Below are positions 1 through 64,000 of a stretch of 64,000 nt of DNA, in pieces. Each line of letters opens with the position of its first letter. Position 1 is the stretch's first letter. Both the position numbers and the translations under genes were made by a program. The stretch is taken from contig JAVUPY010000051.1 in NCBI GenBank assembly GCA_032252755.1, positions 1 to 64,000 of the forward strand. The letters run 5' to 3'. Origin of the DNA: Terriglobia bacterium. GTDB taxonomy: Bacteria > Acidobacteriota > Terriglobia > Terriglobales > Acidobacteriaceae. The notes under the pieces were generated by a model that had not been told where the DNA came from, did no database searches, and was given only the letters and a program-made list of their open reading frames with translations.

Positions 1-117
1 TCAATGCTGCGACCGGCGTTCAAATTAAGCAGCTGCAGCTCTGAAGGGATAACCGGAACATGAGCTCGCGGTTCTGCACGTAAGCCCTTCGAAACGGCGC
101 ACGCGTTCGAACCATAT

Positions 118-390
118 CCGTTGAGTCGTCGGCGACCCGGAAGCTGGCTTCAGCAAAGCGGGAAATTACAGATCATGCTCGGAGACCTGCGTCCGTTACA
201 GAACACTGTGGCTGCGCTTGCTTTGCACCTTGATTCCTCGGTCCCTGCCGTGAACTTTCGCGAAGAGACGAGCGTGATCGAGCGGCACCTTTCTTTGGAG
301 CGCGCCTTTGCCTGCCTCAGCAGCGGCTTTGCCGGAGTGGGATTGCTGCTGGCCTGCATTGGACTTTACGGCACCACGGCCTTTCGGGGG
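118..390 (+). pseudogene. C-terminal remnant of an ADOP-type ABC permease
   Basis: The conceptual translation of about 172-387 reads like the segment before and within a late membrane helix of acidobacterial duplicated orphan permeases. A piece resembling the usual GDPLALVPAVR stretch (GDLRPLQNTV) leads into ERAFACLSSGFAGVG, then the helix LLACIGLYGTTAF. In intact relatives this helix is followed by a charged REIGVRMALGA loop and two more helices. Here similarity stops abruptly after TTAF and the frame continues into the tRNA-Ser gene. No upstream MacB-like domain is visible in the first 120 bases. I read it as a decayed fragment, not an expressed gene. The family call rests on motif memory, not an alignment. 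Confidence 0.6.
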
Positions 391-428
391 CACTTTCTCC
401 AAGAGATATCCTGCACTGTAGGACTAGA

Positions 429-518
429 TGGCGGAGGGAGAGGGATTCGAACCCCCGGTACGGTTTCCCGTACAGCGGTTTTCAAGACCGCCTGTTTCAA
501 CCGCTCACACATCCCTCC
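429..518 (-). tRNA. tRNA-Ser (anticodon UGA)
   Basis: Read on the minus strand, the 7-bp acceptor GGAGGGA pairs with UCCCUCC, followed by discriminator G and an encoded CCA (429-431). The anticodon stem-loop is GGCGGUCUUGAAAACCGC with UGA in the loop. A long class II variable arm (UACGGGAAACCGUA type) follows, then a T-arm with GGUUCGAAUCC. The 90-base length and long variable arm fit tRNA-Ser, which would decode UCA-type serine codons. It sits between a permease remnant and bipA. The region 519-722 upstream of it holds no other gene. Confidence 0.95.
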
Positions 519-722
519 GCGGGAGTTGGTGGGTTGGACCAAGGTTATTGTAGCGCAGGTGCCCAGCTGACCAGCCAGTCTCCTGACGGATGCTCTTTGT
601 GTACTGAGCCATGAAGCGTCGGCAAATGCGGTGTGACTCATGTACATTAGATATGAGGGTTTATCCGCATTATTCCTGATGCGCCGCATCGTTTGGCGCT
701 CCCTTGAAAGGATTCTCCTGTT

Positions 723-2546
723 TTGAGCGTTGCCATTCGCAACATTGCCATCATTGCGCACGTCGACCACGGCAAGACCACGCTGGTTGACGCCATGCTG
801 AAGCAGAGCGGGACGTTTCGCGCCAACGAGCAGGTCGCCGAGCGCGTCATGGACTCCAACGACCTGGAACGCGAGCGTGGCATCACCATCCTCGCCAAGA
901 ACACGGCCGTGTTCTATCACGACATCAAGATCAACATCGTCGACACGCCGGGCCACAGCGATTTCGGCGGCGAAGTCGAGCGAGCGCTGAAGATGGTTGA
1001 CGGCGTCATGCTGCTGGTCGACGCCAGCGAAGGTCCGCTGCCGCAGACCCGTTACGTGCTCGGCAAAGCTCTCGAGGCGAGGCTGCCGCCGATACTCGTC
1101 ATCAACAAGATCGATCGCTCTGACGCGCGCTGCCAGGAAGTGCTGAACGAGGTCTATGACCTGTTTATCGATCTTGACGCGAACGAAGACCAGCTGGATT
1201 TCCCGGTGTTGTATACGAACGCGAAACTGGGTACGGCCACAAGCGACCTCGACAAGCCCGGCGAAAATCTGCGTCCGCTATTCGATGCGATTTTGTCGAC
1301 CATTCCCGAACCGAAGGGCTCGCCCGACGCCACGCTGCAGTTGCTCGTGGCGAACCTCGATTACAGCGATTACCTCGGGCGCCTGGCGATTGCGCGCGTA
1401 TTCAATGGCACCCTCCACAATGGTGAGGAGGTCGGGATCGCCAAGGCCGACGGGCACATCGACAAAGTAAAAATCACGAAGCTGTTCTCGTTCAGCGGAT
1501 TGAAGCGCATCGATATTCAGCAGGCCGATCTCGGCGACATCGTCGCCATCGCGGGCGTGACCGGAATCAACATCGGCGACACTATCACGAACTTTGAAGC
1601 ACCCGATCCATTGCCGCCCATCACGATCGACGAGCCGACCATCGCGATGCGCTTCACGGTGAACACTTCGCCTTTCTCCGGGCGCGAGGGGCAATACGTT
1701 ACATCGCGCAATCTGCGCGACCGCCTGCAAAAAGAGTTGCTGACAAATGTTTCCTTGCGCGTTGAAGAAACCGACAGCCCCGACACGTTCAAAGTGATGG
1801 GACGCGGCGAGTTGCAACTCGCGATCCTGATCGAAATGATGCGCCGCGAAGGTTACGAACTCGCAGTCGCAAAACCGGAAATCGTCACCAAGCAGATTGA
1901 CGGCAAACTGATGGAGCCTGTTGAGCGGCTTACCATCGACATCCCGGAAGAGTTCATCGGCGTCGTGATTGAGAAACTCGGTGCCCGCAAGGGGCAGATG
2001 GACAAGATGCACAATCACGGCTACGGCCGTGTGCGTCTCGAGTTCCGCGTACCGAGCCGCGGCCTGATCGGCCTTCGCAGCGAGTTGCTGACCGACACGC
2101 GCGGAACTATCGTGATGAATTCACTTTTCGACGGCTACACCGAATGGCTCGGCGAGATCCCGCATCGTCCGACAGGTGTGCTGGTCGCGGATCGGCCGGG
2201 CTCGACGACCGCGTATGCGCTCTATGGGCTTCAGGAACGCGGCGAGATGTTCGTCGGTCCGGGTGTCGAGGTTTACGAGGGCATGATCATCGGGGAGAAC
2301 TCTCGCGACCGCGACCTCGACGTGAACATCGTTCGCGAGAAGAAGCTCACCAACATGCGCTCGTCGACGGCTGATGAAGCTATACGGCTGGTGCCGCACC
2401 GGCAGCTTAATCTCGAACAGGCAATCGAATTCATTGCCGATGACGAACTGGTCGAGATCACGCCGAAGAGCCTGCGGCTGCGCAAGATGGTGCTCCGATC
2501 GAACCAGCGCCCGCGAAAGGGTGCGTTGCCAGAAGCAGAGGAGTAA
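723..2546 (+). CDS. bipA: Translational GTPase BipA/TypA
   Basis: Ribosome-associated GTPase of the elongation-factor superfamily, linked to late 50S assembly and stress adaptation. The 607 residues match the usual family length. Visible motifs are the P-loop HVDHGKTT (13-20), DTPGHSD (74-80) and NKID (128-131). These are followed by domain II and the BipA-specific C-terminal part containing [20 protein letters not shown] and the [13 protein letters not shown] segment. The start is a TTG, supported by GAAAGGA at 706-712 about 10 bases upstream. No in-frame ATG lies near the G1 motif. The gene appears monocistronic; the next gene is convergent and ends 3 bp away. A second translational GTPase, LepA, lies at 20.6 kb. 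Confidence 0.96.
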
Positions 2547-2549
2547 GAC

Positions 2550-3482
2550 TTACTGGAAGAACTCTCCCATGTTCCCCGCGGAACTCCCCGCGCCGGGAAC
2601 TGCTGACAGTCGCAGTGCTGCTCCAATCAAGCTCTCCAAGTTCTGGTGCTGATACAGACCGCTGCCTTGGTAACCCATCTTCACTTTGGGACTGATCAGG
2701 ATCGCCGCGACGTGTCCACCACCGTGTGTGGTGTCAGAAGTCTGTGCTTCGTCGAAAGTGATCACGAGCAAGGTGTCCGCGAACGCAGGGCTGGAAATCA
2801 GTGGCCCGATGTTCGCTTTCAGCCAGTTGTCAGCGGTTGTGAGGCGGCTTGCGGGCGTGCACGACGAACCGCCGCCGGGACAATCATGCGCGTCGTCTTC
2901 GGCGTTCGGAGTGACGAAAGAGAAGTTTGGAAGATTCCCGGAACTGACGTCGGAAGCGAAGTTGGAGAACGGCACAATGTTCTGCGCCAGGGCCGATGAA
3001 TTCGCGACATCACTGAAATACGAAAACGGCACGTGCCTCTTCAGGTATGGATACGCGTCCCCTCCCAGGTAGCCGGTGGATGGCAGGTTCTCCGCATAGG
3101 ATTTCCATGTCTTCCCGTCCTTCTGAAACTGGCGCACCAGGTTGTCCGCAGAGACGGTGCCCGTGAATGTATCGTCGTTCGTGACGATCGTCCCGGTCGT
3201 CATCATGAAATAGTTGCCGATCGAAGGATGAGCGTTCGCGTAATAGCTCGTCGAGAGTCCGTACTGATTGGCCAGGCCGTTGAGATAGGGCATGGCGGCG
3301 CTGCCGATCACATCCGAGTAGCCGGCATTTTCCTCGACTACGACCACCACATGGCTGAACTGCGGAACCGTGCCGCTCGAAGTGTCTATAGTTCCAGAGG
3401 CGTTGCTGGAACCACCACATCCCATCGCAAACGAGGCAAGCAAAATAATGAAGATCGAGGGCATGGTTCTAGGGGAGTGCAT
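2550..3482 (-). CDS. Phosphoesterase-family lipoprotein (PF04185-like)
   Basis: Predicted exported phosphoesterase related to the bacterial acid phosphatase/phospholipase C superfamily (alkaline-phosphatase fold). The N-terminus is hydrophobic and runs into FAMGCGGSS, so Cys-22 may be lipidated, although the -3 position of the lipobox is not ideal. Family hallmarks are VVVVVEENAGYSDV near residue 45, HPSIGNY with TGT (substrate/metal region), PNAEDDAHDC, FDEAQ and GGGHVAAILISP. Its 310 residues suit the short single-domain branch. An alternative ATG lies a few codons in (MPSIF). It converges on bipA with a 3-bp gap. A longer relative is encoded at 35.7-36.9 kb. Substrate is unknown. Confidence 0.85.
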   Translation of the reverse strand: MHSPRTMPSIFIILLASFAMGCGGSSNASGTIDTSSGTVPQFSHVVVVVEENAGYSDVIGSAAMPYLNGLANQYGLSTSYYANAHPSIGNYFMMTTGTIVTNDDTFTGTVSADNLVRQFQKDGKTWKSYAENLPSTGYLGGDAYPYLKRHVPFSYFSDVANSSALAQNIVPFSNFASDVSSGNLPNFSFVTPNAEDDAHDCPGGGSSCTPASRLTTADNWLKANIGPLISSPAFADTLLVITFDEAQTSDTTHGGGHVAAILISPKVKMGYQGSGLYQHQNLESLIGAALRLSAVPGAGSSAGNMGEFFQ

Positions 3483-3601
3483 CTTCTAACCGATGCCACC
3501 AGCGGTCGGAGTGTTTGCTGAACCTGGGCCGCACGAAGGTGTGGGCCTTCGCCTCAGTAGTCTGCGCGCGCGACCGCTGAGCCTAAGTCAACTTGGGACA
3601 G

Positions 3602-4879
3602 TCACTCGTAACGCAGTGCTTCGACGGGATCGAGACGAGCGGCTTTGACCGCCGGGTAAATGCCGAAGAACAGGCCCACGCTCATGGCCGCGACGACGGC
3701 AAGTCCGATAGCCCATGTCGGCACAGCGGAGGGAACCGAGGGTAGGGCGACGTGAGCGATCATGATGAGGAGGAGTGCAATCAAAACTCCTGAGACTCCT
3801 CCCAATCCTGTGAGCACAACCGCTTCTATCAGGAACTGGCGGATGACGTCGCTGCGTTTGGCCCCGATCGCTTTCCGAACGCCAATCTCATGGGTGCGCT
3901 CTGTGACAGACATCAGCATGATGTTCATAACTCCGACGCCGCCCACCAGCAATCCAATCGACGCGACCACGATCGTCGCCAGGGCTATCGTGCTCATGAT
4001 GCTGCGGAACTGTTCTGCGATTTCCTCGGCGCTACTGATACCGAAGCTATCCGGTTTGTGGTAGCCATCGCCGCGCCGGCGTCGCAGCAATCCGCGAATC
4101 TCGTCCTCAGCCTGCGCCTTTCGTCCCGGGTATGCTTGCGCTCCAAGAAAGTTCTCTTTGTCCTGCGGACGGTGCTTGCGGTAGGTGTTGTAGGGAATCA
4201 GCACGGTGCGATCGGCGCTGTCGTCGCGCAGGAAGATTCCTTTTCTCTTTGCCTGGACGCCAATGATGCGGAACGTCATCCCACCAACCTGGATGTCGTG
4301 TCCGACGGCATCGCCAGCAGGAAAGAAGGTTTCGGCGATGTCCCAGCCGATCAGGGCTACCTCGGACCGGTGCATATTCTCAGCGTCGGTAAAGAACCGG
4401 CCATACGCCATGTGTGTGTTATAGACCTCTTCATAATCTGGAGTGGCGCCGGAGAACTGAATGTTGTAAACCTCTTTGCCCTCGTACTTCGCGGTGGGAA
4501 TGAATGTCGGTGGTCCCGGAACGAAGCTCCACGGCACCACTTCCGCTACCGCATCCTTCACGTCCGGACACTCCGCCTTGATCGCTTCGGCATCATCGAG
4601 AGTGAGCGGCTTGCGCATGCGCTCTTCGGGCGTGAGGCGGCCGATATGAATGCCAGGCTCGAACTTCGAAATGAAGATTGTCTCGGTTCCGTAGTCGTCC
4701 AGGAACGAACGCATATCCTTATCGACGCCATACATGACGGAGAAGACCAGGATAAGGACGATGACGGCGATCACAACTCCCAGCACGGTCAGGAACGACC
4801 GCATCTTGTGCTCGCGGAGCGTGGTCAGCGCCATGCGAGCGTTTTCACCGAGTTTGAAGTGCCGTCGAATCGAATTCAT
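3602..4879 (-). CDS. MacB/FtsX-type ABC transporter permease
   Basis: Inner-membrane permease with the MacB topology. One N-terminal helix (about residues 25-48, LTVLGVVIAVIVLILVFSV) is followed by a large periplasmic core domain (MacB_PCD-like, about 50-290). Three C-terminal helices (about 300-325, 350-378, 390-412) form the FtsX domain, with the typical ERTHEIGVRKAIGAKRSDVIRQFLIEAVVLT coupling loop and the PAVKAARLDPVEALRYE tail. It is the downstream member of a tandem pair, 11 bp after the stop of the second permease gene. No ATP-binding subunit is adjacent on either side, so the ATPase must be elsewhere or the pair works unconventionally. Substrate unknown; export of small molecules or a mechanotransmission role is possible. 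Confidence 0.92.
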   Translation of the reverse strand: MNSIRRHFKLGENARMALTTLREHKMRSFLTVLGVVIAVIVLILVFSVMYGVDKDMRSFLDDYGTETIFISKFEPGIHIGRLTPEERMRKPLTLDDAEAIKAECPDVKDAVAEVVPWSFVPGPPTFIPTAKYEGKEVYNIQFSGATPDYEEVYNTHMAYGRFFTDAENMHRSEVALIGWDIAETFFPAGDAVGHDIQVGGMTFRIIGVQAKRKGIFLRDDSADRTVLIPYNTYRKHRPQDKENFLGAQAYPGRKAQAEDEIRGLLRRRRGDGYHKPDSFGISSAEEIAEQFRSIMSTIALATIVVASIGLLVGGVGVMNIMLMSVTERTHEIGVRKAIGAKRSDVIRQFLIEAVVLTGLGGVSGVLIALLLIMIAHVALPSVPSAVPTWAIGLAVVAAMSVGLFFGIYPAVKAARLDPVEALRYE

Positions 4880-4890
4880 ACCGAACCTAC

Positions 4891-6126
4891 CTACGTCTCG
4901 AAGCGCAGCGCCTCAATGGGGTCGAGTTTGGACGCCCTTCGGGCGGGATAAACGCCGAAGAACAAGCCCACGGCACTCGAGATTCCAATCGCGGTTACGA
5001 CGGCGGGGATTGGAACCGCCATCGGAACTGGCGTCGTGTGTTCAATCAGAATAGCGAGCAGCCAAGCGACGAGAACACCTATGCCGCCGCCCATCGTGGT
5101 CATTACCGCGGTTTCCACCAGGAATTGGCGCAGAATGTCTCCCCGGCGCGCACCCAGACTTTTGCGGATACCGATCTCGCGGGTACGCTCGGTTACGGTC
5201 GCCAGCATCACGTTCATAATCACGATCCCGCCGATGACCAGGAAGATGGAAACAATGCCCACCATCGCTCCGGCAAGAGTCCCGGTCATGTTGTTCCAGA
5301 GCTGCATGATCGTGTCGGAGCCAAAGATGCCGAAGTTGTCCGGCTGGTCGGGTGTCAGATGTCGTCGGGCGCGCATGATCGCTCGGGCCTCATCCTTTGC
5401 CTGTTCCATCCATTCCGGCCCGAGTGCCTGGATGTTGATGCTGAAGCGATTTGTATGCATCCCGTACATCTTGAACCACGTCTGCACGGGGATGTAGACG
5501 AAGTTGTCCTGTGGTTGACCCATGACCGAGCCGATGGCCTTCGCCACGCCGACGACGGTGAACGATTCGCCATCGACAAAGACTTCGTGGCCGATCGGAT
5601 CGACGTTCGGGAAGAGTTTCTTCGCAACGTCGGCGCCGATCATCACGGTGCTGCTGCGGTGCTCGTTGTCAGTGTCGGAGATGTAACGGCCGGACGCGGG
5701 TGCCTCGACGTCCATCTCGCCGATGTTGGCAGTGACTCCGCGAATGCTGACGTCCTCGGCGGTGTTTCCCTCGTAACGAATTGGGCCGCTGGAACGACAC
5801 TCCAGCCCCACGTTCTTTGCCAGTTTCATACCATCGCGAAGCGCAATGTAGTCGTCCCACGTGAACTGGCGGTTGCGCCGCATGGCCTTAACGTAGGACT
5901 CCTGGTCATGAATGATGCCGAAACGATTAACTATGAAAACGTCGGAGCCCATGTTGGCGACACGATCCGCGATGTAGACGTTGGTGCCGTGAATGAGCGA
6001 GACCACGAGGATGAGCGTGGAAACCGAGAGAATGATGCCCAGCAGCATGAGAAACGAGCGAAGCTTGTGCGTTCGCAGGGTCTCCAGGGCGATCAGGGTC
6101 GGTTCGCGAAAGCTGGGGCCGCGCAT
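4891..6126 (-). CDS. MacB/FtsX-type ABC transporter permease
   Basis: Second permease of the tandem pair, 411 residues. It has an N-terminal helix (SFLMLLGIILSVSTLILVVSLIHG, about 24-47), a periplasmic core with the GVTANIGEM and GxDVAKKLFP segments, and an FtsX domain with ERTREIGIRKSLGARRGDILRQFLVETAVMT and a PARRASKLDPIEALRFET tail. It is clearly homologous to its downstream neighbour but diverged, which suggests a heterodimeric transporter. The start MRGPSFREPTLIALETLRTHKLRSF fits the family N-terminus. It is the first gene of the pair. The upstream membrane-protein gene is 88 bp away on the same strand and could share the transcript. Confidence 0.92.
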   Translation of the reverse strand: MRGPSFREPTLIALETLRTHKLRSFLMLLGIILSVSTLILVVSLIHGTNVYIADRVANMGSDVFIVNRFGIIHDQESYVKAMRRNRQFTWDDYIALRDGMKLAKNVGLECRSSGPIRYEGNTAEDVSIRGVTANIGEMDVEAPASGRYISDTDNEHRSSTVMIGADVAKKLFPNVDPIGHEVFVDGESFTVVGVAKAIGSVMGQPQDNFVYIPVQTWFKMYGMHTNRFSINIQALGPEWMEQAKDEARAIMRARRHLTPDQPDNFGIFGSDTIMQLWNNMTGTLAGAMVGIVSIFLVIGGIVIMNVMLATVTERTREIGIRKSLGARRGDILRQFLVETAVMTTMGGGIGVLVAWLLAILIEHTTPVPMAVPIPAVVTAIGISSAVGLFFGVYPARRASKLDPIEALRFET

Positions 6127-6214
6127 AGTACCTCAGACTCGTATACGTCCGAGCGAAAGAGAAAGTTCCACCAGGCGGGGCTTTGTCGCGAGGCCTCGAG
6201 GACTTAACAACTCT

Positions 6215-7789
6215 CTATCTTATCTTACAGACGTACAAAGATGAATTTTGGTAGGGACAATCGAGGATCTCGGGAGGCGGACCGGCGCGCCCGCCGGTGG
6301 ATGGTTTTTCGATGACAGCCCAGTTTACTCCGAACTCCTGTTTTAACCGGGCAAAGTCACTGCTCTGGAATTGCCTCCAGTTGTCGCGCGCGTGAACTTC
6401 CGTCTGCCACCGGGGTGCGATTGCCGGCACGAGCGACGCAACGGCGCCGTCCTTTTCCCAATCGGCCAAACTGCTTCGCAATGCCCATGCACGAAAGCCT
6501 CGTGTGTCTTCACCCTTATCGCGGCAGTAGTGCGGATTCAGCACGAAGTAAGCGTCGGTCGGCGTGTTATTTCGAATCCAGAGGAAAGCTTGCACCCAAT
6601 CATTCTTGGGCGTCTGCCCGGGCCACTCGATGTGCGGTGACGCCGGAAACTGCGCCCAGTTGCCGAAATACATGCCAATTGCTATTGGCACGAACACCAC
6701 CAGCCAACGCCAAGCCGTTCTCCGAAGGAAGAACTCGCCGAGCAAGCCGCCACCGACCACAAGCATGTAGATGTAGATGAAAGTGAACATCCGCATCGGT
6801 TGGAACGGTGTGAGGCGTTCAAAAGCGGGCGGAATAACAAGCGCGCCGCCAAGGACCAGGACAAGAGTTCCGTAGAGCGCCAACCGGCGGCAGAACCATG
6901 CCAGAACGTTTTCTCCGCGCTTCTCAGCCAGATGGGCCCACCACCAGAACAGGAACATCGGCGCGATGATTCCCAGCCACTCGTACCATTCCCAGCGCAA
7001 GAGGTAGTGCTGCGAGCGGGTTCTCGCCGCTTCCATCCATGCGGGCGAGCCCGGTTCAAAGAACTGCCGAACGAATGAAGGAAGAGGAATCAGTAGAAGC
7101 GCCGCCGGATGCACCTTCAGAACCTTGATCCACCGCTCCCACGGAATGGCAAGGAACACTAGCAGGCCGAGCCCAAAGGCCGCCATCTGCATCTGCAATG
7201 CGAAGGCGACGACAAAGCAGATTCCGGTGAACAGGTACACGAACCAACCTCGCCGCCGATTCTCCCCGGGGAGGAAGTCGGCGAGGGGAAGCAGGATCAG
7301 CGCCGTCGCCAGCGCCCGCGGATGCATGTACTGGTCGACGATGAACTGTGCCGTGCCCGCAATCGGGATCAGCATCAATCCCGTGAGCATGGCAAGGCCG
7401 GCCCAGACCGCGTATGTCTTCGCAAAACACCGGTCGGCCACCCGCCACACCGCCAGCAGGAGCAGAAAAATTGCCAGAAGATGGAAAAACAGCAGACCCC
7501 ACTCGACCGACAGATGAGTAAGTCGGGTGAAGTCTGCGACGATCTGGGTGATCAGCGTGTGCTTCGTCTGCGTCTCGAAGAGCGCCGCGTCGTTTGGAAA
7601 AAGGGCTGGGTTTAGTGTCCTCAGAATGCCCGGAAGGTAAATAGCCTGGTCTTCTACGCCAACATGATAGCCACTGATGGCAACCGTGGCGGCGGTCAGG
7701 GCCAGGAGGCCAGCTGCTCCCCGGTACCCGGGAAGGCAATTGCGCTGTAGTTTCGGAAGGTTCAACCTAACGAACCTAAGCGAATGCAC
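6215..7789 (-). CDS. Polytopic inner-membrane protein of unknown function
   Basis: Integral membrane protein with about ten hydrophobic helices, beginning with LLALTAATVAISGYHVG and continuing through AVWAGLAMLTGLMLIPI, WFVYLFTGICFVVAFALQ and TLVLVLGGALVIPP. It ends in a soluble C-terminal segment with WIRNNTPTDAYFVLNP. That segment resembles the tail of GT-C-fold-like membrane proteins seen in Acidobacteria and Planctomycetes, but I cannot assign a reaction. The frame stays open to 8209, but the extra N-terminal part runs back past the 7997 gene start and is not hydrophobic. I chose the GTG at 7787-7789; a TTG at 7763-7765 is an alternative. Neither has a convincing ribosome-binding site. 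Confidence 0.75.
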   Translation of the reverse strand: MHSLRFVRLNLPKLQRNCLPGYRGAAGLLALTAATVAISGYHVGVEDQAIYLPGILRTLNPALFPNDAALFETQTKHTLITQIVADFTRLTHLSVEWGLLFFHLLAIFLLLLAVWRVADRCFAKTYAVWAGLAMLTGLMLIPIAGTAQFIVDQYMHPRALATALILLPLADFLPGENRRRGWFVYLFTGICFVVAFALQMQMAAFGLGLLVFLAIPWERWIKVLKVHPAALLLIPLPSFVRQFFEPGSPAWMEAARTRSQHYLLRWEWYEWLGIIAPMFLFWWWAHLAEKRGENVLAWFCRRLALYGTLVLVLGGALVIPPAFERLTPFQPMRMFTFIYIYMLVVGGGLLGEFFLRRTAWRWLVVFVPIAIGMYFGNWAQFPASPHIEWPGQTPKNDWVQAFLWIRNNTPTDAYFVLNPHYCRDKGEDTRGFRAWALRSSLADWEKDGAVASLVPAIAPRWQTEVHARDNWRQFQSSDFARLKQEFGVNWAVIEKPSTGGRAGPPPEILDCPYQNSSLYVCKIR

Positions 7790-7996
7790 AAGCGGTGTCA
7801 AACCAAGGTTCACACCCGTTTGTAATGGGGTTACGGGACCCCTGAACCGTCCGTAACTCTCACGGCAGCCGTTACTTCTGTGATACTGTAACGCGCAGTA
7901 ATGAGCCGCTCGGCATCGTCCTGCGATTGAGGATATCCGGGCGCTTTTCAACGCAAAAGGGACAAGAAGGATCCCCCGGGAATGCAGGTCTAGCTT

Positions 7997-10900
7997 ATGT
8001 TGGGCTTCGGCTTCAACAAGACGAAAGTTCTGGCTTCTGCCGAGCGCTACGTGCAGCAGGGCAAACTGCAGAACGCCATCTCGGAATACGAGAAGATTTC
8101 CAAGGAAGACCCCAAGGACGTCACCATACTGAACACGATAGGCGACCTTTACGCTCGCCTCGGTCAGGTGGATGCCGCCGTCAATTACTTCCGCAAGGTT
8201 GGCGATCATTACGCGAGCGAAGGCTTCACGGTAAAAGCCATCGCCATGTACAAGAAGCTCACCAAGCTGAATCCGACCGCCACCGAGTCAATTCAGAAAC
8301 TGGCCGACCTTTACACCCAGCAGGGCCTCTACAACGACGCGCGACAGCAACTGATGATTGTGGCGGACGGTTACATCCGCGCCAACAATCACCACGATGC
8401 CGCCCGGATTTTCCAGAAGATGCTGGAACTGGACCCGGAGAACGCGTCGCTGCAATCGAAGCTCGCCGATCTCTACATGAAGATCGGTCAGAAGGACGAC
8501 GCCAAGAACATCTTCCTGCGGGCCGCTGAAAGCCTTTACCAGCGCGGCACAAAGGATGGCGCGTCCGAATCGCTGAACAAAGTTCTGAATATCGAGCCCG
8601 CGAACGTCCGCGCCCTGCAATTGAAGGCGCAACTCGCGCTCGATCGCGGAGAACCCGCACAAGCAGCGCAAGCGTTCGAGAAAATTCCGGATCTTGACTC
8701 TCGCCCCGACGCCTTGAAATCGCTGCTGCAGGCCTACGTTCAACTCGGCAAGGTGGACGAGGTCGCCCCAACCGCCAAAAAACTGCTGAGCGTTCACCAG
8801 GACATCAGCGGCATGAAACTTTATGCCGACACGCTGCTCGCCACTGGAAAGCTGAAGGAGGCAATTGGCGTTTACCAGGAATTCGCCGATCAGTTAATTG
8901 CCGCCAATGGTCCCGCAACGGTTCAGGCGCTCGATGCCTACATCTCCAAGGTCAAGGATGACCCCAAGGCGCTGGAGGATCTCAATAAGCTCTTCCTGAA
9001 AGCGGGAGATAACAGCCACTCCGCCGAGATCATGGAATTGCTGGCACATGCGTGTGTCCAGCAGGGAGACCTCACTCGCGCGCGCGATCTCTACAAACAG
9101 CTTTCCGAGATCGAACCGGAGAATCCCCTTCATCACCAGAACTTCAAGCAGATCCAGGCCAGGCTGGGCGAAGACTCCACCGTTCGCGAACTCTCGCAGG
9201 AGGAAGGCTCGCAGGCGTTGATGGTCGAGGAGTTGGAAACACAGGAAGTGCTGGTCGAGCAGCACTACTCGGATCTCATCGCCAACGCCATCCAGGCGGC
9301 CCTCACCGAGTCTGATCTCTTCGAGTCTTACAACGTTCCGAGCAAAGCCATCGCTCCGCTTGAGGCCATGTTGCCCCAGGCCCCCCAGGACGTGCGCCTG
9401 AACCAGCGATTGGCGGCGCTCTATGCCCGGCTGGGCCGCAACGGGGAAGCGGCACAGCGCTGTGCGGTGTTACAGAAGGTGTTCTCCGGCGCGGGTTTCC
9501 ATGAAGAGGCCGTAAAGTACGGCGACATGGCGGCGAAGTACGCACATGCTGGTGGAACGCCGATGCCGGTTGTCGACTCATTCACCCCGGAGCAGATTAG
9601 CCCGGCACCAGAGGCCAAACCGCAACCTGCTTTCTCCATCGAACCGGAAGCCACTACCGGCAAGGTCGAAGAGTTCTATTTCCAGGAGGCGCCTGCGGTG
9701 GAAGAGCCGCCCGCGACTCCGGCGGCACACGAGTTATCGCCGACCGCGATGGAGTCTGAACCTGCCGCTCATGCCCATGAGATCGACCTCTCCGACGAGT
9801 GGGAGAGCATGATGGAGGTTGAGGCACCGGAAGCACGGCCTCAGAGTCAGGATCTAGAAACTCCTGCCAAGGCCGTCGAGCCTGAACCCGAAGTCATTGC
9901 CGAAGCGCAGCCGGAGCCAGCGGTCGAGCCAGAATCTACTCCTGAACCAGTGGTCGAAGCCGTGGCACCCGCTCCCGACACGACCATCCCCGACACTATC
10001 GAAGAGGTTCGGTTTTACATTGCGCAGGAGATGTGGAGCGAAGCCGCCGCTGCCGTCGATCGGCTTGCGTCGATTGCTCCCGACCTTCCCCAAGTCGAGC
10101 AGTTCCAGCGCCAGATTCTTGCGGCCATGGTCGCAGAGTCGACCATGCGGCCGGAGCCGGCAGTTGAAGCGCGCCATGTGCCTGAACCTGAGCCGCCGGT
10201 CACGGAAGCCGTCGCCGAACCACAAAACGCCGAACCAGAGCAGCAGGCCTTTGCTGAATCCAGGCTTGACGAAGTCGCACTCTCCGACGAAGCACGCGTT
10301 ACCGAACTCATCCCTGTCGACGAACCGCTACCTGCTGTACCGGAGTCCGAACCAGTGACGGAGCAGGTCGCGCATCCGGAAGAGTCCGAGGAAGAATACG
10401 AAGAAGAGCTCCTGCCGGCGGAGAATCCGCTGGGCCCGGAGACCACGCTTGAAGAACCGATCGCTGCAGTTGAGGCCGAACCAGTTCCCGAGCACGATGT
10501 TCTGGATGACTTTGTAAGCGACTTGGAAGCGTCGCTGGGTGACGATTTCACGCTGGGAGCCGGCGGACGAACACCCCCGCCGTTACCAGTCGTCCCAGCC
10601 GGCGCTCCGCCAGCACCGACAGTCGCGGAACCCGCCATCGCTGCATATTCGCCCACACCCAGTATCTCGCACCCACGGGAAATAGCTCACGAGGCGCCGG
10701 TCTCGCAGCCTTCGATTGCGGCTGTCGCCGCCGCTCCAGCTCTTGCGACAGCGCCCGCTGTGGCCACAGCCCCCGCCGAATCCTTCAGTGATGAGGGAAC
10801 CTCGCTTCTCCATGACCTTTTCCAGGAATTCAAGGAAGACATGGAAGAAGGCTCTGGCCAGACAGAGGATCCAGAAACGCACTACAACTTGGGCGTGGCA

Positions 10901-11242
10901 TTCAAGGAGATGGGATTGCTGGATGAAGCGATTGGCGAGTTACAGAAAGTGTGCCAGTCCATCGACCACGGCCAGTCCTTCAGCCAGAAAATGCAGGCGT
11001 TCACCTGGCTCGCCAATTGCTTCGTAGAGAAGGGCGTTCCCGAGGCATCGTTCAAGTGGTATCAGAAAGCCTTGGGCGAGGCGGACAATGACGAAACCCG
11101 TACCGCCATTCACTACGAGTTGGCGTGCGCGTACGAGGTCGCGGGAATGAAGCCGGAGGCGCTTCGGAATTTCATGGAAGTCTATTCTGCAAACATTGAT
11201 TATCGTGACGTAGCCGAGCGCATCAAACACTTGAAGTCGTAG
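7997..11242 (+). CDS. Large TPR-repeat protein with Pro/Glu/Ala-rich linker
   Basis: A 1081-residue protein with no signal peptide. Residues about 1-480 are an array of tetratricopeptide repeats (NTIGDLYARLGQVDAAVNYFRKVGDHY and many similar units). Residues about 540-950 form a low-complexity region rich in Pro, Glu and Ala with short acidic clusters. That region is interrupted near 665-710 by one helical segment (IEEVRFYIAQEMWSEAAAAVDRL). Residues about 960-1081 return to TPR (THYNLGVAFKEMGLLDEAIGELQKV). The architecture suggests a scaffold joining two TPR docking surfaces by a flexible tether. Ribosome-binding site is weak. A small membrane-protein gene begins 9 bp after the stop, so the two are probably co-transcribed and the membrane protein may be a partner. 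Confidence 0.85.
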   Translation: MLGFGFNKTKVLASAERYVQQGKLQNAISEYEKISKEDPKDVTILNTIGDLYARLGQVDAAVNYFRKVGDHYASEGFTVKAIAMYKKLTKLNPTATESIQKLADLYTQQGLYNDARQQLMIVADGYIRANNHHDAARIFQKMLELDPENASLQSKLADLYMKIGQKDDAKNIFLRAAESLYQRGTKDGASESLNKVLNIEPANVRALQLKAQLALDRGEPAQAAQAFEKIPDLDSRPDALKSLLQAYVQLGKVDEVAPTAKKLLSVHQDISGMKLYADTLLATGKLKEAIGVYQEFADQLIAANGPATVQALDAYISKVKDDPKALEDLNKLFLKAGDNSHSAEIMELLAHACVQQGDLTRARDLYKQLSEIEPENPLHHQNFKQIQARLGEDSTVRELSQEEGSQALMVEELETQEVLVEQHYSDLIANAIQAALTESDLFESYNVPSKAIAPLEAMLPQAPQDVRLNQRLAALYARLGRNGEAAQRCAVLQKVFSGAGFHEEAVKYGDMAAKYAHAGGTPMPVVDSFTPEQISPAPEAKPQPAFSIEPEATTGKVEEFYFQEAPAVEEPPATPAAHELSPTAMESEPAAHAHEIDLSDEWESMMEVEAPEARPQSQDLETPAKAVEPEPEVIAEAQPEPAVEPESTPEPVVEAVAPAPDTTIPDTIEEVRFYIAQEMWSEAAAAVDRLASIAPDLPQVEQFQRQILAAMVAESTMRPEPAVEARHVPEPEPPVTEAVAEPQNAEPEQQAFAESRLDEVALSDEARVTELIPVDEPLPAVPESEPVTEQVAHPEESEEEYEEELLPAENPLGPETTLEEPIAAVEAEPVPEHDVLDDFVSDLEASLGDDFTLGAGGRTPPPLPVVPAGAPPAPTVAEPAIAAYSPTPSISHPREIAHEAPVSQPSIAAVAAAPALATAPAVATAPAESFSDEGTSLLHDLFQEFKEDMEEGSGQTEDPETHYNLGVAFKEMGLLDEAIGELQKVCQSIDHGQSFSQKMQAFTWLANCFVEKGVPEASFKWYQKALGEADNDETRTAIHYELACAYEVAGMKPEALRNFMEVYSANIDYRDVAERIKHLKS

Positions 11243-11251
11243 AATCGTTGT

Positions 11252-11689
11252 ATGGTACCAACCTGGCCTCCGGACGACCAGCGACGTTCGACCGAAAGCC
11301 CGAACCCGTTGGCTCCCGAGACTCCGGGGGACCCAGTTGTTTCGAACGGATATTCACAGGGGAGTTCGACTCTGAATCAACCTATCCCGTCCGGCGGTTC
11401 CGGACCGCAGCTCGTAACCCAGGATGCGCCCAAGCCGCCCAGTTCCGTTGCCATCTGGCTTGATCGCCTTGGTCTCGTGATTCGCGTCGTCTTCTATATT
11501 GAACTGGGAATGCTGCTGGCAGTGCTTCCCTGGACGCGCCTATGGATCAACAACAGCCTCGTCATGGACTTCCCACGCCTGAACGGAATTCTGCAGATGA
11601 ATTTCGTTCGCGGACTGGTGACCGGCGTCGGCTTGGTCGATATATGGATTGGCGTGTGGGAAGCAGTGCGTTACCGCGAAAGAAAATAG
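11252..11689 (+). CDS. Small membrane protein, function unknown
   Basis: A 145-residue protein. It has a hydrophilic, Pro/Ser-rich N-terminal half (about residues 1-65) and two hydrophobic helices (about 70-95, LGLVIRVVFYIELGMLLAVLPW, and 110-135, NFVRGLVTGVGLVDIWIGVW). The tail is basic (RYRERK). This layout suggests a cytoplasmic or periplasmic disordered arm on a two-helix hairpin. It follows the giant TPR gene by 9 bp and precedes the LOG-family gene, all on the plus strand. I recognise no family; it may be an acidobacterial orphan that anchors the TPR protein. Confidence 0.7.
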   Translation: MVPTWPPDDQRRSTESPNPLAPETPGDPVVSNGYSQGSSTLNQPIPSGGSGPQLVTQDAPKPPSSVAIWLDRLGLVIRVVFYIELGMLLAVLPWTRLWINNSLVMDFPRLNGILQMNFVRGLVTGVGLVDIWIGVWEAVRYRERK

Positions 11690-11774
11690 CCGCTAACGCT
11701 TCCAAGCTTTGAAGCATCGAATCGCTCCGGTATCTTGCAGTCGGAAAGTTCTCAATGGAATTGAGCGAAAACTA

Positions 11775-12701
11775 ATGTCTGACATTCCAAACCCATCTGA
11801 ATTCACCAAAGTTCGTTCGCCGCTGGCGTATGAAAACAAAACTTTTCTCAACGGTCCCGACGGGCGCGCCTTGCGCATTCTTTCCGAATACATGGAACCG
11901 CTGGCGCGCTTTCGCCATGAGCGCATTCAGGACACGGTCGTGTTCTTCGGGTCGGCGCGCTTCAAGAGCAGCTCCGCTGCAAGCGAAGGCTTGAAAGTGT
12001 TGCAGAAGCCGGGCAGTTCGAGGCTCGCCCCCTCCGACGAGCAGGAGAAGCTCAAACGCGCGGAAGTGGCCGTCGACATGGCCCGATACTATGAAGATGC
12101 TCGCCGTCTTGCCCACATGTTGACCGAGTGGTCGTTGCATCTGAAGTCGAAGCGCCAGCGCTTCGTCGTCACCACCGGCGGCGGACCGGGCATCATGGAG
12201 GCCGCGAATCTCGGCGCGCGTGAAGCCGGCGGAAAGACGATTGGACTGAACATCAGCCTTCCATTTGAGCAGGTGCCGAACCCCTACATCTCGCCCGAGC
12301 TGAATTTCGAGTTCCACTACTTCTTCATGCGCAAGCTCTGGTTCGCCTATCTCGCCAAGGCACTGGTCGTTTTCCCCGGCGGATTCGGGACGCTAGACGA
12401 ATTGTTCGAAATCCTGACTCTCGCGCAGACGGAAAAGCTCGCGAAAAAAATCGCGGTTCTGATCTATGGGGCTTCGTATTGGAAGAAGGTCTTGAATCTG
12501 GAAGCGCTCGCGGACGCGGGTGCCATTTCGCCGGATGATGTCCACCTCTTCCACTATGTCGATACACCCGAGCAGGGTTTTGAAATCCTGAAGGACCATC
12601 TGACCCGTTACCACCTCAACGCTCCGCCGCCGTCTGCCCGCAAGGTGCCGGAGATCGCGAAAACGCGTGGACTAAATAACGGATTGGATCATCAGCGCTA
12701 G
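11775..12701 (+). CDS. LOG family protein (lysine-decarboxylase-like Rossmann enzyme)
   Basis: Member of the LOG/TIGR00730 family. Characterised relatives hydrolyse nucleoside monophosphates such as cytokinin riboside 5'-phosphate or purine nucleotides. The active-site signatures are present: GGGPGIMEAANLGAREAGG and PGGFGTLDELFEILTLAQ, the latter carrying the PGGxGTxxE substrate motif. An N-terminal extension of about 100 residues, with a long charged helix, places it with the longer family branch. I start at the ATG at 11775 (MSDIPNPSEF), giving 308 residues. The frame is open from 11709 but the extra residues look non-coding. It is followed by a hairpin shared with the convergent gene. Confidence 0.9.
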   Translation: MSDIPNPSEFTKVRSPLAYENKTFLNGPDGRALRILSEYMEPLARFRHERIQDTVVFFGSARFKSSSAASEGLKVLQKPGSSRLAPSDEQEKLKRAEVAVDMARYYEDARRLAHMLTEWSLHLKSKRQRFVVTTGGGPGIMEAANLGAREAGGKTIGLNISLPFEQVPNPYISPELNFEFHYFFMRKLWFAYLAKALVVFPGGFGTLDELFEILTLAQTEKLAKKIAVLIYGASYWKKVLNLEALADAGAISPDDVHLFHYVDTPEQGFEILKDHLTRYHLNAPPPSARKVPEIAKTRGLNNGLDHQR

Positions 12702-12711
12702 TTGACAGCAT

Positions 12712-12741
12712 TCGGCCGGTCGCAACTAAGCTGCCGGCCGA
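12712..12741. terminator. Hairpin between convergent genes
   Basis: TCGGCCGG (12712-12719) pairs with CCGGCCGA (12734-12741), giving an 8-bp stem with a 14-base loop. It lies just after the LOG-family gene and overlaps the stop of the opposite-strand gene. U-tracts are short on both sides, so termination strength is uncertain. Confidence 0.45.
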
Positions 12742-13166
12742 GTTTCGTCATGTTTTTGCTTCCGCTCCTCCTTTTCCATTTCCTTGATCTCTGCCTCGTG
12801 CTGTACCACTTTCGCTTGCATGCGGTCCTTTTTCGCCTCCAGTTTCGTTTGCGCGTATAGCCCCATGTAGACGTTCGAAATATAGGGGAGCGCGAAAAAC
12901 GCGAGCAGGTACCCGCGCCAGTCATCGAACAGCAGTTTGTACCGCGTGATGATGAGAAACACCGCAGTCACGTAGTGACTGAAACAGTATTCGCACGTCC
13001 AGACGTAGAAGAACTTACGGCGAAGCACGCTTCGTGCGCTGCGGCTTTCACGATGGAGCCAGTCCCGCGGCTCACGAAAGATTTCCTCATGCGTAACCGT
13101 CCACGACGCCGAGGCGATCGGCAGCGCAAGTAGGAACAGCCAAACAACCTGTGTCCCGAGCGACAT
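12726..13166 (-). CDS. Small integral membrane protein with CxxC, DUF1360-like
   Basis: A 146-residue protein. Its N-terminal helix is MSLGTQVVWLFLLALPIASASW. An amphipathic stretch with HEEIFREPRDWL follows, then VWTCEYCFSHYVTAVFLIITRYKLL (a CxxC at the membrane edge) and another helix around LAFFALPYISNVYMGLY. The C-terminal coiled coil is highly charged (about residues 105-146, KLEAKKDRMQAKVVQHEAEIKEMEKEE). The CxxCxxxY-helix arrangement recalls DUF1360 small membrane proteins, function unknown. The start was placed at the ATG in front of the first helix. The frame remains open to 13346, but that part reads as hydrophilic junk and overlaps the M2 peptidase upstream region. Confidence 0.65.
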   Translation of the reverse strand: MSLGTQVVWLFLLALPIASASWTVTHEEIFREPRDWLHRESRSARSVLRRKFFYVWTCEYCFSHYVTAVFLIITRYKLLFDDWRGYLLAFFALPYISNVYMGLYAQTKLEAKKDRMQAKVVQHEAEIKEMEKEERKQKHDETRPAA

Positions 13167-13262
13167 AAGGAGTTTTGATTCGAAATTATCCCCGCCCGTT
13201 TGCTTACACGAATTCTTGGCGAACCTCGCGGCGACGGGTACACTCTCGCCGACGGAGGTTTC

Positions 13263-15152
13263 ATGCGGAAACAAGTCATCTATATCGCAATTCTTCTCAT
13301 CCTTGCGGCTGGGGTACCCATGATGTCGCAAACAACACCCAAGCACAGTTCCTCGGCCAAGCCGACCGTGGCGGACGCCGAAAAATTCATGAATCAGACC
13401 GAAGCGCTCTTGATGGGCCTGAACATCAAGGCCGGTCGCGCCGCGTGGGTGCAGGCCAACTTCATCACCGACGACACGGAAGCAATTGCCGCCGCGGAAA
13501 ACGAGCGCATGATCGAAGCCATGACCAGGATCGCGCCCGAGGTCAAAAAGTACGACGGCCTGAAGATGCCGCCCGAACTGGCACGCAAATTCCTTCTCCT
13601 GAAATTGCAGCTGTTCTCCCTGAGCAATCCTGAGGATCGCGAGGAATACGCGACCCTGGCCAGCGGACTCGAGGGTTCTTACGGAAAAGGGAAAGCCTGC
13701 CTGAAGTATGGAAAGGACGCGGGCAAGTGTCTCGACATCGGCGAGGTCGAGAAAATCTTCACGAACAGCCGCGATCCCGAAGAACTGAAAGATGTGTGGA
13801 CCGCATGGAGCGAAGTCGGCGGGTCAAAGGACTCCACCGGCAAAACCATGCGCCAGCGCTATCAGCGCTTTATCGAATTGCAGAACGCGGGCGCGCGGGA
13901 AATGGGGTACAAGGACATGGGCGCCATGTGGCGCGCCGGTTACGACATGACCCCGGATCAGTTCTCCGCCGAAGTGGAGCGCATCTGGAACCAGGTCCGG
14001 CCACTGTATGATTCACTGCACGCCTACGCCCGCACGCAACTGATCAAGAAATACGGACCTGGCGCGGTCACAAAAGACGGTCTGATCCGCGCCGACCTGC
14101 TCGGCAATCCCTGGGCGCAGCAGTGGAACAACATCTACCCGCTGCTCGCTCCACCGACCACCGCCAAGGGCTACGACCTCACCGAGATCCTGAAAGAGAA
14201 GAAGATTGACGAACTTGGGATGGTTCATTACGGCGAGAACTTTTTCAAGTCGCTCGGCTTTGCGCCGCTGCCGCAAAGCTTCTGGGAGCGCTCGCTCTTC
14301 ATTAAGCCGCGTGACCGCGAAGTCGTCTGCCACGCCAGCGCATGGAGCATCGATTTCAAAGACGATCTCCGGTTGAAGATGTGCATCCAGGTTCGCGATG
14401 AAGACTTCGTCACCGTGCATCACGAACTCGGGCACAACTTCTACCAGCGCGCCTACAACAAGCAGCCGTACCTGTTCCAGAACGGCGCGAATGACGGTTT
14501 CCACGAGGCCATCGGCGATACCGTCGCGCTGTCGATTACACCGGAATACCTGAAGCAGGTTGGGCTGCTGGAGACGATTCCAGAGACCGACGATACTGCG
14601 CTGCTGATGCAGCGGGCTCTCGACAAGGTCTCCTTCCTGCCCTTTGGGCTGCTGATCGACCAGTGGCGCTGGAGGGTCTTCAGCGGCGAGATATCGCCGG
14701 CCGACTACAACAAGGCCTGGTGGCAGCTACGCGAGAAGTACCAGGGCATAGCCCCGCCGGTCGCGCGCACCGAGAACGATTTCGACCCCGGCGCTAAATA
14801 TCACGTCCCGGCGAACGTGCCTTACACCCGCTATTTCCTTGCCGCCGTACTGCAATTCCAGTTCTACCGTTCCATGTGCCGCGAGGCCGGTTACACCGGG
14901 CCGCTGTACCGATGCTCATTCTACGGCAACAAGGCCGCTGGCGAGAAGTTCGCGAAAATGCTGGAAATGGGCCAAAGCCAGCCCTGGCCCGTGGCTCTGA
15001 AAACACTCACCGGCGAAGACCGAATGGATGGTAGCGCGATGATGGATTACTTCGCGCCGCTCAAGAAATGGCTGGATGAACAGAACGCGGCTGCCAATGC
15101 CAAACCCGGCTGGACATTGCCTGACAATCCTCTGGCCGGCCCGGAGAAATAA
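13263..15152 (+). CDS. M2-family peptidyl-dipeptidase (ACE-like zinc peptidase)
   Basis: Exported zinc metallopeptidase of the angiotensin-converting-enzyme family, expected to release dipeptides from peptide C-termini in the periplasm. The 629-residue protein starts with a signal peptide ([21 protein letters not shown]). The gluzincin site is complete: HELGH at residues 387-391, with the downstream glutamate E415 in GFHEAIGD. The 24-residue spacing to the glutamate equals that of ACE. Other family landmarks are visible, such as [30 protein letters not shown]. The start ATG at 13263 has GGAGG at 13254-13258. The frame extends to 13200 but those codons lack a signal sequence. A strong hairpin follows at 15167. 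Confidence 0.95.
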
Positions 15153-15166
15153 GCAAGCCATTCTTC

Positions 15167-15199
15167 AAAAGGGCGGCCGGATCTCTCAGCCGCCCTTTT
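15167..15199. terminator. Bidirectional rho-independent terminator
   Basis: AAAAGGGCGGC (15167-15177) pairs perfectly with GCCGCCCTTTT (15189-15199). The 11-bp stem contains its own A/T tracts, so it can terminate the M2 peptidase gene (plus) and the convergent thioredoxin-fold gene (minus), whose stop codon begins 2 bases away. Confidence 0.9.
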
Positions 15200-15200
15200 C

Positions 15201-15710
15201 TCATTCCATCGGAGGCCATTCCGACGGCTCACACTCAGGGCATTCGTTGTTGATGTAATCCAGCCAGCGAAGCATTTCGGTTACCGGCGGAATTTCATGC
15301 AGCGCGGCGTAGACTTCGCCGAATCGATCTGTGATGTAGCATCCCTGAACGAACTTGACGGCAGCATCAGGTCCACCGATTTCTTTGTGAGCAATAGCGG
15401 CAACGTCTGTCGCTGCCAGCACATGAGGCAGTCCGGTCACCCATGCGGGCTCGTCGGCGACGATTACGATGACCATCGCGTCCGCGCCGGCAAACTCCTG
15501 CTCGAAGGAGGAAAGCCGGTTTACAGCGGCTTCCCCGGTTTCGCGGGCGCCGGCGAATACCAGTACCAGGTTTTGTCTTCCGCGAAAACTCGATAATTCG
15601 ATGGGATTACCGACGGCATCGACCAGTGCGTAATCCCTTATGCGCACACCTTTGGATGGCGGCTTGCCTTTCGTATTGCAGCGAGCGCTTTCAAGTTGTG
15701 ACTGAAGCAT
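15201..15710 (-). CDS. Thioredoxin-fold/peroxiredoxin-like protein
   Basis: A 169-residue cytoplasmic protein with an AhpC/TSA-like layout. It has an N-terminal redoxin segment (IRDYALVDAVGNPIELSSFRGRQNLVLVFAG) and a helix-strand unit with DAMVIVIVADEP. The C-terminal strand (KFVQGCYITDRFGEVYAALHE) resembles the peroxiredoxin YVIDRDGRIRY signature. The position where a peroxidatic Cys would be (after LVFAG) reads ARETGE, so the catalytic Cys appears to be missing. The remaining cysteines are one near the N-terminus, one in VQGCYI and two in ECPEC near the C-terminus. The start at 15710 is supported by GGGAGGTG just upstream; the frame extends to 15740. Peroxidase activity is doubtful; a redox-sensing or structural role is possible. 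Confidence 0.75.
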   Translation of the reverse strand: MLQSQLESARCNTKGKPPSKGVRIRDYALVDAVGNPIELSSFRGRQNLVLVFAGARETGEAAVNRLSSFEQEFAGADAMVIVIVADEPAWVTGLPHVLAATDVAAIAHKEIGGPDAAVKFVQGCYITDRFGEVYAALHEIPPVTEMLRWLDYINNECPECEPSEWPPME

Positions 15711-15745
15711 AGCCCACCTCCCGCAACGTGGATGGTTCAACTACA

Positions 15746-15769
15746 AACGGCAGCCCACAGGCTGCCGTT
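15746..15769. repeat. Perfect intergenic palindrome
   Basis: AACGGCAGCC (15746-15755) and GGCTGCCGTT (15760-15769) form a 10-bp perfect stem with loop CACA. It lies just upstream of the thioredoxin-fold gene (minus strand) and about 160 bases before thiE. It has no U-tract, so an operator or repeat remnant is as likely as a terminator. Confidence 0.5.
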
Positions 15770-15931
15770 CAGCAGAGAGTTCAATCGACGATTCCTTACG
15801 AAGAGCATGGCGCTGCATGCGCGTAGCGCACGCCTCCAGCACTCATGGAACCCCTTATATTTTAGCTCCAATCGCAGACATTGGCGTCAGGAGGCCCGAA
15901 ACGTACAATCGGGTGTATTCACCAACTTTGC

Positions 15932-16639
15932 ATGATCCTGTACTACATCACGGACCGAAAGCAGTTCCCCGGCATCCACACCGAGCAGCTTCATGCGCTT
16001 CTTAGCCGAATTACCGCAGCCGCAAAGGCCGGCGTAGATTACATTCAGTTGCGCGAGAAGGACCTGTCGGCGAGGGAGTTGGAATCTCTCGCCCGCCAGG
16101 CGCTGCAGGGCGTGCGCGATCACGGTGCGAACACGCGTCTTCTGATCAACTCTCGCGTTGACGTCGCCCTTGCCGTTGGCGCTGACGGTGTACACCTCAC
16201 GTCCACGGATATATCAGCGGCGGATGCCCGTTCAATCTGGGCGGCATCGGTGGCTCAGACCCGTCCATCTACTCCAGTTCCTTGGAAAGTTGCGGTTTCC
16301 TGCCATTCTCCAGCCGATGTTCGTCTCGCCGAATCCCATGGCGCCGATTTTGTCGTTCTGGCCCCAATTTTCGAGAAGGCTCGCACGACCGTACCGCCGC
16401 TTGGATTGGCTGCTCTCCGTCAGGCCACCCGCGTTGGGGAGCCGCTCGATAGGCGGGTTGAAGCTGGCGATCAGCGTTCCACGATCCCAGTTCTGGCTCT
16501 CGGCGGAATAACAATCGAGAATGCGGCAGAATGCATGCGTGTTGGGGCCGCCGGAATCGCGGGAATCCGAATATTCCAGGAAGGCGACATCACGGAAACC
16601 GCCGGGGCACTGAGAGAGTGGAGTTCGCGACCACTCTAG
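15932..16639 (+). CDS. thiE: Thiamine-phosphate synthase (ThiE/TenI family)
   Basis: TIM-barrel enzyme that joins hydroxymethylpyrimidine diphosphate and thiazole phosphate into thiamine phosphate. The sequence shows the family order: YYITDRKQFPG at the N-terminus, DYIQLREKDLSARELESLAR, LLINSRVDVALAVGADGVHL, SCHSPADVRLAESHGADFVVLAPIFEKARTT, and ALGGITIENAAECMRVGAAGIAGIRIFQE near the end. Length is 235 residues. The ATG at 15932 was chosen because the barrel begins immediately; the frame is open from 15881. Its stop overlaps the convergent membrane-protein gene by 4 bases. I see no TPP riboswitch-like element upstream. A TenI-like regulatory paralogue cannot be fully excluded because the usual VGQ after GVHL is STD here. 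Confidence 0.85.
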   Translation: MILYYITDRKQFPGIHTEQLHALLSRITAAAKAGVDYIQLREKDLSARELESLARQALQGVRDHGANTRLLINSRVDVALAVGADGVHLTSTDISAADARSIWAASVAQTRPSTPVPWKVAVSCHSPADVRLAESHGADFVVLAPIFEKARTTVPPLGLAALRQATRVGEPLDRRVEAGDQRSTIPVLALGGITIENAAECMRVGAAGIAGIRIFQEGDITETAGALREWSSRPL

Positions 16640-16989
16640 TCTTCCCGTTTCTTCGGCATGATCCAGCGCAGCAGCAGGTGCAGTACCGCCAGCAGCACCG
16701 CCGCCCAGAACGCAGGCGCGAACCCGCGTATCGTGAAACCCGGAACGAACTTCGCCGAGAGCAACAGCATCAGCGCGTTGACCACCAGCAGGAAGATTCC
16801 CAGGGTGAAAATCGTGAGCGGAAACGTGAGTACCTTCAACACAAGTCCGAGTGTCGCGTTGACAAAGCCAATCACCACGGCGGCGATCAAGGCCGCGCCG
16901 AACGTGGCGACAACAAACCCCGGCACCACTCGTGAGACGACCAGGAGCAGGATGGCGCTCAGAAGCCAATTGACGAGCATTCGTAGCAT
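16636..16989 (-). CDS. YvlD-like four-helix membrane protein (phage holin family 4)
   Basis: A 117-residue protein of four hydrophobic helices: LLSAILLLVVSRVVPGF, TFGAALIAAVVIGFVNATLGLVLK, FPLTIFTLGIFLLVVNALMLLLS and AFWAAVLLAVLHLLLRWI. The LVVSRVVPGFVV and PLTIFTLGIFLLVVNALMLLL stretches are typical of the YvlD/holin-superfamily-IV group, common in chromosomes and not necessarily phage-derived. Function is unknown; envelope-stress roles have been proposed for relatives. It converges on thiE with a 4-bp overlap. No neighbouring phage genes are present. Confidence 0.88.
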   Translation of the reverse strand: MLRMLVNWLLSAILLLVVSRVVPGFVVATFGAALIAAVVIGFVNATLGLVLKVLTFPLTIFTLGIFLLVVNALMLLLSAKFVPGFTIRGFAPAFWAAVLLAVLHLLLRWIMPKKRED

Positions 16990-17251
16990 GGTTGTGCATA
17001 TTATGCTGCGAAGTCAGGCTCACGCAAAGCAACAAACAGCGGTGCTCGGCCGGATTCACGATTATTCCGAACGGGGTACTCTGGGCGGCACGCCTCGCCC
17101 GATATCTGTGTCCTGAACTTTACTACCGATTGCCTCTGGCCTAGACTATAGCTATCGCCCCAAGGACCCGTACGGCGGCCCGTGCCGCTGGCGGATGCGA
17201 CGCATGTTCGTCCCGGCTGCGATTCGGCGGGCGTTTGAATTGGAGGTTTCC

Positions 17252-17416
17252 ATGATTGGCAAACTGGGTCTCCCCGAGATCCTGATTATCCTCGCCATCG
17301 CGCTGTTGATTTTTGGCCCCGGCAGGCTCTCCGAGCTGGGCAAGGGATTGGGCGAAGGAATTCGCAATTTCAAGTCCGCGGTGAAAGACGGCGAGACCCC
17401 CGCAGACAAAAAGTAG
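17252..17416 (+). CDS. tatA: Sec-independent translocase subunit TatA/TatE
   Basis: A 54-residue subunit of the twin-arginine translocase. It has one N-terminal transmembrane helix (LGLPEILIILAIALLIFGPGRL, with the usual FGPxxLPELG-type hinge reading FGPGRLSELGKGLGEG). An amphipathic helix (IRNFKSAVKDG) and a short charged tail follow. The ATG at 17252 has GGAGG at 17242-17246. The frame opens earlier (17195) but only the short form matches TatA. It stands alone: no tatB or tatC is adjacent, as is common when TatA is dispersed. A terminator follows directly. Confidence 0.93.
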   Translation: MIGKLGLPEILIILAIALLIFGPGRLSELGKGLGEGIRNFKSAVKDGETPADKK

Positions 17417-17434
17417 AGTTGAACAGCTGTGAGT

Positions 17435-17463
17435 ACGCGCTCCGCGTCTGGAGCGCGTTTTTG
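17435..17463 (+). terminator. Rho-independent terminator after tatA
   Basis: ACGCGCTCC (17435-17443) pairs with GGAGCGCGT (17450-17458), loop of 6 bases, followed by a run of five T. It ends tatA transcription ahead of the convergent maf gene. Confidence 0.9.
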
Positions 17464-17492
17464 CATCCGGCTCAAGCGCGCCATTGCGACCA

Positions 17493-18053
17493 TCAAATAG
17501 CGGCGTGCTCTTTCAACATGCGGTACACCAGAGGCACCGGCAATCCCACAACATTGAAATAGCACCCTTGGATGCGCCGTACGTACCGTGACGCCAGCCC
17601 CTGGATCGCGTACGCTCCGGCCCTGTCCAGGGGTTCTCCGCTGGCTGCATAGCTGCGAATCTCAGTATCCGTCATCGGCCCAAATGTCACCTGCGTCGTT
17701 TCGCTACGCACGTCCTCCTTGCCATCAGGCGTTACCAGGCACACTCCCGTCGTCACCGTGTGCGTGCGGTCGCTCAACAAGCGCAGCATGCGAATCGCGT
17801 CGTCCTGGTCAGAGGGTTTTTCCAGCAGGTGCTCGTCCGTGATCACGATCGTGTCGGCGCCCAGCACAAAACACCCCGGGAACTGCTTTTGGATAGCAAC
17901 GGCCTTGTCGCGGGCCAGTCGCTTCGTGTACAAAAGCGGCACCTCGCCGGGGGCAGGCGACTCGGGTACGTGTGCGGGTTTTACGCGGAAGGGAATTCCC
18001 GCATTACGCAGAAGCTCCGAGCGGCGCGGCGACGACGATGCCAGAATGATCAT
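17493..18053 (-). CDS. maf: Maf-family nucleotide pyrophosphatase
   Basis: Cytoplasmic house-cleaning enzyme that hydrolyses non-canonical or particular NTPs (dTTP/UTP or modified pyrimidines) to the monophosphates. The 186 residues contain the family signatures: IILASSSPRRSELLRNAGIPF at the N-terminus, the basic TKRLARDKAVAI helix, FVLGADTIVI, SDQDDAIRMLRLLSDRTHTVTTGVCL, and the late EPLDRAGAYAIQG with the catalytic-site acidic region and YFNVVGLPVPLVYRML. Start MIILASSS is at the canonical position. It is divergent from treZ with about 100 bp between starts. Confidence 0.94.
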   Translation of the reverse strand: MIILASSSPRRSELLRNAGIPFRVKPAHVPESPAPGEVPLLYTKRLARDKAVAIQKQFPGCFVLGADTIVITDEHLLEKPSDQDDAIRMLRLLSDRTHTVTTGVCLVTPDGKEDVRSETTQVTFGPMTDTEIRSYAASGEPLDRAGAYAIQGLASRYVRRIQGCYFNVVGLPVPLVYRMLKEHAAI

Positions 18054-18154
18054 CAGAGGATTGTAAACGGGCTGAACGGATCAGGGCATGCCCCGCTCAC
18101 TTTGCTGTTTAAGATGAAGCATCTCTCCGATATCCAATTCGACTCCTAGCAAGC

Positions 18155-19936
18155 GTGAAAACTGTGTCAATGGTTGCTTTGAATGGCGCGACGTATCGAA
18201 ACGGTCTGACTGAGTTCCGCGTCTGGGCTCCGGCGGCAGAACGTGTTGTGATTCGTCTGAAGCGTGCCTCTGCTTCCGAGTATCGCGATTTTCCCATGCG
18301 CCGGCTGGGGTCATCGGATTATGGGATTCCCGAACTGGGCGATGTTCGTGACGCCGACACCTTCGTCCTCGAGATCGACGCCCATCCCGGCGACCTGTAC
18401 CTCTACATTATTGATGGCGGCACGCCAGTGCCCGATCCGATCTCGCGCTTTCTTCCCGACGGCGTCCACGGACCGACGGAAATCATCGATCCCACGCAGT
18501 TCCACTGGACGGATCAGGCCTGGCACGGGCTCAACTACAACGAATACGTTCTCTACGAACTTCACATCGGCACCTTCACCGAGGAAGGCACGCTCGACTC
18601 CGCCATTGCAAAGCTGCCTTACCTGAAAGAACTCGGCGTGACCGCAATTGAACTGCTGCCGGTGAACGCCTTTCCCGGCAAGCACAATTGGGGATACGAC
18701 GGGGTCGGCCTCTATGCCGTCCAGGCGAGTTATGGTGGCCCGGCGGCTTTGCGCCGTTTTGTCGATGCCGCCCACCACCACGGCCTCGCCGTCGTCCTCG
18801 ATGTGGTCTACAACCACCTCGGCAACGAGGGGAACTACCTTCGCCAGTTCGGACCATATTTCACCGCGAAACACCAGACACCATGGGGCGAGGCCATCAA
18901 CTACGACGACGATGGATCCCACGCTGTCCGGCGCTTCGTGATTGGAAATGCGCTCTACTGGATCGACGAATATCACCTCGATGGCCTGCGCCTCGACGCC
19001 GTCCAGACTATTAAGGACGATTCGGGCAAACACATCGTCGCGGAAATCGCCGAGCGTGTTCACGAACTTGGCCGCGATCTCGGCCGCATTGTCTCCGTCA
19101 TGCCGGAGACGGATGAGAACTACGCCCGCTATATCACCCAGTACGGCTGCGATGGCGTCTGGAGCGACGATTTCCATCACGCCGTACATACGCTCCTTAC
19201 AGAGGAAAACAAAGGGTATTACCAGGACTTCGCTGGCCGCCCTGAACTGCTGTTGCGTGCACTGAACGAAGGGTTCGCGTTTCAAGGAGAGGTGTTCAGG
19301 TTCTGGAACGACGTTCGTGGAACCAGTGCCGCCGGGGTTCCGTTACCTGCGCACATCATCTGCATCCAGAACCATGATCAGGTCGGCAATCGCGCCAGGG
19401 GCGAGCGCCTCAGTGCTCTGACCTCTCGCGGAGCGCGCAAGTGGGCCGCCGCGCTTCTGCTGCTCGCCCCGCACACGCCGCTGCTCTTCATGGGGCAGGA
19501 GTTCGACGAGCAAGCGCCATTTCAGTTCTTCACAGATTACGAGGATCCCACGCTCCAGAAGGCGGTAAGCGAAGGCCGCCGCAAGGAGTTCGCCGACTTC
19601 GACTGGACCGAAGTGCCCGACCCCGAGGACGACGAGACCTTTGAGCGCTCTCGCCTGAATTGGGAGTGGACGGATCACCAGAAAGAAATGCTCAACTGGT
19701 ATCGGGAACTTCTGCAATTGCGCCGAACGCACGTGACGCACGGTCGTCGCACGTGCAAGGCGGAACTCATAGGCGAAAAATGCCTGCGTATGGAAGTTCC
19801 CGCCGAATCCCCGGATGTCATCGTCAGCGCCTGCTGGGGCGGAGGGAAGGAAGAACACGCGCGAACCGCCGGCTGGCACACCACCCTGTTCATGGAGGAG
19901 GATGGCTATACCGTAAGGGTGTATGTGAGAGGTTAG
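18155..19936 (+). CDS. treZ: Malto-oligosyltrehalose trehalohydrolase
   Basis: GH13 enzyme that releases trehalose from maltooligosyl-trehalose, the second step of the TreY/TreZ pathway. It has an N-terminal beta-sandwich (residues about 10-95, TEFRVWAPAAERVVIRL) and a catalytic barrel with GVTAIELLPVNAFPGKHNWGYDGV, VVLDVVYNHLGNEGNY, DGLRLDAVQTIKDDS (nucleophile Asp), MPETDEN, and QNHDQVGNRARG with the transition-state Asp. The TreZ-typical FMGQEFDEQAPFQFFTDYEDPTL follows. The 593-residue length is normal. The GTG at 18155 is used; an ATG at 18170 is an alternative, and neither has a clear ribosome-binding site. No treY, treX or glg gene is next to it. Confidence 0.9.
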   Translation: MKTVSMVALNGATYRNGLTEFRVWAPAAERVVIRLKRASASEYRDFPMRRLGSSDYGIPELGDVRDADTFVLEIDAHPGDLYLYIIDGGTPVPDPISRFLPDGVHGPTEIIDPTQFHWTDQAWHGLNYNEYVLYELHIGTFTEEGTLDSAIAKLPYLKELGVTAIELLPVNAFPGKHNWGYDGVGLYAVQASYGGPAALRRFVDAAHHHGLAVVLDVVYNHLGNEGNYLRQFGPYFTAKHQTPWGEAINYDDDGSHAVRRFVIGNALYWIDEYHLDGLRLDAVQTIKDDSGKHIVAEIAERVHELGRDLGRIVSVMPETDENYARYITQYGCDGVWSDDFHHAVHTLLTEENKGYYQDFAGRPELLLRALNEGFAFQGEVFRFWNDVRGTSAAGVPLPAHIICIQNHDQVGNRARGERLSALTSRGARKWAAALLLLAPHTPLLFMGQEFDEQAPFQFFTDYEDPTLQKAVSEGRRKEFADFDWTEVPDPEDDETFERSRLNWEWTDHQKEMLNWYRELLQLRRTHVTHGRRTCKAELIGEKCLRMEVPAESPDVIVSACWGGGKEEHARTAGWHTTLFMEEDGYTVRVYVRG

Positions 19937-19975
19937 AAGCAAATCTCCGTCCCCCACATCTACCGCTCCGTGCCT

Positions 19976-20003
19976 CACTCTGCCGCTTTCAGCAGACGTT
20001 GGG
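19976..20003. repeat. Degenerate copy of the CCCCACRTCTGC palindrome
   Basis: CACTCTGC, spacer CGCTTTCA, then GCAGACGTTGGG matches the palindromes at 34839, 36919 and 45495 in core, spacer length (8) and arm order, with several mismatches in the left arm. A further half-like CCCCCACATCTACCG lies at 19951-19965. It is located between treZ and the VOC gene. Confidence 0.5.
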
Positions 20004-20055
20004 TCTGTTAAGCCCTCACCCACACGCAACCCACCCTATCGCTTACTATAGATTC

Positions 20056-20421
20056 ATGTCAGTTCCGTTCGTGAAGTTAGACCACGTGCAACTTGCCATG
20101 CCCAAGGGGCACGAAGACGAAGCCCGCCAGTTCTACTGCGCCCTGCTGGGTATGGAAGAACTGCCTAAACCGCCCAGGCTCGCTGCGCGCGGAGGGCTAT
20201 GGCTCAAAAGCGGCGATGTTCACGTCCATCTCGGCATTGAAGAAAACTTTCGGCCCGCGAAAAAGGCGCACCCCGCACTTACTTGCACCAACTATCGACG
20301 GCTCATCGTCAAGCTTCGCGCAGCGGGTGTGCCAGTCCGCGAAGACCACGAGATTCCCGGCATAGATCGATGCCACATTGAGGACGTCTTCGGCAACCGC
20401 ATCGAGCTCATCGCTCTCTGA
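20056..20421 (+). CDS. VOC-superfamily protein (glyoxalase/bleomycin-resistance fold)
   Basis: A 121-residue single-domain vicinal-oxygen-chelate protein with two beta-alpha-beta-beta-beta modules. The first is VKLDHVQLAMPKGHEDEARQFYCALLGMEELPKP and the second is RRLIVKLRAAGVPVREDHEIPGIDRCHIEDVFGNRIELIAL. Likely metal ligands are His in DHVQLA, the HVHLG histidines and Glu in RIELIAL. Substrate cannot be read from the sequence. ATG 20056 was chosen over the upstream open frame, which overlaps treZ in another phase. An A/T-rich TACTATA lies 5 bases before the ATG, so a leaderless or very short leader is possible. Confidence 0.85.
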   Translation: MSVPFVKLDHVQLAMPKGHEDEARQFYCALLGMEELPKPPRLAARGGLWLKSGDVHVHLGIEENFRPAKKAHPALTCTNYRRLIVKLRAAGVPVREDHEIPGIDRCHIEDVFGNRIELIAL

Positions 20422-20558
20422 AGCGGTTTGCGCCCTAACCCCTTGTCGCGTCCCGACAGGGTGGGGGCTTTTCGGATGCTACAATCAACCTTACAGCCCT
20501 ACATGCCGCGCGCAGCCGTTTCCTGCGCTGCGCATGCGCGGTGCTCCCTGTACTTACG

Positions 20559-22373
<1,815 letters not shown>

Positions 22374-22863
22374 CATTAACCAGAATGTAACGTTGGGGCG
22401 CTGCGCAGACCCGGCCACGAAACTCCTCGTGTTTCTTTCTTACACGGTAAGTTGCTGAAAATTGACACACTTCTCAGCGTCACCTGTTTGTGGGATGGAT
22501 CACATCCTAAGGTGACATGTGTGCAAAACTGCTTAGACCGTATTTTCCGGCCAATCAACCCGCAAACTGTCAAGCCAGAATTTCTCGGGTGAGTAACGCC
22601 TCATTTATCAACCACATGCGAACCGCGAAATCGCCCTCGTTGAGGTGCAATTGCGATGATTTTCCCGGACAAGGGTACAGCCACGCTTTTCTTCCACATA
22701 CTTTTCCACAGGCCGGATTGCCGTGACCTGATCGCTCCGATGACTTCAGTAACGCAAGACCGCGCAAATCCAACACGAATCTGACAATCGGCAAACCGGA
22801 GTAGCTGTGCAGCATTCATGGGGCAGTCAAGAACATTCATGAAGATGGATTCGCGGCACCCAC
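22374..22863. other. Non-coding interval with nested inverted repeat
   Basis: No convincing gene on either strand; the short open frames show no family resemblance. A nested inverted repeat is present. The outer arms are GTCACCT (22479-22485) and AGGTGAC (22510-22516). They enclose GGATG (22493-22497) and CATCC (22503-22507) around GATCA. A single DnaA-box-like TTTTCCACA lies near 22703. The interval separates lepA (plus) from a TonB-like gene (minus). Confidence 0.5.
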
Positions 22864-22909
22864 AAAAAAAGTGCCTCGCCGTAAATCGCGGATCTGATCG
22901 ACGAGGCAC
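22864..22909 (-). terminator. Terminator of the TonB-like gene
   Basis: On the minus strand GTGCCTCG (22902-22909) pairs with CGAGGCAC (22871-22878), followed by seven U (22864-22870). It sits 16 bp after the stop of the TonB-like gene. Confidence 0.85.
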
Positions 22910-22925
22910 AGAGCCAGGGCAAGGT

Positions 22926-23660
22926 TCAGTTTTGCTGCAAGGTGAAATTTACCGTGATCTGCGTTTCAACCTCCACTGGTTGACCATTCAGGATGTACGG
23001 GCGGTATCGCCACTGCCGAACCGCATCGATGGCTGCCGGAATCAGCAGCGGGTGACCAGCCAAGACTCGAAGCCGCGTAATCCTTCCATTGCTGTCAATG
23101 ACTGCCGCCAGAAGAACTTTGCCTTGCGTGCGTGTCGCCTTGGCCATTGCCGGATAAACCGGTTGCACTTGCCTGATCAGCATTCCCAGCGCCAAGTGCG
23201 AAACCGGATAGGGTTTCGCATGAGTGAGGGTCGGCGGAGCAGGGTTGACAACGGGCCTCGCCCCGTCAAGCAGCCAATTTGGAAATCCATCGCCACGCTG
23301 TACCAGGCCGCCGCCGGGGACGTATGGTAGGTTCGGGTCGAACGGTTGAGTGGACGGACCAGCGTTCGCATGTGGGTGCAAATTGTGGCCGGCCCCGACG
23401 TAGATTGCGGTCGTTTCGTGATAGGGCACCGGTGCCGCATTCGGATGCCTCTCGTTAACCGCCGTGGGTCCTGTGTCGACGTTCGTCATTCCAAGAGGCG
23501 TAACGAGGTGTTCTGCGAATCTTGGCGCGACGGCTTGCGTGTATCCAATTGGTGCGAGGACCAGCAATGCCAGTCCGGCGGCTTGCAGCGTGAAGGATGC
23601 GATAGTGGTCCAGTTTCTCGCAGTGCTGCGCGGATTTTCCAGTGCCAGGCTCTCAAACAT
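22926..23660 (-). CDS. Energy transducer TonB-like protein
   Basis: A 244-residue protein with a single membrane anchor (about residues 18-40, IASFTLQAAGLALLVLAPIGY). A Pro/Gly-rich periplasmic spacer with PYVPGGGLVQRGDG follows. The C-terminal TonB domain (about 155-240) reads VQPVYPAMAKATRTQGKVLLAAVIDSNGRITRLRVLAGHPLLIPAAIDAVRQWRYRPY, the canonical YP-to-WRYRP block. It would couple inner-membrane energy to outer-membrane receptors, such as the Oar-like receptor at 59 kb, or serve another envelope task. The start at 23660 has a GGAGAGGGAG ribosome-binding site; the longer frame adds 15 residues without support. No exbB/exbD genes are nearby. Confidence 0.9.
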   Translation of the reverse strand: MFESLALENPRSTARNWTTIASFTLQAAGLALLVLAPIGYTQAVAPRFAEHLVTPLGMTNVDTGPTAVNERHPNAAPVPYHETTAIYVGAGHNLHPHANAGPSTQPFDPNLPYVPGGGLVQRGDGFPNWLLDGARPVVNPAPPTLTHAKPYPVSHLALGMLIRQVQPVYPAMAKATRTQGKVLLAAVIDSNGRITRLRVLAGHPLLIPAAIDAVRQWRYRPYILNGQPVEVETQITVNFTLQQN

Positions 23661-23861
23661 ACTCCCTCTCCAAATTGACCCGGCTTCAGGCGCGGACCCC
23701 GGCATTTGCGGGATGTTTAGAGGTTCCGGCGACCGCGCCCACCTCTACCCCAACAGACACCGGAGCGAGAAATCAGTTCGAGAGCTTGGAAAAAATAAAA
23801 ATCAGAAAATCCGGGAACTTTAGAACGACCGTCGGACGACAATGATGAGAAGGGTGGAAAC

Positions 23862-23888
23862 AAAAAGGGCGCGACAGTCGTCGCGCCC
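23862..23888 (-). terminator. Terminator after ompH
   Basis: On the minus strand GGGCGCGAC pairs with GTCGCGCCC around a 4-base loop (23867-23888), followed by five U (23862-23866). It ends the bamA-ompH transcript. Confidence 0.9.
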
Positions 23889-23908
23889 TCAGCGTCAACT
23901 TAATTCAA

Positions 23909-24586
23909 CTACTGTTTCGGTTTCGAACTCGGTCTGGAAGAAGCCATTCCGCCGGGTGCCTTCGCGGCCGCGCCAGGCTTTGTCGCAGCCGGCGCCGTGG
24001 TTCCTGCCGGCTTAGGCGGCGCGGGTACGCCGGAGGCGGCGTTGTACTCCTGCACCAGTGCCGGGGTGATATTCACGGCTTCGGTCGCCCACAGGACGTT
24101 GCTTTGCTGGTCTCCGGCTTCCAGAACGACGGCGAAGGCATTCTCCTTCGCGTACTTATCTAGAACCTGCAGCATCTTCTTTCCGATGCGGTTGATGATT
24201 TCCTGCTGCTGCTGGTTGAAATCACCCTGCGCATCTTCGAGGTCGCGCTGGTACTGCTTCTGCTTGCTGTCGATCTGCTTCAGCAGGTTGTCGCGCGCAT
24301 CCTGGTTCAGTTTGTCGCCCTGGGCTGTGTACTGCTTCTTGAGGTTGTCAACTTCCTTGCCAAGGTTGTCGAGCGCGACTTTCTTCGGCTCGAACTGCTT
24401 CTGCAGAGCCATCAGATCGCGCTGGCCCTCGTTGCAGCCGAAAATCGCGCCCTGGATGTTCACTACGGCGATCTTGGTGCCGCCGGTTGCCGTGGGGACA
24501 GCCTGCGCCATGCTGGGCGCGGCAAGAACCGGCACAAACATGGCGAGCGCCAACGCCGGGAGGAAACGAGCAAAGTTGCGTTTCAT
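23909..24586 (-). CDS. OmpH/Skp-family periplasmic chaperone
   Basis: A 225-residue periplasmic chaperone for unfolded outer-membrane proteins. The signal peptide is MKRNFARFLPALALAMFVPVLAAPSMAQA. It is followed by KIAVVNIQGAIFGCNEGQRDLMALQKQF (the family opening strand) and long coiled-coil tentacles (about residues 70-150, KKVALDNLGKEVDNLKKQYTAQGDKL, then QIDSKQKQYQRDLEDAQGDFNQQQQEII). The closing AVVLEAG strand comes next. The C-terminal tail of about 45 residues is Ala/Pro-rich, longer than in classical Skp. It lies about 300 bp downstream of bamA on the same strand, the conserved bamA-skp order, and ends at a strong terminator. Confidence 0.9.
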   Translation of the reverse strand: MKRNFARFLPALALAMFVPVLAAPSMAQAVPTATGGTKIAVVNIQGAIFGCNEGQRDLMALQKQFEPKKVALDNLGKEVDNLKKQYTAQGDKLNQDARDNLLKQIDSKQKQYQRDLEDAQGDFNQQQQEIINRIGKKMLQVLDKYAKENAFAVVLEAGDQQSNVLWATEAVNITPALVQEYNAASGVPAPPKPAGTTAPAATKPGAAAKAPGGMASSRPSSKPKQ

Positions 24587-24881
24587 TGTGTTGCTTGACT
24601 CCTTGAAACTGTTCGGGAAATCCGAGAAACCTTTCGTTGCAGGGCGGCGGAGGGAACCACCTTTTGGGCCGGCCCAAGCCAAAAAATTTCAGGGTTCAAC
24701 CGCTTGATTATAGGATTTTGCGCCCGCCAAGGTCAAACCTATGTTGCGCATCTTACATGCCACTTTCGGGCTGCTCTGACTCGAGAACCCACGTTTAACC
24801 TGCCTTATCGACCGCAGTCTGCCACCGGCCCCGGGGAAGCAATTTTGCCCGCAACTCGGGACCGGGAACCGGCAGCTGCTC

Positions 24882-27653
24882 CTAGAACGTAGTTGCGACC
24901 GTGAAGCGGAAGGTTTTCCGCGGCTCACGAAGTCTGTACCTCGAGCCGTAGAGCGCCTCCGCCTGCTGGAACGTGTAATCGCCCGCCGCGCCCGGTGGGA
25001 ACAGGTCGCGCGTCAGGTAATTCTTCGGGGTCGCAATGGTATCAAGCCGCAGGGGGTTGTACGCGTAGTAGATCCGGAACGGCGCGTTTACGATCGGCAG
25101 GATCACCTGCAACTCGAGTCCGGTGGACATGCGCGTCTGGTAATTCGTCGATGAAATCGGCTTGACGTCCTTATTGAAAGAGAAGGTCTTCGAGCCGATG
25201 CACCCGAACGTGATCGGATCGATTCCCGGACAACCGAATGGCGTTGTGTTCAGCAGATCCAGTTCTTGCTGTGCCAGCCGCAGTTCCGATTGCCGAAGCG
25301 CCATATCCCATCCGGTATCGAGGAATGGTGCGAAGGTCACAGGGCCTGCGATTGGGATACGGTATTCGAGGTTTGTAACGATGCTGGTGTCGCCACCGGG
25401 ATAAACCAGAGTCTGGACCGGAATTGGGATCGTTACGCTACCGCGCCGCGGATTGTTCGGATCCACAGGAACCGGAGTGCCATCCGGGTTTGTCAGTCCG
25501 ATATTTAAGTTCGTCGTCAGGAAAGCGATCGGCGAAATAGCGCGAATATCGAATCCGCGAATATCGGTATCGCCGCCGAGGTAAAAGCGATTGAAAGGCG
25601 GTGCAACAACCCCACTGTAGCCACTCACGAACGAGCCCTGGACCCGATAGCCGATCGAGTTGCGTCCTTTGTTGACCGGGTACCACTTCTTCCACTCGAT
25701 GATCGGCCGAATCATGCGCACGTTGCCGCCGAGGCCGGAAATGTCCGCCGCGATGTACAGGCTATGCCCGTTGTGCGGATGCACCGGGTTATCGATCGTA
25801 TTTTCCGAGAAACTAGGTACCAACTTGCTGGTGACCATACCTTCCAGCGCATTCGGTCCGGAGATTCCTCGGAACGCCAGCGACTCGAACAACTGCTGTG
25901 ATGCTTGCGTGTAGGTCGTGATCGACGTGTTGTCCAACGAATACGTCAATCCGACGCGCTTGAATGACCGGTGCAGTGGATAACTGAGGCCCAGTGTGAA
26001 TCCGGTGCTGCTCTGCGCGTAGTTCTGCAACGATTGCAGGAAGTTCTGCGGCAGGTTGAGGTTCTGGCCGGTTGCGATGTTCGCCTGCTGCGCCTGGTCG
26101 AACGTGAACTTACTGCTGAAAACCGTGAACCCGAGTTGCAGCGGCCGGTCGAACAGGTAGGGCTCGGTAAACCCGAACACAATGTTGCGTTCGCGGCTGC
26201 CGACGTTCGCCTCCACGGTCAGCGTCTCGCCTTTACCGAGGAAATTGTTCGTCTGGTAGTTCAGTCCGATGAAGGAGCCGGCCAGGCCGCTCACGCCACC
26301 CGTGAGGCCGATCGAGTTCTTGCCCTTCTCGTGGACTTTCAGCGTGATATCGACCGTGTTGTTCTGGTTGTTCTGCTTGACTTCCGAATCCTGGTCCGGC
26401 TTCAGCGTGTCGAAATACTGCAACTGGTTCAGTCGCAGCAGGCTTAGTTCCCAGAGGCGGCTGTTGTAAAGCTGCCCTTCTTCGAGCGCCAGTTCGCGCC
26501 GGATAACCTTGTCTCGCGTGGTTGTGTTGCCTTCGAACTCGATGCGCCGGACGTAATAGGGCTTACCTTCATCGATGTCGATCTTGATCGTGATCAGCTT
26601 GTGCTCTTCATCGACTTCCGTATCCGGCACGGAGGTGAAGTTGATGTACCCGAACTCGCCGTACAGTTTGCGCAAGTCTTCCAGGCCCTTGCCGATCGCC
26701 GTGCGGTTGAATACGTCCCCATCCTTGATCTTGAATACTCGTCGCAGGGCCGCGCTGTTCGGCAAGGCTTTATTGCCCGTGAAGGTGATCGCTTTAATCC
26801 GATATTGATCGCCTTCGTCGACCGGGATGTTAATGTCGACCACCTTGCCGTGGTAGGTCTTGAACGGGAAGTACCAGTGAATGCCGCCGACGTCGCGCAA
26901 CTTCGTCTTTGGATCCTCAACCACTGCCTTGAAGTACCCCTTGTCCTGGTACGCAAACCGCACACGCTCGACGTCTTCGTTCAGCTTGGTCGCGTCGTAG
27001 GTCTTGGCAAAGAGATTCTCAAGCACGATCGAATGCGGTATGCCGATTGGCCGAAGGTTGCGCATCGCGCTGCGCAGGTAGCGGTATCCAACCTTCTTGT
27101 TGCCTTCGAACGTGATCTTGCCGACCTTAACCTTCGGGCCTTCGTTGATATTGAAGGTGACCTTGACCGCCGCTGGGGGAATCGGGGTCACTTCGGTCTT
27201 GATCGTGGCGAACTGGCGTCCGCGTGAGGCCAGCAGCTGCTTCAGTACGACCTCGGCCTTTTTCACGCGCGTCGGATCGTACTGGCTCTCTTTGCTAAGT
27301 CCGACCTTGGCCTCTTTGAACTTATCCAGCACGTCCGACTGGGAAGCCGACTTCAACCCAACGTACTCGATGTCGCGGATCGTCGGTTTCTCTTTGACGT
27401 AGATGTGGAGAATCCACCCCTTCGGTGTCTGCTCGCGCTCGAAGCGAAGATCGTCGAAGAACCCGGTATTCCACAGCGAGTTGAAGTCCCGCTCGATTCC
27501 GTTTTGATCGTAAATATCGCCCGCTCGGGTGAAGATGCGTGCCCGGATCGTGTCGGCGGGGATGCGGCGGTTACCGTGAATTTGGATGTCCGTGATGATG
27601 TCGTTTTGAGCTACGGCTGTGCCACACAAGAACAGGAACACAAAGCCCAGCAT
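24882..27653 (-). CDS. bamA: Outer-membrane protein assembly factor BamA
   Basis: Omp85-family insertase that folds beta-barrels into the outer membrane. The 923-residue form has a signal peptide (MLGFVFLFLCGTAVAQ). Successive POTRA domains follow (about residues 17-400; for example IITDIQIHGNRRIPADTIRARIFTRAGD and VRRIEFEGNTTTRDKVIRREL). The 16-stranded barrel includes the lid-loop motif GGDTDIRGFDIR and ends in RFTVATTF with the C-terminal aromatic. The frame continues to a TTG at 27770, but that codon lies inside a TATAAT promoter hexamer. The ATG at 27653 with a signal peptide is therefore the likely start. A skp/ompH gene follows. Confidence 0.95.
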   Translation of the reverse strand: MLGFVFLFLCGTAVAQNDIITDIQIHGNRRIPADTIRARIFTRAGDIYDQNGIERDFNSLWNTGFFDDLRFEREQTPKGWILHIYVKEKPTIRDIEYVGLKSASQSDVLDKFKEAKVGLSKESQYDPTRVKKAEVVLKQLLASRGRQFATIKTEVTPIPPAAVKVTFNINEGPKVKVGKITFEGNKKVGYRYLRSAMRNLRPIGIPHSIVLENLFAKTYDATKLNEDVERVRFAYQDKGYFKAVVEDPKTKLRDVGGIHWYFPFKTYHGKVVDINIPVDEGDQYRIKAITFTGNKALPNSAALRRVFKIKDGDVFNRTAIGKGLEDLRKLYGEFGYINFTSVPDTEVDEEHKLITIKIDIDEGKPYYVRRIEFEGNTTTRDKVIRRELALEEGQLYNSRLWELSLLRLNQLQYFDTLKPDQDSEVKQNNQNNTVDITLKVHEKGKNSIGLTGGVSGLAGSFIGLNYQTNNFLGKGETLTVEANVGSRERNIVFGFTEPYLFDRPLQLGFTVFSSKFTFDQAQQANIATGQNLNLPQNFLQSLQNYAQSSTGFTLGLSYPLHRSFKRVGLTYSLDNTSITTYTQASQQLFESLAFRGISGPNALEGMVTSKLVPSFSENTIDNPVHPHNGHSLYIAADISGLGGNVRMIRPIIEWKKWYPVNKGRNSIGYRVQGSFVSGYSGVVAPPFNRFYLGGDTDIRGFDIRAISPIAFLTTNLNIGLTNPDGTPVPVDPNNPRRGSVTIPIPVQTLVYPGGDTSIVTNLEYRIPIAGPVTFAPFLDTGWDMALRQSELRLAQQELDLLNTTPFGCPGIDPITFGCIGSKTFSFNKDVKPISSTNYQTRMSTGLELQVILPIVNAPFRIYYAYNPLRLDTIATPKNYLTRDLFPPGAAGDYTFQQAEALYGSRYRLREPRKTFRFTVATTF

Positions 27654-27769
27654 CAGGGAAACAGCTCGAGTGACCGCACGAGTGCGGCCGGTCGCTCGAT
27701 GTGGGGTGTAATGAATACCGAGAATAATAAGACCCTCAATAGCTAGAGCTTTGGAGCGCGGAAATCGCA

Positions 27770-27799
27770 ATTATACGGGAGCACAGGCATTAAAACCAA
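27770..27799 (-). promoter_or_regulatory. Putative sigma70-type promoter of bamA
   Basis: On the minus strand TTGGTT (27794-27799) is separated by 18 bases from a perfect TATAAT (27770-27775). Transcription would begin near 27763 and leave a leader of about 110 bases before the bamA ATG. Confidence 0.6.
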
Positions 27800-27875
27800 T
27801 CGGAGCAGCCGCTGGACTGTAAAGAACCTGTAAAGACAATGACTGCAGCTTGCGGATTGCCTGGGTGGCCCCTCT

Positions 27876-29957
27876 TTAGCGCCGTATCACTTCCACCAGT
27901 GTGGAATAAAACGTCGGTCCGCCCCCGAGATCGGTTAAGCGGTCGGAAGTCAGGACATTGACGTTCTTCTTGTCGACACTGAGCTTCGCCCAGTGTAATC
28001 GCGCCGACACCGTTCCGGGGCGAATCGCATCCGAAATGCGCGCGATTAGCTCCAGCGAGCCCCGGTCATTGAAAACACGAACCTTGTCCCCATCGTTGAC
28101 ACAGCGGCCCCGGGCGTCTTCCGCAGCGATTTCCAGCACACCCATGCTGCCATTCTCCAGCGGCTTATGCGAGGGCAGGTTGTTGAAAGTCGAGTTGAGA
28201 AAATTGTCCGCCTTGCGCGCCAGCATCTCCAGCGGATACTTCTTCGCCCCTTCCATATGCCGCGACTCCGCCGGCGGAATAAACGACACAACCGGGTCGA
28301 GCCCCCTGGCCTTCAGCGCTTCACTGTAAAACTCTGCTTTGCCGCTCGGGGTAGGGAAGTTGCCGTCCGCAAACGGAAGGAACGGCTTGCCGTCGCCATC
28401 GAACTTCAGGCGCACGTGGTTCTCCCGGTCCAACCGCTCGCGCGTGATGCCCTGCATCCACGGGTGATCTGTTCGCAGCGCCCCGTCAATCATCTCCTCG
28501 ACGCTGTCGCGGAAGCACGGCTCGGTGAACCCCATCCGCTCCGCCAGCGCTCGAAAAACCTCGACATTGCTCCGGCATTCGCCAAGCGGTTCGATGGCCT
28601 GCGTCGAGGTCTGTAGATAGTAATGCCCGTACGCCTTCTGAAGATCCGCATGCTCGAAGAACGTCGTCGCCGGTAAAACGATATCGGCGTAGTCGGTCGT
28701 ATCCGTCAGGAACTGTTCATCCACCACGGTGAACAGGTCCGTCCGTGAAAGTCCGCGAATAACCTTGTTGTGGTTGGGACAGACCGCCGCCGGGTTGGAG
28801 TTGTATACGAAGAGCGCTCGAACTGGCGGATCGGAAATTTCTGTCAGTGCCTCGCCCAACTTCACCATGTTGATGACCCGCGCCGGGCGCCCCAGCGACG
28901 TGTTCATCAGGTCCGGTCGCTTGAGTTCGTCCGCATTTAATTCGAATGCCCCGCTCAGCGACATCTGCAGCCCGCCGCCAACCTCTTTCCACGAACCTGT
29001 GAGCACCGGAAGCATCGCCACGGCGCGCGTCGCCATCCCGCCGTTCTCCCCACGCTGAATGCCGTAATTCAGCCGAATGACAGCCGGTCGAGTCGTGGCG
29101 TATTCGCGCGCAAGCCGCCGAATATCTTCCGCCGGAATCCCCGTCCACTGCGAAACCCTCTCCGGCGTGTACTCCTTGGCGCGTTCGCGTAACTCGTCGA
29201 AGCCAAGCGCGTAGCGGCCGACGTAATCGGCGTCGTAGAGATTCTCCGCGATGATGACCTGCATCATCCCCAGCGCCAGCGCGACGTCCGTTCCCATCGC
29301 AATCGGGATGTACCAGTCGGCGCATCGTGCCGTCCGCGTTCGATAGGGATCAATGACGACGAGTTTCGCCCCGTTCCGCCGCGCCTCTTCAATGAAGGGC
29401 CACAGGTGAACGTTATTGCCGTGAATGTTGGCGGCCCACGCGATGATGTACTTCGAGTGCCGGAACTGTTCCGGCTCGGTCCCGTACTTCGCGCCCTGCA
29501 CGCTCGTGAGCCCGGCTTCACCTGCCGTCGAACAAATCGTCCGGTCCAGTTGCGAAGCCCCAAGACGATGAAAGAACCGCCGGTCCATGCCCCCGCCGTT
29601 CAGAGCCCCCAGCGTCCCGCCGTAAGAGTAGGGAAGAATCGCCTCGGACCCGAACTCCGCTGAGATCTCGCGAAACTTCTTCTCAATCTCGTCCAGCGCC
29701 TCCTCCCACGAGATCCTCGCAAACGCCTCGAACCCGCCAGTGCCCTTGGCCGCCTTCCTGCGCATGGGGTACAGCACGCGGTCAGGCGAATACACCCGAT
29801 CCAGATACTTCGCCACCTTCGCGCACAAGAATCCGCGGGTCACCGGATGCTCCGGATCGCCCTGTATCTTCGTCGCCCGCCCATCCTGAACCGTGATCAA
29901 AACCCCACAGGCATCCGGACAATCATGCGGGCAGGCGGCATGAACTACTTTCTTCAT
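27876..29957 (-). CDS. Molybdopterin-dependent oxidoreductase (DMSO-reductase family)
   Basis: Catalytic subunit binding a bis-molybdopterin guanine dinucleotide cofactor and one [4Fe-4S] cluster. The cluster motif is C9-x3-C13-x3-C17-x27-C45 (CPHDCPDAC ... GFLCAK). The cofactor-binding stretches include ICSTAGEAGL, WAANIHGNNVHLWPFIEEARRNGAKLVVIDPYRTRTA, VYNSNPAAVCPNHNKV and a C-terminal molydop-binding domain with LEIAAEDARGRCVNDGDKVRVFNDRGSL. Length is 693 residues from the ATG at 29955-29957. There is no Tat signal, so it should be cytoplasmic. No electron-transfer or membrane-anchor subunit is adjacent. The substrate is unclear; formate dehydrogenase-like or related soluble oxidoreductases are the closest types. 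Confidence 0.9.
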   Translation of the reverse strand: MKKVVHAACPHDCPDACGVLITVQDGRATKIQGDPEHPVTRGFLCAKVAKYLDRVYSPDRVLYPMRRKAAKGTGGFEAFARISWEEALDEIEKKFREISAEFGSEAILPYSYGGTLGALNGGGMDRRFFHRLGASQLDRTICSTAGEAGLTSVQGAKYGTEPEQFRHSKYIIAWAANIHGNNVHLWPFIEEARRNGAKLVVIDPYRTRTARCADWYIPIAMGTDVALALGMMQVIIAENLYDADYVGRYALGFDELRERAKEYTPERVSQWTGIPAEDIRRLAREYATTRPAVIRLNYGIQRGENGGMATRAVAMLPVLTGSWKEVGGGLQMSLSGAFELNADELKRPDLMNTSLGRPARVINMVKLGEALTEISDPPVRALFVYNSNPAAVCPNHNKVIRGLSRTDLFTVVDEQFLTDTTDYADIVLPATTFFEHADLQKAYGHYYLQTSTQAIEPLGECRSNVEVFRALAERMGFTEPCFRDSVEEMIDGALRTDHPWMQGITRERLDRENHVRLKFDGDGKPFLPFADGNFPTPSGKAEFYSEALKARGLDPVVSFIPPAESRHMEGAKKYPLEMLARKADNFLNSTFNNLPSHKPLENGSMGVLEIAAEDARGRCVNDGDKVRVFNDRGSLELIARISDAIRPGTVSARLHWAKLSVDKKNVNVLTSDRLTDLGGGPTFYSTLVEVIRR

Positions 29958-30057
29958 AGCGGGGTCAATTATCGCAGAAATTTCACAGACGAATTCATCG
30001 CCGCCAAGATGAAGAATGTTGTATGGTGTTGGCGTTTGTAGGTGGAAAGGAGAACGT

Positions 30058-30453
30058 ATGAAACGGCACATCTGGTATGCATCGATCTGTCTGCTGGTAT
30101 TCCTCGCTTAGACATGCTCGGCTCAACTCGTCCGGTGTCCAACCGGGGGTGGCTACCCGAGTATGAATACCTGTCAAGCTGGATCTTGCACAGAGCACTT
30201 CTTCCTGTATCCAGATTGTTATTCATGGGTTGATAATTTCGGCACAATGTGCGGGCATTTTCCCGTTACATGCTGCGGGGGAACATTTACGCCATACAAC
30301 GGTTACGTCGTTATGCCGTGCACATGGGTCACCAAGCTAATTGAGAAGAATGCGCAACAACTGGCGGCTTTGAGCCCAGATCGCGTCATTCTTGCCCCAA
30401 ACTGTTCAGGGGCCTACGTCGCACTGAAGACCAAAGAACTGAGAAGCCAATGA
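30058..30453 (+). pseudogene. Cysteine-rich secreted protein gene interrupted by an in-frame amber codon
   Basis: A strong AAGGAGA (30047-30053) precedes ATG 30058. Translation gives a typical signal-peptide start (MKRHIWYASICLLVFLA) and then hits TAG at 30109-30111. The same frame stays open for another 114 codons to TGA at 30451-30453. It encodes a compact Cys-rich domain with about ten cysteines, including NTCQAGSC, PDCYSW, TMCGHF, TCCGG and VMPCTW, then a helical tail. The stop falls at the end of the hydrophobic core, immediately before TCSAQ, the expected signal-peptidase region. The stop codon overlaps the next gene's ATG (ATGA). This is a single-base nonsense mutation, a base-call error or a recoded codon. 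Reinitiation at ATG 30163 would lose the signal peptide. Family unknown. Confidence 0.75.
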
Positions 30454-31445
30454 ATATCCCGCGCGGAATCATATCGATAACGCTGATTCTTAGTCCCCTA
30501 GGCCTCGTGTTAGCCCAAGAGCCCGTCGGTCGCATGGATGTAACTAGAGTTATGGGCCAAACAGCCTCTTTATTGTCCGGGCCGATTCGCTGTGACGAAG
30601 ACTCCCGGATTTATCTCCAGCCTGTGGGAGACAATGCAATATTGCGGGTTCCGTCGTCGGGCCGTGAAGCTATTCGGATGCCAATCGCTCTCAAAGAATC
30701 CGAACAGGTCCGTGATTTCAGTGTCTCGCCCGCGGGCGACGTGTCAGTGCTGGTGACAGGAGCGATCAAAGTCACCGAGGGCCGTCCAGAGATTCCACCA
30801 AACTTCGTTGTAACGCTTACAAGTGATGAAGAAAGAGGACGAATAAGACTCGCGCTGTCCTCATATCGAGCCGACCGACTCGCCGTTCTGAAAGGCGGGG
30901 AATTTCTTGTGCTGGGATCAGTTTTCAATGTGCCCGCCTACAGGCCGCAACGGATGCTGACATTATTCGACAGCCGGGGCGGCCTTTTGCGCCAGATACA
31001 GAAGTTCGACGATGCCAAAGATCAAGCCGCCTTGGAGCCAGTCGGCGAGTTGGTCTCTATGATTACTGGCTCCGACGAGAATGCGTACCTGAAGCTTCCT
31101 TCCCACGGAGAAAAGAAAGAAGCGACGATTCTGGTTGTTACGCCTTCAGGAACAATTAGGAACACTCTTCATATCTCGGAGCCCGCGGACTATGACTTTT
31201 ACGACATGAAGGAGTCGGGCGGTCATCTCGCTCTAGTGTTTGCTCGAATGGAAATGAAGGAGGGCCGTACCAGCGAAGTTTCAACCATAGTCAAAGTTGT
31301 TTATTCTAATGACGGCAGCGAGATTGCAACGTATGTCTCTCCGGATATCGGCTTGGCATTTGGATGCTACAGTCATGGGAAATTTACCTTCATCCGAAGC
31401 GCGATGGACGGCACTATGGAGTTGTGGAGCTTCAGTGGACGGTGA
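30450..31445 (+). CDS. Secreted protein of unknown function, coupled to a Cys-rich gene
   Basis: A 331-residue protein with a clear signal peptide (MNIPRGIISITLILSPLGLVLAQ). The mature part is rich in short beta-strand-like segments (DSRIYLQPVGDNAILRVPSSG, VRDFSVSPAGDVSVLVTGAIK, RLAVLKGGEFLVLGSV), reminiscent of a beta-propeller without a recognisable repeat signature. Its ATG overlaps the stop of the amber-interrupted gene at 30058, implying translational coupling and a shared role. Base composition is lower in G+C than the flanking oxidoreductase and DUF1275 genes, which suggests acquisition by transfer. I do not recognise the family. Confidence 0.75.
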   Translation: MNIPRGIISITLILSPLGLVLAQEPVGRMDVTRVMGQTASLLSGPIRCDEDSRIYLQPVGDNAILRVPSSGREAIRMPIALKESEQVRDFSVSPAGDVSVLVTGAIKVTEGRPEIPPNFVVTLTSDEERGRIRLALSSYRADRLAVLKGGEFLVLGSVFNVPAYRPQRMLTLFDSRGGLLRQIQKFDDAKDQAALEPVGELVSMITGSDENAYLKLPSHGEKKEATILVVTPSGTIRNTLHISEPADYDFYDMKESGGHLALVFARMEMKEGRTSEVSTIVKVVYSNDGSEIATYVSPDIGLAFGCYSHGKFTFIRSAMDGTMELWSFSGR

Positions 31446-31534
31446 GAACGGTTCACCTCAGCATCAGGCACACGTTCAGATCCTTGAGTTCTCTAACTCG
31501 CTTGCGGGTAAATTGTAGTTGGAACTTCCGCTGC

Positions 31535-32263
31535 TCATCGCTCTCCCTTATCCCGCAACTCCTCCTCGATCCCAAGCGGCTTCACCTGGTCGAAAACGGC
31601 GACGCCCAGCACCACTCCAGCCGGCACGAACAATGCCCTGACCGACCATGCCATCTCTGTGGCCGTGCCCGTCACCGCCCCGGCAAAATACGCGACCCAG
31701 ATCGAGGCAATGAATGCCACCTGCCGATAAACCACCGGGCGGAGGTGCAAACGCTCATGTCTCCCGCGCACCACGTCGTACTCGAGGGATATGGCGTGCG
31801 ACAGAAGCTGTGCCAGCTTATTCAGCATGCCCGTGACAAAGGTTGTGTGTACGGTGAGCGAGCCGACCCGCGTCAACGCCGCCGTCTGGACGCCCATTGC
31901 GCCGGCCAGCAGAATGACCATCGCCACCCGCCACCCCGGCACAACTCCGGCCCACGCAACAGCAAAAAGGAGAACAAATTCAAGCAGAAGCGCCGGGCTG
32001 GCCGGACTGCGCAGTTTCTTTCGCAGGCCGACCTCCACCAGTATCCGCCCCACCACCGACCCGGAAACAAATGCCCCGAGAGTTGCCGTAAGGATCAAAG
32101 CGTCGTGTGCGTGAACCCGCACCGCGTCCTGCCCCAAGTGGACGGTCAGTCCCGTCATGTGAGCCGTAAACGTCTTATATAGGCTCATGAACCCGATGAT
32201 GTCCACGCATCCTGCTGTGAACGTCAGCAGCAGCGCGACGACACCCTTGGCCCAGTTCTTCAC
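31535..32263 (-). CDS. DUF1275 (YoaK-like) membrane protein
   Basis: A 242-residue integral membrane protein with about six helices. The diagnostic DUF1275 opening is present: LLLTFTAGCVDIIGFMSLYKTFTAHMTGLTVHLG. Later come GAFVSGSVVGRILVE, a helix around LEFVLLFAVAWAGVV, MGVQTAALTRVGSLTVHTTFVTGMLNKLAQLL (second half of the internal repeat) and a final helix. Physiological function is not established for the family; a transporter role is suspected. It is convergent with the secreted-protein gene at 30450 and stands alone. Confidence 0.9.
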   Translation of the reverse strand: MKNWAKGVVALLLTFTAGCVDIIGFMSLYKTFTAHMTGLTVHLGQDAVRVHAHDALILTATLGAFVSGSVVGRILVEVGLRKKLRSPASPALLLEFVLLFAVAWAGVVPGWRVAMVILLAGAMGVQTAALTRVGSLTVHTTFVTGMLNKLAQLLSHAISLEYDVVRGRHERLHLRPVVYRQVAFIASIWVAYFAGAVTGTATEMAWSVRALFVPAGVVLGVAVFDQVKPLGIEEELRDKGER

Positions 32264-32358
32264 TGTTCCTTGGGATGTTTAGTGGAAGGCTGCTTGTTGC
32301 GTGACAGAATCTTTCTGTGGATGGAATTAAGTGCTAGCGTCACTCGACGAGAGCCTTC

Positions 32359-32889
32359 TTACTTGAGCATCACGTAGACATTCAGGTCCTTGATCTCGCC
32401 GTTCTTGATTGCCGCTCGCCGCTTCACGCTTTCCTTGGTGAACCCCGCTTTTTCAAGCACCCGCGCCGATGCTGGATTGTCGTGGAAGGTATCGGCATGC
32501 AGGCGTATGAGGTTGAATCGCTGCATCGTCCATGGCGCGAACTGACGGATTGCGGCGGTCACGATTCCGCGCCCCCAGAATTCTTCTCCAAGCCAGTATC
32601 CCAACTCGCCGCTGATGCGCTCGATATCGGTGCCGAGTATCACTCCTATGCCGCCAACCGCCTGGCCGTCCACCTCAATCGCGAGCACGAACTCGGTGGC
32701 GTTGTGATCAAGCCTGGTTACGGCCCCGAGAAACTGCTTTGCATCCTGCCTCGTATAGGGATAGGGAAAGCGATCGCGGACGCGCATCGAAATTTTGCGA
32801 TTGTTCGCGTGATGCGTCAGCGAGTCCGCATCTTCAGCGCGAAACGGCCGCAACCGGCAGACGCCGCAATCAATGATCAGCTCTTGCAT
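32359..32889 (-). CDS. GNAT-family N-acetyltransferase (RimJ/RimL-like)
   Basis: A 176-residue acetyltransferase using acetyl-CoA. The order of elements fits the RimJ/RimL group: an N-terminal CRLRPFRAEDADSLTHHANNRKI, the beta-strand FVLAIEVDGQAVGGIGVILG, GELGYWLGEEFWGRGIVTAAIRQFAPW (the acetyl-CoA pyrophosphate loop GRGIVT), and LHADTFHDNPASARVLEKAGFTKE. Substrate could be a ribosomal protein N-terminus or a small amine; the sequence does not decide. It is monocistronic on the minus strand, divergent from the SpoIIE-type phosphatase gene. Confidence 0.88.
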   Translation of the reverse strand: MQELIIDCGVCRLRPFRAEDADSLTHHANNRKISMRVRDRFPYPYTRQDAKQFLGAVTRLDHNATEFVLAIEVDGQAVGGIGVILGTDIERISGELGYWLGEEFWGRGIVTAAIRQFAPWTMQRFNLIRLHADTFHDNPASARVLEKAGFTKESVKRRAAIKNGEIKDLNVYVMLK

Positions 32890-33008
32890 CGCAAGAATTA
32901 TTTCACAGTATTGAAAACCAACTCACCACAGAGTCAGGAGCCACACAGAAATTGCCGATTTACAATCTATGCCTCAGCTCTATCTTGACCGCAGAATATA
33001 ATGGCGTC

Positions 33009-34142
33009 ATGGGAACTGCTCCCAGCCCGAACCGGGGTGGCGCTGCCCCGCCACCGATCTCGCCCGGTCGCGGTTTCATCGAGCGCATAACCGACGGTCT
33101 CAAGGCCGAGCAACTCTGGGCCCAATTCAAAGCCGACGCCACCAGCGGATACAGCCTCTACAAAGCAGAGCTCGCTCCCGTCGAGGGCGGTCGCCGTCAC
33201 CGAACATGGGAGACGATCAAGCAGTTCTTCTGGGCCGTGATGCGCAAGCTCACCCCCGTGCGCCGCATCATGCTGCTCATCGGAATTTTCCTGACGATCT
33301 TTCCGGTTATCCAATATCAGTCCGGCGATCAGCAAGTCTCAATCTCCCTTAACCTCTTCGGCGCGTTGATCCTGGTCGGATTGCTCATTCTTGAAGTCGG
33401 CGATCGCGTCACCATGAAGCGCGACCTCGAAATCGCGCGTGAAATCCAGATGTGGCTCGTTCCCGACGCGCCACCCAAAGTCGCCGGACTCGATATCGCA
33501 TTCGTGAACCGGCCGCAAAACACCGTCGCCGGAGATTATTACGACGTCCTGCTTCGTGACCGCGGAGCACGCGCACTGCTGGTGGTTGCAGATGTTGCCG
33601 GCAAGAGCATCCCCGCCGGGCTGCTGATGGCGACTTTTCAGGCCAGTCTCAAAACGCTGCTGAACCACACCAGTTCCATTACGGAGATCGTCACCGGCGT
33701 AAACGAGTATGCCTGTGCTCACAGCAACAGCGGACGCCGCTTCACCACTGCGTTTTTAGGCGAGTACGAACCGGCCAGCCGAAAGCTTACCTACGTGAAC
33801 GCCGGCCACAACGCCCCCATCCTGCTGCGTGCCGACGGTCGCACCGAACGCCTTGATCGCGGTGGACTACCCTTTGGCATTGACTCCCGGGCGCCTTACG
33901 ATACCGGCGCGGTGGATCTCGGCTTCGGCGATCTGCTGCTGATCTTCACCGATGGCCTCGTGGAAGCCGTGAATGAGCGCGGCGATGAGTACGGCGAACC
34001 GCGCCTGCTGAGCGTCGTCCCCGCCCTGCGCCCCTACAAAGCCAAAGACGCCATTACGGCCCTGATGAACGAACTCAATCGCTTTACCGGCATGGCGCAC
34101 CAGCACGACGACATCACCTGCCTGCTGGTAAGAACGGAATAG
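33009..34142 (+). CDS. SpoIIE/RsbU-type PP2C serine phosphatase, membrane-anchored
   Basis: A 377-residue protein with a Pro-rich N-terminus, two hydrophobic helices (about residues 88-105, IMLLIGIFLTIFPVIQY, and 115-135, LFGALILVGLLILEVGD) and a cytoplasmic PP2C-like phosphatase domain. The linker LEIAREIQMWLVPDAPP is the usual signalling helix. Metal-binding motifs are VAGDYYDV, VVADVAGKSIPAGLLMA, FTDGLVEA and HQHDDITCLLV. Relatives dephosphorylate anti-anti-sigma factors in partner-switching pathways, and that is the inferred role. No anti-sigma or STAS gene is adjacent. The start at 33009 is tentative; an in-frame ATG occurs at 32952 and no good ribosome-binding site is visible. Confidence 0.88.
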   Translation: MGTAPSPNRGGAAPPPISPGRGFIERITDGLKAEQLWAQFKADATSGYSLYKAELAPVEGGRRHRTWETIKQFFWAVMRKLTPVRRIMLLIGIFLTIFPVIQYQSGDQQVSISLNLFGALILVGLLILEVGDRVTMKRDLEIAREIQMWLVPDAPPKVAGLDIAFVNRPQNTVAGDYYDVLLRDRGARALLVVADVAGKSIPAGLLMATFQASLKTLLNHTSSITEIVTGVNEYACAHSNSGRRFTTAFLGEYEPASRKLTYVNAGHNAPILLRADGRTERLDRGGLPFGIDSRAPYDTGAVDLGFGDLLLIFTDGLVEAVNERGDEYGEPRLLSVVPALRPYKAKDAITALMNELNRFTGMAHQHDDITCLLVRTE

Positions 34143-34151
34143 AAAGACAAT

Positions 34152-34177
34152 GAAAAAGCCGGGCTTTTTGCCCGGCT
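34152..34177 (-). terminator. Terminator of the pyrH-frr operon
   Basis: On the minus strand AGCCGGGC (34170-34177) pairs with GCCCGGCT (34157-34164), then a U-run. It is 19 bp after the frr stop and also lies behind the convergent phosphatase gene. Confidence 0.85.
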
Positions 34178-34195
34178 GGAACTAACGCCCTCTGG

Positions 34196-34783
34196 TCACA
34201 CCTGCATAACTTCCTTCTCTTTCCCTTTACACAGCTCTTCCATCTTCTTGATCTCGTCGTCGGTCAGTTTCTGTATCTGCTCCATCGCGCCGCGCTCTTC
34301 GTCTTCCGTGATCTTCTTATCCTTGAGTGCCTTTTTGATGGCGTCGTTGCCGTCGCGCCTGACGTTCCGGATCGCCGTCCGGTGCTCTTCCAGCACCTTG
34401 TGCAGATGCTTCACCATTTCCTTGCGGCGCTCTTCTGTCAGCGATGGCACCGGAACACGGATCAGTTTGCCGTCGTTCATCGGGTTCAGTCCGAGTTCCG
34501 CGGAGCGGATCGCTTTCTCGATCGCGCCGACCAGGCTCATGTCCCACGGCTGAACCGTGATCAGTTGCGGCTCCGGCGCGCTCACATTCGCGAGTTGGTT
34601 GAGCGGCATCTGCGACCCGTAAGCGTCCACATGCACGCTGTCCAGCATGTGCACGGAGGCGCGCCCTGTCCGTGTTGCAGCCATTTCCTGTCGGAAATCC
34701 TCGACGGCTTTATCCATCCGCGACTTCAGTTGTGTATACGTTTCTTTGAGTGCAGGTACAGCGGCCATGTTGATAGCAGCCAT
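34196..34783 (-). CDS. frr: Ribosome-recycling factor
   Basis: Splits post-termination ribosomes together with EF-G. The 195 residues show the family pattern: LKSRMDKAVEDFRQEMAATRTGRASVHMLDSVHVDAYGSQMPLNQLANVSAPEPQLITVQPWD, then AIRSAELGLNPMNDGKLIRVPVPSLTEERRKEMVKHLHKVLEEHRTAIRNVRRDGNDAIKKA, a near-textbook match. A second in-frame ATG 5 codons downstream (MAAVPAL) could be the true start. It lies downstream of pyrH on the same strand with a 95-bp gap that contains a 14-bp perfect palindrome, and it ends at a terminator. Confidence 0.97.
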   Translation of the reverse strand: MAAINMAAVPALKETYTQLKSRMDKAVEDFRQEMAATRTGRASVHMLDSVHVDAYGSQMPLNQLANVSAPEPQLITVQPWDMSLVGAIEKAIRSAELGLNPMNDGKLIRVPVPSLTEERRKEMVKHLHKVLEEHRTAIRNVRRDGNDAIKKALKDKKITEDEERGAMEQIQKLTDDEIKKMEELCKGKEKEVMQV

Positions 34784-34838
34784 AGGTCGTTTAGCCTCGC
34801 CTGTTAGAACGCACGATTATAAATCTTTAAACATTCCG

Positions 34839-34874
34839 TGCCCCACGTCTGCCGTCTTAAGCAGACGTGGGGCA
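34839..34874. repeat. Perfect palindromic repeat inside the pyrH-frr spacer
   Basis: TGCCCCACGTCTGC (34839-34852) and GCAGACGTGGGGCA (34861-34874) form a 14-bp perfect stem with an 8-base spacer CGTCTTAA. It is the best copy of the dispersed family also seen at 19976, 36919 and 45495. It has no U-tract on the transcribed (minus) strand, so it resembles a REP-type element more than a terminator. It could protect or attenuate the operon mRNA. Confidence 0.8.
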
Positions 34875-34878
34875 TTTC

Positions 34879-35595
34879 TTACTCGGTAACCACTGATCCG
34901 ATCCGTTCTCCCATCACCACGCGCTTGATATTTCCTCGCGTATTCAGGTTGAAGATCACGATGGGCAAGTTATTTTCCCGGCACAGGCTGATCGCCGTCG
35001 CGTCCATGAATCGCAAACCCTGCTTCAGCACTTCCAGGTACGAGATCTGGTCGAATTTGTTTGCATCGACCACTTTCATGGGGTCGGCATCGTAAATCCC
35101 ATCAACTTTAGTGGCTTTCAGGATCGCGTCGGCCTTAATCTCCATCGCGCGCAGCGACGCCGCCGTATCGGTCGAGAAATAGGGATTGCCGGTCCCGGCC
35201 GCGAACACGACCACACGCCCCTTCTCGAGATGGCGAATGGCGCGACGCCGGATGAATGGTTCAGCCACCTGGTTCATCTCGATTGCCGACATCACCCGTG
35301 TGTAAATATCACACTTTTCCAGCGCGTCCTGCAGCGCCAGCGCGTTGATAACCGTGGCCAGCATGCCCATATGATCCGCGGAAACGCGGTCCATGTCCCG
35401 GGCCTGGTCGGCAACACCGCGGAAAAAATTCCCGCCGCCCACCACGATCGCGAGTTCCACTCCAAGGTCGTGTACTTCCCTGATCTCGGCGGCTATTTCG
35501 TGAATCCGCGCGCTATCCACACCAAATCCCCGGTCGGCCGCAAGCGCCTCCCCGGAAAGCTTCAGCAAAACACGTTTGTAAAACGGTTGTTCCAT
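34879..35595 (-). CDS. pyrH: Uridylate (UMP) kinase
   Basis: Hexameric bacterial UMP kinase making UDP for RNA, DNA and cell-wall precursors. The 238 residues contain the amino-acid-kinase fold markers: [34 protein letters not shown], the [19 protein letters not shown] helix, [24 protein letters not shown] and [12 protein letters not shown]. The start at 35595 ([18 protein letters not shown]) matches family N-termini; the frame opens at 35682 without support. It is the first gene of the pyrH-frr operon. The usual upstream rpsB-tsf pair is absent. A 16-base motif 43 bp upstream recurs upstream of the gene ending at 42285. Confidence 0.97.
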
Positions 35596-35721
35596 GGCGA
35601 GTACCGCACCAGTGTAAATGATGTGTTCGCCGCGGGAGAAATAAACTCCATTTCTCTCAGCACTTGGGCCAACCCGCAGCACTCATCGCGTTTCAAAACG
35701 CGTCTTGAGGTGTTTCAGATA

Positions 35722-36900
35722 ATGTCCCTTTTCGGCCGAACCCCAGCGGCTCTGCTACTGCTCTGTTTCAGCATCATTCTTACCAGTTGTGGCGGCTCAA
35801 CCAGTTCCCCAAACGACCCGCCCCCCGGCAACAACCCACCGCCGGCCCATGCCACGGTTCAGCATCTGGTGGTCATCGAAATGCAAAATGCCAGCTTCGA
35901 TCACCTCTTCGGCATGATGCCCCCGACCAATGGCAATACCATCAATGGCCAACACGCGGGAGTGCCCGGTTACACGCAGACGGATCAGGCTGGCAACTCC
36001 GTCTCGCCCTCCCTGCTCGCGAATCTCGCCCCCCCGGCACTGCCCGAAGGCCACATCAAGTATGCGGATGATATCGACGGCGGCGCCATGGACAAGTTCG
36101 CCTACACGGAAGGCGACGAATCCATGGGTTATTACGACAACACTCTTTCCGGCATGAGCACCCTGTGGAACTACGCGCAACAATATGCCATCGCCGACAA
36201 TTACTTCAGCTCCGTCGTCGGCGAAGCCCCGACGAACCAGCTCTACATGGTCGGAGCATCTGACAACAATTTCGTCTATTCCGTACAGCCCTACTACGGC
36301 CCCTGTAATCTGCCGGACTCTGCCGCCACCCCGCTCACCTTCCCCAACGTCGGCGACGAACTCACCAAGGCGGGGATCTCCTGGGCCGCCTATCAGGAAG
36401 ACAACGGCAACTGTTCTGCCTACAGCCCGCTTCACAACCCCTTTCAGTACTTCACCAGCACCTATAAGCTCACCAAGGATTACTCGCACTTCGCCACCGA
36501 TCTCGCGAGCGGCAATTTCCCCGCCGTCACATTCGTCTTTCCCAACCATCGCGACGAGATGCACCCTGGTTCCGCTTCCATCACCTACGGCATCAATTTC
36601 ATCGATACCCTCGTGAAAGAACTCCAGGCTTCACCGATCTGGAGCAGCACAGCAGTCGTTGTCACTTGGGATGACTTCGGCGGGTGGTACGATCACGTCC
36701 CCCCACCGCCGGTCGATTCTCAGGGCTTGGCCCCACGTGTTCCACTGCTTGTGATTTCGCCCTTGGCGAAGCAGCACTACGTGTCGCACGTCCAGATGGA
36801 TCACGTCTCCATTCTTCGCTTCATCCAGAACAACTGGGGACTCCCAACCCTCAACACCCGCAACACCCAGTCCAACGACCTCTCCGACCTGTTCCAGTAA
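35722..36900 (+). CDS. Phosphoesterase/phospholipase C-like lipoprotein
   Basis: A 392-residue exported phosphoesterase with a lipoprotein signal ([16 protein letters not shown]; lipobox LTSC, lipidated Cys near residue 22) and a Pro/Asn-rich tether. The catalytic domain shows [23 protein letters not shown] (the ENrSFDHyFG-like opening), [71 protein letters not shown] and a final [15 protein letters not shown]. These are signatures of the phospholipase C/acid phosphatase branch of PF04185. Length and motifs differ from the shorter lipoprotein at 2550-3482, so these are paralogues, not copies. The start ATG at 35722 was chosen for the lipoprotein signal; the frame opens upstream on pyrH's opposite strand. 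Confidence 0.88.
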
Positions 36901-36918
36901 GGATCGCCGTAACGGTAC

Positions 36919-36953
36919 CCCACATCTGCCGCAGTCAGCAGATGTGGGTTTTT
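36919..36953 (+). terminator. Palindromic repeat acting as terminator
   Basis: CCCACATCTGC (36919-36929) pairs with GCAGATGTGGG (36938-36948) across spacer CGCAGTCA and is followed by five T (36949-36953). It is a member of the dispersed palindrome family, here 18 bp behind the phosphoesterase stop and suited to terminate it. Confidence 0.8.
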
Positions 36954-37013
36954 GCTCGTCCCGAAAATCCCATTCGCCTGCAATCTACTCAGCATCCAAC
37001 AAACGGTAAGCTT

Positions 37014-37457
37014 ATGCGCACCCTTGCTCTCGCGACCGCGGCTTTTCTGGTTTTCATAATTCCCACGCCCTCGCGCGCGCAGATCTCGCGCGAGCAGGCG
37101 CGCTCGCTCGTTCACACCACGTTGCGCTTGCGCGGCGACAAAGTCCCTACCAGGCAGATTCACGAGAGCACGGAAACCATTCCCGGCTACTACAGCTTCG
37201 GCGCCTACCACTCGCCGCAAGGCAACATGCAGGACATCGTCGGCTGGTTCGCCGTGAACAAGCGCACCGGGCAGGTCTGGGACACGACTTCCTGTGACCT
37301 CTACGAATTCCCCACGCTCGAGCGTCAGCGCAGGAAACTCGTCCGACACGCGAAGAAGAGCCATGCGAAGCCCCCATGCGCCGAAGGTCAGCGCGCTCAC
37401 ATCATTCGCAAACGAACCTCGCGCCACGCCGCCGAACTCCCCGAAGTGGCTCAGTAA
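37014..37457 (+). CDS. Small secreted protein of unknown function
   Basis: A 147-residue protein with a good signal peptide (MRTLALATAAFLVFIIPTPSRAQ). The mature region has an alpha/beta-looking core (ARSLVHTTLRLRGDKVPTRQIHESTETIPGYYSFGAYH, IVGWFAVNKRTGQVWDTTSCDLYEFPTLERQRRKL) and a very basic tail with two Cys. The FAVNKRTGQVWD segment resembles peptidase-propeptide-like (PepSY-type) strands, but I cannot assign it to a family. It follows the phosphoesterase terminator and precedes the outer-membrane barrel gene, same strand. Confidence 0.7.
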   Translation: MRTLALATAAFLVFIIPTPSRAQISREQARSLVHTTLRLRGDKVPTRQIHESTETIPGYYSFGAYHSPQGNMQDIVGWFAVNKRTGQVWDTTSCDLYEFPTLERQRRKLVRHAKKSHAKPPCAEGQRAHIIRKRTSRHAAELPEVAQ

Positions 37458-37561
37458 TAGTTTTGTAAATCCTTGCAGGTACCCCATCCGGTGGAGTTGT
37501 CTGCACCGGATTGCTGCGCTAGTCTGATCCTCGTAATTGAAATTGAATTTCATTTTCAATA

Positions 37562-38449
37562 ATGAGGAATGAATTCATGGCACGACTTCTCACCGTCTTC
37601 TTCTGCTCTTTGCTCTTTGTTGTCCTCCCCGCTGGCGCCCAGTACAGCCCCTATTTCGTCACCTACGACCATCACATGGAAGAACCAGGGAACCTCGAAA
37701 TCACAACCCAGAGCACCGTCGAAATTCAGAAGCACGATCTCCCCACCTACTGGGCGCCGCTTGTCGAACTCGAATACGGCGCCACCGGGTGGTGGTCCAC
37801 CTCGCTCTACCTCGAAGGCGCAGGACAGCCAAACGATGCTACCGTCTTCACCGGCTTCCGCTTCGAAAACCGCTTCAAGCCACTGAAGACCGAGCATCGC
37901 ATCAATCCCGTCCTCTACTTCGAATTCGAAAACATCAACGAGGCCAGCCGCATTCTGAAGGAGGTCGTCGGCCACTCCGAACTCACCGACGAACCACTCA
38001 GCAGCCTGCGCGGCGAGAAGGCTCGCGAACTGGAAGGGAAACTGATCCTCTCCAGCAATCTCAAGAACTGGAACATTGCCGAGAACTTCATCGTCGAAAA
38101 GAACTTCACCGAAGATGAAGGCGTCGAATTCGGCTACGCCCTCGGAATCTATCGACCCTTGGCGACGATCGCCTCCGGCAATCCCTGCCGCTTCTGCCGC
38201 GAAAACTTCACCGCCGGCCTCGAACTCTACGGTGGCCTCGGCAGCACTGAGCAATTCGGCTTCCGCGACACCGCGCATTACATTGCGCCAGCCATCGCTT
38301 GGCGCGTCAGCGAAAACTCGACCTTGCGCTTCTCCCCCGGGTTCGGACTCACCGCCAGCAGTGCCCGCAACCTGCTTCGCTTCAGCTACACCTACGAAAT
38401 CCCAGGCTTCGGAGACGCCGTTCGCAGCATGTTCCGGGGTGGCAAATGA
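37562..38449 (+). CDS. Outer-membrane beta-barrel protein of unknown function
   Basis: A 295-residue protein with a signal peptide (MARLLTVFFCSLLFVVLPAGAQ after a short MRNEF). It then alternates beta-strands ending in aromatic residues (YSPYFVTYDHHMEEPGNLEITTQSTVEI, WWSTSLYLEGAG, TVFTGFRFENRF, INPVLYFEFENI, FTAGLELYGGLGS, LRFSPGFGLTA, LRFSYTYEIPG). This is typical of a monomeric outer-membrane barrel. There is one CRFC pair. The ATG at 37577 is an alternative start. Its last codons overlap the start of the c-type cytochrome gene (ATGA), so the two are translationally coupled. Possible roles are a porin or a conduit for the cytochrome; this is inference from adjacency. Confidence 0.78.
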   Translation: MRNEFMARLLTVFFCSLLFVVLPAGAQYSPYFVTYDHHMEEPGNLEITTQSTVEIQKHDLPTYWAPLVELEYGATGWWSTSLYLEGAGQPNDATVFTGFRFENRFKPLKTEHRINPVLYFEFENINEASRILKEVVGHSELTDEPLSSLRGEKARELEGKLILSSNLKNWNIAENFIVEKNFTEDEGVEFGYALGIYRPLATIASGNPCRFCRENFTAGLELYGGLGSTEQFGFRDTAHYIAPAIAWRVSENSTLRFSPGFGLTASSARNLLRFSYTYEIPGFGDAVRSMFRGGK

Positions 38450-38829
38450 GAAAACTCACGCTGGCTGTTCTCATCACTTGCGCAGCGATCCTGTTCGCGC
38501 AGGAAATCCGACCGATCGATCCCGATTGGACGGTCCCCGAAAAAGCCGCGCATCGGCAGAACCCCTTGCGCGACAAGCCCCAACTCGCCGCCGGCGGCCG
38601 CAAGATCTTCGAGCGCAACTGCGTTCAGTGTCACGGCGATCAAACTCACGAGCGCAAGAACAACGCACCCGATCTCGCCTCACCCGCAGTTCAGCAGGAT
38701 TCCGACGGCGATCTCTTCTGGCGCATCTCCAGCGGCAACGCCCGCAAAGGCATGCCCTCATTCAGCAGTTTGCCCGAAGCACAACGCTGGCAACTCGTTC
38801 TCTATATACGCTCGCTCCCAAAACCCTGA
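38446..38829 (+). CDS. Small mono-haem c-type cytochrome
   Basis: A 127-residue exported cytochrome with a signal peptide (MRKLTLAVLITCAAILFAQ). The haem-attachment site is C59-x2-C62-H63 (CVQCHGD). Helix GGRKIFERN precedes it, and a downstream Met in ARKGMPSFSSLPEAQRWQLVLYIRSL is the probable sixth ligand. This is a class I cytochrome c arrangement, of the type found as electron carriers or subunits of larger oxidases. The ATG overlaps the stop of the outer-membrane barrel gene, and a secreted thioredoxin gene follows about 100 bp later. That context suggests a small redox module in the periplasm. Confidence 0.9.
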   Translation: MRKLTLAVLITCAAILFAQEIRPIDPDWTVPEKAAHRQNPLRDKPQLAAGGRKIFERNCVQCHGDQTHERKNNAPDLASPAVQQDSDGDLFWRISSGNARKGMPSFSSLPEAQRWQLVLYIRSLPKP

Positions 38830-38925
38830 ACTGCGCAAATACGTCTATTCCGAAAACGGAACGCGATTGAAATTTCTGGATTCCTGGTCCATCCGAGAGT
38901 ACAAGACTGCTTAGGACAAGAACCC

Positions 38926-39504
38926 ATGGTGAAGCAGAAACTCGCCGTACTTATAGCTGTTTTAGCGTTGTTCTCGGTTGTGCCTGCTCGCGCGCAGAGT
39001 GCCGCCGCACAAGTGCTTATCGATGCTCAGACCCGCGCCGCCGGCGAGCACAAGAACATCTTTTTGATCTTCGGCGCATCCTGGTGCGGCCCTTGTCATC
39101 AACTCGATAGTTTCATGCAGGCACCGGAACTCAAGACCATTTTCGAAAAGTATTTCGTTATCGCGAAGGTCCACATCGCTGAAGAGGCTTCGAAGCATCC
39201 GGAGCGAAACACTCCCGGAAGCGACGCACTCCTCCAGAAACTCACCGGCAATGATCCCAAAAACACGGGTGTTCCTTTCATCGTGTTCCTCGATGGGGCT
39301 GGAAAACCGATCGTCAATTCCGACGGACCGGTCCCCGGCGCTGCGCCCGAGAATATTGGATATCCGGTCCTGCCGGAAGAGATCACCTGGTTTATGGAGA
39401 TGCTGAAGCGAGGCGCTCCCTCAATGTCCGCGGCCGAGATGGATAAAATCTACGCATCCCTCAAGAAAGCCGCGGAGAAGCAGACGAACGGCAGCCACGA
39501 GTAG
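38926..39504 (+). CDS. Periplasmic thioredoxin-like protein (WCGPC)
   Basis: A 192-residue secreted thioredoxin-fold protein. It has a signal peptide (MVKQKLAVLIAVLALFSVVPARAQ) and active site W53-C54-G55-P56-C57 in FLIFGASWCGPCHQL. A VIAKVHI strand follows, then the cis-Pro loop VPFIVFLDGAGKP. The C-terminal helical extension has SAAEMDKIYASLKKAAEK. It resembles DUF255/thioredoxin_7-type proteins that reduce or isomerise periplasmic disulphides or assist cytochrome c maturation, consistent with its cytochrome neighbour. Its 3' end overlaps the convergent GT87-like gene by 44 bases. Confidence 0.88.
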   Translation: MVKQKLAVLIAVLALFSVVPARAQSAAAQVLIDAQTRAAGEHKNIFLIFGASWCGPCHQLDSFMQAPELKTIFEKYFVIAKVHIAEEASKHPERNTPGSDALLQKLTGNDPKNTGVPFIVFLDGAGKPIVNSDGPVPGAAPENIGYPVLPEEITWFMEMLKRGAPSMSAAEMDKIYASLKKAAEKQTNGSHE

Positions 39505-40840
39505 CCTTAGGAAATTCTTCCGGTGCTGCCTCACCCGTCATCTTAGAGCCCCAAACGAGTAACAGCGATGCTGCGAACAAAAACCATATCTGCGAGGAGA
39601 GAAACGTTAACTGAAACGACCTTGCCGTGAGAAGACCGTGCGGTATGCGTCCGCTCTCTACCAGATACACCAGCATCGCCGGGATTGGAAGCGCGAACAG
39701 CAGCGCACTCACCCCAGCCACCCACAGAACCGACAAATCCCGTCTTTCGAGCCACGCCGCCGCAAACAGAAACACCAGCACCGACGCATCATCGAACCGG
39801 TGATACGCAGGCAATAGCAGGACAACGTTGATGGTTGCGAATGCCAGCAGGTCCGATCTTCCACTCCGCTTTACTGCGATCCACCACGCCGCCACCAGGG
39901 CCACCCCAACCGCGATTGCGACGACGTTCGCCACAACGCGACTGCTCGTGATCGATCCCAGGATAACCTGCAGGTTGAGCAACTCATACCGCGCTGGATT
40001 AGCGGGCGAGAAATCGTTTGCATCGCCGACCGCACCGAACTGTCGCGTTCGCGCCAAGAATTCGCTCCACCACGGCACCCCGGCCACCGACAACCGCGCG
40101 ACGAATACGCCAAGGCTTGCGATGCCACTCGACAGCGCCGCAACCAACGTCTTCCATTCGCCATCGACGATCAGCACCAGCACCATCGCCCCGGCAATGT
40201 GCGGCTTGCAGCAACCCACGACGCCCAGCAGAATTCCCGCCGCCAGCCAACGTCCGTCGCGGTTCAGCAGGTAACTGATTCCCATCAGTCCAACCAGTAG
40301 CGGGGTGACGTTCGAACCTGACAGCCCCGTATGAATCGGCCCCAATGCGAGCGCGCAGATCAGGAACGCAAGTACCGAATTCCGCGATGCCCCGGACCGG
40401 CGCGCAAACCTCCACAGCATCGTTCCAAGAATCGCCGTGCTGAAAATTACAAATAGTGAATTCGCCGCTCTCCACCGCAGAAGCGTAAATGGTGTTGCCA
40501 ACGGAACCATGCCCGGCAGCGCGCTATAGCTCGCAGCCTGGGCCAGGGTGTTGCGGCCCAGGGTGTACCCGCTCGCGTCCTCGAACGTCCGGACGATCAC
40601 CTGCGTCGAATACGGCGCCTCGCCCGCCATCCACGCCTTCGAAATCGAATACACACTGAAGAAATCATTGGTCAGGTGAGGACGAACTCCGCGATAGAAT
40701 CCGCGATAAGCAAAGAGAATGGCAGAGAGGAAGAGCAGTACCCAAAGTAGTGAAGTGGAATGACGTCCGAGTGTTGCTAATGTCGGCGAAATCCGCGGGC
40801 CATCTGATACTTGATCGAGCTCAGGCGCAATACCGGACAC
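39461..40840 (-). CDS. GT87-like (DUF2029) polytopic glycosyltransferase
   Basis: A 459-residue membrane protein with about ten to twelve helices and a GT-C-type layout. The first helix is LLWVLLFLSAILFAYRGFYRG. An acidic luminal loop with RPHLTNDFFSVYSISKAWMAGEAPY carries the likely catalytic Asp after a helix, as in DUF2029/GT87 mannosyltransferases. The sequence continues with LLVGLMGISYLLNRDGRWLAAGILLGVVGCCKPHIAGAMVLVLI (the K-P-H motif), LLLPAYHRFDDASVLVFLFAAAWL and two C-terminal helices. It probably uses a polyprenyl-phosphate sugar donor on the periplasmic side. Acceptor is unknown. It stands alone; the 3' end overlaps the thioredoxin-like gene tail to tail. Confidence 0.82.
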   Translation of the reverse strand: MSGIAPELDQVSDGPRISPTLATLGRHSTSLLWVLLFLSAILFAYRGFYRGVRPHLTNDFFSVYSISKAWMAGEAPYSTQVIVRTFEDASGYTLGRNTLAQAASYSALPGMVPLATPFTLLRWRAANSLFVIFSTAILGTMLWRFARRSGASRNSVLAFLICALALGPIHTGLSGSNVTPLLVGLMGISYLLNRDGRWLAAGILLGVVGCCKPHIAGAMVLVLIVDGEWKTLVAALSSGIASLGVFVARLSVAGVPWWSEFLARTRQFGAVGDANDFSPANPARYELLNLQVILGSITSSRVVANVVAIAVGVALVAAWWIAVKRSGRSDLLAFATINVVLLLPAYHRFDDASVLVFLFAAAWLERRDLSVLWVAGVSALLFALPIPAMLVYLVESGRIPHGLLTARSFQLTFLSSQIWFLFAASLLLVWGSKMTGEAAPEEFPKATRGCRSSASPRLS

Positions 40841-40964
40841 ACCACTACGTTCGCCCAGAGTTGCAAATTACGGAACTCTTTACTCTTGTACCTCCCAATT
40901 TTTGGTCCCAAATTGGGAAAGCGTGTTCGGCCCACTACTGCCGGTCCTCGGTATATTCGGAGAA

Positions 40965-41168
40965 CTACTCTTTCGGCGTCGGCAACCGCAGCCGGATGTT
41001 CCGATTCTTGCCGGTGTATTCCAACTCGTACTGAACTTTCTTCCCCGTCGCCACCGGGAAGTGGAGATAACCAGAGACCGGTTGCGAAACCTCTCCCTGT
41101 GGCAGAGATTTGTCGCGCAACTCCGTTTCCATGGTCTTGCGGTCGGCTTCCGTGTCTTTGCCATTCAC
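40965..41168 (-). pseudogene. Truncated gene remnant or very small ORF
   Basis: A 67-codon frame beginning at a GTG. It reads like the C-terminal end of a secreted acidobacterial protein (VSQPVSGYLHFPVATGKKVQYELEYTGKNRNIRLRLPTPKE), with a run of beta-strands and no N-terminal signal or start region. An in-frame TAG lies three codons before the GTG, and the rest of the expected protein is missing. I favour a 5'-truncated remnant over an intact gene. The remainder of 40841-41265 shows nothing else. Confidence 0.45.
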
Positions 41169-41265
41169 GATCCACTATCCACGCCTTCAAAGAGCGGGTG
41201 CCTGCTCCTGACAAGCAAAAACCGCGCGTTAACGCTCGCGCGGCTCGGTTTTTCCAAGTGGCATT

Positions 41266-41682
41266 TCAGCCTTTGTTCGGCCCCACCCAGAGTGGCCGTC
41301 CTGCAGCGTTCCGCAGCAGGAGTGTTTTGTCGCCCTTCTTGATTTCTTTCGCCAGGATTCCGTCATTCGTCTTCAGCATCGAGCCCGTTACTTCCACCGT
41401 GTCTCCCTCTGCAAACTTCACTCCCTGTTTGTCGAGATACCACGACGGCCCGACGTGAACATCCAAAGTCGAATCCTTCGTTTTCAGTAGCAGGTGGATT
41501 CCCACACCACCACGTTTTCCCGGATGCTGCTGTACCGCCTGCACGGTGCCGGTCACCGTTGTTTCCGTCGCCGCGTCATAGGGCCCGAAGCCCATCCCGC
41601 GGCTACCCGGTCCCTGCGCCACCGCCGTCAGAACCACACCGCATAAAAAAACAAGAATTACCGCTATGCCAATTCGCTTCAT
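41266..41682 (-). CDS. Small secreted beta-rich (OB-fold-like) protein
   Basis: A 138-residue protein with a signal peptide (MKRIGIAVILVFLCGVVLTAVAQ). The mature part follows an OB-like strand pattern: TTVTGTVQAVQQ, VGIHLLLKTKDSTLDVHVGPSWYLDKQG, FAEGDTVEVTGSMLKTNDGILAKEIKKGDKTLLLRNAAGRPLW. The TVTGTV ... VHVGP ... GDxVEVTGS ... LLLRNAxGxPxW pattern is common in small periplasmic proteins of Acidobacteria and magnetotactic bacteria. Function is unknown; metal or ligand binding is plausible. It is 9 bp downstream of the next secreted-protein gene, so they likely form an operon. Confidence 0.75.
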   Translation of the reverse strand: MKRIGIAVILVFLCGVVLTAVAQGPGSRGMGFGPYDAATETTVTGTVQAVQQHPGKRGGVGIHLLLKTKDSTLDVHVGPSWYLDKQGVKFAEGDTVEVTGSMLKTNDGILAKEIKKGDKTLLLRNAAGRPLWVGPNKG

Positions 41683-41691
41683 GTGTCGCTC

Positions 41692-42285
41692 CTATTGATC
41701 GATTCCCAAGTCGTTATTCAACTGCTGTTGCTGAGTGCGGATCTTGTTCACCGCCGACTCCATCTCGCGCGCCTGCTGCCGAACCTTCACCGGGTCCGGT
41801 GCTTCCATCGCCAGTTCCATGTCGAGCGCTTCCGACATCTTTTCCAGTTGCTCCCGGGTCATCTGCATCTGCTGAGTACGATCCCTGGTCGCCTCCTGCT
41901 GTTCGGGACTCAGGCCGTTCATCTGGTTCATCTGCTCCTGCTTCATGGTTTGGATATCGTCGCGCAGCTGTTCGCGCCACTGTGATGCCTGCTCCGAGCT
42001 GATCGGCTGGTTCTGCTTGATTCGAGCCATTGTGCGAAGTCTCGTGCGTACCCGTTCCATTGACTGCGTACACGTTCTCGACTGCTGCCGTTGCTGGTCG
42101 CTGGCATGAATGCGCAGGCGCTGCTGGTCGCCCATTCCCTGACCCATACCTCTATTTCCCATTCCTGCCTGGCCGGCCTGGCCCGCCGCCGGATTGCCGT
42201 GCATACCGCTCTGCCCGCGTCTCTGGGCAAATGCCGAGCCCGCAAGCAGTAAACTGAGCCCCAACATCAGAATTCTGCCTTTCAT
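41692..42285 (-). CDS. Secreted Gln/Met-rich helical protein
   Basis: A 197-residue protein with a signal peptide (MKGRILMLGLSLLLAGSAFAQ). A Gly/Met/Gln-rich segment follows (about residues 22-60, GMHGNPAAGQAGQAGMGNRGMGQGMG). Then comes a long, Gln-rich, strongly helical region (about 60-197; QMTREQLEKMSEALDMELAMEAPDPVKVRQQAREMESAVNKIRTQQQQL). The Met/His/Gln-rich opening and helical hairpins recall CpxP/Spy or heavy-metal resistance (CnrR-like) periplasmic proteins, but no LTxxQ motif is clear. It is the first gene of a two-gene unit with the OB-like protein. A 16-base motif shared with the pyrH upstream region lies 56 bp before the start. Confidence 0.7.
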   Translation of the reverse strand: MKGRILMLGLSLLLAGSAFAQRRGQSGMHGNPAAGQAGQAGMGNRGMGQGMGDQQRLRIHASDQQRQQSRTCTQSMERVRTRLRTMARIKQNQPISSEQASQWREQLRDDIQTMKQEQMNQMNGLSPEQQEATRDRTQQMQMTREQLEKMSEALDMELAMEAPDPVKVRQQAREMESAVNKIRTQQQQLNNDLGIDQ

Positions 42286-42482
42286 CGCCCCTCTCTTTCC
42301 GAGTCCCCGCCATCAAAGTGGCTCTTTGGTGCTATCTGGTGAAATAAACTCCATTTGCGCGGATTTGTTACTGCCTGTCACGCTGAACAGTGACGAAGCT
42401 CACGTTCGCAAAGAGAAAGCCCCGCAGATCTCTAATGCGAATCACGGGGCGCATACCCCTGGAACTTGCTGTCCAATAGCAA

Positions 42483-42510
42483 ACGGGGCGAACCTTTCGG
42501 TTCGCCCCGT
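42483..42510 (-). terminator. Strong hairpin downstream of the aldehyde dehydrogenase gene
   Basis: ACGGGGCGAACC (42483-42494) pairs perfectly with GGTTCGCCCCGT (42499-42510), 12-bp stem with a 4-base loop. On the minus strand it lies 28 bp past the stop and is followed by only a short T-rich stretch, so it is a probable terminator with a weak U-tract. Confidence 0.7.
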
Positions 42511-42537
42511 GCACTACGCGTCAAGGAGGAAATGGAA

Positions 42538-44040
42538 TCAGCCTATGCGCGCGCAGATCGCCTTGGTTTCCGTGTAGAGTTCCAGCGCCTCGTGTCCCAT
42601 CTCGCGGCCCCAGCCACTCTGCTTGTAGCCGCCGAACGGAAGCGCTGCGTCGAAGATGTTGTAGCAGTTGATCCAGACGGTACCGGCCTTCATCTCTGAA
42701 GCCAGCGTGTGCGCCTTCGAGATGTCCTTCGTCCATATCCCCGCCGCCAGGCCATACACCGTGTCGTTCGCCTTGGGCAGCAATTCGTTCACATCCTTGT
42801 ACGGAGTCGCCGTAACCACCGGTCCGAAGATCTCTTCCTGCACAACCTTCATCTTCTCGTTGGTATTTACGAGCACTGTCGGCTGCACGAAGTAGCCTTT
42901 GTCGCCAACCTGGCGCCCGCCGGCAACCGCCTTGGCGCCCTCCGCGAATCCCGAATCCAGGTATCCGCACACGCGCTTCAGCTGTTCTTCGCTTACCAGT
43001 GGTCCAAGTTGCGTCGCCGGGTCAAAACCCGCTCCGACACGAATCTTCGACGCCTGCTGTGCGATGCCATCGATGACCTTGTCATAAATCTTCTCGTCGA
43101 CATACAGTCGCGAACCGGCGCAGCAGCACTGCCCCTGGTTGAAGAAAATCGCGCTCGCCGCCCCCGGAATCGCCAGGTCCAGGTCGGCATCCCCCATGAT
43201 CACGTTCGGCGATTTGCCGCCCAACTCCAGCGTGACCTTCTTCAGGTTCCCGGCCGCCGCGTGAACAATCAGCTTCCCAACTTCCGTCGAACCCGTGAAC
43301 GCAATCTTGTCCACGTCCGGATGTGCCGCCAAGGCTGCTCCGGCTGTCTCGCCGTAGCCGGGAACGATGTTCACCACACCATCGGGGAACCCAGCTTCCT
43401 GGATCAACTCGCCCAATCGCAGCGCGCTCAGCGGCGTCTGCTCTGCCGGTTTCAGCACCACGCAGCATCCTGTCGCCAACGCTGGACCGAGTTTCCACGC
43501 CGCCATCAGCAGCGGGAAGTTCCACGGAATGATCTGCCCGACCACTCCGATCGGCTCTCTCACCGTGTACGCGTGATACCGTGCCTTGGGCGTGTACGGC
43601 ACCGAAAGCGAAATCGTATTCCCCTCGATCTTCGTTGCCCATCCCGCCATGTAGCGGAACAGTTCCGCCGCGAGCGGCACGTCCGCTGCCCGCGCCACGG
43701 TCAGCGGTTTGCCATTATCAAGCGATTCCAGTTCCGCGAACTCTTCCAGGTGCTCGTCGATCAGGTCGCCGAGCTTCCAGATCAGCCTGCCGCGTTGCGC
43801 CGCCGTCATTTTGCGCCACGCGCCTTCGAACGCCGCCCGCGCTGCCTTCACGGCAGCATCGATGTCGGCTTTATCCCCTTCGGCAACCTGGGCCAGGACC
43901 TCGCCCGTTGCCGGATCGTACGTCGGGAAAGTCTTACCGGAAGCAGCTTCCACCCATTTCCCGTTAATGAGCATCTTGCGCCGCTCGGCGATGAATCGGC
44001 TTACGTGAGGATCAACATTGATGGGAACAGCTGTTGCCAT
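42538..44040 (-). CDS. NAD(P)-dependent aldehyde dehydrogenase
   Basis: A 500-residue class 1/2-type aldehyde dehydrogenase that oxidises aldehydes to carboxylates. It shows PWNFPLLMAAWKLGPALATGCCVVLKPAEQTPLSALRLGEL, the cofactor-binding FTGSTEVGK, the general base E272 in LELGGKSPNV, and the catalytic Cys in FFNQGQCCCAGSRLYV (C306, the middle of three). The C-terminal oligomerisation part has GPVVTATPYKDVNELL and FGGYKQSGWGREMGHEAL. Its similarity pattern is closest to retinal/acetaldehyde/betaine-type enzymes, but the substrate is not fixed by sequence. Monocistronic, followed by a strong hairpin. Confidence 0.95.
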   Translation of the reverse strand: MATAVPINVDPHVSRFIAERRKMLINGKWVEAASGKTFPTYDPATGEVLAQVAEGDKADIDAAVKAARAAFEGAWRKMTAAQRGRLIWKLGDLIDEHLEEFAELESLDNGKPLTVARAADVPLAAELFRYMAGWATKIEGNTISLSVPYTPKARYHAYTVREPIGVVGQIIPWNFPLLMAAWKLGPALATGCCVVLKPAEQTPLSALRLGELIQEAGFPDGVVNIVPGYGETAGAALAAHPDVDKIAFTGSTEVGKLIVHAAAGNLKKVTLELGGKSPNVIMGDADLDLAIPGAASAIFFNQGQCCCAGSRLYVDEKIYDKVIDGIAQQASKIRVGAGFDPATQLGPLVSEEQLKRVCGYLDSGFAEGAKAVAGGRQVGDKGYFVQPTVLVNTNEKMKVVQEEIFGPVVTATPYKDVNELLPKANDTVYGLAAGIWTKDISKAHTLASEMKAGTVWINCYNIFDAALPFGGYKQSGWGREMGHEALELYTETKAICARIG

Positions 44041-44233
44041 GGGCGATCTCCTCGGACCGCGTCTGTGGGTGTGTGCGGCCCTGTTCTTCGTGATGTCGGT
44101 TCAGCAATAGAGGTTGAGAAAAAGTGCGGGCAAGCAGCAAATAACTTCGCCGGTGCCATCCTCAAGGCGCCGTTTGTTATACCACCGAGGCAGAGCAGGT
44201 GCAACCAGAGAGAGTCGCACGCTGTTTTGGTGG

Positions 44234-44255
44234 GGACAGGCGACCTCGTCTGTCC
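44234..44255. repeat. Short palindromic element
   Basis: GGACAGGCG (44234-44242) faces CGTCTGTCC (44247-44255), pairing with one G-U, loop ACCT. It sits in the 276-bp gap between aldehyde dehydrogenase and permease genes. Similar GGACAGGCG/CGCCTGTCC palindromes are familiar to me from other acidobacterial genomes. Confidence 0.5.
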
Positions 44256-44316
44256 GCGCGAGCGAAGTTCGCGTTGCTTTTCGGCTTATCCGATCTTTTG
44301 TTCTTCTGTTGCCGGC

Positions 44317-45435
44317 CTACTCATACGCCAGCGCGTCAATCGGGTCCTTCTGCGCTGCCTTGAATGCCGGGTAGATCGCCCCCAGCAACGCCCCAATCAT
44401 CGCAATTACGGCCGCTCTGCCGGCCCACGCCGCCGTCATCAGGATCGTCTGCAGCGGGAACTTGTGCCTGATCCCCATCGCCGCGAGATAGCTGATCAGG
44501 AATCCCAAGCCGATCCCCACGATCGACAGCACCAGGGTTTCCCTCAAAATGACGTTGATGATGTACATCTTGTTCGCGCCCAGCGACTTCAGGATCCCGA
44601 TCTCCCGCGTGCGCTCCATCACCGCCGTATACATCGACTGGAAGATCACCAGGAATCCGATCACCATCGAGATCCCGATCACGATGTCAATGAAGATCGC
44701 CAACCCCGGAAGGTTCTGCACCGTCATCATCGACATGTATTCCGCCATCGTCCGAACCCCGTAGTTCTGCATCCCCGGAATCTGCTTGATTGCCTGTACC
44801 ACCTCGGGCGCCAGCTTCGGATCGTCAACCTTCACGTAGAACATCGAAACTTTGCCAACCGATCCCGTCAGGTCCTGCAGCGTGCTCAGCGGAATAAATT
44901 TCCTCGCGCCTTTGCCGTGATACACGACTCCGCTCACGGTGAATTCGTGGTTCATCAACTCCTGTTTGTCCCCGACATGGATATTCCTCTGGTTGGCAAC
45001 GAAGTCATCTACCAGCATGTCGTAAGGCCCCTGAAACGGGCCCCCTGCAAGGAATTTGAATGGCGCCCCAATTTTGTTGAAATCGTTCGGTGAGTTCTGG
45101 TCCAGTACGATGCCGTCGATGATTTCGACCGCTCCGCTGGTGTTCGACTGCATTGCTACCGGGGCAACGGCCGTCACGTGGTTCACTTTCCGCAGCACGT
45201 CGGCAATCTTCATCGGCATCGGACTGCTGCTCAGGCCCAGCATGAATGACGATCCCGGCGGCGAAACCATGATGTCCGCCCCAATCCCCTTCTGACGTTC
45301 CGCCGCGTCGTTCAGCGTCCCAATCGACAAGCCCACAATGAGCAGGATCAGCGTGACCTCAATCGCGATCGCAATCACGCTGATCGCCGACCGCAGCGGC
45401 CTGTGCACCAGGTTCGAAATAACCAGCTTATTCAT
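44317..45435 (-). CDS. FtsX/MacB-type ABC transporter permease
   Basis: A 372-residue inner-membrane permease. The N-terminal helix ISVIAIAIEVTLILLIVGLSIG is followed by a compact periplasmic domain containing ADIMVSPPGSSF, HVTAVAPVAMQ and LVDDFVANQRN. The FtsX domain has IFIDIVIGISMVIGFLVIFQSMYTAVMERTREIGILKSLGANKMYIINVILRETLVLS, and the tail is PAFKAAQKDPIDALAYE. The shorter core groups it with DevC/LolE-like permeases, distinct from the pair at 3.6-6.1 kb. The start at 45435 (MNKLVISNLVHRPLRS) fits the family. No ATPase gene is adjacent; the upstream gene is a DUF4292-like lipoprotein that could share a lipoprotein or envelope role. Confidence 0.9.
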   Translation of the reverse strand: MNKLVISNLVHRPLRSAISVIAIAIEVTLILLIVGLSIGTLNDAAERQKGIGADIMVSPPGSSFMLGLSSSPMPMKIADVLRKVNHVTAVAPVAMQSNTSGAVEIIDGIVLDQNSPNDFNKIGAPFKFLAGGPFQGPYDMLVDDFVANQRNIHVGDKQELMNHEFTVSGVVYHGKGARKFIPLSTLQDLTGSVGKVSMFYVKVDDPKLAPEVVQAIKQIPGMQNYGVRTMAEYMSMMTVQNLPGLAIFIDIVIGISMVIGFLVIFQSMYTAVMERTREIGILKSLGANKMYIINVILRETLVLSIVGIGLGFLISYLAAMGIRHKFPLQTILMTAAWAGRAAVIAMIGALLGAIYPAFKAAQKDPIDALAYE

Positions 45436-45494
45436 CGTCTTCGATTGTATCGGAACCAGAAGGAGAAACGGCAAAACGGCAAAGAACTACCCGT

Positions 45495-45527
45495 GCTCCA
45501 CGTCTGCTGCAGTCAGTAGACGTAAGC
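45495..45527. repeat. Imperfect copy of the CCCCACRTCTGC palindrome
   Basis: GCTCCACGTCTGC, spacer TGCAGTCA, GTAGACGTAAGC. Arms and 8-base spacer align with the copies at 34839 and 36919, with several mismatches in the right arm. It lies between a permease start and the upstream lipoprotein gene's stop. Confidence 0.6.
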
Positions 45528-45573
45528 CTTTGGCCAGCCGCGATCCACCAGCAACATCTTTCGTTTTTGCCGT

Positions 45574-46482
45574 TTACTTCAGCGCCGTTTTGTTGTTTCC
45601 ATTCGCCAGGTTCACAATCTGCGCTCCCGGCGGCGGATTCAACTCGAACTGTTGCGCTGTCAGTGGTTGGTTCAGCTTCAGCGAGACGATCGTCAGCCCG
45701 ATCTCGTACTCCTCTTGCGGCCTCGTTATCTCAATATGGTTGGGGAAGCTCACTCCGCTGTAATCGTGGAAATTCGAGTAATCGGCGATCGTCGCGACAT
45801 TACCCTGGCGGTCGTACACCACCTGCCGGTACGGCGTCAGGTCCACCCGGTCGAAGTAGATCTTCCTTGCCATGTACCAGCCCTGCGGGTCGCGCCGGAT
45901 CACGTCGAGTATGTAGTTAGGTTGCTCGACCTCTTTATGCGTCTTCGGGTCTTTCACCTGCTGCGTCGAACTCTCGATGACGGCAATCTCGTCCTTCGGG
46001 TCGATTTCGTGCAGCAGCAGCGCGTCATATATGTGCTGTGGGCGGATGCTCTCCAGCGGTTGCTTCGGGTTCGGCGAGATCTGGTCGTTCCGTCCCACGA
46101 TGAACTTGTTCTTCGGCGGGATCGACAACTTGAAATCCACCCCGTTGCTCACCATGTCGAAGGCCCGGTTGCGCACAATCGGGAACAGCCCGATCATCCG
46201 CAGCATCGCCGGCTTCTCCGCCAGGATGTAGCCGCGTATCTCGGTGTACTCAGTGACCTTCCCCTTTTTCTGTCCCCCAACCGCTGTCCGAATGTCCACC
46301 GTCGCATTCATCGTCTGAATTTGAGCGGCATCGCTGTTGACCTTCGCGATGAGTTCTTGCTGGCTTGCCGCCTTCAACGGCGCGGAACTCATGTGATTGG
46401 CAACTTTGCGGGTATGGAAGAGACACCCCGTCGTAAACAAAACGAGGAGGACGGGACCGAGTGGGAGCAAGCGACGAATCAT
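45574..46482 (-). CDS. DUF4292-like lipoprotein (LolA/LolB-type fold)
   Basis: A 302-residue lipoprotein with signal MIRRLLPLGPVLLVLFTTGC (predicted lipidated Cys at position 20). The mature domain alternates curved beta-strands (MNATVDIRTAVG, TEIRGYILAEKPAMLRMIGLFPIVRNRAFDMVSNGVDFKLSIPPKNKFIVGRN, YILDVIRRDPQGWYMARKIYFDRVDLTPYRQVVYDRQGNVATIADYSNF, VSFPNHIEITRPQEEYEIGLTIVSLKLNQPL, FELNPPPGAQIVNL). This pattern is typical of LolA/LolB-like or DUF4292 outer-membrane lipoproteins, which bind lipids or lipoproteins. It precedes the permease gene at 44317 on the same strand (138 bp). Confidence 0.8.
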   Translation of the reverse strand: MIRRLLPLGPVLLVLFTTGCLFHTRKVANHMSSAPLKAASQQELIAKVNSDAAQIQTMNATVDIRTAVGGQKKGKVTEYTEIRGYILAEKPAMLRMIGLFPIVRNRAFDMVSNGVDFKLSIPPKNKFIVGRNDQISPNPKQPLESIRPQHIYDALLLHEIDPKDEIAVIESSTQQVKDPKTHKEVEQPNYILDVIRRDPQGWYMARKIYFDRVDLTPYRQVVYDRQGNVATIADYSNFHDYSGVSFPNHIEITRPQEEYEIGLTIVSLKLNQPLTAQQFELNPPPGAQIVNLANGNNKTALK

Positions 46483-46538
46483 CGAGAGTCAGAGAAGCCA
46501 GTATATCGATTTCTAGTTGGAGGAGGAAACCACGCCCT

Positions 46539-46560
46539 AGGATGGAACTGTTTCCATCCT
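46539..46560. repeat. Intergenic hairpin
   Basis: AGGATGGAA (46539-46547) pairs with TTCCATCCT (46552-46560), 9-bp perfect stem, loop CTGT. It lies between the DUF4292-like gene and the helical protein gene at 46678, both minus strand. No U-tract. Confidence 0.45.
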
Positions 46561-46677
46561 GTCACAAATAATTGCCCTTCATCGACTTACGGGCGCGGGT
46601 GCTCCGTCCTGGTTTTGTCAGGGCGGGGTAGTGTACAAGCGTTCGGGACCGAACCTCTGCCTATTCCCTTGATCCAG

Positions 46678-47118
46678 CTACTTCTTCTGCGCCGCCATGG
46701 CCCGCATCTTGGTCAGTCGTTCCACGAAGGCCTGCAGCTTCTTCTTGCTTTCTTCGCTCCTGTTGATGAGCATATCTACCCGCTTCATCGCTTCCGGGTT
46801 TTGCATCTTCTCCCGATAGCCTTCCAGATACGGTGCCATTTTCGCGAAGATAAAGAACATCTCCCCTTGCGTGTCGAGGAAGAGCTGTTCGTTCACTGCT
46901 CCGTGCAGCGCCAGGGCGGCCGCCATCTCCCAGTAACTGGTCACCATTCGGAAGTAGCGGTTCTCATCCGTGCCGGGAGTGTTAACAACCTCGATGAATT
47001 CATCGACCGATTGCGGGTTGAACATCGCGAACCAGTTGCGCGCCTTGCGCATCTCGGCCTCGCGACGGAGTTCGTACAAGTGCATGATCACCTGCGCATC
47101 TGCTGGTGTAGCCGCCAT
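46678..47118 (-). CDS. Conserved small helical protein, function unknown
   Basis: A 146-residue soluble, predominantly helical protein without signal peptide or membrane segment. Notable stretches are ADAQVIMHLYELRREAEMRKARNWFAMFNPQSVDEFIEVV, RYFRMVTSYWEMAAALALHGAVNEQLFLDTQGEMFFIFAKMAPYLEGYREKM and a basic C-terminal helix. The pattern VxxLYELRREAEMRxARxWF recalls DUF4760-type proteins found widely in Acidobacteria; no activity is known. The start has a strong AGGAGAAAGAGG upstream. Oriented with, and possibly upstream in a transcript of, the DUF4292-like lipoprotein. Confidence 0.78.
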   Translation of the reverse strand: MAATPADAQVIMHLYELRREAEMRKARNWFAMFNPQSVDEFIEVVNTPGTDENRYFRMVTSYWEMAAALALHGAVNEQLFLDTQGEMFFIFAKMAPYLEGYREKMQNPEAMKRVDMLINRSEESKKKLQAFVERLTKMRAMAAQKK

Positions 47119-47415
47119 CCTCTTTCTCCTGAATGAGAGTTCTCGCCAATGAGAGCTGAACCTGCGCCGGTCTATGTCACCCCCAAAGCCGGCCCTCGTA
47201 GAAGTCTACCAGCGTCGCCGCAACTCTGCGGCCTTTCCTCCCATGCGAAGCGGGCGCACTGTGTCGAGCCACGCCTTCGGCGCACGGTGAAAAGATTCTG
47301 CTTCGAGAAAGTTGCCCCGCACGTGAGTGCGGGGAATCGGGTGTTCCTCCCCTTGCGAGTCGCGCGCACCCGCGACGACAGAGTTATCCTGTCTACCTGC
47401 CGTTTGGAGCCCCAC

Positions 47416-47796
47416 ATGAGAATCGTCCCCATAATCAAGTCCGCCGATCTGCAACGCTCCCTGCGCTTTTACACCGAAATTCTCGACTTCGAACGCAAAT
47501 GGCCCGGATACGAAGACGTCGAAATGGCCAACGGCGTCATCGACCTCGTCCGTGACGGCGCCGATCTGCAACTCTCCCGTCATGCCGGCGACGGCGTCTT
47601 CGGCTCCGTTAGCCGCGTCTTCGTCGACGACGTCGACGAGCGCTACGCAACCTTCTGCGCCCGCGGCCTCGACACCACCCGCCGCCCCGACTCCCCCGTC
47701 CACACCGCTCCCATCGATCAGACCTGGGGGCTGCGTGAATTCGCCGTCACCGATCCCGACGGCAACGGCCTCTACTTCTGCACGCCGATCACATAG
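47416..47796 (+). CDS. VOC-superfamily protein (bleomycin-resistance-like)
   Basis: A 126-residue vicinal-oxygen-chelate protein: MRIVPIIKSADLQRSLRFYTEILDFERKWPGYED, then ADLQLSRHAGDGVFGSVSRVFVDDVDERYATFCARGLDTT, and a closing WGLREFAVTDPDGNGLYFCTPI. The last block (WGLREFAVxDPDGN) is the signature of the BLMA/Ble-like and dioxygenase-like branch. Such proteins bind small hydrophobic drugs or act as lyases; the first-module His ligand is not evident, favouring binding over catalysis. ATG 47416 was chosen where the fold begins. It stands alone. Confidence 0.87.
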   Translation: MRIVPIIKSADLQRSLRFYTEILDFERKWPGYEDVEMANGVIDLVRDGADLQLSRHAGDGVFGSVSRVFVDDVDERYATFCARGLDTTRRPDSPVHTAPIDQTWGLREFAVTDPDGNGLYFCTPIT

Positions 47797-47898
47797 TTTT
47801 CTCGAACGGTAAGCTACTAGCGATGCCCTGTGATGACGATCACTTCCATTTCCGCCTCTACGCTGTAAAGCTGTCACCAATTGCTCCATGAGGCTACG

Positions 47899-49173
47899 AT
47901 GGCCCGCGTTGTCCTTTGTACGTTTGGTTCTTTAGGGGACCTGCATCCTATCCTTGCTATTGGCCGCGAGTTGACGCAGCGCGGACTGTCGACTGTCGTC
48001 GCCACTTCTCCGGCATATCGCGCAAAAGTGGAAGCATCTGGGATTGAGTTTCATCCCGTTGGAACTGATATCAGGATCGATGATCCCGCCATTCTGAAGC
48101 GCGCCATGCACCCCAGCGACGGCACCCGGTACATCTTCTGTGAACTGGTGCTGCCGTACTTGCGCGAGTCGTATCAGGAGACCGCCGCCATTGCACGCAA
48201 TGCGGACCTCATCGTCACCCACCCGGTCACCCTCGGTGCTTACCTGTACGCGCGTAAGTCTGCAATGCCCTGGGCGTCGCTCGCATTGGCCCCCGTCAGC
48301 ATGCTTTCCTCGCATGACATGTGTGTCTTCCCCGGATTTCCCGCCCGGGAGTGGCTCGCCCGCCGCGGGCCACGAACCCAGCGGTTATTTCTGAAGTTTG
48401 TGGAAAAGGTGTTCGAACCATACTGGAAGTGCTACCGCGCCTTTGAGCGCGAACTCGGATTGCCGCGCAGCCGGAATCCCATCCTGTTCGGACACTCGCC
48501 GCAACTGGCGCTAGCGTTGTTCTCGCCCATTCTTGCTTCTCCAAAACCCGATTGGCCACCGAACGCGCACGTCACCGGGTTCCCGTTCTTCGATCAGGAA
48601 GAGACCATCCCGCCGGACCTTCAGAAGTTCCTCGAGTCGGGCGAGCCCCCAATCGTGTTCACCCTGGGTTCGGCGGCCATTGGCGCAGCCGGCGATTTCT
48701 TCCATCAGAGCGTTGAAGCAGCGCGCATACTTGGCCGACGGGCCGTCCTGCTCGTCGGCAATGATCCAGCCAATCAGATGAACAAGTTGCCACAGGGTAT
48801 GATCTCAGTCCCGTATGCACCGCACTCAGCAATCTTCCCCCGGTCATGCGTCAACGTACATCAAGGCGGTATTGGAACGACTGCCGAGGCCATGCGCGCG
48901 GGAAAACCAATGCTGGTCGTTCCCTACAGCCATGACCAGCCCGACCATGCCTATCGGCTGAAGAAATTGGGAGTCGCGCGAAGCGTGCGCCGCAAGGAAT
49001 ACAACGCAAAGAGCGCGGTGCGTGAGATATCCGAACTGCTTCGCAACCCGGCCTATTCAAACCGAGCCGCCGAAGTCGGGACGTCTGTGCGATCAGAACA
49101 CGGCGTCAAGACAGCCTGCGACTTGCTCGAAGCTGTTGTGAAGAGAGGAGAGGCTCGATCCACCTTCGCCTAG
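47899..49173 (+). CDS. UGT/MGT-type glycosyltransferase (GT1 family)
   Basis: A 424-residue GT-B-fold transferase that would glycosylate a lipid or small molecule with a UDP/TDP-sugar. The N-terminal domain begins VVLCTFGSLGDLHPILAIGRELTQRGLSTVVATSP, the classic GSxGDxxP acceptor-side motif. The C-terminal domain has PPIVFTLGSAAIGAAGDFFHQSVEAARILGRRAVLLVG, VNVHQGGIGTTAEAMRAGKPMLVVPYSHDQPDHAYRLKKLGVAR, the UGT donor-binding signature with HxGGxGT and a final Asp/Gln pair. ATG 47899 has GAGG seven bases upstream; a TTG at 47881 is in frame. Isolated gene, followed by a long non-coding stretch. Confidence 0.92.
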   Translation: MARVVLCTFGSLGDLHPILAIGRELTQRGLSTVVATSPAYRAKVEASGIEFHPVGTDIRIDDPAILKRAMHPSDGTRYIFCELVLPYLRESYQETAAIARNADLIVTHPVTLGAYLYARKSAMPWASLALAPVSMLSSHDMCVFPGFPAREWLARRGPRTQRLFLKFVEKVFEPYWKCYRAFERELGLPRSRNPILFGHSPQLALALFSPILASPKPDWPPNAHVTGFPFFDQEETIPPDLQKFLESGEPPIVFTLGSAAIGAAGDFFHQSVEAARILGRRAVLLVGNDPANQMNKLPQGMISVPYAPHSAIFPRSCVNVHQGGIGTTAEAMRAGKPMLVVPYSHDQPDHAYRLKKLGVARSVRRKEYNAKSAVREISELLRNPAYSNRAAEVGTSVRSEHGVKTACDLLEAVVKRGEARSTFA

Positions 49174-49309
49174 AGGTCCGGGGGGCCCACCGTTTTCAGC
49201 TCGCGGCGCGAGCGCCTCAACGTCTAGCCACGCACTCAGCGCGTGGAGGAGGCGGGACAAGAATCCCGAGATGTGCAGTCCCTCCCCCTATTTTGCGAAT
49301 CTTTGTTTT

Positions 49310-49344
49310 CAATATTTTGCGGAAATTTTCCCGCTAAAATATTG
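49310..49344. repeat. A/T-rich hairpin
   Basis: CAATATTTT (49310-49318) plus GCGG pairs with CCGC, a bulged T and AAAATATTG (to 49344), loop AAATTTTC. It is unusually A/T-rich for this genome, lying about 140 bp behind the glycosyltransferase gene. Confidence 0.6.
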
Positions 49345-49670
49345 AGCGCCAAGGGTTTAAATCTGAAAATACCAAGAGTGGCTTTGTTTTCAGTGGTTTG
49401 TGCTCGAAGAATGTGCGTCTGGCTGCGTGATATCGGGCATGTTCGGTAGCCAGTAGGCGGTCGTCAGCAGCGTGAAGATGTCATTCGTTCTTCGTGAGAG
49501 GCAAAACGGAGACGATAGCGAAGGGCAAGTCCCAAATGGAGGAACCGCCCAGGATTGTTGATCCTGGGATAGCGTCGGCGCGGCCGGTACCGCAGCGACG
49601 AGTCGGGATGTGAAAGATCAGAACGGCAACCGAAGAACGGACTTCGGGGCCGAATTGCCCCACCCAAAAA

Positions 49671-49746
49671 GCCCTACCCTCTCGCCAACTAATCCACGCT
49701 GGCCGACTGCGGGCCAGGATGGGGCACCCAGCGAGAAGGGTAGGGC
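49671..49746. repeat. Nested long inverted repeat
   Basis: The outer arms GCCCTACCCTCTCGC (49671-49685) and GCGAGAAGGGTAGGGC (49731-49746) pair with one bulge. Inside lies a second imperfect palindrome, TGGCC (49700-49704) facing GGCCA (49712-49716), with GGATGGGGCACCC beside it. Related GCCCCACCCTGG/CCAGG...GGGC arms occur at 54662. It resembles a REP-type composite element. Confidence 0.65.
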
Positions 49747-49773
49747 ACCATCGGGGTAGGGGCACAAAAGCTT

Positions 49774-49796
49774 GCGGCGCCCGCTAGGGGCGCCGC
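49774..49796. repeat. GC-rich hairpin
   Basis: GCGGCGCCC (49774-49782) and GGGCGCCGC (49788-49796) form a perfect 9-bp stem with a 5-base loop. There is no U-tract on the plus strand. Confidence 0.6.
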
Positions 49797-50017
49797 TCGA
49801 TGGACTGTGTCCAGAACAATTGTAACCTGTGGGGTCAAGGGTGTGGTCGGTTAAGAGCGAACAAAATCTTCGGGGAGTTCCAAAATGGGAAGACCGGCCC
49901 TCAGTTCTGCCTTCCTAGTTCCAGTTGGTTCTTTCTTCGTTCATTGTTCTGCCTAGTAAAAGGTGGCGGCTAAGTCCTTGCTCGATTCACCGCAGCCCCT
50001 GTGATACCGTTTCGTCA

Positions 50018-50782
50018 GTGCCCCGAACCGACTGGAGCCGTGACCAACTAATCATTGCTTTTAATCTCTATTGCAGAATTCCTTTTGGCCGTATCCATCG
50101 ACGTAATCCGCAGATAGTTTCCCTCGCCGCAAAGCTCGCTAGAACCCCTTCTGCACTCGCTTGGAAACTCTCAAATTTTGCTCGCCTTGATCCCGAACTT
50201 CAGAAGAGGGGAATTAGGGGAGCTTCTCACGGTTCCAAAGCTGAGGAAACGATCTGGGAAGAGTTCAACGGCAATTGGAACGAACTGGCCTATGAAAGCC
50301 AACGACTTCTGTCTCAACTTGGTTGGCAGGATCCTGCTCAGAAGCTGGAATCATTGCCTCCCGGTAAGAGTCGAGTCGCATCGGTAAAAGTACGGGTCAA
50401 CCAAGACTTCTTTCGTGCAGCGGTTATGGCGTCATACCAAAACCGCTGTTGTATCACTGGCTTATCGATACCGGAGCTTCTTACCGCTAGTCATATTGTT
50501 CCGTGGTCTATCGACGAAACGAACCGAACCAATCCTCAAAATGGTGTTTTGCTTAATGCTTTTCATGACCGAGCATTCGACTGTGGCTTGCTCACAATAA
50601 CCCCTGATTTCAGAGTGCGCATCGCGGATAGGCCATCCCAAACAACTCCTGCTGACATTTCTGCCCGGCGCGATTTCCTTCTGAAATTCGAAGGCAAACA
50701 AATAGAATTGCCGACACGATTTGTGCCAGCCCCTGCTTTCCTTCGATACCACAACCGAAATATCTTTCGCGGGTGCGTATGA
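50018..50782 (+). CDS. HNH endonuclease
   Basis: A 254-residue predicted nuclease. The C-terminal half carries an HNH domain: RCCITGLSIPELLTASHIVPWSID, then NPQNGVLLNAFHDRAFDCGLLTI, with H159, N175 and H183 as probable catalytic/metal residues (HNH_2-like arrangement). The N-terminal half (RDQLIIAFNLYCRIPFGRIHRRNPQIVSLAAKLARTPSALAWKLSNFARLDPELQKRGIRGASHGSK) looks like a helical DNA-binding module. I start at the GTG at 50018, where similarity-like sequence begins; the open frame reaches 49925. The stop overlaps the ATG of the next gene, so the pair is co-translated. Base composition is lower in G+C than neighbours, consistent with horizontal transfer. Target and biological role (defence, mobile element, other) are unknown. 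Confidence 0.88.
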   Translation: MPRTDWSRDQLIIAFNLYCRIPFGRIHRRNPQIVSLAAKLARTPSALAWKLSNFARLDPELQKRGIRGASHGSKAEETIWEEFNGNWNELAYESQRLLSQLGWQDPAQKLESLPPGKSRVASVKVRVNQDFFRAAVMASYQNRCCITGLSIPELLTASHIVPWSIDETNRTNPQNGVLLNAFHDRAFDCGLLTITPDFRVRIADRPSQTTPADISARRDFLLKFEGKQIELPTRFVPAPAFLRYHNRNIFRGCV

Positions 50783-51168
50783 ACATCGAATTCAGTTACC
50801 TCTATCGTGACGCCTCAAATTACAAGTCGTGGGGACGCGTTGTTTTTGCAGAAGGTGCCTCCGACCAAATAAGCATTGATCTAGCCGACGCCCAGCTACG
50901 CGCCTCGTTTATGTACGACACTTTCTCAGCTCACCAACTTTCTTTGCCTGAGCTCTTTACTAATTTGCAGGGCTACCCTGGCCCCGACGATCACTGTTTG
51001 CACGAATTTGATTCAATCGTGCTCACTGATGAAGCGCCGACGGATTTACTCGCGCGCACCTTCTCTCAATTCTTAGAGCAAGTGAGGACCACTGCCAACG
51101 ACGGTTGGGAAGGTTTTGATCCGTATAGTCCCTCACGGTCGGATCGTATGTTCCGGTTCTTGTTTTAG
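50779..51168 (+). CDS. Small protein coupled to the HNH endonuclease, function unknown
   Basis: A 129-residue soluble acidic protein: MNIEFSYLYRDASNYKSWGRVVF at the N-terminus, then SIDLADAQLRASFMYDTFSAHQLSLPELF, DDHCLHEFDSIVLTDEAPTDLLARTFSQFLEQV, and an aromatic C-terminus with WEGFDPYSP. No catalytic motif is recognised. The ATG overlaps the HNH gene's stop (ATGA), which implies a fixed stoichiometry. I believe similar small proteins (YLYRDAxNYKxWGxVVF) accompany HNH genes elsewhere, but that needs a search. Candidate roles are nuclease inhibitor, immunity protein or specificity partner. Lower G+C content than the genome average. Confidence 0.8.
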   Translation: MNIEFSYLYRDASNYKSWGRVVFAEGASDQISIDLADAQLRASFMYDTFSAHQLSLPELFTNLQGYPGPDDHCLHEFDSIVLTDEAPTDLLARTFSQFLEQVRTTANDGWEGFDPYSPSRSDRMFRFLF

Positions 51169-51202
51169 GGCTTGGCCCTCGCTACTACTCAGGCCCACTG
51201 GG

Positions 51203-51560
51203 TCCAAGCGAGGAGCAATAACCGAAAATCGGTCGAAGCCGGATTTTCTTTTCTCATCCGTGGATAACTATCGCGATCCCAGTTTCCCAGGAGATCGACT
51301 CACGATGCTAGGTGCGAAAAGTACATGCAAAGACCGGTGGAGACAGGTTCTTGCGGAGGCAAATCGAATCTCGCAAGCATCTGTTCACGCTGGAAACTGC
51401 AATCAGTTCCTTCCAAACCGAAGAGATGTCTGCGAACAACTTGCAGCTGGTGCTGCCGAGAAGTTTGCACGCGACCTATACGGAATCTCAGCAGCACGCA
51501 TTGCTTGATCTCGAATCCTTCATTGGATTGGTTCGCGAACGGCAAGATATCAGCAACTGA
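51203..51560 (+). pseudogene. Remnant of an EcoRII-type restriction endonuclease catalytic domain
   Basis: From 51206 one frame encodes KRGAITENRSKPDFLF, then DPSFPGDRLTMLGAKSTCK and DRWRQVLAEANRI. This is the core of EcoRII-C-type type II restriction enzymes, with the acidic PDFLF and the Lys of GAKSTCKDR as active-site segments. At about 51371 the match jumps one base to another frame and continues RKHLFTLETAISSFQTEEM, then NNLQLVLPRSLHATYTESQ and FIGLVRERQ to a stop at 51558-51560. A single extra base explains the shift. The N-terminal recognition domain and the start are missing; similarity ends just behind the preceding gene. No cognate methyltransferase is visible. Family call is from remembered conserved motifs. 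Confidence 0.82.
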
Positions 51561-51566
51561 GGCGGA

Positions 51567-51677
51567 TCATTCCATTCCGTCCTTCACGTACTGCGCCACG
51601 CGCCGCAGCACCGACTCCGGGGCCTGGACGGTCATTCGGACGTTGCCATCGCGGTATTCCCGGGACTCGACTCGCAC
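51567..51677 (-). CDS. Possible 36-residue small protein downstream of mltG
   Basis: On the minus strand, a GTG at 51675-51677 opens a frame reading VRVESREYRDGNVRMTVQAP and ending ESVLRRVAQYVKDGME, then TGA. The sequence has a sensible strand-turn-helix character and codon composition like neighbouring genes. It begins 45 bp after mltG. The ribosome-binding site is weak, and it could also be the 3' remnant of a larger gene. Confidence 0.35.
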   Translation of the reverse strand: MRVESREYRDGNVRMTVQAPESVLRRVAQYVKDGME

Positions 51678-51721
51678 TTTTCTTTGTGAATTACGAATTG
51701 CGACCCGCCTGAGACTCGCCC

Positions 51722-52708
51722 TCAGTGCCCGTTCATCGCTCTTCGATACGCAATCACGTTCTTTTCGTGCTCCTCGAACGTGCTGCTGAAGCGATGTCTT
51801 CCGCTGCCGTTTCCTTCGGCCACGAAGAACAGGTAATCGGTCTTCGCCGGATTCATCGCCGCCTCCAACGCCCCGACCCCGGGATTCGCGATCGGTCCCG
51901 GCGGAAGCCCCGCGTGCTTGTAGGTGTTGTACGGCGAATCGGCATCCAGATCGCTGCGGTAGATCGTCCCGCGATAGTTGCCGCTGAGCATCGCCGCATA
52001 GGCGACCGTGGGATCGGCGGCCAGCCCCATCCGCTTCGCCAGCCGGTTGTAGTAAACGCTGGCAATCTCAGGACGTTCGTCCGCGGCAGCCGATTCTTTT
52101 TCCACGATCGAAGCCATCGTCACGATCGTGTGAACGTTGTCGCGCAGGCCGATCTTCGTCGCTTCCTGCTCGAAACGCTTCACCATCATCGCGACCATGT
52201 CCTGCATCGACTGCGTTCTGGTGAACTGGTAAGTATCGGGAAATAGATATCCTTCGAGCGTCTGCGCCTGCGGATCGATGTTCCGGATCAGCGACACATC
52301 ATCACGCGCAACCTTGAGGAAGTCCTCGGCCGAACCGAGCCCCGAATCCTGGATCGCCTGCGCGATCTCGAACATGTTGTAGCCTTCGGGAATGACGACT
52401 GTGTGCGTGTAGATATCGCCCTTCGCCAGTCGATCGCCGACTTCGATGGCATTCGCACTTGCGTCGAACTTGTACTCACCAGCCTTCAGCTTGTGAGCCG
52501 GACGGAAATAGTGCAGCAGCACAAACGCATTCGCGCTGCGAATCACACCAGAGCTCTTGAGCTGTTGCGCAATCCGCCTGCTCGACCACCCTGGATGCAA
52601 CATGACGAACGTCGTCTGCGCAGGCTTGATGGGCAGAAAGATCCCATAGACGAGCCAAAGCCCGAGTCCGAGAACCACCAGCACGAAGATCGCGAACAGG
52701 CGACGCAT
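51722..52708 (-). CDS. mltG: Endolytic murein transglycosylase MltG
   Basis: A 328-residue membrane-anchored lytic transglycosylase that cuts nascent glycan strands and sets their length. One N-terminal helix (FAIFVLVVLGLGLWLVYGIFLPI) is followed by a LysM-like segment (about 35-95, LHPGWSSRRIAQQLKSSGVIRSANAFVLLHYF). The YceG catalytic domain has LEGYLFPDTYQF, TMASIVEKESAAADERPEIASVYYNRL (catalytic Glu in EKES), DPTVAYA, and DSPYNTYKHAGLPPGPIANPGVGALEAAMNPAKTDYLFFVA. All hallmarks are intact. ruvX lies 4 kb away, whereas in many bacteria mltG and ruvX are adjacent. Confidence 0.95.
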   Translation of the reverse strand: MRRLFAIFVLVVLGLGLWLVYGIFLPIKPAQTTFVMLHPGWSSRRIAQQLKSSGVIRSANAFVLLHYFRPAHKLKAGEYKFDASANAIEVGDRLAKGDIYTHTVVIPEGYNMFEIAQAIQDSGLGSAEDFLKVARDDVSLIRNIDPQAQTLEGYLFPDTYQFTRTQSMQDMVAMMVKRFEQEATKIGLRDNVHTIVTMASIVEKESAAADERPEIASVYYNRLAKRMGLAADPTVAYAAMLSGNYRGTIYRSDLDADSPYNTYKHAGLPPGPIANPGVGALEAAMNPAKTDYLFFVAEGNGSGRHRFSSTFEEHEKNVIAYRRAMNGH

Positions 52709-52789
52709 GGAACCAATAGTTTAGATGAGGATTGTGGCTCGCGGGCAAGGTACCAAAGGGCTAGCTGTTCCCCAAGACGCGACGCTGCT

Positions 52790-53428
52790 CTACCGCGTCA
52801 AGACCGCCGCGTTTTCCCGGTCCTTGAGCGTTGTCTGCTCGTAGGTATAGCGGATTCGGTGAATCACCGTGATGAGCGACAGCACCGCGATGACCCAGAG
52901 CACTGGAGCCATGCGGTTGAACAGCGCTCCGATGATGATCAGCACGATGCGTTCCGGACGCTCCATGAAACCGACCTTGCAGAGCGGGATGAGAGATTCG
53001 GCGCGCGCACGCGTGTAGCTGACCATCACCGAGCTGACCATGACGAACGCGACCAGCACGACGTAGAAGAAGCGATTGGCTCGAGCGTAATAAACCAGCA
53101 GCCCGAAGAAGAGCGCCACGTCGCTGTAGCGGTCGATGACGGAGTCGAAGAAGGCGCCGAACATCGTGACCTGGTTGGTTGCGCGTGCGACGCGGCCATC
53201 GACCATGTCGAAGATGCCAGCTCCGATGATCACCAGTCCCGCGTAGAGGAACAGCCGCGGCTGGTTATTGTCGGCGCTGGCGAAGCCAAAGAGCAGCGCC
53301 GCACCGATGTTGATCACCAGGCCGATGAACGTCAGAACGTTTGGGGAAATCCGGGTAAGTGCAAGGCCATCGACGATCTTGTAGAGCACAACGCCGCAGG
53401 CTTTGCCGATTGCACTGGTCCAGGTCAT
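52790..53428 (-). CDS. CDP-alcohol phosphatidyltransferase
   Basis: A 212-residue integral membrane enzyme that transfers a phosphatidyl group from CDP-diacylglycerol to an alcohol. The complete CAPT signature is present: D77-G78-x2-A81-R82-x8-G91-x3-D95-x3-D99 (DGRVARATNQVTMFG and AFFDSVIDRYSD). About six helices surround it. Relatives include phosphatidylglycerophosphate and phosphatidylinositol-phosphate synthases; the acceptor cannot be read from sequence. Its ATG overlaps the greA stop (ATGA at 53425-53428), an unusual translational coupling of a phospholipid enzyme to a transcription factor gene. Confidence 0.9.
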   Translation of the reverse strand: MTWTSAIGKACGVVLYKIVDGLALTRISPNVLTFIGLVINIGAALLFGFASADNNQPRLFLYAGLVIIGAGIFDMVDGRVARATNQVTMFGAFFDSVIDRYSDVALFFGLLVYYARANRFFYVVLVAFVMVSSVMVSYTRARAESLIPLCKVGFMERPERIVLIIIGALFNRMAPVLWVIAVLSLITVIHRIRYTYEQTTLKDRENAAVLTR

Positions 53429-53898
53429 TGCAGGTCGTCGTGAATGGTGCTCAGCTTCAGCACCTCGAGGTCGCGGTTGCCGTTTGGTGTGATGACAGTA
53501 CTGACGTCGCCGACGCGCTTGCCCATCAGGGCTCGGCCGATGGGAGAAGTCGTCGAGACCAGCCCTTTGGTGACGTCGGATTCCTCGCTGGTCACCAGCT
53601 TGTACTCGATCTTCTCGTCCTTGGTCGAGTCGTAGACCAGGATCGTCGAGCCGATCGCGGCGCGATCCTTGGGAATGTTGCTCAGGTTCACGAGCGAGAG
53701 CTCGGCCATGCGCTTCTTGAGCTGGCCCAGCCGGGCGCGGACGAATTCCTGCCGCTGTTTGGCCATGTGGTATTCGGCGTTTTCGCTGAGGTCTCCGAGA
53801 GCGGCCGCTTTCTTCAGCTCCCGGGGAAGTTCAACATTCAGCTCATGTTCGAGGACCGAGATTTCTTCCTCGAGCTTTTTCTTGATGTGTTCGGGCAT
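53425..53898 (-). CDS. greA: Transcription elongation factor GreA
   Basis: A 157-residue factor that enters the RNA-polymerase secondary channel and stimulates cleavage of backtracked transcripts. The N-terminal coiled coil has LEEEISVLEHELNVELPRELKKAAALGDLSENAEYHMAKQRQEFVRARLGQLKKRMAEL, with the tip acidic pair in GDLSENAEY. The C-terminal FKBP-like domain has GSTILVYDSTKDEKIEYKLV and SPIGRALMGKRVGDVSTVITPNGNRDLEVLKL. A minus-strand TATAAT lies at 53937-53942, about 40 bp upstream of the start, without a clear -35. It is the first gene of a two-gene operon and divergent from carD. Confidence 0.96.
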   Translation of the reverse strand: MPEHIKKKLEEEISVLEHELNVELPRELKKAAALGDLSENAEYHMAKQRQEFVRARLGQLKKRMAELSLVNLSNIPKDRAAIGSTILVYDSTKDEKIEYKLVTSEESDVTKGLVSTTSPIGRALMGKRVGDVSTVITPNGNRDLEVLKLSTIHDDLQ

Positions 53899-53995
53899 GC
53901 GCTACTGAACCACCTGACTGAGGCTACAGTTCTGAGATTATACTCTGCTGGCGCGAGAGGCCCCATGGACAACGCCGGACTGAACTGGGGCCAAA

Positions 53996-54024
53996 TTGAC
54001 CGAAATCCTTCCAAAACCTATAAT
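53996..54024 (+). promoter_or_regulatory. Sigma70-type promoter of carD
   Basis: TTGACC (53996-54001), a 17-base spacer, and a perfect TATAAT (54019-54024). Transcription would start near 54031, leaving a leader of about 35 bases before the carD ATG. It is one of the cleanest promoter-like sequences in the window. Confidence 0.8.
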
Positions 54025-54065
54025 AATAGATGTTCCCCTCGTCCGCAGCAGCGGGCCCCGCTCTC

Positions 54066-54599
54066 ATGAATACTCCGACGTTTTCTGTAGGTGACAAAGT
54101 CGTTTATCCCAACCACGGAGTCGGCGTGATCGAGCAGATCAGTAGCCGGACCATAGGGACAAGCGTAGAGCGCTTCTATCTCCTGAAAATTGAGGCCAGC
54201 TCCCTCAAGGTGATGGTTCCATTCGAGAACGTCACCAGCGTGGGACTGCGCCGGGTTGTCAGGAACGGAGAGATCCAGAAAATCCTGGATTTCCTCTGCG
54301 ATGGCAAGTGCGACAACAACTCCGACTGGAAGTACCGGTTCAAAGAGAACTCGGACAAGATGCGCACCGGGTCCCTAATGGACGTAGCGGTGGTGCTCAA
54401 AAGTCTGCTGCTCCTTGGACAAAGCAAGCCGCTCAGCTTCCGCGAGAAAAAGATGCTGGAGCGCGCCCGCTACCTGCTTGTCAGCGAGCTTTCGATGGCC
54501 AAGGCATGGACGGAGAACGACGTTGAAGACGCCCTCACGAAGGCTCTCGCGAAGTCCAAGCTGAAATTTCCGGAGATCGCTGCGCTGGAAGACGCCTGA
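54066..54599 (+). CDS. CarD-family RNA-polymerase-binding transcription regulator
   Basis: A 177-residue regulator. The N-terminal CarD/TRCF Tudor-like domain (FSVGDKVVYPNHGVGVIEQISSR, YLLKIEASSLKVMVPFENVTSVGLRRVV) contacts the RNA-polymerase beta subunit. The C-terminal helical domain (about 70-160, RYRFKENSDKMRTGSLMDVAVVLKSLLLLGQSKPLSFREKKMLERARYLLVSELSMA) includes the conserved region that stabilises the open promoter complex. It should act globally, for example on rRNA promoters. ATG 54066 was chosen over the open frame at 54030, which lies upstream of the expected transcript start. A strong promoter precedes it and a terminator follows. Confidence 0.93.
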   Translation: MNTPTFSVGDKVVYPNHGVGVIEQISSRTIGTSVERFYLLKIEASSLKVMVPFENVTSVGLRRVVRNGEIQKILDFLCDGKCDNNSDWKYRFKENSDKMRTGSLMDVAVVLKSLLLLGQSKPLSFREKKMLERARYLLVSELSMAKAWTENDVEDALTKALAKSKLKFPEIAALEDA

Positions 54600-54618
54600 A
54601 CATAAGCTTGGAAAGATG

Positions 54619-54649
54619 AGCCCGGTGCCACCCGGGCTTTTGTGTTTTT
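54619..54649 (+). terminator. Terminator of carD
   Basis: AGCCCGG (54619-54625) pairs with CCGGGCT (54632-54638), loop of 6 bases, followed by a T-rich run (TTTTGTGTTTTT) to 54649. It is 19 bp behind the carD stop. Confidence 0.85.
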
Positions 54650-54661
54650 GGGCATGGAGAA

Positions 54662-54694
54662 GCCCCACCCTGGTGATGGACGCCAGGATTGGGC
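54662..54694. repeat. Imperfect palindrome of the GCCCCACCCTGG type
   Basis: GCCCCACCCTGG (54662-54673) faces CCAGGATTGGGC (54683-54694) with two mismatches and a 9-base spacer. The right arm resembles CCAGGATGGGGC at 49714. It lies directly behind the carD terminator. Confidence 0.5.
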
Positions 54695-54705
54695 ACCGAT
54701 CCAGC

Positions 54706-54984
54706 TCAGAAGTCGGTGGGGGCGCTCTTCATGTTGTTGGAGATGGCCTGACTTTCGGCGATGTCCACATCGACGATATTCGCCGAGCCTGCAGAGTCTA
54801 GTTGCTTCCATGCCTCTTCTATGACCTCGCCCGGCAACGAAGCGGTCACTTCCAGAAACTCGTTTAGCTGATGATCGCCCTCGAAGACCCGGGCAAAACT
54901 GCGTCCTGCAAGGTTGTAGTTGACTTGGAAGCAGGGTAGACCGTTGGCGACTTCGCGACGAAAGATGTGGAGACTGCCAGCCAT
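54706..54984 (-). CDS. Small hypothetical protein
   Basis: A 92-residue soluble protein (MAGSLHIFRREVANGLPCFQ, then VNYNLAGRSFARVFEGDHQ and EVTASLPGEVIEEAWKQLDS, with an acidic tail). It has no recognised motif, signal or membrane helix. The alternating hydrophobic pattern and absence of rare codons suggest a real gene, though the ribosome-binding site is weak. It converges on carD. Function unknown. Confidence 0.5.
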   Translation of the reverse strand: MAGSLHIFRREVANGLPCFQVNYNLAGRSFARVFEGDHQLNEFLEVTASLPGEVIEEAWKQLDSAGSANIVDVDIAESQAISNNMKSAPTDF

Positions 54985-55132
54985 AACTCGGAGTAGATGC
55001 AGATTCGGCGGCAGCGAGTTATCCGTGGGGAAAGACGTCGCTGGCGGTTAGTGACTGGTCACTGGTTGAAACGATGAGCTTTGGGGCCAACGCAACTTCA
55101 CCAGCAACCGACAACCAGCGCCGATCACGGCT

Positions 55133-56272
55133 TTACTCTCCGAGCCAGGCTCCCCAGGGACGGAGGCCTTCGACGTGGTCGAAGATGATCTTGAGGGCGG
55201 CGGTGACCGGAACCGCTAGAATCAGGCCCATTGCCCCCCAGAGCCAACCCCAAAATAACAGCGCCAAGGTCACAGCGAGGGGATTCAGCTGCAGGCGCTT
55301 GCCAATGATCTTGGGGTAGAGGACGTTGAGTGCGAACAGGTGCAGGCCGAGGACGGTGAGAACGATGATCAGGACCTGTTCAGAGTGGATCTGTCCAATG
55401 CCGGCCGCGAGTGGCGGAACCAGGGCAAGGACGACGCCCAAATAGGGAATCAGGCTCAGGAACCCGCTGATTACTCCGAGGAAATAGAAGTACGGGAGGT
55501 GCAGGGCACCGAAAACAGTCATGCTCACCAAGCTGATGAAAAGACCTACCACGACGTTTCCAACGATGAAGCTTCGAATCATGGCGGAGATCAGGCCGAG
55601 AGTGACATAGGCGGTGTTGCGGTTCTCGAGCTTAAACAGCATTACCGTCGATGATCGGAAGTGCTCCTGCCAACTGAGCATGAAATAGGTCAGGAACGGG
55701 ATGAAGCCGACGAGCAGGACGATTTCCGTTACAGTACCGGCGCCCTGGGTCACGCTGTCGACCCAATTAGTCTGTTTCACCTTTACAGGGATCGCATTCT
55801 TGTCGTCCTGAGTGTTGGTCGTCTGGAGTACGTTCTCGGCCGTCTTTTGAATCTTCTCGGTTCTCTGGCGGAAGCGGATCACGGTTTCGCGCATGCGCTC
55901 GGAGTACTTCGGCAGATCGTCGAGAAACGAGATGGCGCGGTTGTAGGAGAAATACATCGCCATGTACGAGATGCCCAGGAAAAGCAGGATTGCAAATCCA
56001 GAGCCGAACCAGCGCGGAAGGTGGGCACGGTCGCAGGCGTCGACGACAGGCGCGAGAATGAATGCGAGCAGAACCGAGACCAGCGCCACCACGAGTACCA
56101 GCTTGGCGAAGTACATCAGGGTGAGAACGGCGGCTGTGGCAAGAACGATGAGCGAAGCCGCCTGCAACCGGGAATACCGCCGGCGCTCGAGTTCGGCGAC
56201 GGTGCGGAATATTTCTGCGTCGGACGCAGGAGCCTGCGATGCTGGGGATGAATCGTGCTCGACTTCCGGCAT
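55133..56272 (-). CDS. AI-2E-family transporter (UPF0118/PerM)
   Basis: A 379-residue inner-membrane protein with about eight helices. The first is AASLIVLATAAVLTLMYFAKLVLVVALVSVLLAFILAPVV. A periplasmic segment follows (RMRETVIRFRQRTEKIQKTAENVL, coiled-coil-like), then the conserved C-terminal half: LVGFIPFLTYFMLSWQEHFR, FIVGNVVVGLFISLVSMTVFGALHLPYFYFLGVISGFLSLIPYLGVVLALVPPLAAG and PKIIGKRLQLNPLAVTLALLFWGWLWGAMGLILAVPVTAALKIIFD. Relatives export autoinducer-2 or act as Na+/H+ antiporters, so the substrate is open. The start at 56272 has GGAGGAGCTG upstream. It is divergent from ruvX, 66 bp apart. Confidence 0.92.
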   Translation of the reverse strand: MPEVEHDSSPASQAPASDAEIFRTVAELERRRYSRLQAASLIVLATAAVLTLMYFAKLVLVVALVSVLLAFILAPVVDACDRAHLPRWFGSGFAILLFLGISYMAMYFSYNRAISFLDDLPKYSERMRETVIRFRQRTEKIQKTAENVLQTTNTQDDKNAIPVKVKQTNWVDSVTQGAGTVTEIVLLVGFIPFLTYFMLSWQEHFRSSTVMLFKLENRNTAYVTLGLISAMIRSFIVGNVVVGLFISLVSMTVFGALHLPYFYFLGVISGFLSLIPYLGVVLALVPPLAAGIGQIHSEQVLIIVLTVLGLHLFALNVLYPKIIGKRLQLNPLAVTLALLFWGWLWGAMGLILAVPVTAALKIIFDHVEGLRPWGAWLGE

Positions 56273-56338
56273 CAGCTCCTCCAGCCAATTAAGATGCGCT
56301 CTACGGGGCTCCGGGGCTGCGAAGACTATACTTTCAAC

Positions 56339-56806
56339 GTGAGTTCGGAACAATTGACAAAATCGGGGCGTGTGCTGGCCCTGGATGTTGGATCGAAAAC
56401 GATCGGGCTCGCGGTCACCGATCCGCTTGGGATCACCGCCCAGGGGCTCGACACGATCCGCAGGAAGAACAAGCGAACGGACCTGGCCGCGCTGGCGGAG
56501 GTGCTTGCGAAGTACGAGGTCACGGAGATCGTAGTCGGCCTACCCCTCAGAATGAGCGGGCAGGAGGGTATACAGGCGGAGAAGATCCGTGATTTTGTCG
56601 CAATTTTGGAGAAGGAGTTTGGGCTTCCTATTCACCTGGTGGACGAAAGGCTCACATCTGTCGAGGCGAACCGGGTGCTGCGCGAGAGCGAGATGTCGAT
56701 TGGCAAGCGCGCAGGTGCGGTGGATCGACTGGCCGCGGTTCTGATCCTGCAAAACTTCCTCGAGATGCGTCGAAACCAAGGAGGACAAGGCGAGTGGGCA
56801 GAGTAA
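56339..56806 (+). CDS. ruvX: Putative Holliday-junction resolvase RuvX (YqgF)
   Basis: A 155-residue RNase-H-fold nuclease. It has GRVLALDVGSKTIGLAVTDPLGITAQGLDTI (first catalytic Asp in ALDVG), IVVGLPLRMSGQEGIQAEKIRDFVAIL, PIHLVDERLTSVEANRVL (catalytic Glu in DERLTS) and GKRAGAVDRLAAVLILQNFL (last Asp). It is thought to process 16S rRNA ends and/or Holliday junctions. I use the GTG at 56339; a TTG seven codons further in is possible, and the open frame begins at 56255, opposite the divergent transporter gene. Its 3' end overlaps or abuts the following secreted-protein gene, so they are co-transcribed. Confidence 0.93.
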   Translation: MSSEQLTKSGRVLALDVGSKTIGLAVTDPLGITAQGLDTIRRKNKRTDLAALAEVLAKYEVTEIVVGLPLRMSGQEGIQAEKIRDFVAILEKEFGLPIHLVDERLTSVEANRVLRESEMSIGKRAGAVDRLAAVLILQNFLEMRRNQGGQGEWAE

Positions 56807-57342
56807 GAATGCGAGCAACGGTTCTGCTATTCAGCTTACTTGTGTGCGCGGGGGGCGGCCTCTCGGCCCAGCAGAATCGACCATGGAAGCCGGCTGATTT
56901 CCGGGGATTGGTCGCCGGGAAATCAACAAGGAAGGATGTTATTCGCATGCTCGGCGCCGCGACGCCAAAGAGAGGGCGGCAATTAGAGACCTACTCGTAT
57001 GCGGGAAAAGGCGATTTCGGCGCGAATGTGATCGTCGAGGTAAGGCTTGCGACAGGAGTGATCGAGACAATCACCGAGCGGTTTTCGCCCAACATTACGC
57101 GAACGCAGGCACACAAGAAATACGGCGAGGATTACAGGGAAGTACAGTATTCGGTTGCCGATTGCCCGCACGAAGGAGTAAACGCGCTCGCTTACCGAGA
57201 TCCGAACGGGCCCATTGGGTTGCTTGTTTACTCCAAGCAGGGAATTGTACTGTGGCCGAATCACGAGGGTTTTGACATTGCGGCGGCGCTGTACCTGGCG
57301 AGGCCGTTGCCCAGCAAGAGACCTGTCTGCCCAAAGCGATAG
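56794..57342 (+). CDS. Small secreted protein of unknown function
   Basis: A 182-residue protein with a signal peptide (ATVLLFSLLVCAGGGLSAQ). The mature part has WKPADFRGLVAGKSTRKDVIRMLG, whose GKSTRKDVxxMLG helix-turn resembles the SmpA/OmlA (BamE-like) opening. Strands follow (ETYSYAGKGDFGANVIVEVRLATGVIETITERF, ALAYRDPNGPIGLLVYSKQGIVLW). The last two residues of interest are Cys in ADCPHE and PVCPKR. The start is GTG 56794 (overlapping ruvX by 13 bases) or ATG 56809. A BamE-like fold is a guess from the GKSTxxDV motif. Confidence 0.75.
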   Translation: MGRVRMRATVLLFSLLVCAGGGLSAQQNRPWKPADFRGLVAGKSTRKDVIRMLGAATPKRGRQLETYSYAGKGDFGANVIVEVRLATGVIETITERFSPNITRTQAHKKYGEDYREVQYSVADCPHEGVNALAYRDPNGPIGLLVYSKQGIVLWPNHEGFDIAAALYLARPLPSKRPVCPKR

Positions 57343-57348
57343 ATTCGG

Positions 57349-57472
57349 ATGCGACGCGCCCGGTGCGAGGCGGCTTCTCCCTGATCGTCAATTCGATATC
57401 GAGTTTTGGCAGGAACAGGGAGACAAAGCCAGTTTCGCCGCCGCCTGGGAGTTGGTGGTGTTAGCTGAGGAA
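57349..57472 (+). pseudogene. Remnant of the small partner of a nucleotidyltransferase gene
   Basis: RQFDIEFWQEQGDKASFAAAWELV (57388-57459), ending in VLAEEMNG, reads like the end of a small protein (YDxxFWQxQGxxAIFxAAWxMV) that in many genomes precedes an MNT-like nucleotidyltransferase gene. The preceding bases in another frame read RPVRGGFSL, suggesting a frameshift near 57385. No intact start is present. It leads directly into the nucleotidyltransferase remnant. Confidence 0.45.
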
Positions 57473-57735
57473 ATGAATGGCCGAAGACCACACTACAAGG
57501 AACTGTTACAGCTCTTAAACGAATTCGAGGTTGAGTATCTGATCGTTGGCGGTCTCGCAGTCATGAAATATGGCGAACCGCGTCACACGAAAAACCTCGG
57601 CGTGTGGATCAGGAATTCGCCTCAGAATTCTCGGCGGCTGGAGATCTCGTGGCCAACAAGCGGGCCCTGGGCCGAAGCAGCGACTTGGAAGACCTGAAGC
57701 GGAATTCGAAAAATGCTGGTCCTCCTCACGAATAA
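57473..57735 (+). pseudogene. Internally deleted nucleotidyltransferase (MNT/AbiEii-like) gene
   Basis: From ATG 57473 (GAGG just upstream) the frame reads HYKELLQLLNEFEVEYLIVGG, then LAVMKYGEPRHTKNLGVWI. This is the start of small nucleotidyltransferases, whose intact members have TKDLDVWV. Here the paired catalytic Asps are Asn and Gly (NLG). After NSPQNSRRLE similarity breaks. In a different frame from 57643 the typical C-terminal end appears (LVANKRALGRSSDLEDL) up to TAA at 57733-57735. About 70-90 codons between these parts are missing. This is a deletion remnant of a toxin-antitoxin-like or defence-associated gene. Confidence 0.65.
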
Positions 57736-57825
57736 GTTCCTCGATAGTGCGTCCCCTGATTCGTTATTTTTGCTTTCCCGCCTGTAAATGCGTAGATTCG
57801 TAATTTCGCGGTTGAGGTTACTGGA

Positions 57826-58758
57826 TTGAGCAATTTTTCTCCGGTGTTGCTGGTTCATGGCGGTGCGTGGGCGATTCCCGACGAGATGGTCGATCTGCAT
57901 CTGAACGGCGTCAGGGCGGCTCTCGAAAAGGGTTGGCTGGCGCTGGAAAAGGGCGGCTCGGCGCTGGACGCGGTTGAAGAAGCGGTGGTTGCGCTTGAGG
58001 ATGATGAGACCTTCGACGCTGGACGCGGGTCGTTTCTCAACCGCGATGGCAAGGTTCAACTCGACGCTTTCATGATGGATGGCCAGAGTTTGCGGGCGGG
58101 TGGCATCGGATGTGTCGAGCGGATCAAAAATCCGATTCGCGTTGCGCGGACGATCCTGGAGAAGAGCCCGCACGTCTACTTCGTTGGCGAGGGAGCGGAG
58201 CGATTTGCGGAAGAGAACGGAATTCCGCTGATCGACAATAGCGAACTGATTCTGCAGCGCGAGGTTGAGCGTTTGCGCAGTGCGAAAGAGCAACGGTATC
58301 TGACCACGCCTTCGGAGTTCTGCTCGCCGACCAGTTCGCACGACACTGTCGGAGCGGTGGCGCTGGACGCCAAAGGCGATATTGCCGGCGCGACCTCGAC
58401 GGGCGGCACGCTGAACAAGGCGCCGGGACGAGTTGGCGATTCCTCGCTGATCGGCTGCGGGTGCTATGCGGACAACGATACGGCGGCAGCGTCCACAACT
58501 GGATGGGGCGAGCCGATGATGAAGGTCGTTCTGTCGAAGTGGGCGACCGACCGCGTCGGATACGGCGATACCCCAGAAAAGGCGGCCCACGAGGCTATTC
58601 ACTACCTTCACCGCAGGGTTCATGGGCACGGGGGCATCATTTTGCTGGACCGGCAGGGCCGGACAGGGGTTGCGCACAACACCCCTCGAATGGCCTGGGC
58701 CGTCCGGCGTGCTACTGGAATCGAATGCGCCATCGAGGCTGCGACGCAAAATCGCTGA
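57826..58758 (+). CDS. Isoaspartyl peptidase / type 2 L-asparaginase
   Basis: N-terminal-nucleophile hydrolase that removes isoaspartyl residues from peptides or hydrolyses asparagine. It is made as a precursor that self-cleaves before Thr-174 in SSHDTVGAVALD, and the new N-terminal Thr is the nucleophile. Family landmarks are LLVHGGAWAIP at the start, GGSALDAVEEAVVALEDDETFDAGRGSFLNRDGKVQLDA, the substrate loop ATSTGGTLNKAPGRVGDSSLIGCGCYAD, and the closing HGHGGIILLDRQG. The 310-residue length is normal. The start is a TTG at 57826. Cytoplasmic; stand-alone gene after the nucleotidyltransferase remnant. Confidence 0.94.
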   Translation: MSNFSPVLLVHGGAWAIPDEMVDLHLNGVRAALEKGWLALEKGGSALDAVEEAVVALEDDETFDAGRGSFLNRDGKVQLDAFMMDGQSLRAGGIGCVERIKNPIRVARTILEKSPHVYFVGEGAERFAEENGIPLIDNSELILQREVERLRSAKEQRYLTTPSEFCSPTSSHDTVGAVALDAKGDIAGATSTGGTLNKAPGRVGDSSLIGCGCYADNDTAAASTTGWGEPMMKVVLSKWATDRVGYGDTPEKAAHEAIHYLHRRVHGHGGIILLDRQGRTGVAHNTPRMAWAVRRATGIECAIEAATQNR

Positions 58759-58952
58759 CCCGGGATTTGGTCTAGTGGTGCCAAGTCCTTGCTTTCCAAG
58801 CACCTCCTGATATACAACCTTTCGGATTACTCAAAGCAAGAGGGGTAGGGCGCCGTTTATCCAGCCGAATCAAACGAGGATGGCAAAGCTGCCCCATCTG
58901 CCGGAGTACCCACTTCAGATGCCCGCCCCATTTCCGGGCAAAGGAATCGAAC

Positions 58953-61900
58953 ATGAAAACGAACAGGGAGCTGTTCCGAGTGCTAGTTCTCCTTGTGCTC
59001 TTCGCAGTGTCCGCTGTCGCGCAGGTTTCTACCGCGGATCTTCGCGTCGCCGTGAGGGATGTCAAAGGGGCTGTAATTAAGAATGCGACGGTAACGGTAA
59101 AGAGCGCAGCGCAAGGATTCGAAAGAACGCAATCGGCGAACGTAGATGGCGATTACCAATTTCGGGCGCTACCGCCGGGGCGTTACGAGGTGACGATCAC
59201 GGCTCCTGGCTTTGCGAAGGGCGTAGCCAACAACTTAGTCATTACGGTCGGCCAGATAGCAGAATTGCCGGTGACCCTGGAATTAGCCACCGTGAAGGAA
59301 GAAGTGACCGTTTCAACCGAAGCGGAACTCGTCGAAACGCAGCAGAGCTCCTCATCGACAACGATCGCGCAGACGAGCATTGACAATCTGCCCATCAATG
59401 GACGCAACTACATTAATTTCGCGCTTACCAACTCGCAGTTGTCACGCGACACTACACCGAGCATCGGGGCCGCTCCGACTTCGGGAATCAACGCCGGCGG
59501 ACAGCGCGCTCGCGGCAACCAGGTGAACGTGGACGGAATGGATGCGGTCGACAACTCCACCAACGGGATCCGCTCGACAGTGTCGCAGGAAGCAGTGCAG
59601 GAATTCCAACTACAGACAGAGGGCTACACGGCCGAGTACGGCCGGGCTTCCGGCGCAGTCATTAACATTGTGACCAAGAGCGGAACCAACGAGTTCCACG
59701 GTTCGGCATACGGTTATTTGCGGAACCGTTACATCCAGGCGACGAACCCGTTCTCGACGGTTTACCAGCCGGCCTATACGAGAACGCAGGCAGGCATAGC
59801 CCTGGGCGGACCCATTAAGAAGGATCGGACCTATTACTTCTTCTCATTTGAGACGACGAGGCGAAACGAGTCAGGCTACACCTCGATCGGGCAGGACAAT
59901 TTCGGGCTGACTTCCACTGCGGACATCACGAAGTATATGAATGCGTACTACGCAGGCCACGGCATTCCTCAGAATCTGCCTGCGGGTACAATCGTCGTTC
60001 CGGTAACTCCGCAGCAGGCTGCATTTCTGAACGCCGCGCCAGTCACGCCCGACACAATCGGCTACGCGTTTCTCGTCGGTGGGTCGAGTACGGTGGCGCT
60101 GACCGGTCAGAATGGAGTCACGCCTTACCTTGGAGCATCTCCGAGCAGCTTTGGCTACTTCATTACTGATCAGGCGTCAGGTCAGCAGGTCCCGGTTTCG
60201 CTGCCTGCATCGTATGTACCACTGAACACCGTAGGTGGAAACTTCCCTGTCGGCGAACTCACCGATATTTACAGCCTGCGTCTCGATCACCGCTTGACGA
60301 ACAACCAGAACCTTTCCATGCGCGTAGGAGCCAGCCCAAGCCAGATTTCGGGAATCCAGGTGAACGCGCAAGGTCCGCAGAACTTCGGGCAGAACGCCTG
60401 GTCGCGTACCTCGCGGCAGGACTATCACGATTGGTCCATCAACGCGATGCACTCCTGGACGATCGGCTCGAACAAAGTCAACGAGTTCAGGTTCCAGTAT
60501 TCACGGCGCGGCCTGTTGTATTCGTATGCGAACACTCCTGATGGCGCGAAGGTCGGCGTCAACATTCCAGGAGTCGCGTTCTTCGGCCGCGAACCCTTCA
60601 GCTTTGTGAAGCGTACTGAAAAGCGGTATGAGGTCACGGATCACTTCTCCCTGACCAAGGGCACGCACAACATGAAGTGGGGGGTAGACGTCAACTACTT
60701 GCCCTTGGAAGCCGATTTCACGGTCAATTTCGGCGGAGTCTACGATTTCGGAGACTTAAACCTGGCTCCTGGCGTCCCGACGCTCTCGGCGGTGCAGGCT
60801 TACGGCGCTGGGATGCCGCAGACTTTCATCCAGGGCGTCGGCAATCCTCACGACAAGTTCTCGAACACAGCGCTGGCGGGTTTCTGGGAGGATTCGTGGC
60901 GCGTGACGCACAACTTCACGCTGAACTATGGCGTGCGGTACGACGTCGAGTTGACGCCGACCTTTGCTGCGACAACACCCGAGGCAGCAGCAGCGCAAAA
61001 CGCACTGGGGATCACGCAAGGCATTCCGCGGGATTACAACAACGTCGCGCCTCGGATCGGAATTGCCTGGGACCCGAAGGGCGATGGCAAGACGGTGATT
61101 CGCTCTTCGTTCGGACTGTTCTACGATCACCCGCTGCTCGCGCTGGCATTTGACTCGGACGTAGCCGATGGCTCGCAGGCTCCGCAGATCGGGTTGGGCT
61201 TCGGGATTCCGTCCCAGGGATGCACGCTGAGCGCAGCCAACCTCTTCACTGGCCTGTTCTCAACTTGTCCCCTGGCTCCGGAACTGAATTATCTTCCCGA
61301 GGAGCAGAGGTTCAACTCGACGCCAAACGCGCCCACCGCATGGGCCAACCAGGCGTTCCTGACGGCGGGCCCGGGCGGAGGGCCGATTCCATTAACGTTG
61401 CTGCCCTTCGGGCTGCCGACGGCGAAAAACTTCGTCTACCCCTACTCCAACCAGGTCACGTTCGGGATTGAACATGATCTTGGGCACGACATGGCACTCA
61501 GCCTGAACTACAACTTCGTTGGTGGAAGACACCTCAATCGGCCCATCAACGTGAATGCGGTTCGAACCGATCTGTTGATTCAGAACTGGCGAAATGCGCT
61601 GGCCGCCGGTGATCCGGGTGCTCAACTCAGTCCTCTACTGGTTGGGTCCGTCGGCGGCGTTGCACCATGTGGAGTTAGCCCAACCGGTGCTCCTTGGATC
61701 GCGCCGGCTATTGTGAGCTTCTTCCGCCCATCGGGAATGAACCCGTCCTACCTGGGCCAGGCCCCCTATGGAATAGGGGGGACGCAATGCGAAACACTTG
61801 GAAATGGCCTGTTGCAGGCGTACGGCCTCGGCGTCGGCGTTCCCGTGCCCTTCAGCGATATGCTCGGGAACTTCTCGAGTGGAAGCTCGGTTTATCATGG

Positions 61901-62588
61901 TTTCACTGCAAACCTGAAAAAGCGCTTTTCTAAGAACTACGAATTCCTGGCGTCGTACACGTGGTCACACGCGATTGACGACTCGACCGATTTGCAGACA
62001 CCCCTTGCGCCGCAGGATAACTACAATCCATCAGCCGAACGCTCGACCTCGTTGTTCGACCAGCGTCACCGCTTCGTCTTCAGCGCGGTCGTTCAGAGTG
62101 GCCACAGGGCGGGCGGTTTCGCCGGGCACCTGATGAATGATTGGACAGTAGCTCCGATTATTGAAATTGGTTCGGGTAGGCCGTTCAACATCATCACCGG
62201 AGTCGACAACAATTTCGATTTCGGAACCTTGACCGACCGGCCATCGATGGCCACCGCGGGGCAGACGAACAGCTGCGGGTTTACGGCAGCAGCTTCGAAG
62301 TTCTCGCCGACAGGGTACTTGATCGCGCCATGCTGGATGGACGGTGTCTTCACCGGAAATCTGCCACGCAATTCGGGCATCCGGCCAAAGACCGTGTTCA
62401 CGGACATGCGCGTTTCGAAGCGCATCAGCCTGACGGAGCGGGTGAAACTGGACGCAATCATGGATGGCTTCAACCTGATCAACCGGTTCAACGTCGCTGA
62501 TGTGAATCCGTTGTGGGACCAGGCGGGTAAGCCAACAGCGGCATTCGATCCGCGGCAGTTCCAGTTCGCGCTGCGATTGAGCTGGTAG
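58953..62588 (+). CDS. Oar-like TonB-dependent outer-membrane receptor
   Basis: A 1211-residue receptor typical of Acidobacteria. It has a signal peptide (MKTNRELFRVLVLLVLFAVSAVAQ) and an N-terminal carboxypeptidase-regulatory-like domain (about 25-105, TADLRVAVRDVKGAVIKNATVTVKSAAQG ... RALPPGRYEVTITAPGFA). A plug domain follows (about 125-250, IDNLPINGRNYINFAL ... VNVDGMDAVDNSTNGIR ... YGRASGAVINIVTKSGTNEFHG). A large beta-barrel continues to the C-terminal FALRLSW, with the terminal aromatic needed for Bam-mediated insertion. No classical TonB box is obvious. Ligands of this family are mostly unknown; oligosaccharides or peptides are likely. It has its own strong terminator. Confidence 0.94.
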   Translation: MKTNRELFRVLVLLVLFAVSAVAQVSTADLRVAVRDVKGAVIKNATVTVKSAAQGFERTQSANVDGDYQFRALPPGRYEVTITAPGFAKGVANNLVITVGQIAELPVTLELATVKEEVTVSTEAELVETQQSSSSTTIAQTSIDNLPINGRNYINFALTNSQLSRDTTPSIGAAPTSGINAGGQRARGNQVNVDGMDAVDNSTNGIRSTVSQEAVQEFQLQTEGYTAEYGRASGAVINIVTKSGTNEFHGSAYGYLRNRYIQATNPFSTVYQPAYTRTQAGIALGGPIKKDRTYYFFSFETTRRNESGYTSIGQDNFGLTSTADITKYMNAYYAGHGIPQNLPAGTIVVPVTPQQAAFLNAAPVTPDTIGYAFLVGGSSTVALTGQNGVTPYLGASPSSFGYFITDQASGQQVPVSLPASYVPLNTVGGNFPVGELTDIYSLRLDHRLTNNQNLSMRVGASPSQISGIQVNAQGPQNFGQNAWSRTSRQDYHDWSINAMHSWTIGSNKVNEFRFQYSRRGLLYSYANTPDGAKVGVNIPGVAFFGREPFSFVKRTEKRYEVTDHFSLTKGTHNMKWGVDVNYLPLEADFTVNFGGVYDFGDLNLAPGVPTLSAVQAYGAGMPQTFIQGVGNPHDKFSNTALAGFWEDSWRVTHNFTLNYGVRYDVELTPTFAATTPEAAAAQNALGITQGIPRDYNNVAPRIGIAWDPKGDGKTVIRSSFGLFYDHPLLALAFDSDVADGSQAPQIGLGFGIPSQGCTLSAANLFTGLFSTCPLAPELNYLPEEQRFNSTPNAPTAWANQAFLTAGPGGGPIPLTLLPFGLPTAKNFVYPYSNQVTFGIEHDLGHDMALSLNYNFVGGRHLNRPINVNAVRTDLLIQNWRNALAAGDPGAQLSPLLVGSVGGVAPCGVSPTGAPWIAPAIVSFFRPSGMNPSYLGQAPYGIGGTQCETLGNGLLQAYGLGVGVPVPFSDMLGNFSSGSSVYHGFTANLKKRFSKNYEFLASYTWSHAIDDSTDLQTPLAPQDNYNPSAERSTSLFDQRHRFVFSAVVQSGHRAGGFAGHLMNDWTVAPIIEIGSGRPFNIITGVDNNFDFGTLTDRPSMATAGQTNSCGFTAAASKFSPTGYLIAPCWMDGVFTGNLPRNSGIRPKTVFTDMRVSKRISLTERVKLDAIMDGFNLINRFNVADVNPLWDQAGKPTAAFDPRQFQFALRLSW

Positions 62589-62603
62589 CCGAATTTAGGG
62601 ATT

Positions 62604-62629
62604 GGCCCCGGTACTCCGGGGCCTTTTTT
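62604..62629 (+). terminator. Terminator of the receptor gene
   Basis: GGCCCCGG (62604-62611) pairs with CCGGGGCC (62616-62623), loop TACT, followed by six T. It is 15 bp behind the stop. Confidence 0.95.
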
Positions 62630-62767
62630 CTTTTGCGGTCAGATACTTGTTCCCTTTTCGGTGTGGCGCTTCAAATACCAGCAGGGCTGCATACGTGACC
62701 AAAGCGAGCCGTTTCAGATTCGAATTGCAGCGTTGGAGGTTGCGGACCAGAGTGTGAATGATTTTCA

Positions 62768-63961
62768 ATGCAGGATGAGATGAAAATAAGGGCAAGAAGA
62801 GAATCGACGATTTCGGTACACGGCGGGGAAGAGCGCCATGGCCAGAATGTATCGATGACAACCGACATCGCGCAGGCATCGGTATTTGCTCTTCGGGATA
62901 CCGATGAACTGGAGCGATATGCGGAAGGGAAGTCCAACGCTTACCTGTATTCGCGATACGCGAACCCGACGGTGCGCGTGGCGGAGCGCAAGCTGGCCGA
63001 ACTCGAAGGCGGCGAGGACTGTGTCATCACCGCGAGTGGCATGGCCGCGCAGTTGTCGCTGGCGTTGGCGATTTGTCAGGCCGGAGACGAAATCGTCAGC
63101 ATGCTCGACATCTACGGCGGTACGCTGAAGCTGTTTCGCGATCTGTTGAGCCGCTGCGGCATCAAGACCCGCTTCGTGCCGTATCACGAGCTCGATCGCA
63201 TTGACAGCTACATCAACAAGCGCACGCGGATGATGTTTCTCGAGACGCCGACGAACCCGACGCTGCGCTGCGTCGACATTGAGCGATTGGCGGGTATTGG
63301 CAGGAAGAAGCGACTCTTCGTGGTGGTAGATAACACGTTCGCGACGCCGGTGCTGCAGAAGCCGCTGTCGCTGGGAGCGGACGCAGTTTGCCACTCCATC
63401 ACGAAATTTCTAGGTGGGCACAGCGATGTCACCGCCGGCGCGGTGGTGGGCGCGAAAAAGTGGATCGATCCAATCCGGCATACGACGATTTACACCGGCG
63501 CCTGTCTCGATCCGAACTCGGCGTTCCTGACGATCCGGGGAATGAAGACACTCCAGGTTCGGGTAGAGCGCGCTTGCAACAACGCGTTTGCCATCGCGGA
63601 ATTCTTGAAAGGGCATTCGCGGGTCCGGCGGGTTTATTACCCCGGGCTGATGGAAGCCGAGGGGCACGCGGCCGCAGTCAAGCAGATGCGCGACTTCGGG
63701 ATGATGGTCTCGTTCGACATCAAGGGCGCAGGCAAGGCGGCGCGAAAATTTATCGACTCCCTGCGATTGTGGTACCTGGCGGCGAGTTTGGGCGGAGTGG
63801 AGTCAACGGTGTCTTACCCGGTGCTGGCGTCGCATGTCGGACTCGATAAAAAGACATTGCAACTGCTGGGGGTGTCGCCGGCAACAGTTCGCTTGTCGGT
63901 TGGCATAGAGGATTCGGCAGATCTGGTTGCCGATCTTGACCAGGCATTACGTAGGGCGTAG
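62768..63961 (+). CDS. Cys/Met-metabolism PLP enzyme (transsulfuration family)
   Basis: A 397-residue gamma-family PLP enzyme: cystathionine gamma-synthase/lyase, O-acyl-homoserine sulfhydrylase or methionine gamma-lyase. It shows YSRYANPTVRVAERKLAELEGGEDCVITASGMAAQLSLAL, MFLETPTNPTLRCVDIERL, VVVDNTFATPVLQKPLSLGADAVCHSITKFLGGHSDVTAGAVVG with D188 and the PLP-binding K213, and the C-terminal SLGGVESTVSYPVLASH. These residues define the fold but not which reaction. ATG 62768 is used; ATG 62780 has AGGA a few bases upstream and may be the true start. The gene is complete, ending 40 bp before the window edge. Confidence 0.92.
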   Translation: MQDEMKIRARRESTISVHGGEERHGQNVSMTTDIAQASVFALRDTDELERYAEGKSNAYLYSRYANPTVRVAERKLAELEGGEDCVITASGMAAQLSLALAICQAGDEIVSMLDIYGGTLKLFRDLLSRCGIKTRFVPYHELDRIDSYINKRTRMMFLETPTNPTLRCVDIERLAGIGRKKRLFVVVDNTFATPVLQKPLSLGADAVCHSITKFLGGHSDVTAGAVVGAKKWIDPIRHTTIYTGACLDPNSAFLTIRGMKTLQVRVERACNNAFAIAEFLKGHSRVRRVYYPGLMEAEGHAAAVKQMRDFGMMVSFDIKGAGKAARKFIDSLRLWYLAASLGGVESTVSYPVLASHVGLDKKTLQLLGVSPATVRLSVGIEDSADLVADLDQALRRA

Positions 63962-64000
63962 CCGTTTAGTACCGGGAGTAAGCCCTTCTGTGGATTGACC

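What the first reader, a model, noticed from the sequence alone, without database searches (positions are those of the whole stretch)
49800..51560. Low-G+C HNH endonuclease with a coupled unknown partner next to a dead restriction gene: candidate undescribed defence module
Seen: an HNH gene and a 129-residue gene overlap by ATGA. They sit between a repeat-rich non-coding stretch and an EcoRII-type remnant, and their base composition is visibly lower in G+C than both flanks. Known: HNH nucleases and restriction enzymes cluster in defence islands, and tightly coupled small partners often act as inhibitors or specificity factors. Inference: the intact pair may be a compact two-gene anti-phage or selfish nuclease system.
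Basis: partly seen in the sequence, partly recalled or inferred. Interest (0 to 1): 0.7.

Follow-up and report, generated by a model that had tools for sequence, protein, structure and literature searches.

The report
HNH nuclease in restriction-system ruins
A bacterium carries an intact DNA-cutting gene, joined to a small gene of unknown function, beside the remains of a broken restriction system; the cutter looks like a known kind of defence enzyme, while the small partner belongs to an undescribed family that recurs beside such cutters.

Summary
An HNH gene (50018-50782) and a 129-residue gene (50779-51168) share ATGA, have the lowest G+C in the window, and are followed by a truncated, frameshifted EcoRII remnant. 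The HNH protein looks like a solitary restriction enzyme: HNH_2 domain, PADLOC 'HNH', VcaM4I-like nuclease half, probably Myb-like N-terminal helices. That is the layout published for PcaRCII, a Pectobacterium enzyme that restricts 5mC-CCWGG DNA. Of 29 homologous loci, 9 lie beside C5-methyltransferase, Vsr, EcoRII or MvaI/BcnI genes or fragments, including gonococcal NgoAXIII; one of the 9 clearly keeps an intact adjacent methyltransferase. The small family has no Pfam, NCBIfam, PHROG or PADLOC match and no fold match. It follows HNH directly in 5 of 29 loci, probably joined at least twice; elsewhere it occurs in viral contigs, on a plasmid and near other defence genes. Most likely this is a PcaRCII-like restriction nuclease that took the place of a CCWGG restriction-modification system, with the acidic partner tuning or inhibiting it. 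Methyl-dependence, partner role and phage defence are inferred. A strict toxin-antitoxin pair is disfavoured: 24 of 29 HNH loci lack the partner.

The parts
50018..50782 (+). HNH endonuclease, 254 aa, GTG start; N-terminal helical (probably Myb-like) domain plus HNH_2 nuclease domain; catalytic-type residues H159, N175, H183/D184 present
   Evidence: PF13391 E 4.1e-12; PADLOC PDLC04132 E 2.5e-92; VcaM4I 6yex E 1.2e-7; A2 alignment; model
50779..51168 (+). 129-aa acidic partner (pI 4.4) of the undescribed YLYRDAxNYK family, 4-bp ATGA overlap with the HNH gene
   Evidence: no Pfam, PADLOC or PHROG match and no NCBIfam match better than E 0.3; homologues; HNH-adjacent in 5 of 29 loci; model pLDDT 81
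51169..51560 (+). Dead EcoRII C-terminal remnant: first two thirds absent, frameshift near 51357-51370; the clear homology is 51209-51545
   Evidence: PF09019; tblastn with relatives' EcoRII; PDB EcoRII
49174..50017 (.). Stretch upstream of the HNH gene, taken as non-coding; no dcm or Vsr remnant detected in it
   Evidence: tblastn with 7 Dcm and 7 Vsr proteins, no window match at E 0.01; repeats
51722..52708 (-). mltG (YceG-like), right border of the foreign block; HNH and partner not found beside mltG in relatives
   Evidence: PF02618 E 1.6e-86; 0 of 19 relative loci

Best explanation
The window holds a stand-alone restriction nuclease with a probably Myb-like DNA-reading N-terminus and a VcaM4I-like HNH C-terminus, built like the methylation-dependent enzyme PcaRCII. 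It lies where a Dcm-EcoRII-Vsr (CCWGG) restriction-modification operon once stood and appears to have replaced it. Shown: domain content, the EcoRII remnant, foreign composition, recurrence of intact HNH beside broken dcm, EcoRII or Vsr genes in several lineages, and the recurrent coupled partner. Inferred: the enzyme cuts foreign DNA bearing 5-methylcytosine (probably CCWGG/CCNGG), which would explain why it survives without a methyltransferase and why neighbouring Dcm-type genes are usually dead. Inferred more weakly: the acidic 129-aa partner, translated from the same mRNA, binds the nuclease and restrains or tunes it, an optional safety device found in a minority of these loci.
For: HNH_2, PADLOC HNH and VcaM4I matches. 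N-terminal helices in the model (pLDDT 82-92 for residues 1-50); VIA-align pairs residues 1-58 with spliceosome chains at Z 4.0-4.1, rmsd 2.8-2.9 over 50 residues, top row Z 4.8, rmsd 4.3 over 62; that these are Cef1/CDC5L Myb repeats is recalled. PcaRCII: same layout, no MTase nearby, restricts 5mC CCWGG/CCNGG phages and plasmids (PMC8989522, sections 24 and 28 read, passages elsewhere). RM ruins: EcoRII remnant in the window; dcm N-end, EcoRII C-end and Vsr around HNH in G167; dcm fragments in G072 and G337 (plus MvaI/BcnI-family gene); Vsr fragment in G087; Vsr plus truncated dcm upstream of intact HNH in N. gonorrhoeae. Proximity beyond chance: PF00145 2 seen, 0.036 expected; PF09019 2 seen, 0.002 expected (rough). 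Partner beside HNH in 3 of the 5 distinct loci of the window's phylum found by searching with the small protein itself (neighbours).
Against: PcaRCII's sequence is not held here, so homology to it is untested. G021 carries an intact dcm-EcoRII-vsr operon elsewhere and an intact HNH gene 57% identical to the window's, which a constitutive CCWGG-5mC cutter should not tolerate. G021 has a CCCGG at -18 that could allow silencing, but it also has CCNGG near -128, and 4 other starts of the 12 checked have CCNGG within 200 bp. G764 has an apparently intact Vsr-MTase-HNH operon with a 4-bp overlap, which looks like ordinary type II. The window's genome has a C5 methyltransferase ORF elsewhere. The HNH model is poor overall (pLDDT 58). 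Vsr proximity alone is weak (1 seen, 0.036 expected, P 0.04), and the Vsr piece of G087 was seen by tblastn but not by the Vsr profile. Nothing shows the partner binds HNH, and one HNH-linked partner is hardly acidic (G791, pI 6.5).
Confidence: 0.5

Rival explanations
1. Orphaned type II enzyme: HNH was the cognate restriction enzyme of a C5-methyltransferase system (as in G764). The methyltransferase was lost and the small protein, or weak activity, now protects the host.
For: G764 has Vsr, a 460-aa C5 MTase (PF00145 E 3.6e-26) and HNH in one operon with a 4-bp overlap. PADLOC model PDLC03546 'HNH, Type II restriction enzyme' matches the window at E 4.3e-47. Gonococcal NgoAXIII is Vsr plus truncated MTase (PMC6789123 passages) with HNH next to it.
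Against: A cognate enzyme should not outlive its methyltransferase in many lineages, yet 1 of 29 loci clearly has an intact adjacent MTase. Several HNH loci showed neither MTase nor partner (e.g. G021, G078, G331). The intact EcoRII operons of relatives contain no HNH match.
Confidence: 0.25
2. Selfish or homing nuclease that inserts into and destroys dcm/ecoRII genes, without a defence role.
For: In G167 the HNH gene lies between a dcm N-end and an EcoRII C-end; in G337 and N. gonorrhoeae it follows a dcm piece cut at or near motif IV (motif name recalled). HNH genes overlap serine recombinase-like ORFs in two viral contigs.
Against: Flanking genes are deleted, not interrupted with both halves kept. 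Loci also lie beside HsdR, ResIII, BglII and Drt5 genes, i.e. in defence neighbourhoods of other kinds. Fragment ends seen by tblastn are biased to conserved motifs.
Confidence: 0.12
3. Toxin-antitoxin-like pair: HNH is toxic and the 129-aa protein is its obligate antidote.
For: ATGA overlap in the window and G777; the other three pairs are 8, 12 and 21 nt apart; both genes frameshifted in G072, a draft genome 68% complete where assembly error is possible. Partner usually acidic, window HNH basic (pI 9.9).
Against: 24 of 29 HNH loci lack the partner; the partner also occurs without HNH in viral contigs, on a plasmid and in genomes.
Confidence: 0.1

Closest known systems
PcaRCII, methylation-dependent HNH endonuclease of Pectobacterium carotovorum (PMC8989522; sections 24 and 28 and passages seen)
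   Same: C-terminal HNH of VcaM4I/TagI kind, N-terminal three-helix bundle, no methyltransferase of its own, link to Dcm-type CCNGG/CCWGG methylation
   Different: pcaIIR is present in all ten strains compared, at a fairly conserved locus; here the gene is foreign, lies in RM ruins and has a coupled partner. Sequence homology untested; methyl-dependence not shown here.
VcaM4I (EVE-HNH, PDB 6yex)
   Same: HNH half alignable (E 1.2e-7, query 120-198)
   Different: only the HNH half matched; its N-terminal EVE reader (named so in a reference title seen) did not align with the window protein
NgoAXIII locus of N. gonorrhoeae (Vsr plus truncated C5 MTase, between pheS and pheT)
   Same: intact HNH ORF (44% identical) shortly after a truncated dcm piece
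   Different: Vsr intact, no partner gene match; the passages read do not mention the HNH gene
Dcm-EcoRII-Vsr type II RM operons of related genomes
   Same: kind of system from which the remnant at 51169-51560 comes
   Different: the intact operons read contain neither an HNH nor a small-gene match

Membership tests
PcaRCII-like solitary methylation-dependent HNH enzymes | C-terminal HNH domain of the VcaM4I/TagI kind with catalytic residues | tested here: met
   PF13391, 6yex E 1.2e-7, H159/N175/H183-D184 conserved; TagI itself was not among the matches up to E 0.1
PcaRCII-like solitary methylation-dependent HNH enzymes | N-terminal three-helix (TRF1/Myb-like) DNA-binding bundle | tested here: inconclusive
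   confident helices at 6-18, 29-37, 42-55; best VIA-align Z 4.0-4.8 to spliceosome chains recalled as Myb repeats, below a safe level
PcaRCII-like solitary methylation-dependent HNH enzymes | no methyltransferase of its own beside it | tested here: met
   the two PF00145 matches of the genome lie in one ORF on another contig; no Dcm match in the window by tblastn. Other methylase families were not searched
PcaRCII-like solitary methylation-dependent HNH enzymes | cleaves or restricts 5mC-modified CCWGG/CCNGG DNA only | not testable with these tools
   needs enzyme or plating assays
PcaRCII-like solitary methylation-dependent HNH enzymes | full-length sequence similarity to PcaRCII | not testable with these tools
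Type II RM system with HNH enzyme | intact cognate methyltransferase gene adjacent | tested here: not met
   no C5 methylase match beside it in the window; seen clearly in 1 of 29 homologous loci (G764)
EcoRII restriction enzyme (PF09019) | complete gene with effector and catalytic domains | tested here: not met
   codons 290-402 only, in two frames
Phosphorothioate-dependent HNH enzymes (NF045808) | score over the curated cut-off | tested here: not met
   48.1 bits against 180; only the C-terminal HNH part aligned
Toxin-antitoxin system | nuclease always with its antidote gene | tested here: not met
   partner in 5 of 29 HNH loci
Homing endonuclease (free-standing or intron/intein) | host gene preserved around the insertion | tested here: not met
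   the EcoRII 5' two thirds are missing; no dcm match in the window

The most novel reading that the evidence does not exclude
The acidic YLYRDAxNYK family is an undescribed, portable regulator or inhibitor of restriction nucleases. Bacteria couple it to a solitary HNH enzyme as a built-in brake, phages and plasmids carry it as anti-restriction, and the HNH-partner cassette converts CCWGG restriction-modification loci into their opposite, an enzyme that attacks the very mark the old system made.
Probability: 0.17. Interest if true: 0.75.

Novelty: new variant of a known kind. Interest (0 to 1): 0.5.

Why it matters
If right, it shows in genomes how a bacterium can swap 'methylate self, cut the rest' for 'cut what is methylated' at one locus, a conflict shown experimentally in Pectobacterium (PMC8989522). 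It also offers an unnamed small-protein family, shared by viral contigs, a plasmid and restriction loci, that can be tested directly as a restriction regulator or anti-restriction factor.

Tried and rejected
A strict toxin-antitoxin reading was rejected because most HNH loci lack the partner. Phosphorothioate-dependent enzyme rejected. A dcm or Vsr remnant in the window was sought and not found. Foldseek of the small model gave nothing convincing in PDB (best E 1.0) or BFVD (best E 0.12), and VIA-align at most Z 2.8; I draw no fold claim. Foldseek of the poor HNH model gave nothing (best E 0.88). Phage records hold no small-protein match at E 0.01, although 11 viral contigs do (some near-duplicates of each other). 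A first viral scan with the HNH alignment found none; a broader one found 18, of which 3 match over the full length. CCWGG is not clearly depleted in the window (183 against 202 expected). Upstream CCNGG sites show no clear pattern. Pfam/PADLOC were run on selected neighbours only, so 13 of 29 may be too low. Two weak signs are not counted in it: a PADLOC LeoBC match at E 3.6e-5 beside HNH in G105, and an annotated restriction endonuclease about 5 kb from HNH on the Hymenobacter plasmid. The chance estimates assume uniform placement and, for PF09019 and the small gene, a mean genome of 4.0 Mb. G072's broken HNH row was left out of the tree (28 of 29 loci), and G072, G017 and near-duplicate viral rows out of its small-protein tree (15 rows).

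Full report
WHAT IS THERE. The window is contig C51 of a 5.39-Mb genome in 96 contigs; no call names the organism. Between a glycosyltransferase-like gene (47881-49173) and mltG (51722-52708, minus strand) lie, on the plus strand, an HNH gene (50018-50782), a 129-codon gene (50779-51168) that overlaps it by ATGA, and a dead EcoRII remnant. The pair has 49.6% G+C against 57.9% (s.d. 1.7) elsewhere, and low GC3. No HNH or small-gene match lies within the up to 1.5 kb held on each side of mltG in 19 relative loci. The block therefore looks foreign. The 'repeat-rich' upstream stretch shows only a few short repeats.

THE REMNANT. EcoRII homology covers codons 290-343 and then 341-402 of a 407-codon relative, in two frames. 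Searching PF09019 in 200 relatives gave 10 positive genomes, among them the window's own and G167, whose copies are fragments. Six stretches (L060, L061, L062, L064, L065, L066) hold a complete-looking cluster of C5 methyltransferase, EcoRII and Vsr, in varying order, and contain neither an HNH nor a small-gene match.

THE NUCLEASE. It has HNH_2, a PADLOC HNH match at E 2.5e-92 and an HNH part related to VcaM4I. The model is poor overall (pLDDT 58), but its first 80 residues are mostly confident helices. The best VIA-align rows pair residues 1-58 with spliceosome chains at Z 4.0-4.1 (50 residues, rmsd 2.8-2.9), with a top row of Z 4.8 (62 residues, rmsd 4.3). I recall these chains as Myb repeats of Cef1/CDC5L; by the tool's own note this is not a safe fold assignment. 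A paper found late (PMC8989522; sections 24 and 28 and passages read) describes PcaRCII. It has a VcaM4I/TagI-like HNH half, an hTRF1-like three-helix N-terminus and no methyltransferase nearby, and it restricts phages and plasmids methylated at CCWGG and potentially CCNGG. The layouts agree; the sequences could not be compared here.

HOMOLOGOUS HNH LOCI. HNH homologues occur in 12 of 200 relatives, 6 of 247 genomes of the phylum by the PADLOC model and 14 of 399 of the class; the samples overlap and include the window's own genome. In all I examined 29 loci: 24 from these genomes, one gonococcal, one Hymenobacter plasmid and three viral contigs. Nine lie beside C5-methyltransferase, Vsr or CCWGG-type enzyme genes or fragments. 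They are the window; G167 (dcm N-end, EcoRII C-end and Vsr); G072 (dcm piece); G087 (Vsr piece by tblastn, not seen by the profile); G337 (dcm cut near motif IV, then HNH, then an MvaI/BcnI-family gene, E 2.5e-28); G645 (180-aa C5-methylase stub, convergent); G764 (apparently intact Vsr, methylase and HNH, 4-bp overlap); N. gonorrhoeae (Vsr, dcm cut at motif IV, then HNH); and viral L104 (Vsr and an NgoFVII piece, with a weak dcm-like match 4.6 kb away that runs off the held stretch). Motif IV is my recalled name. Four more lie beside other defence genes: HsdR (G299), ResIII (G107), BglII (G107, second copy) and Drt5 (G089). The other 16 showed none, but only selected neighbours were scanned with profiles. 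Rough chance estimates are 0.036 expected against 2 seen for PF00145, 0.036 against 1 for Vsr, and 0.002 against 2 for PF09019. The gonococcal locus is NgoAXIII, reported as Vsr plus a truncated methylase (PMC6789123 passages; NmeDI lies at pheS-pheT in meningococci, PMC7973814 passages).

THE PARTNER. The small protein has no match in Pfam, PADLOC or PHROGs and none better than E 0.3 in NCBIfam. Relatives share N2, Y7, Y9, R10, A12, N14, K16, F49 and D71 (14 sequences). Searches with the small protein found it in 4 of 200 relatives, 2 of 396 of the phylum and 2 of 299 of the class, the window's own genome counted each time. That makes five distinct loci (window, G015, G072, G017, G415), three of them directly after HNH. 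Among the 29 HNH loci it follows HNH in five (window, G015, G072, G791, G777). The overlap is ATGA in the window and G777; in G791, G015 and G072 the ATG lies 8, 12 and 21 nt after the HNH stop. In G072, a 68% complete draft, both genes are frameshifted. In the trees the HNH of G777 is outside the window's clade, and its partner groups with an Undibacterium protein that is not beside HNH (93/86, and 93/92 with a viral one; not starred), so the association probably arose at least twice. Elsewhere the family occurs in 11 viral contigs and on a Bdellovibrio plasmid. It also lies within 30 bp of a NOV_C gene in L023, about 0.8 kb from an AAA_5 (McrB-like, recalled) gene in Undibacterium, and about 2.6 kb from an ArdC-type gene in G017. 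Fourteen of the 15 members measured have pI below 5.2, ten of them below 4.6; G791 is the exception at 6.5. The model (pLDDT 81) gives no convincing match to solved or viral structures.

HOW IT PROBABLY WORKS. A solitary HNH enzyme that tolerates the absence of any adjacent methyltransferase, sits where CCWGG systems have died, and has the layout of an enzyme that cuts 5mC-CCWGG is best explained as a methylation-dependent restriction enzyme. Entry of such a gene into a cell with a Dcm-type system would force silencing, as in Pectobacterium, or loss of the methylase. That step is inferred. Against it stand G021 (intact dcm-EcoRII-vsr and intact HNH in one genome) and G764 (a type II-like operon). 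The partner, acidic and translationally coupled but optional, is most simply a regulator or inhibitor; this is the weakest step.

PRINT. Literature searches (listings, with passages of six papers seen and two sections of one read) showed no paper on the small family or on this HNH-partner pair. That is a statement about these searches only; none used the small protein's sequence motif as a term.

VERDICT. Real, foreign and defence-associated; the nuclease is of a known kind, the coupled partner is undescribed in the libraries searched. The pair is a variant worth testing, not a new category.

Noticed in passing
L030:6001-6629 (viral contig): A viral member of the small family overlaps by 4 bp a gene with weak HNH-endonuclease and DUF968 matches, the latter just under its cut-off, perhaps another small-protein/HNH pairing.
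   Followed up: partly
L105:1-2362 and L106:5001-7309: HNH genes of this family overlap the start of a large ORF that I recognise as a serine recombinase (recalled, no profile run) in two viral contigs.
   Followed up: no
L080:5202-7595 (G337): A dcm gene cut near motif IV runs into about 150 unrelated codons, followed by HNH and an MvaI/BcnI-family gene lacking its first 46 profile positions.
   Followed up: partly
L070:4950-6741 (N. gonorrhoeae, pheS-pheT): The NgoAXIII remnant is followed by an intact HNH ORF that the passages I read do not mention.
   Followed up: partly
L046:5812-8132 (G089): An HNH homologue lies directly after a Drt5-type reverse transcriptase gene (PADLOC E 2.2e-197).
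   Followed up: no
L039:5430-5894 (G087): A different 154-aa gene without Pfam match follows HNH after a short gap, ahead of a Vsr fragment; HNH may have several alternative small partners. It had no relative in the other 28 HNH stretches.
   Followed up: partly
G000:C52:252651-254156: The window's genome has a 634-codon ORF with two separated C5-methyltransferase matches, i.e. a long insert between them.
   Followed up: no
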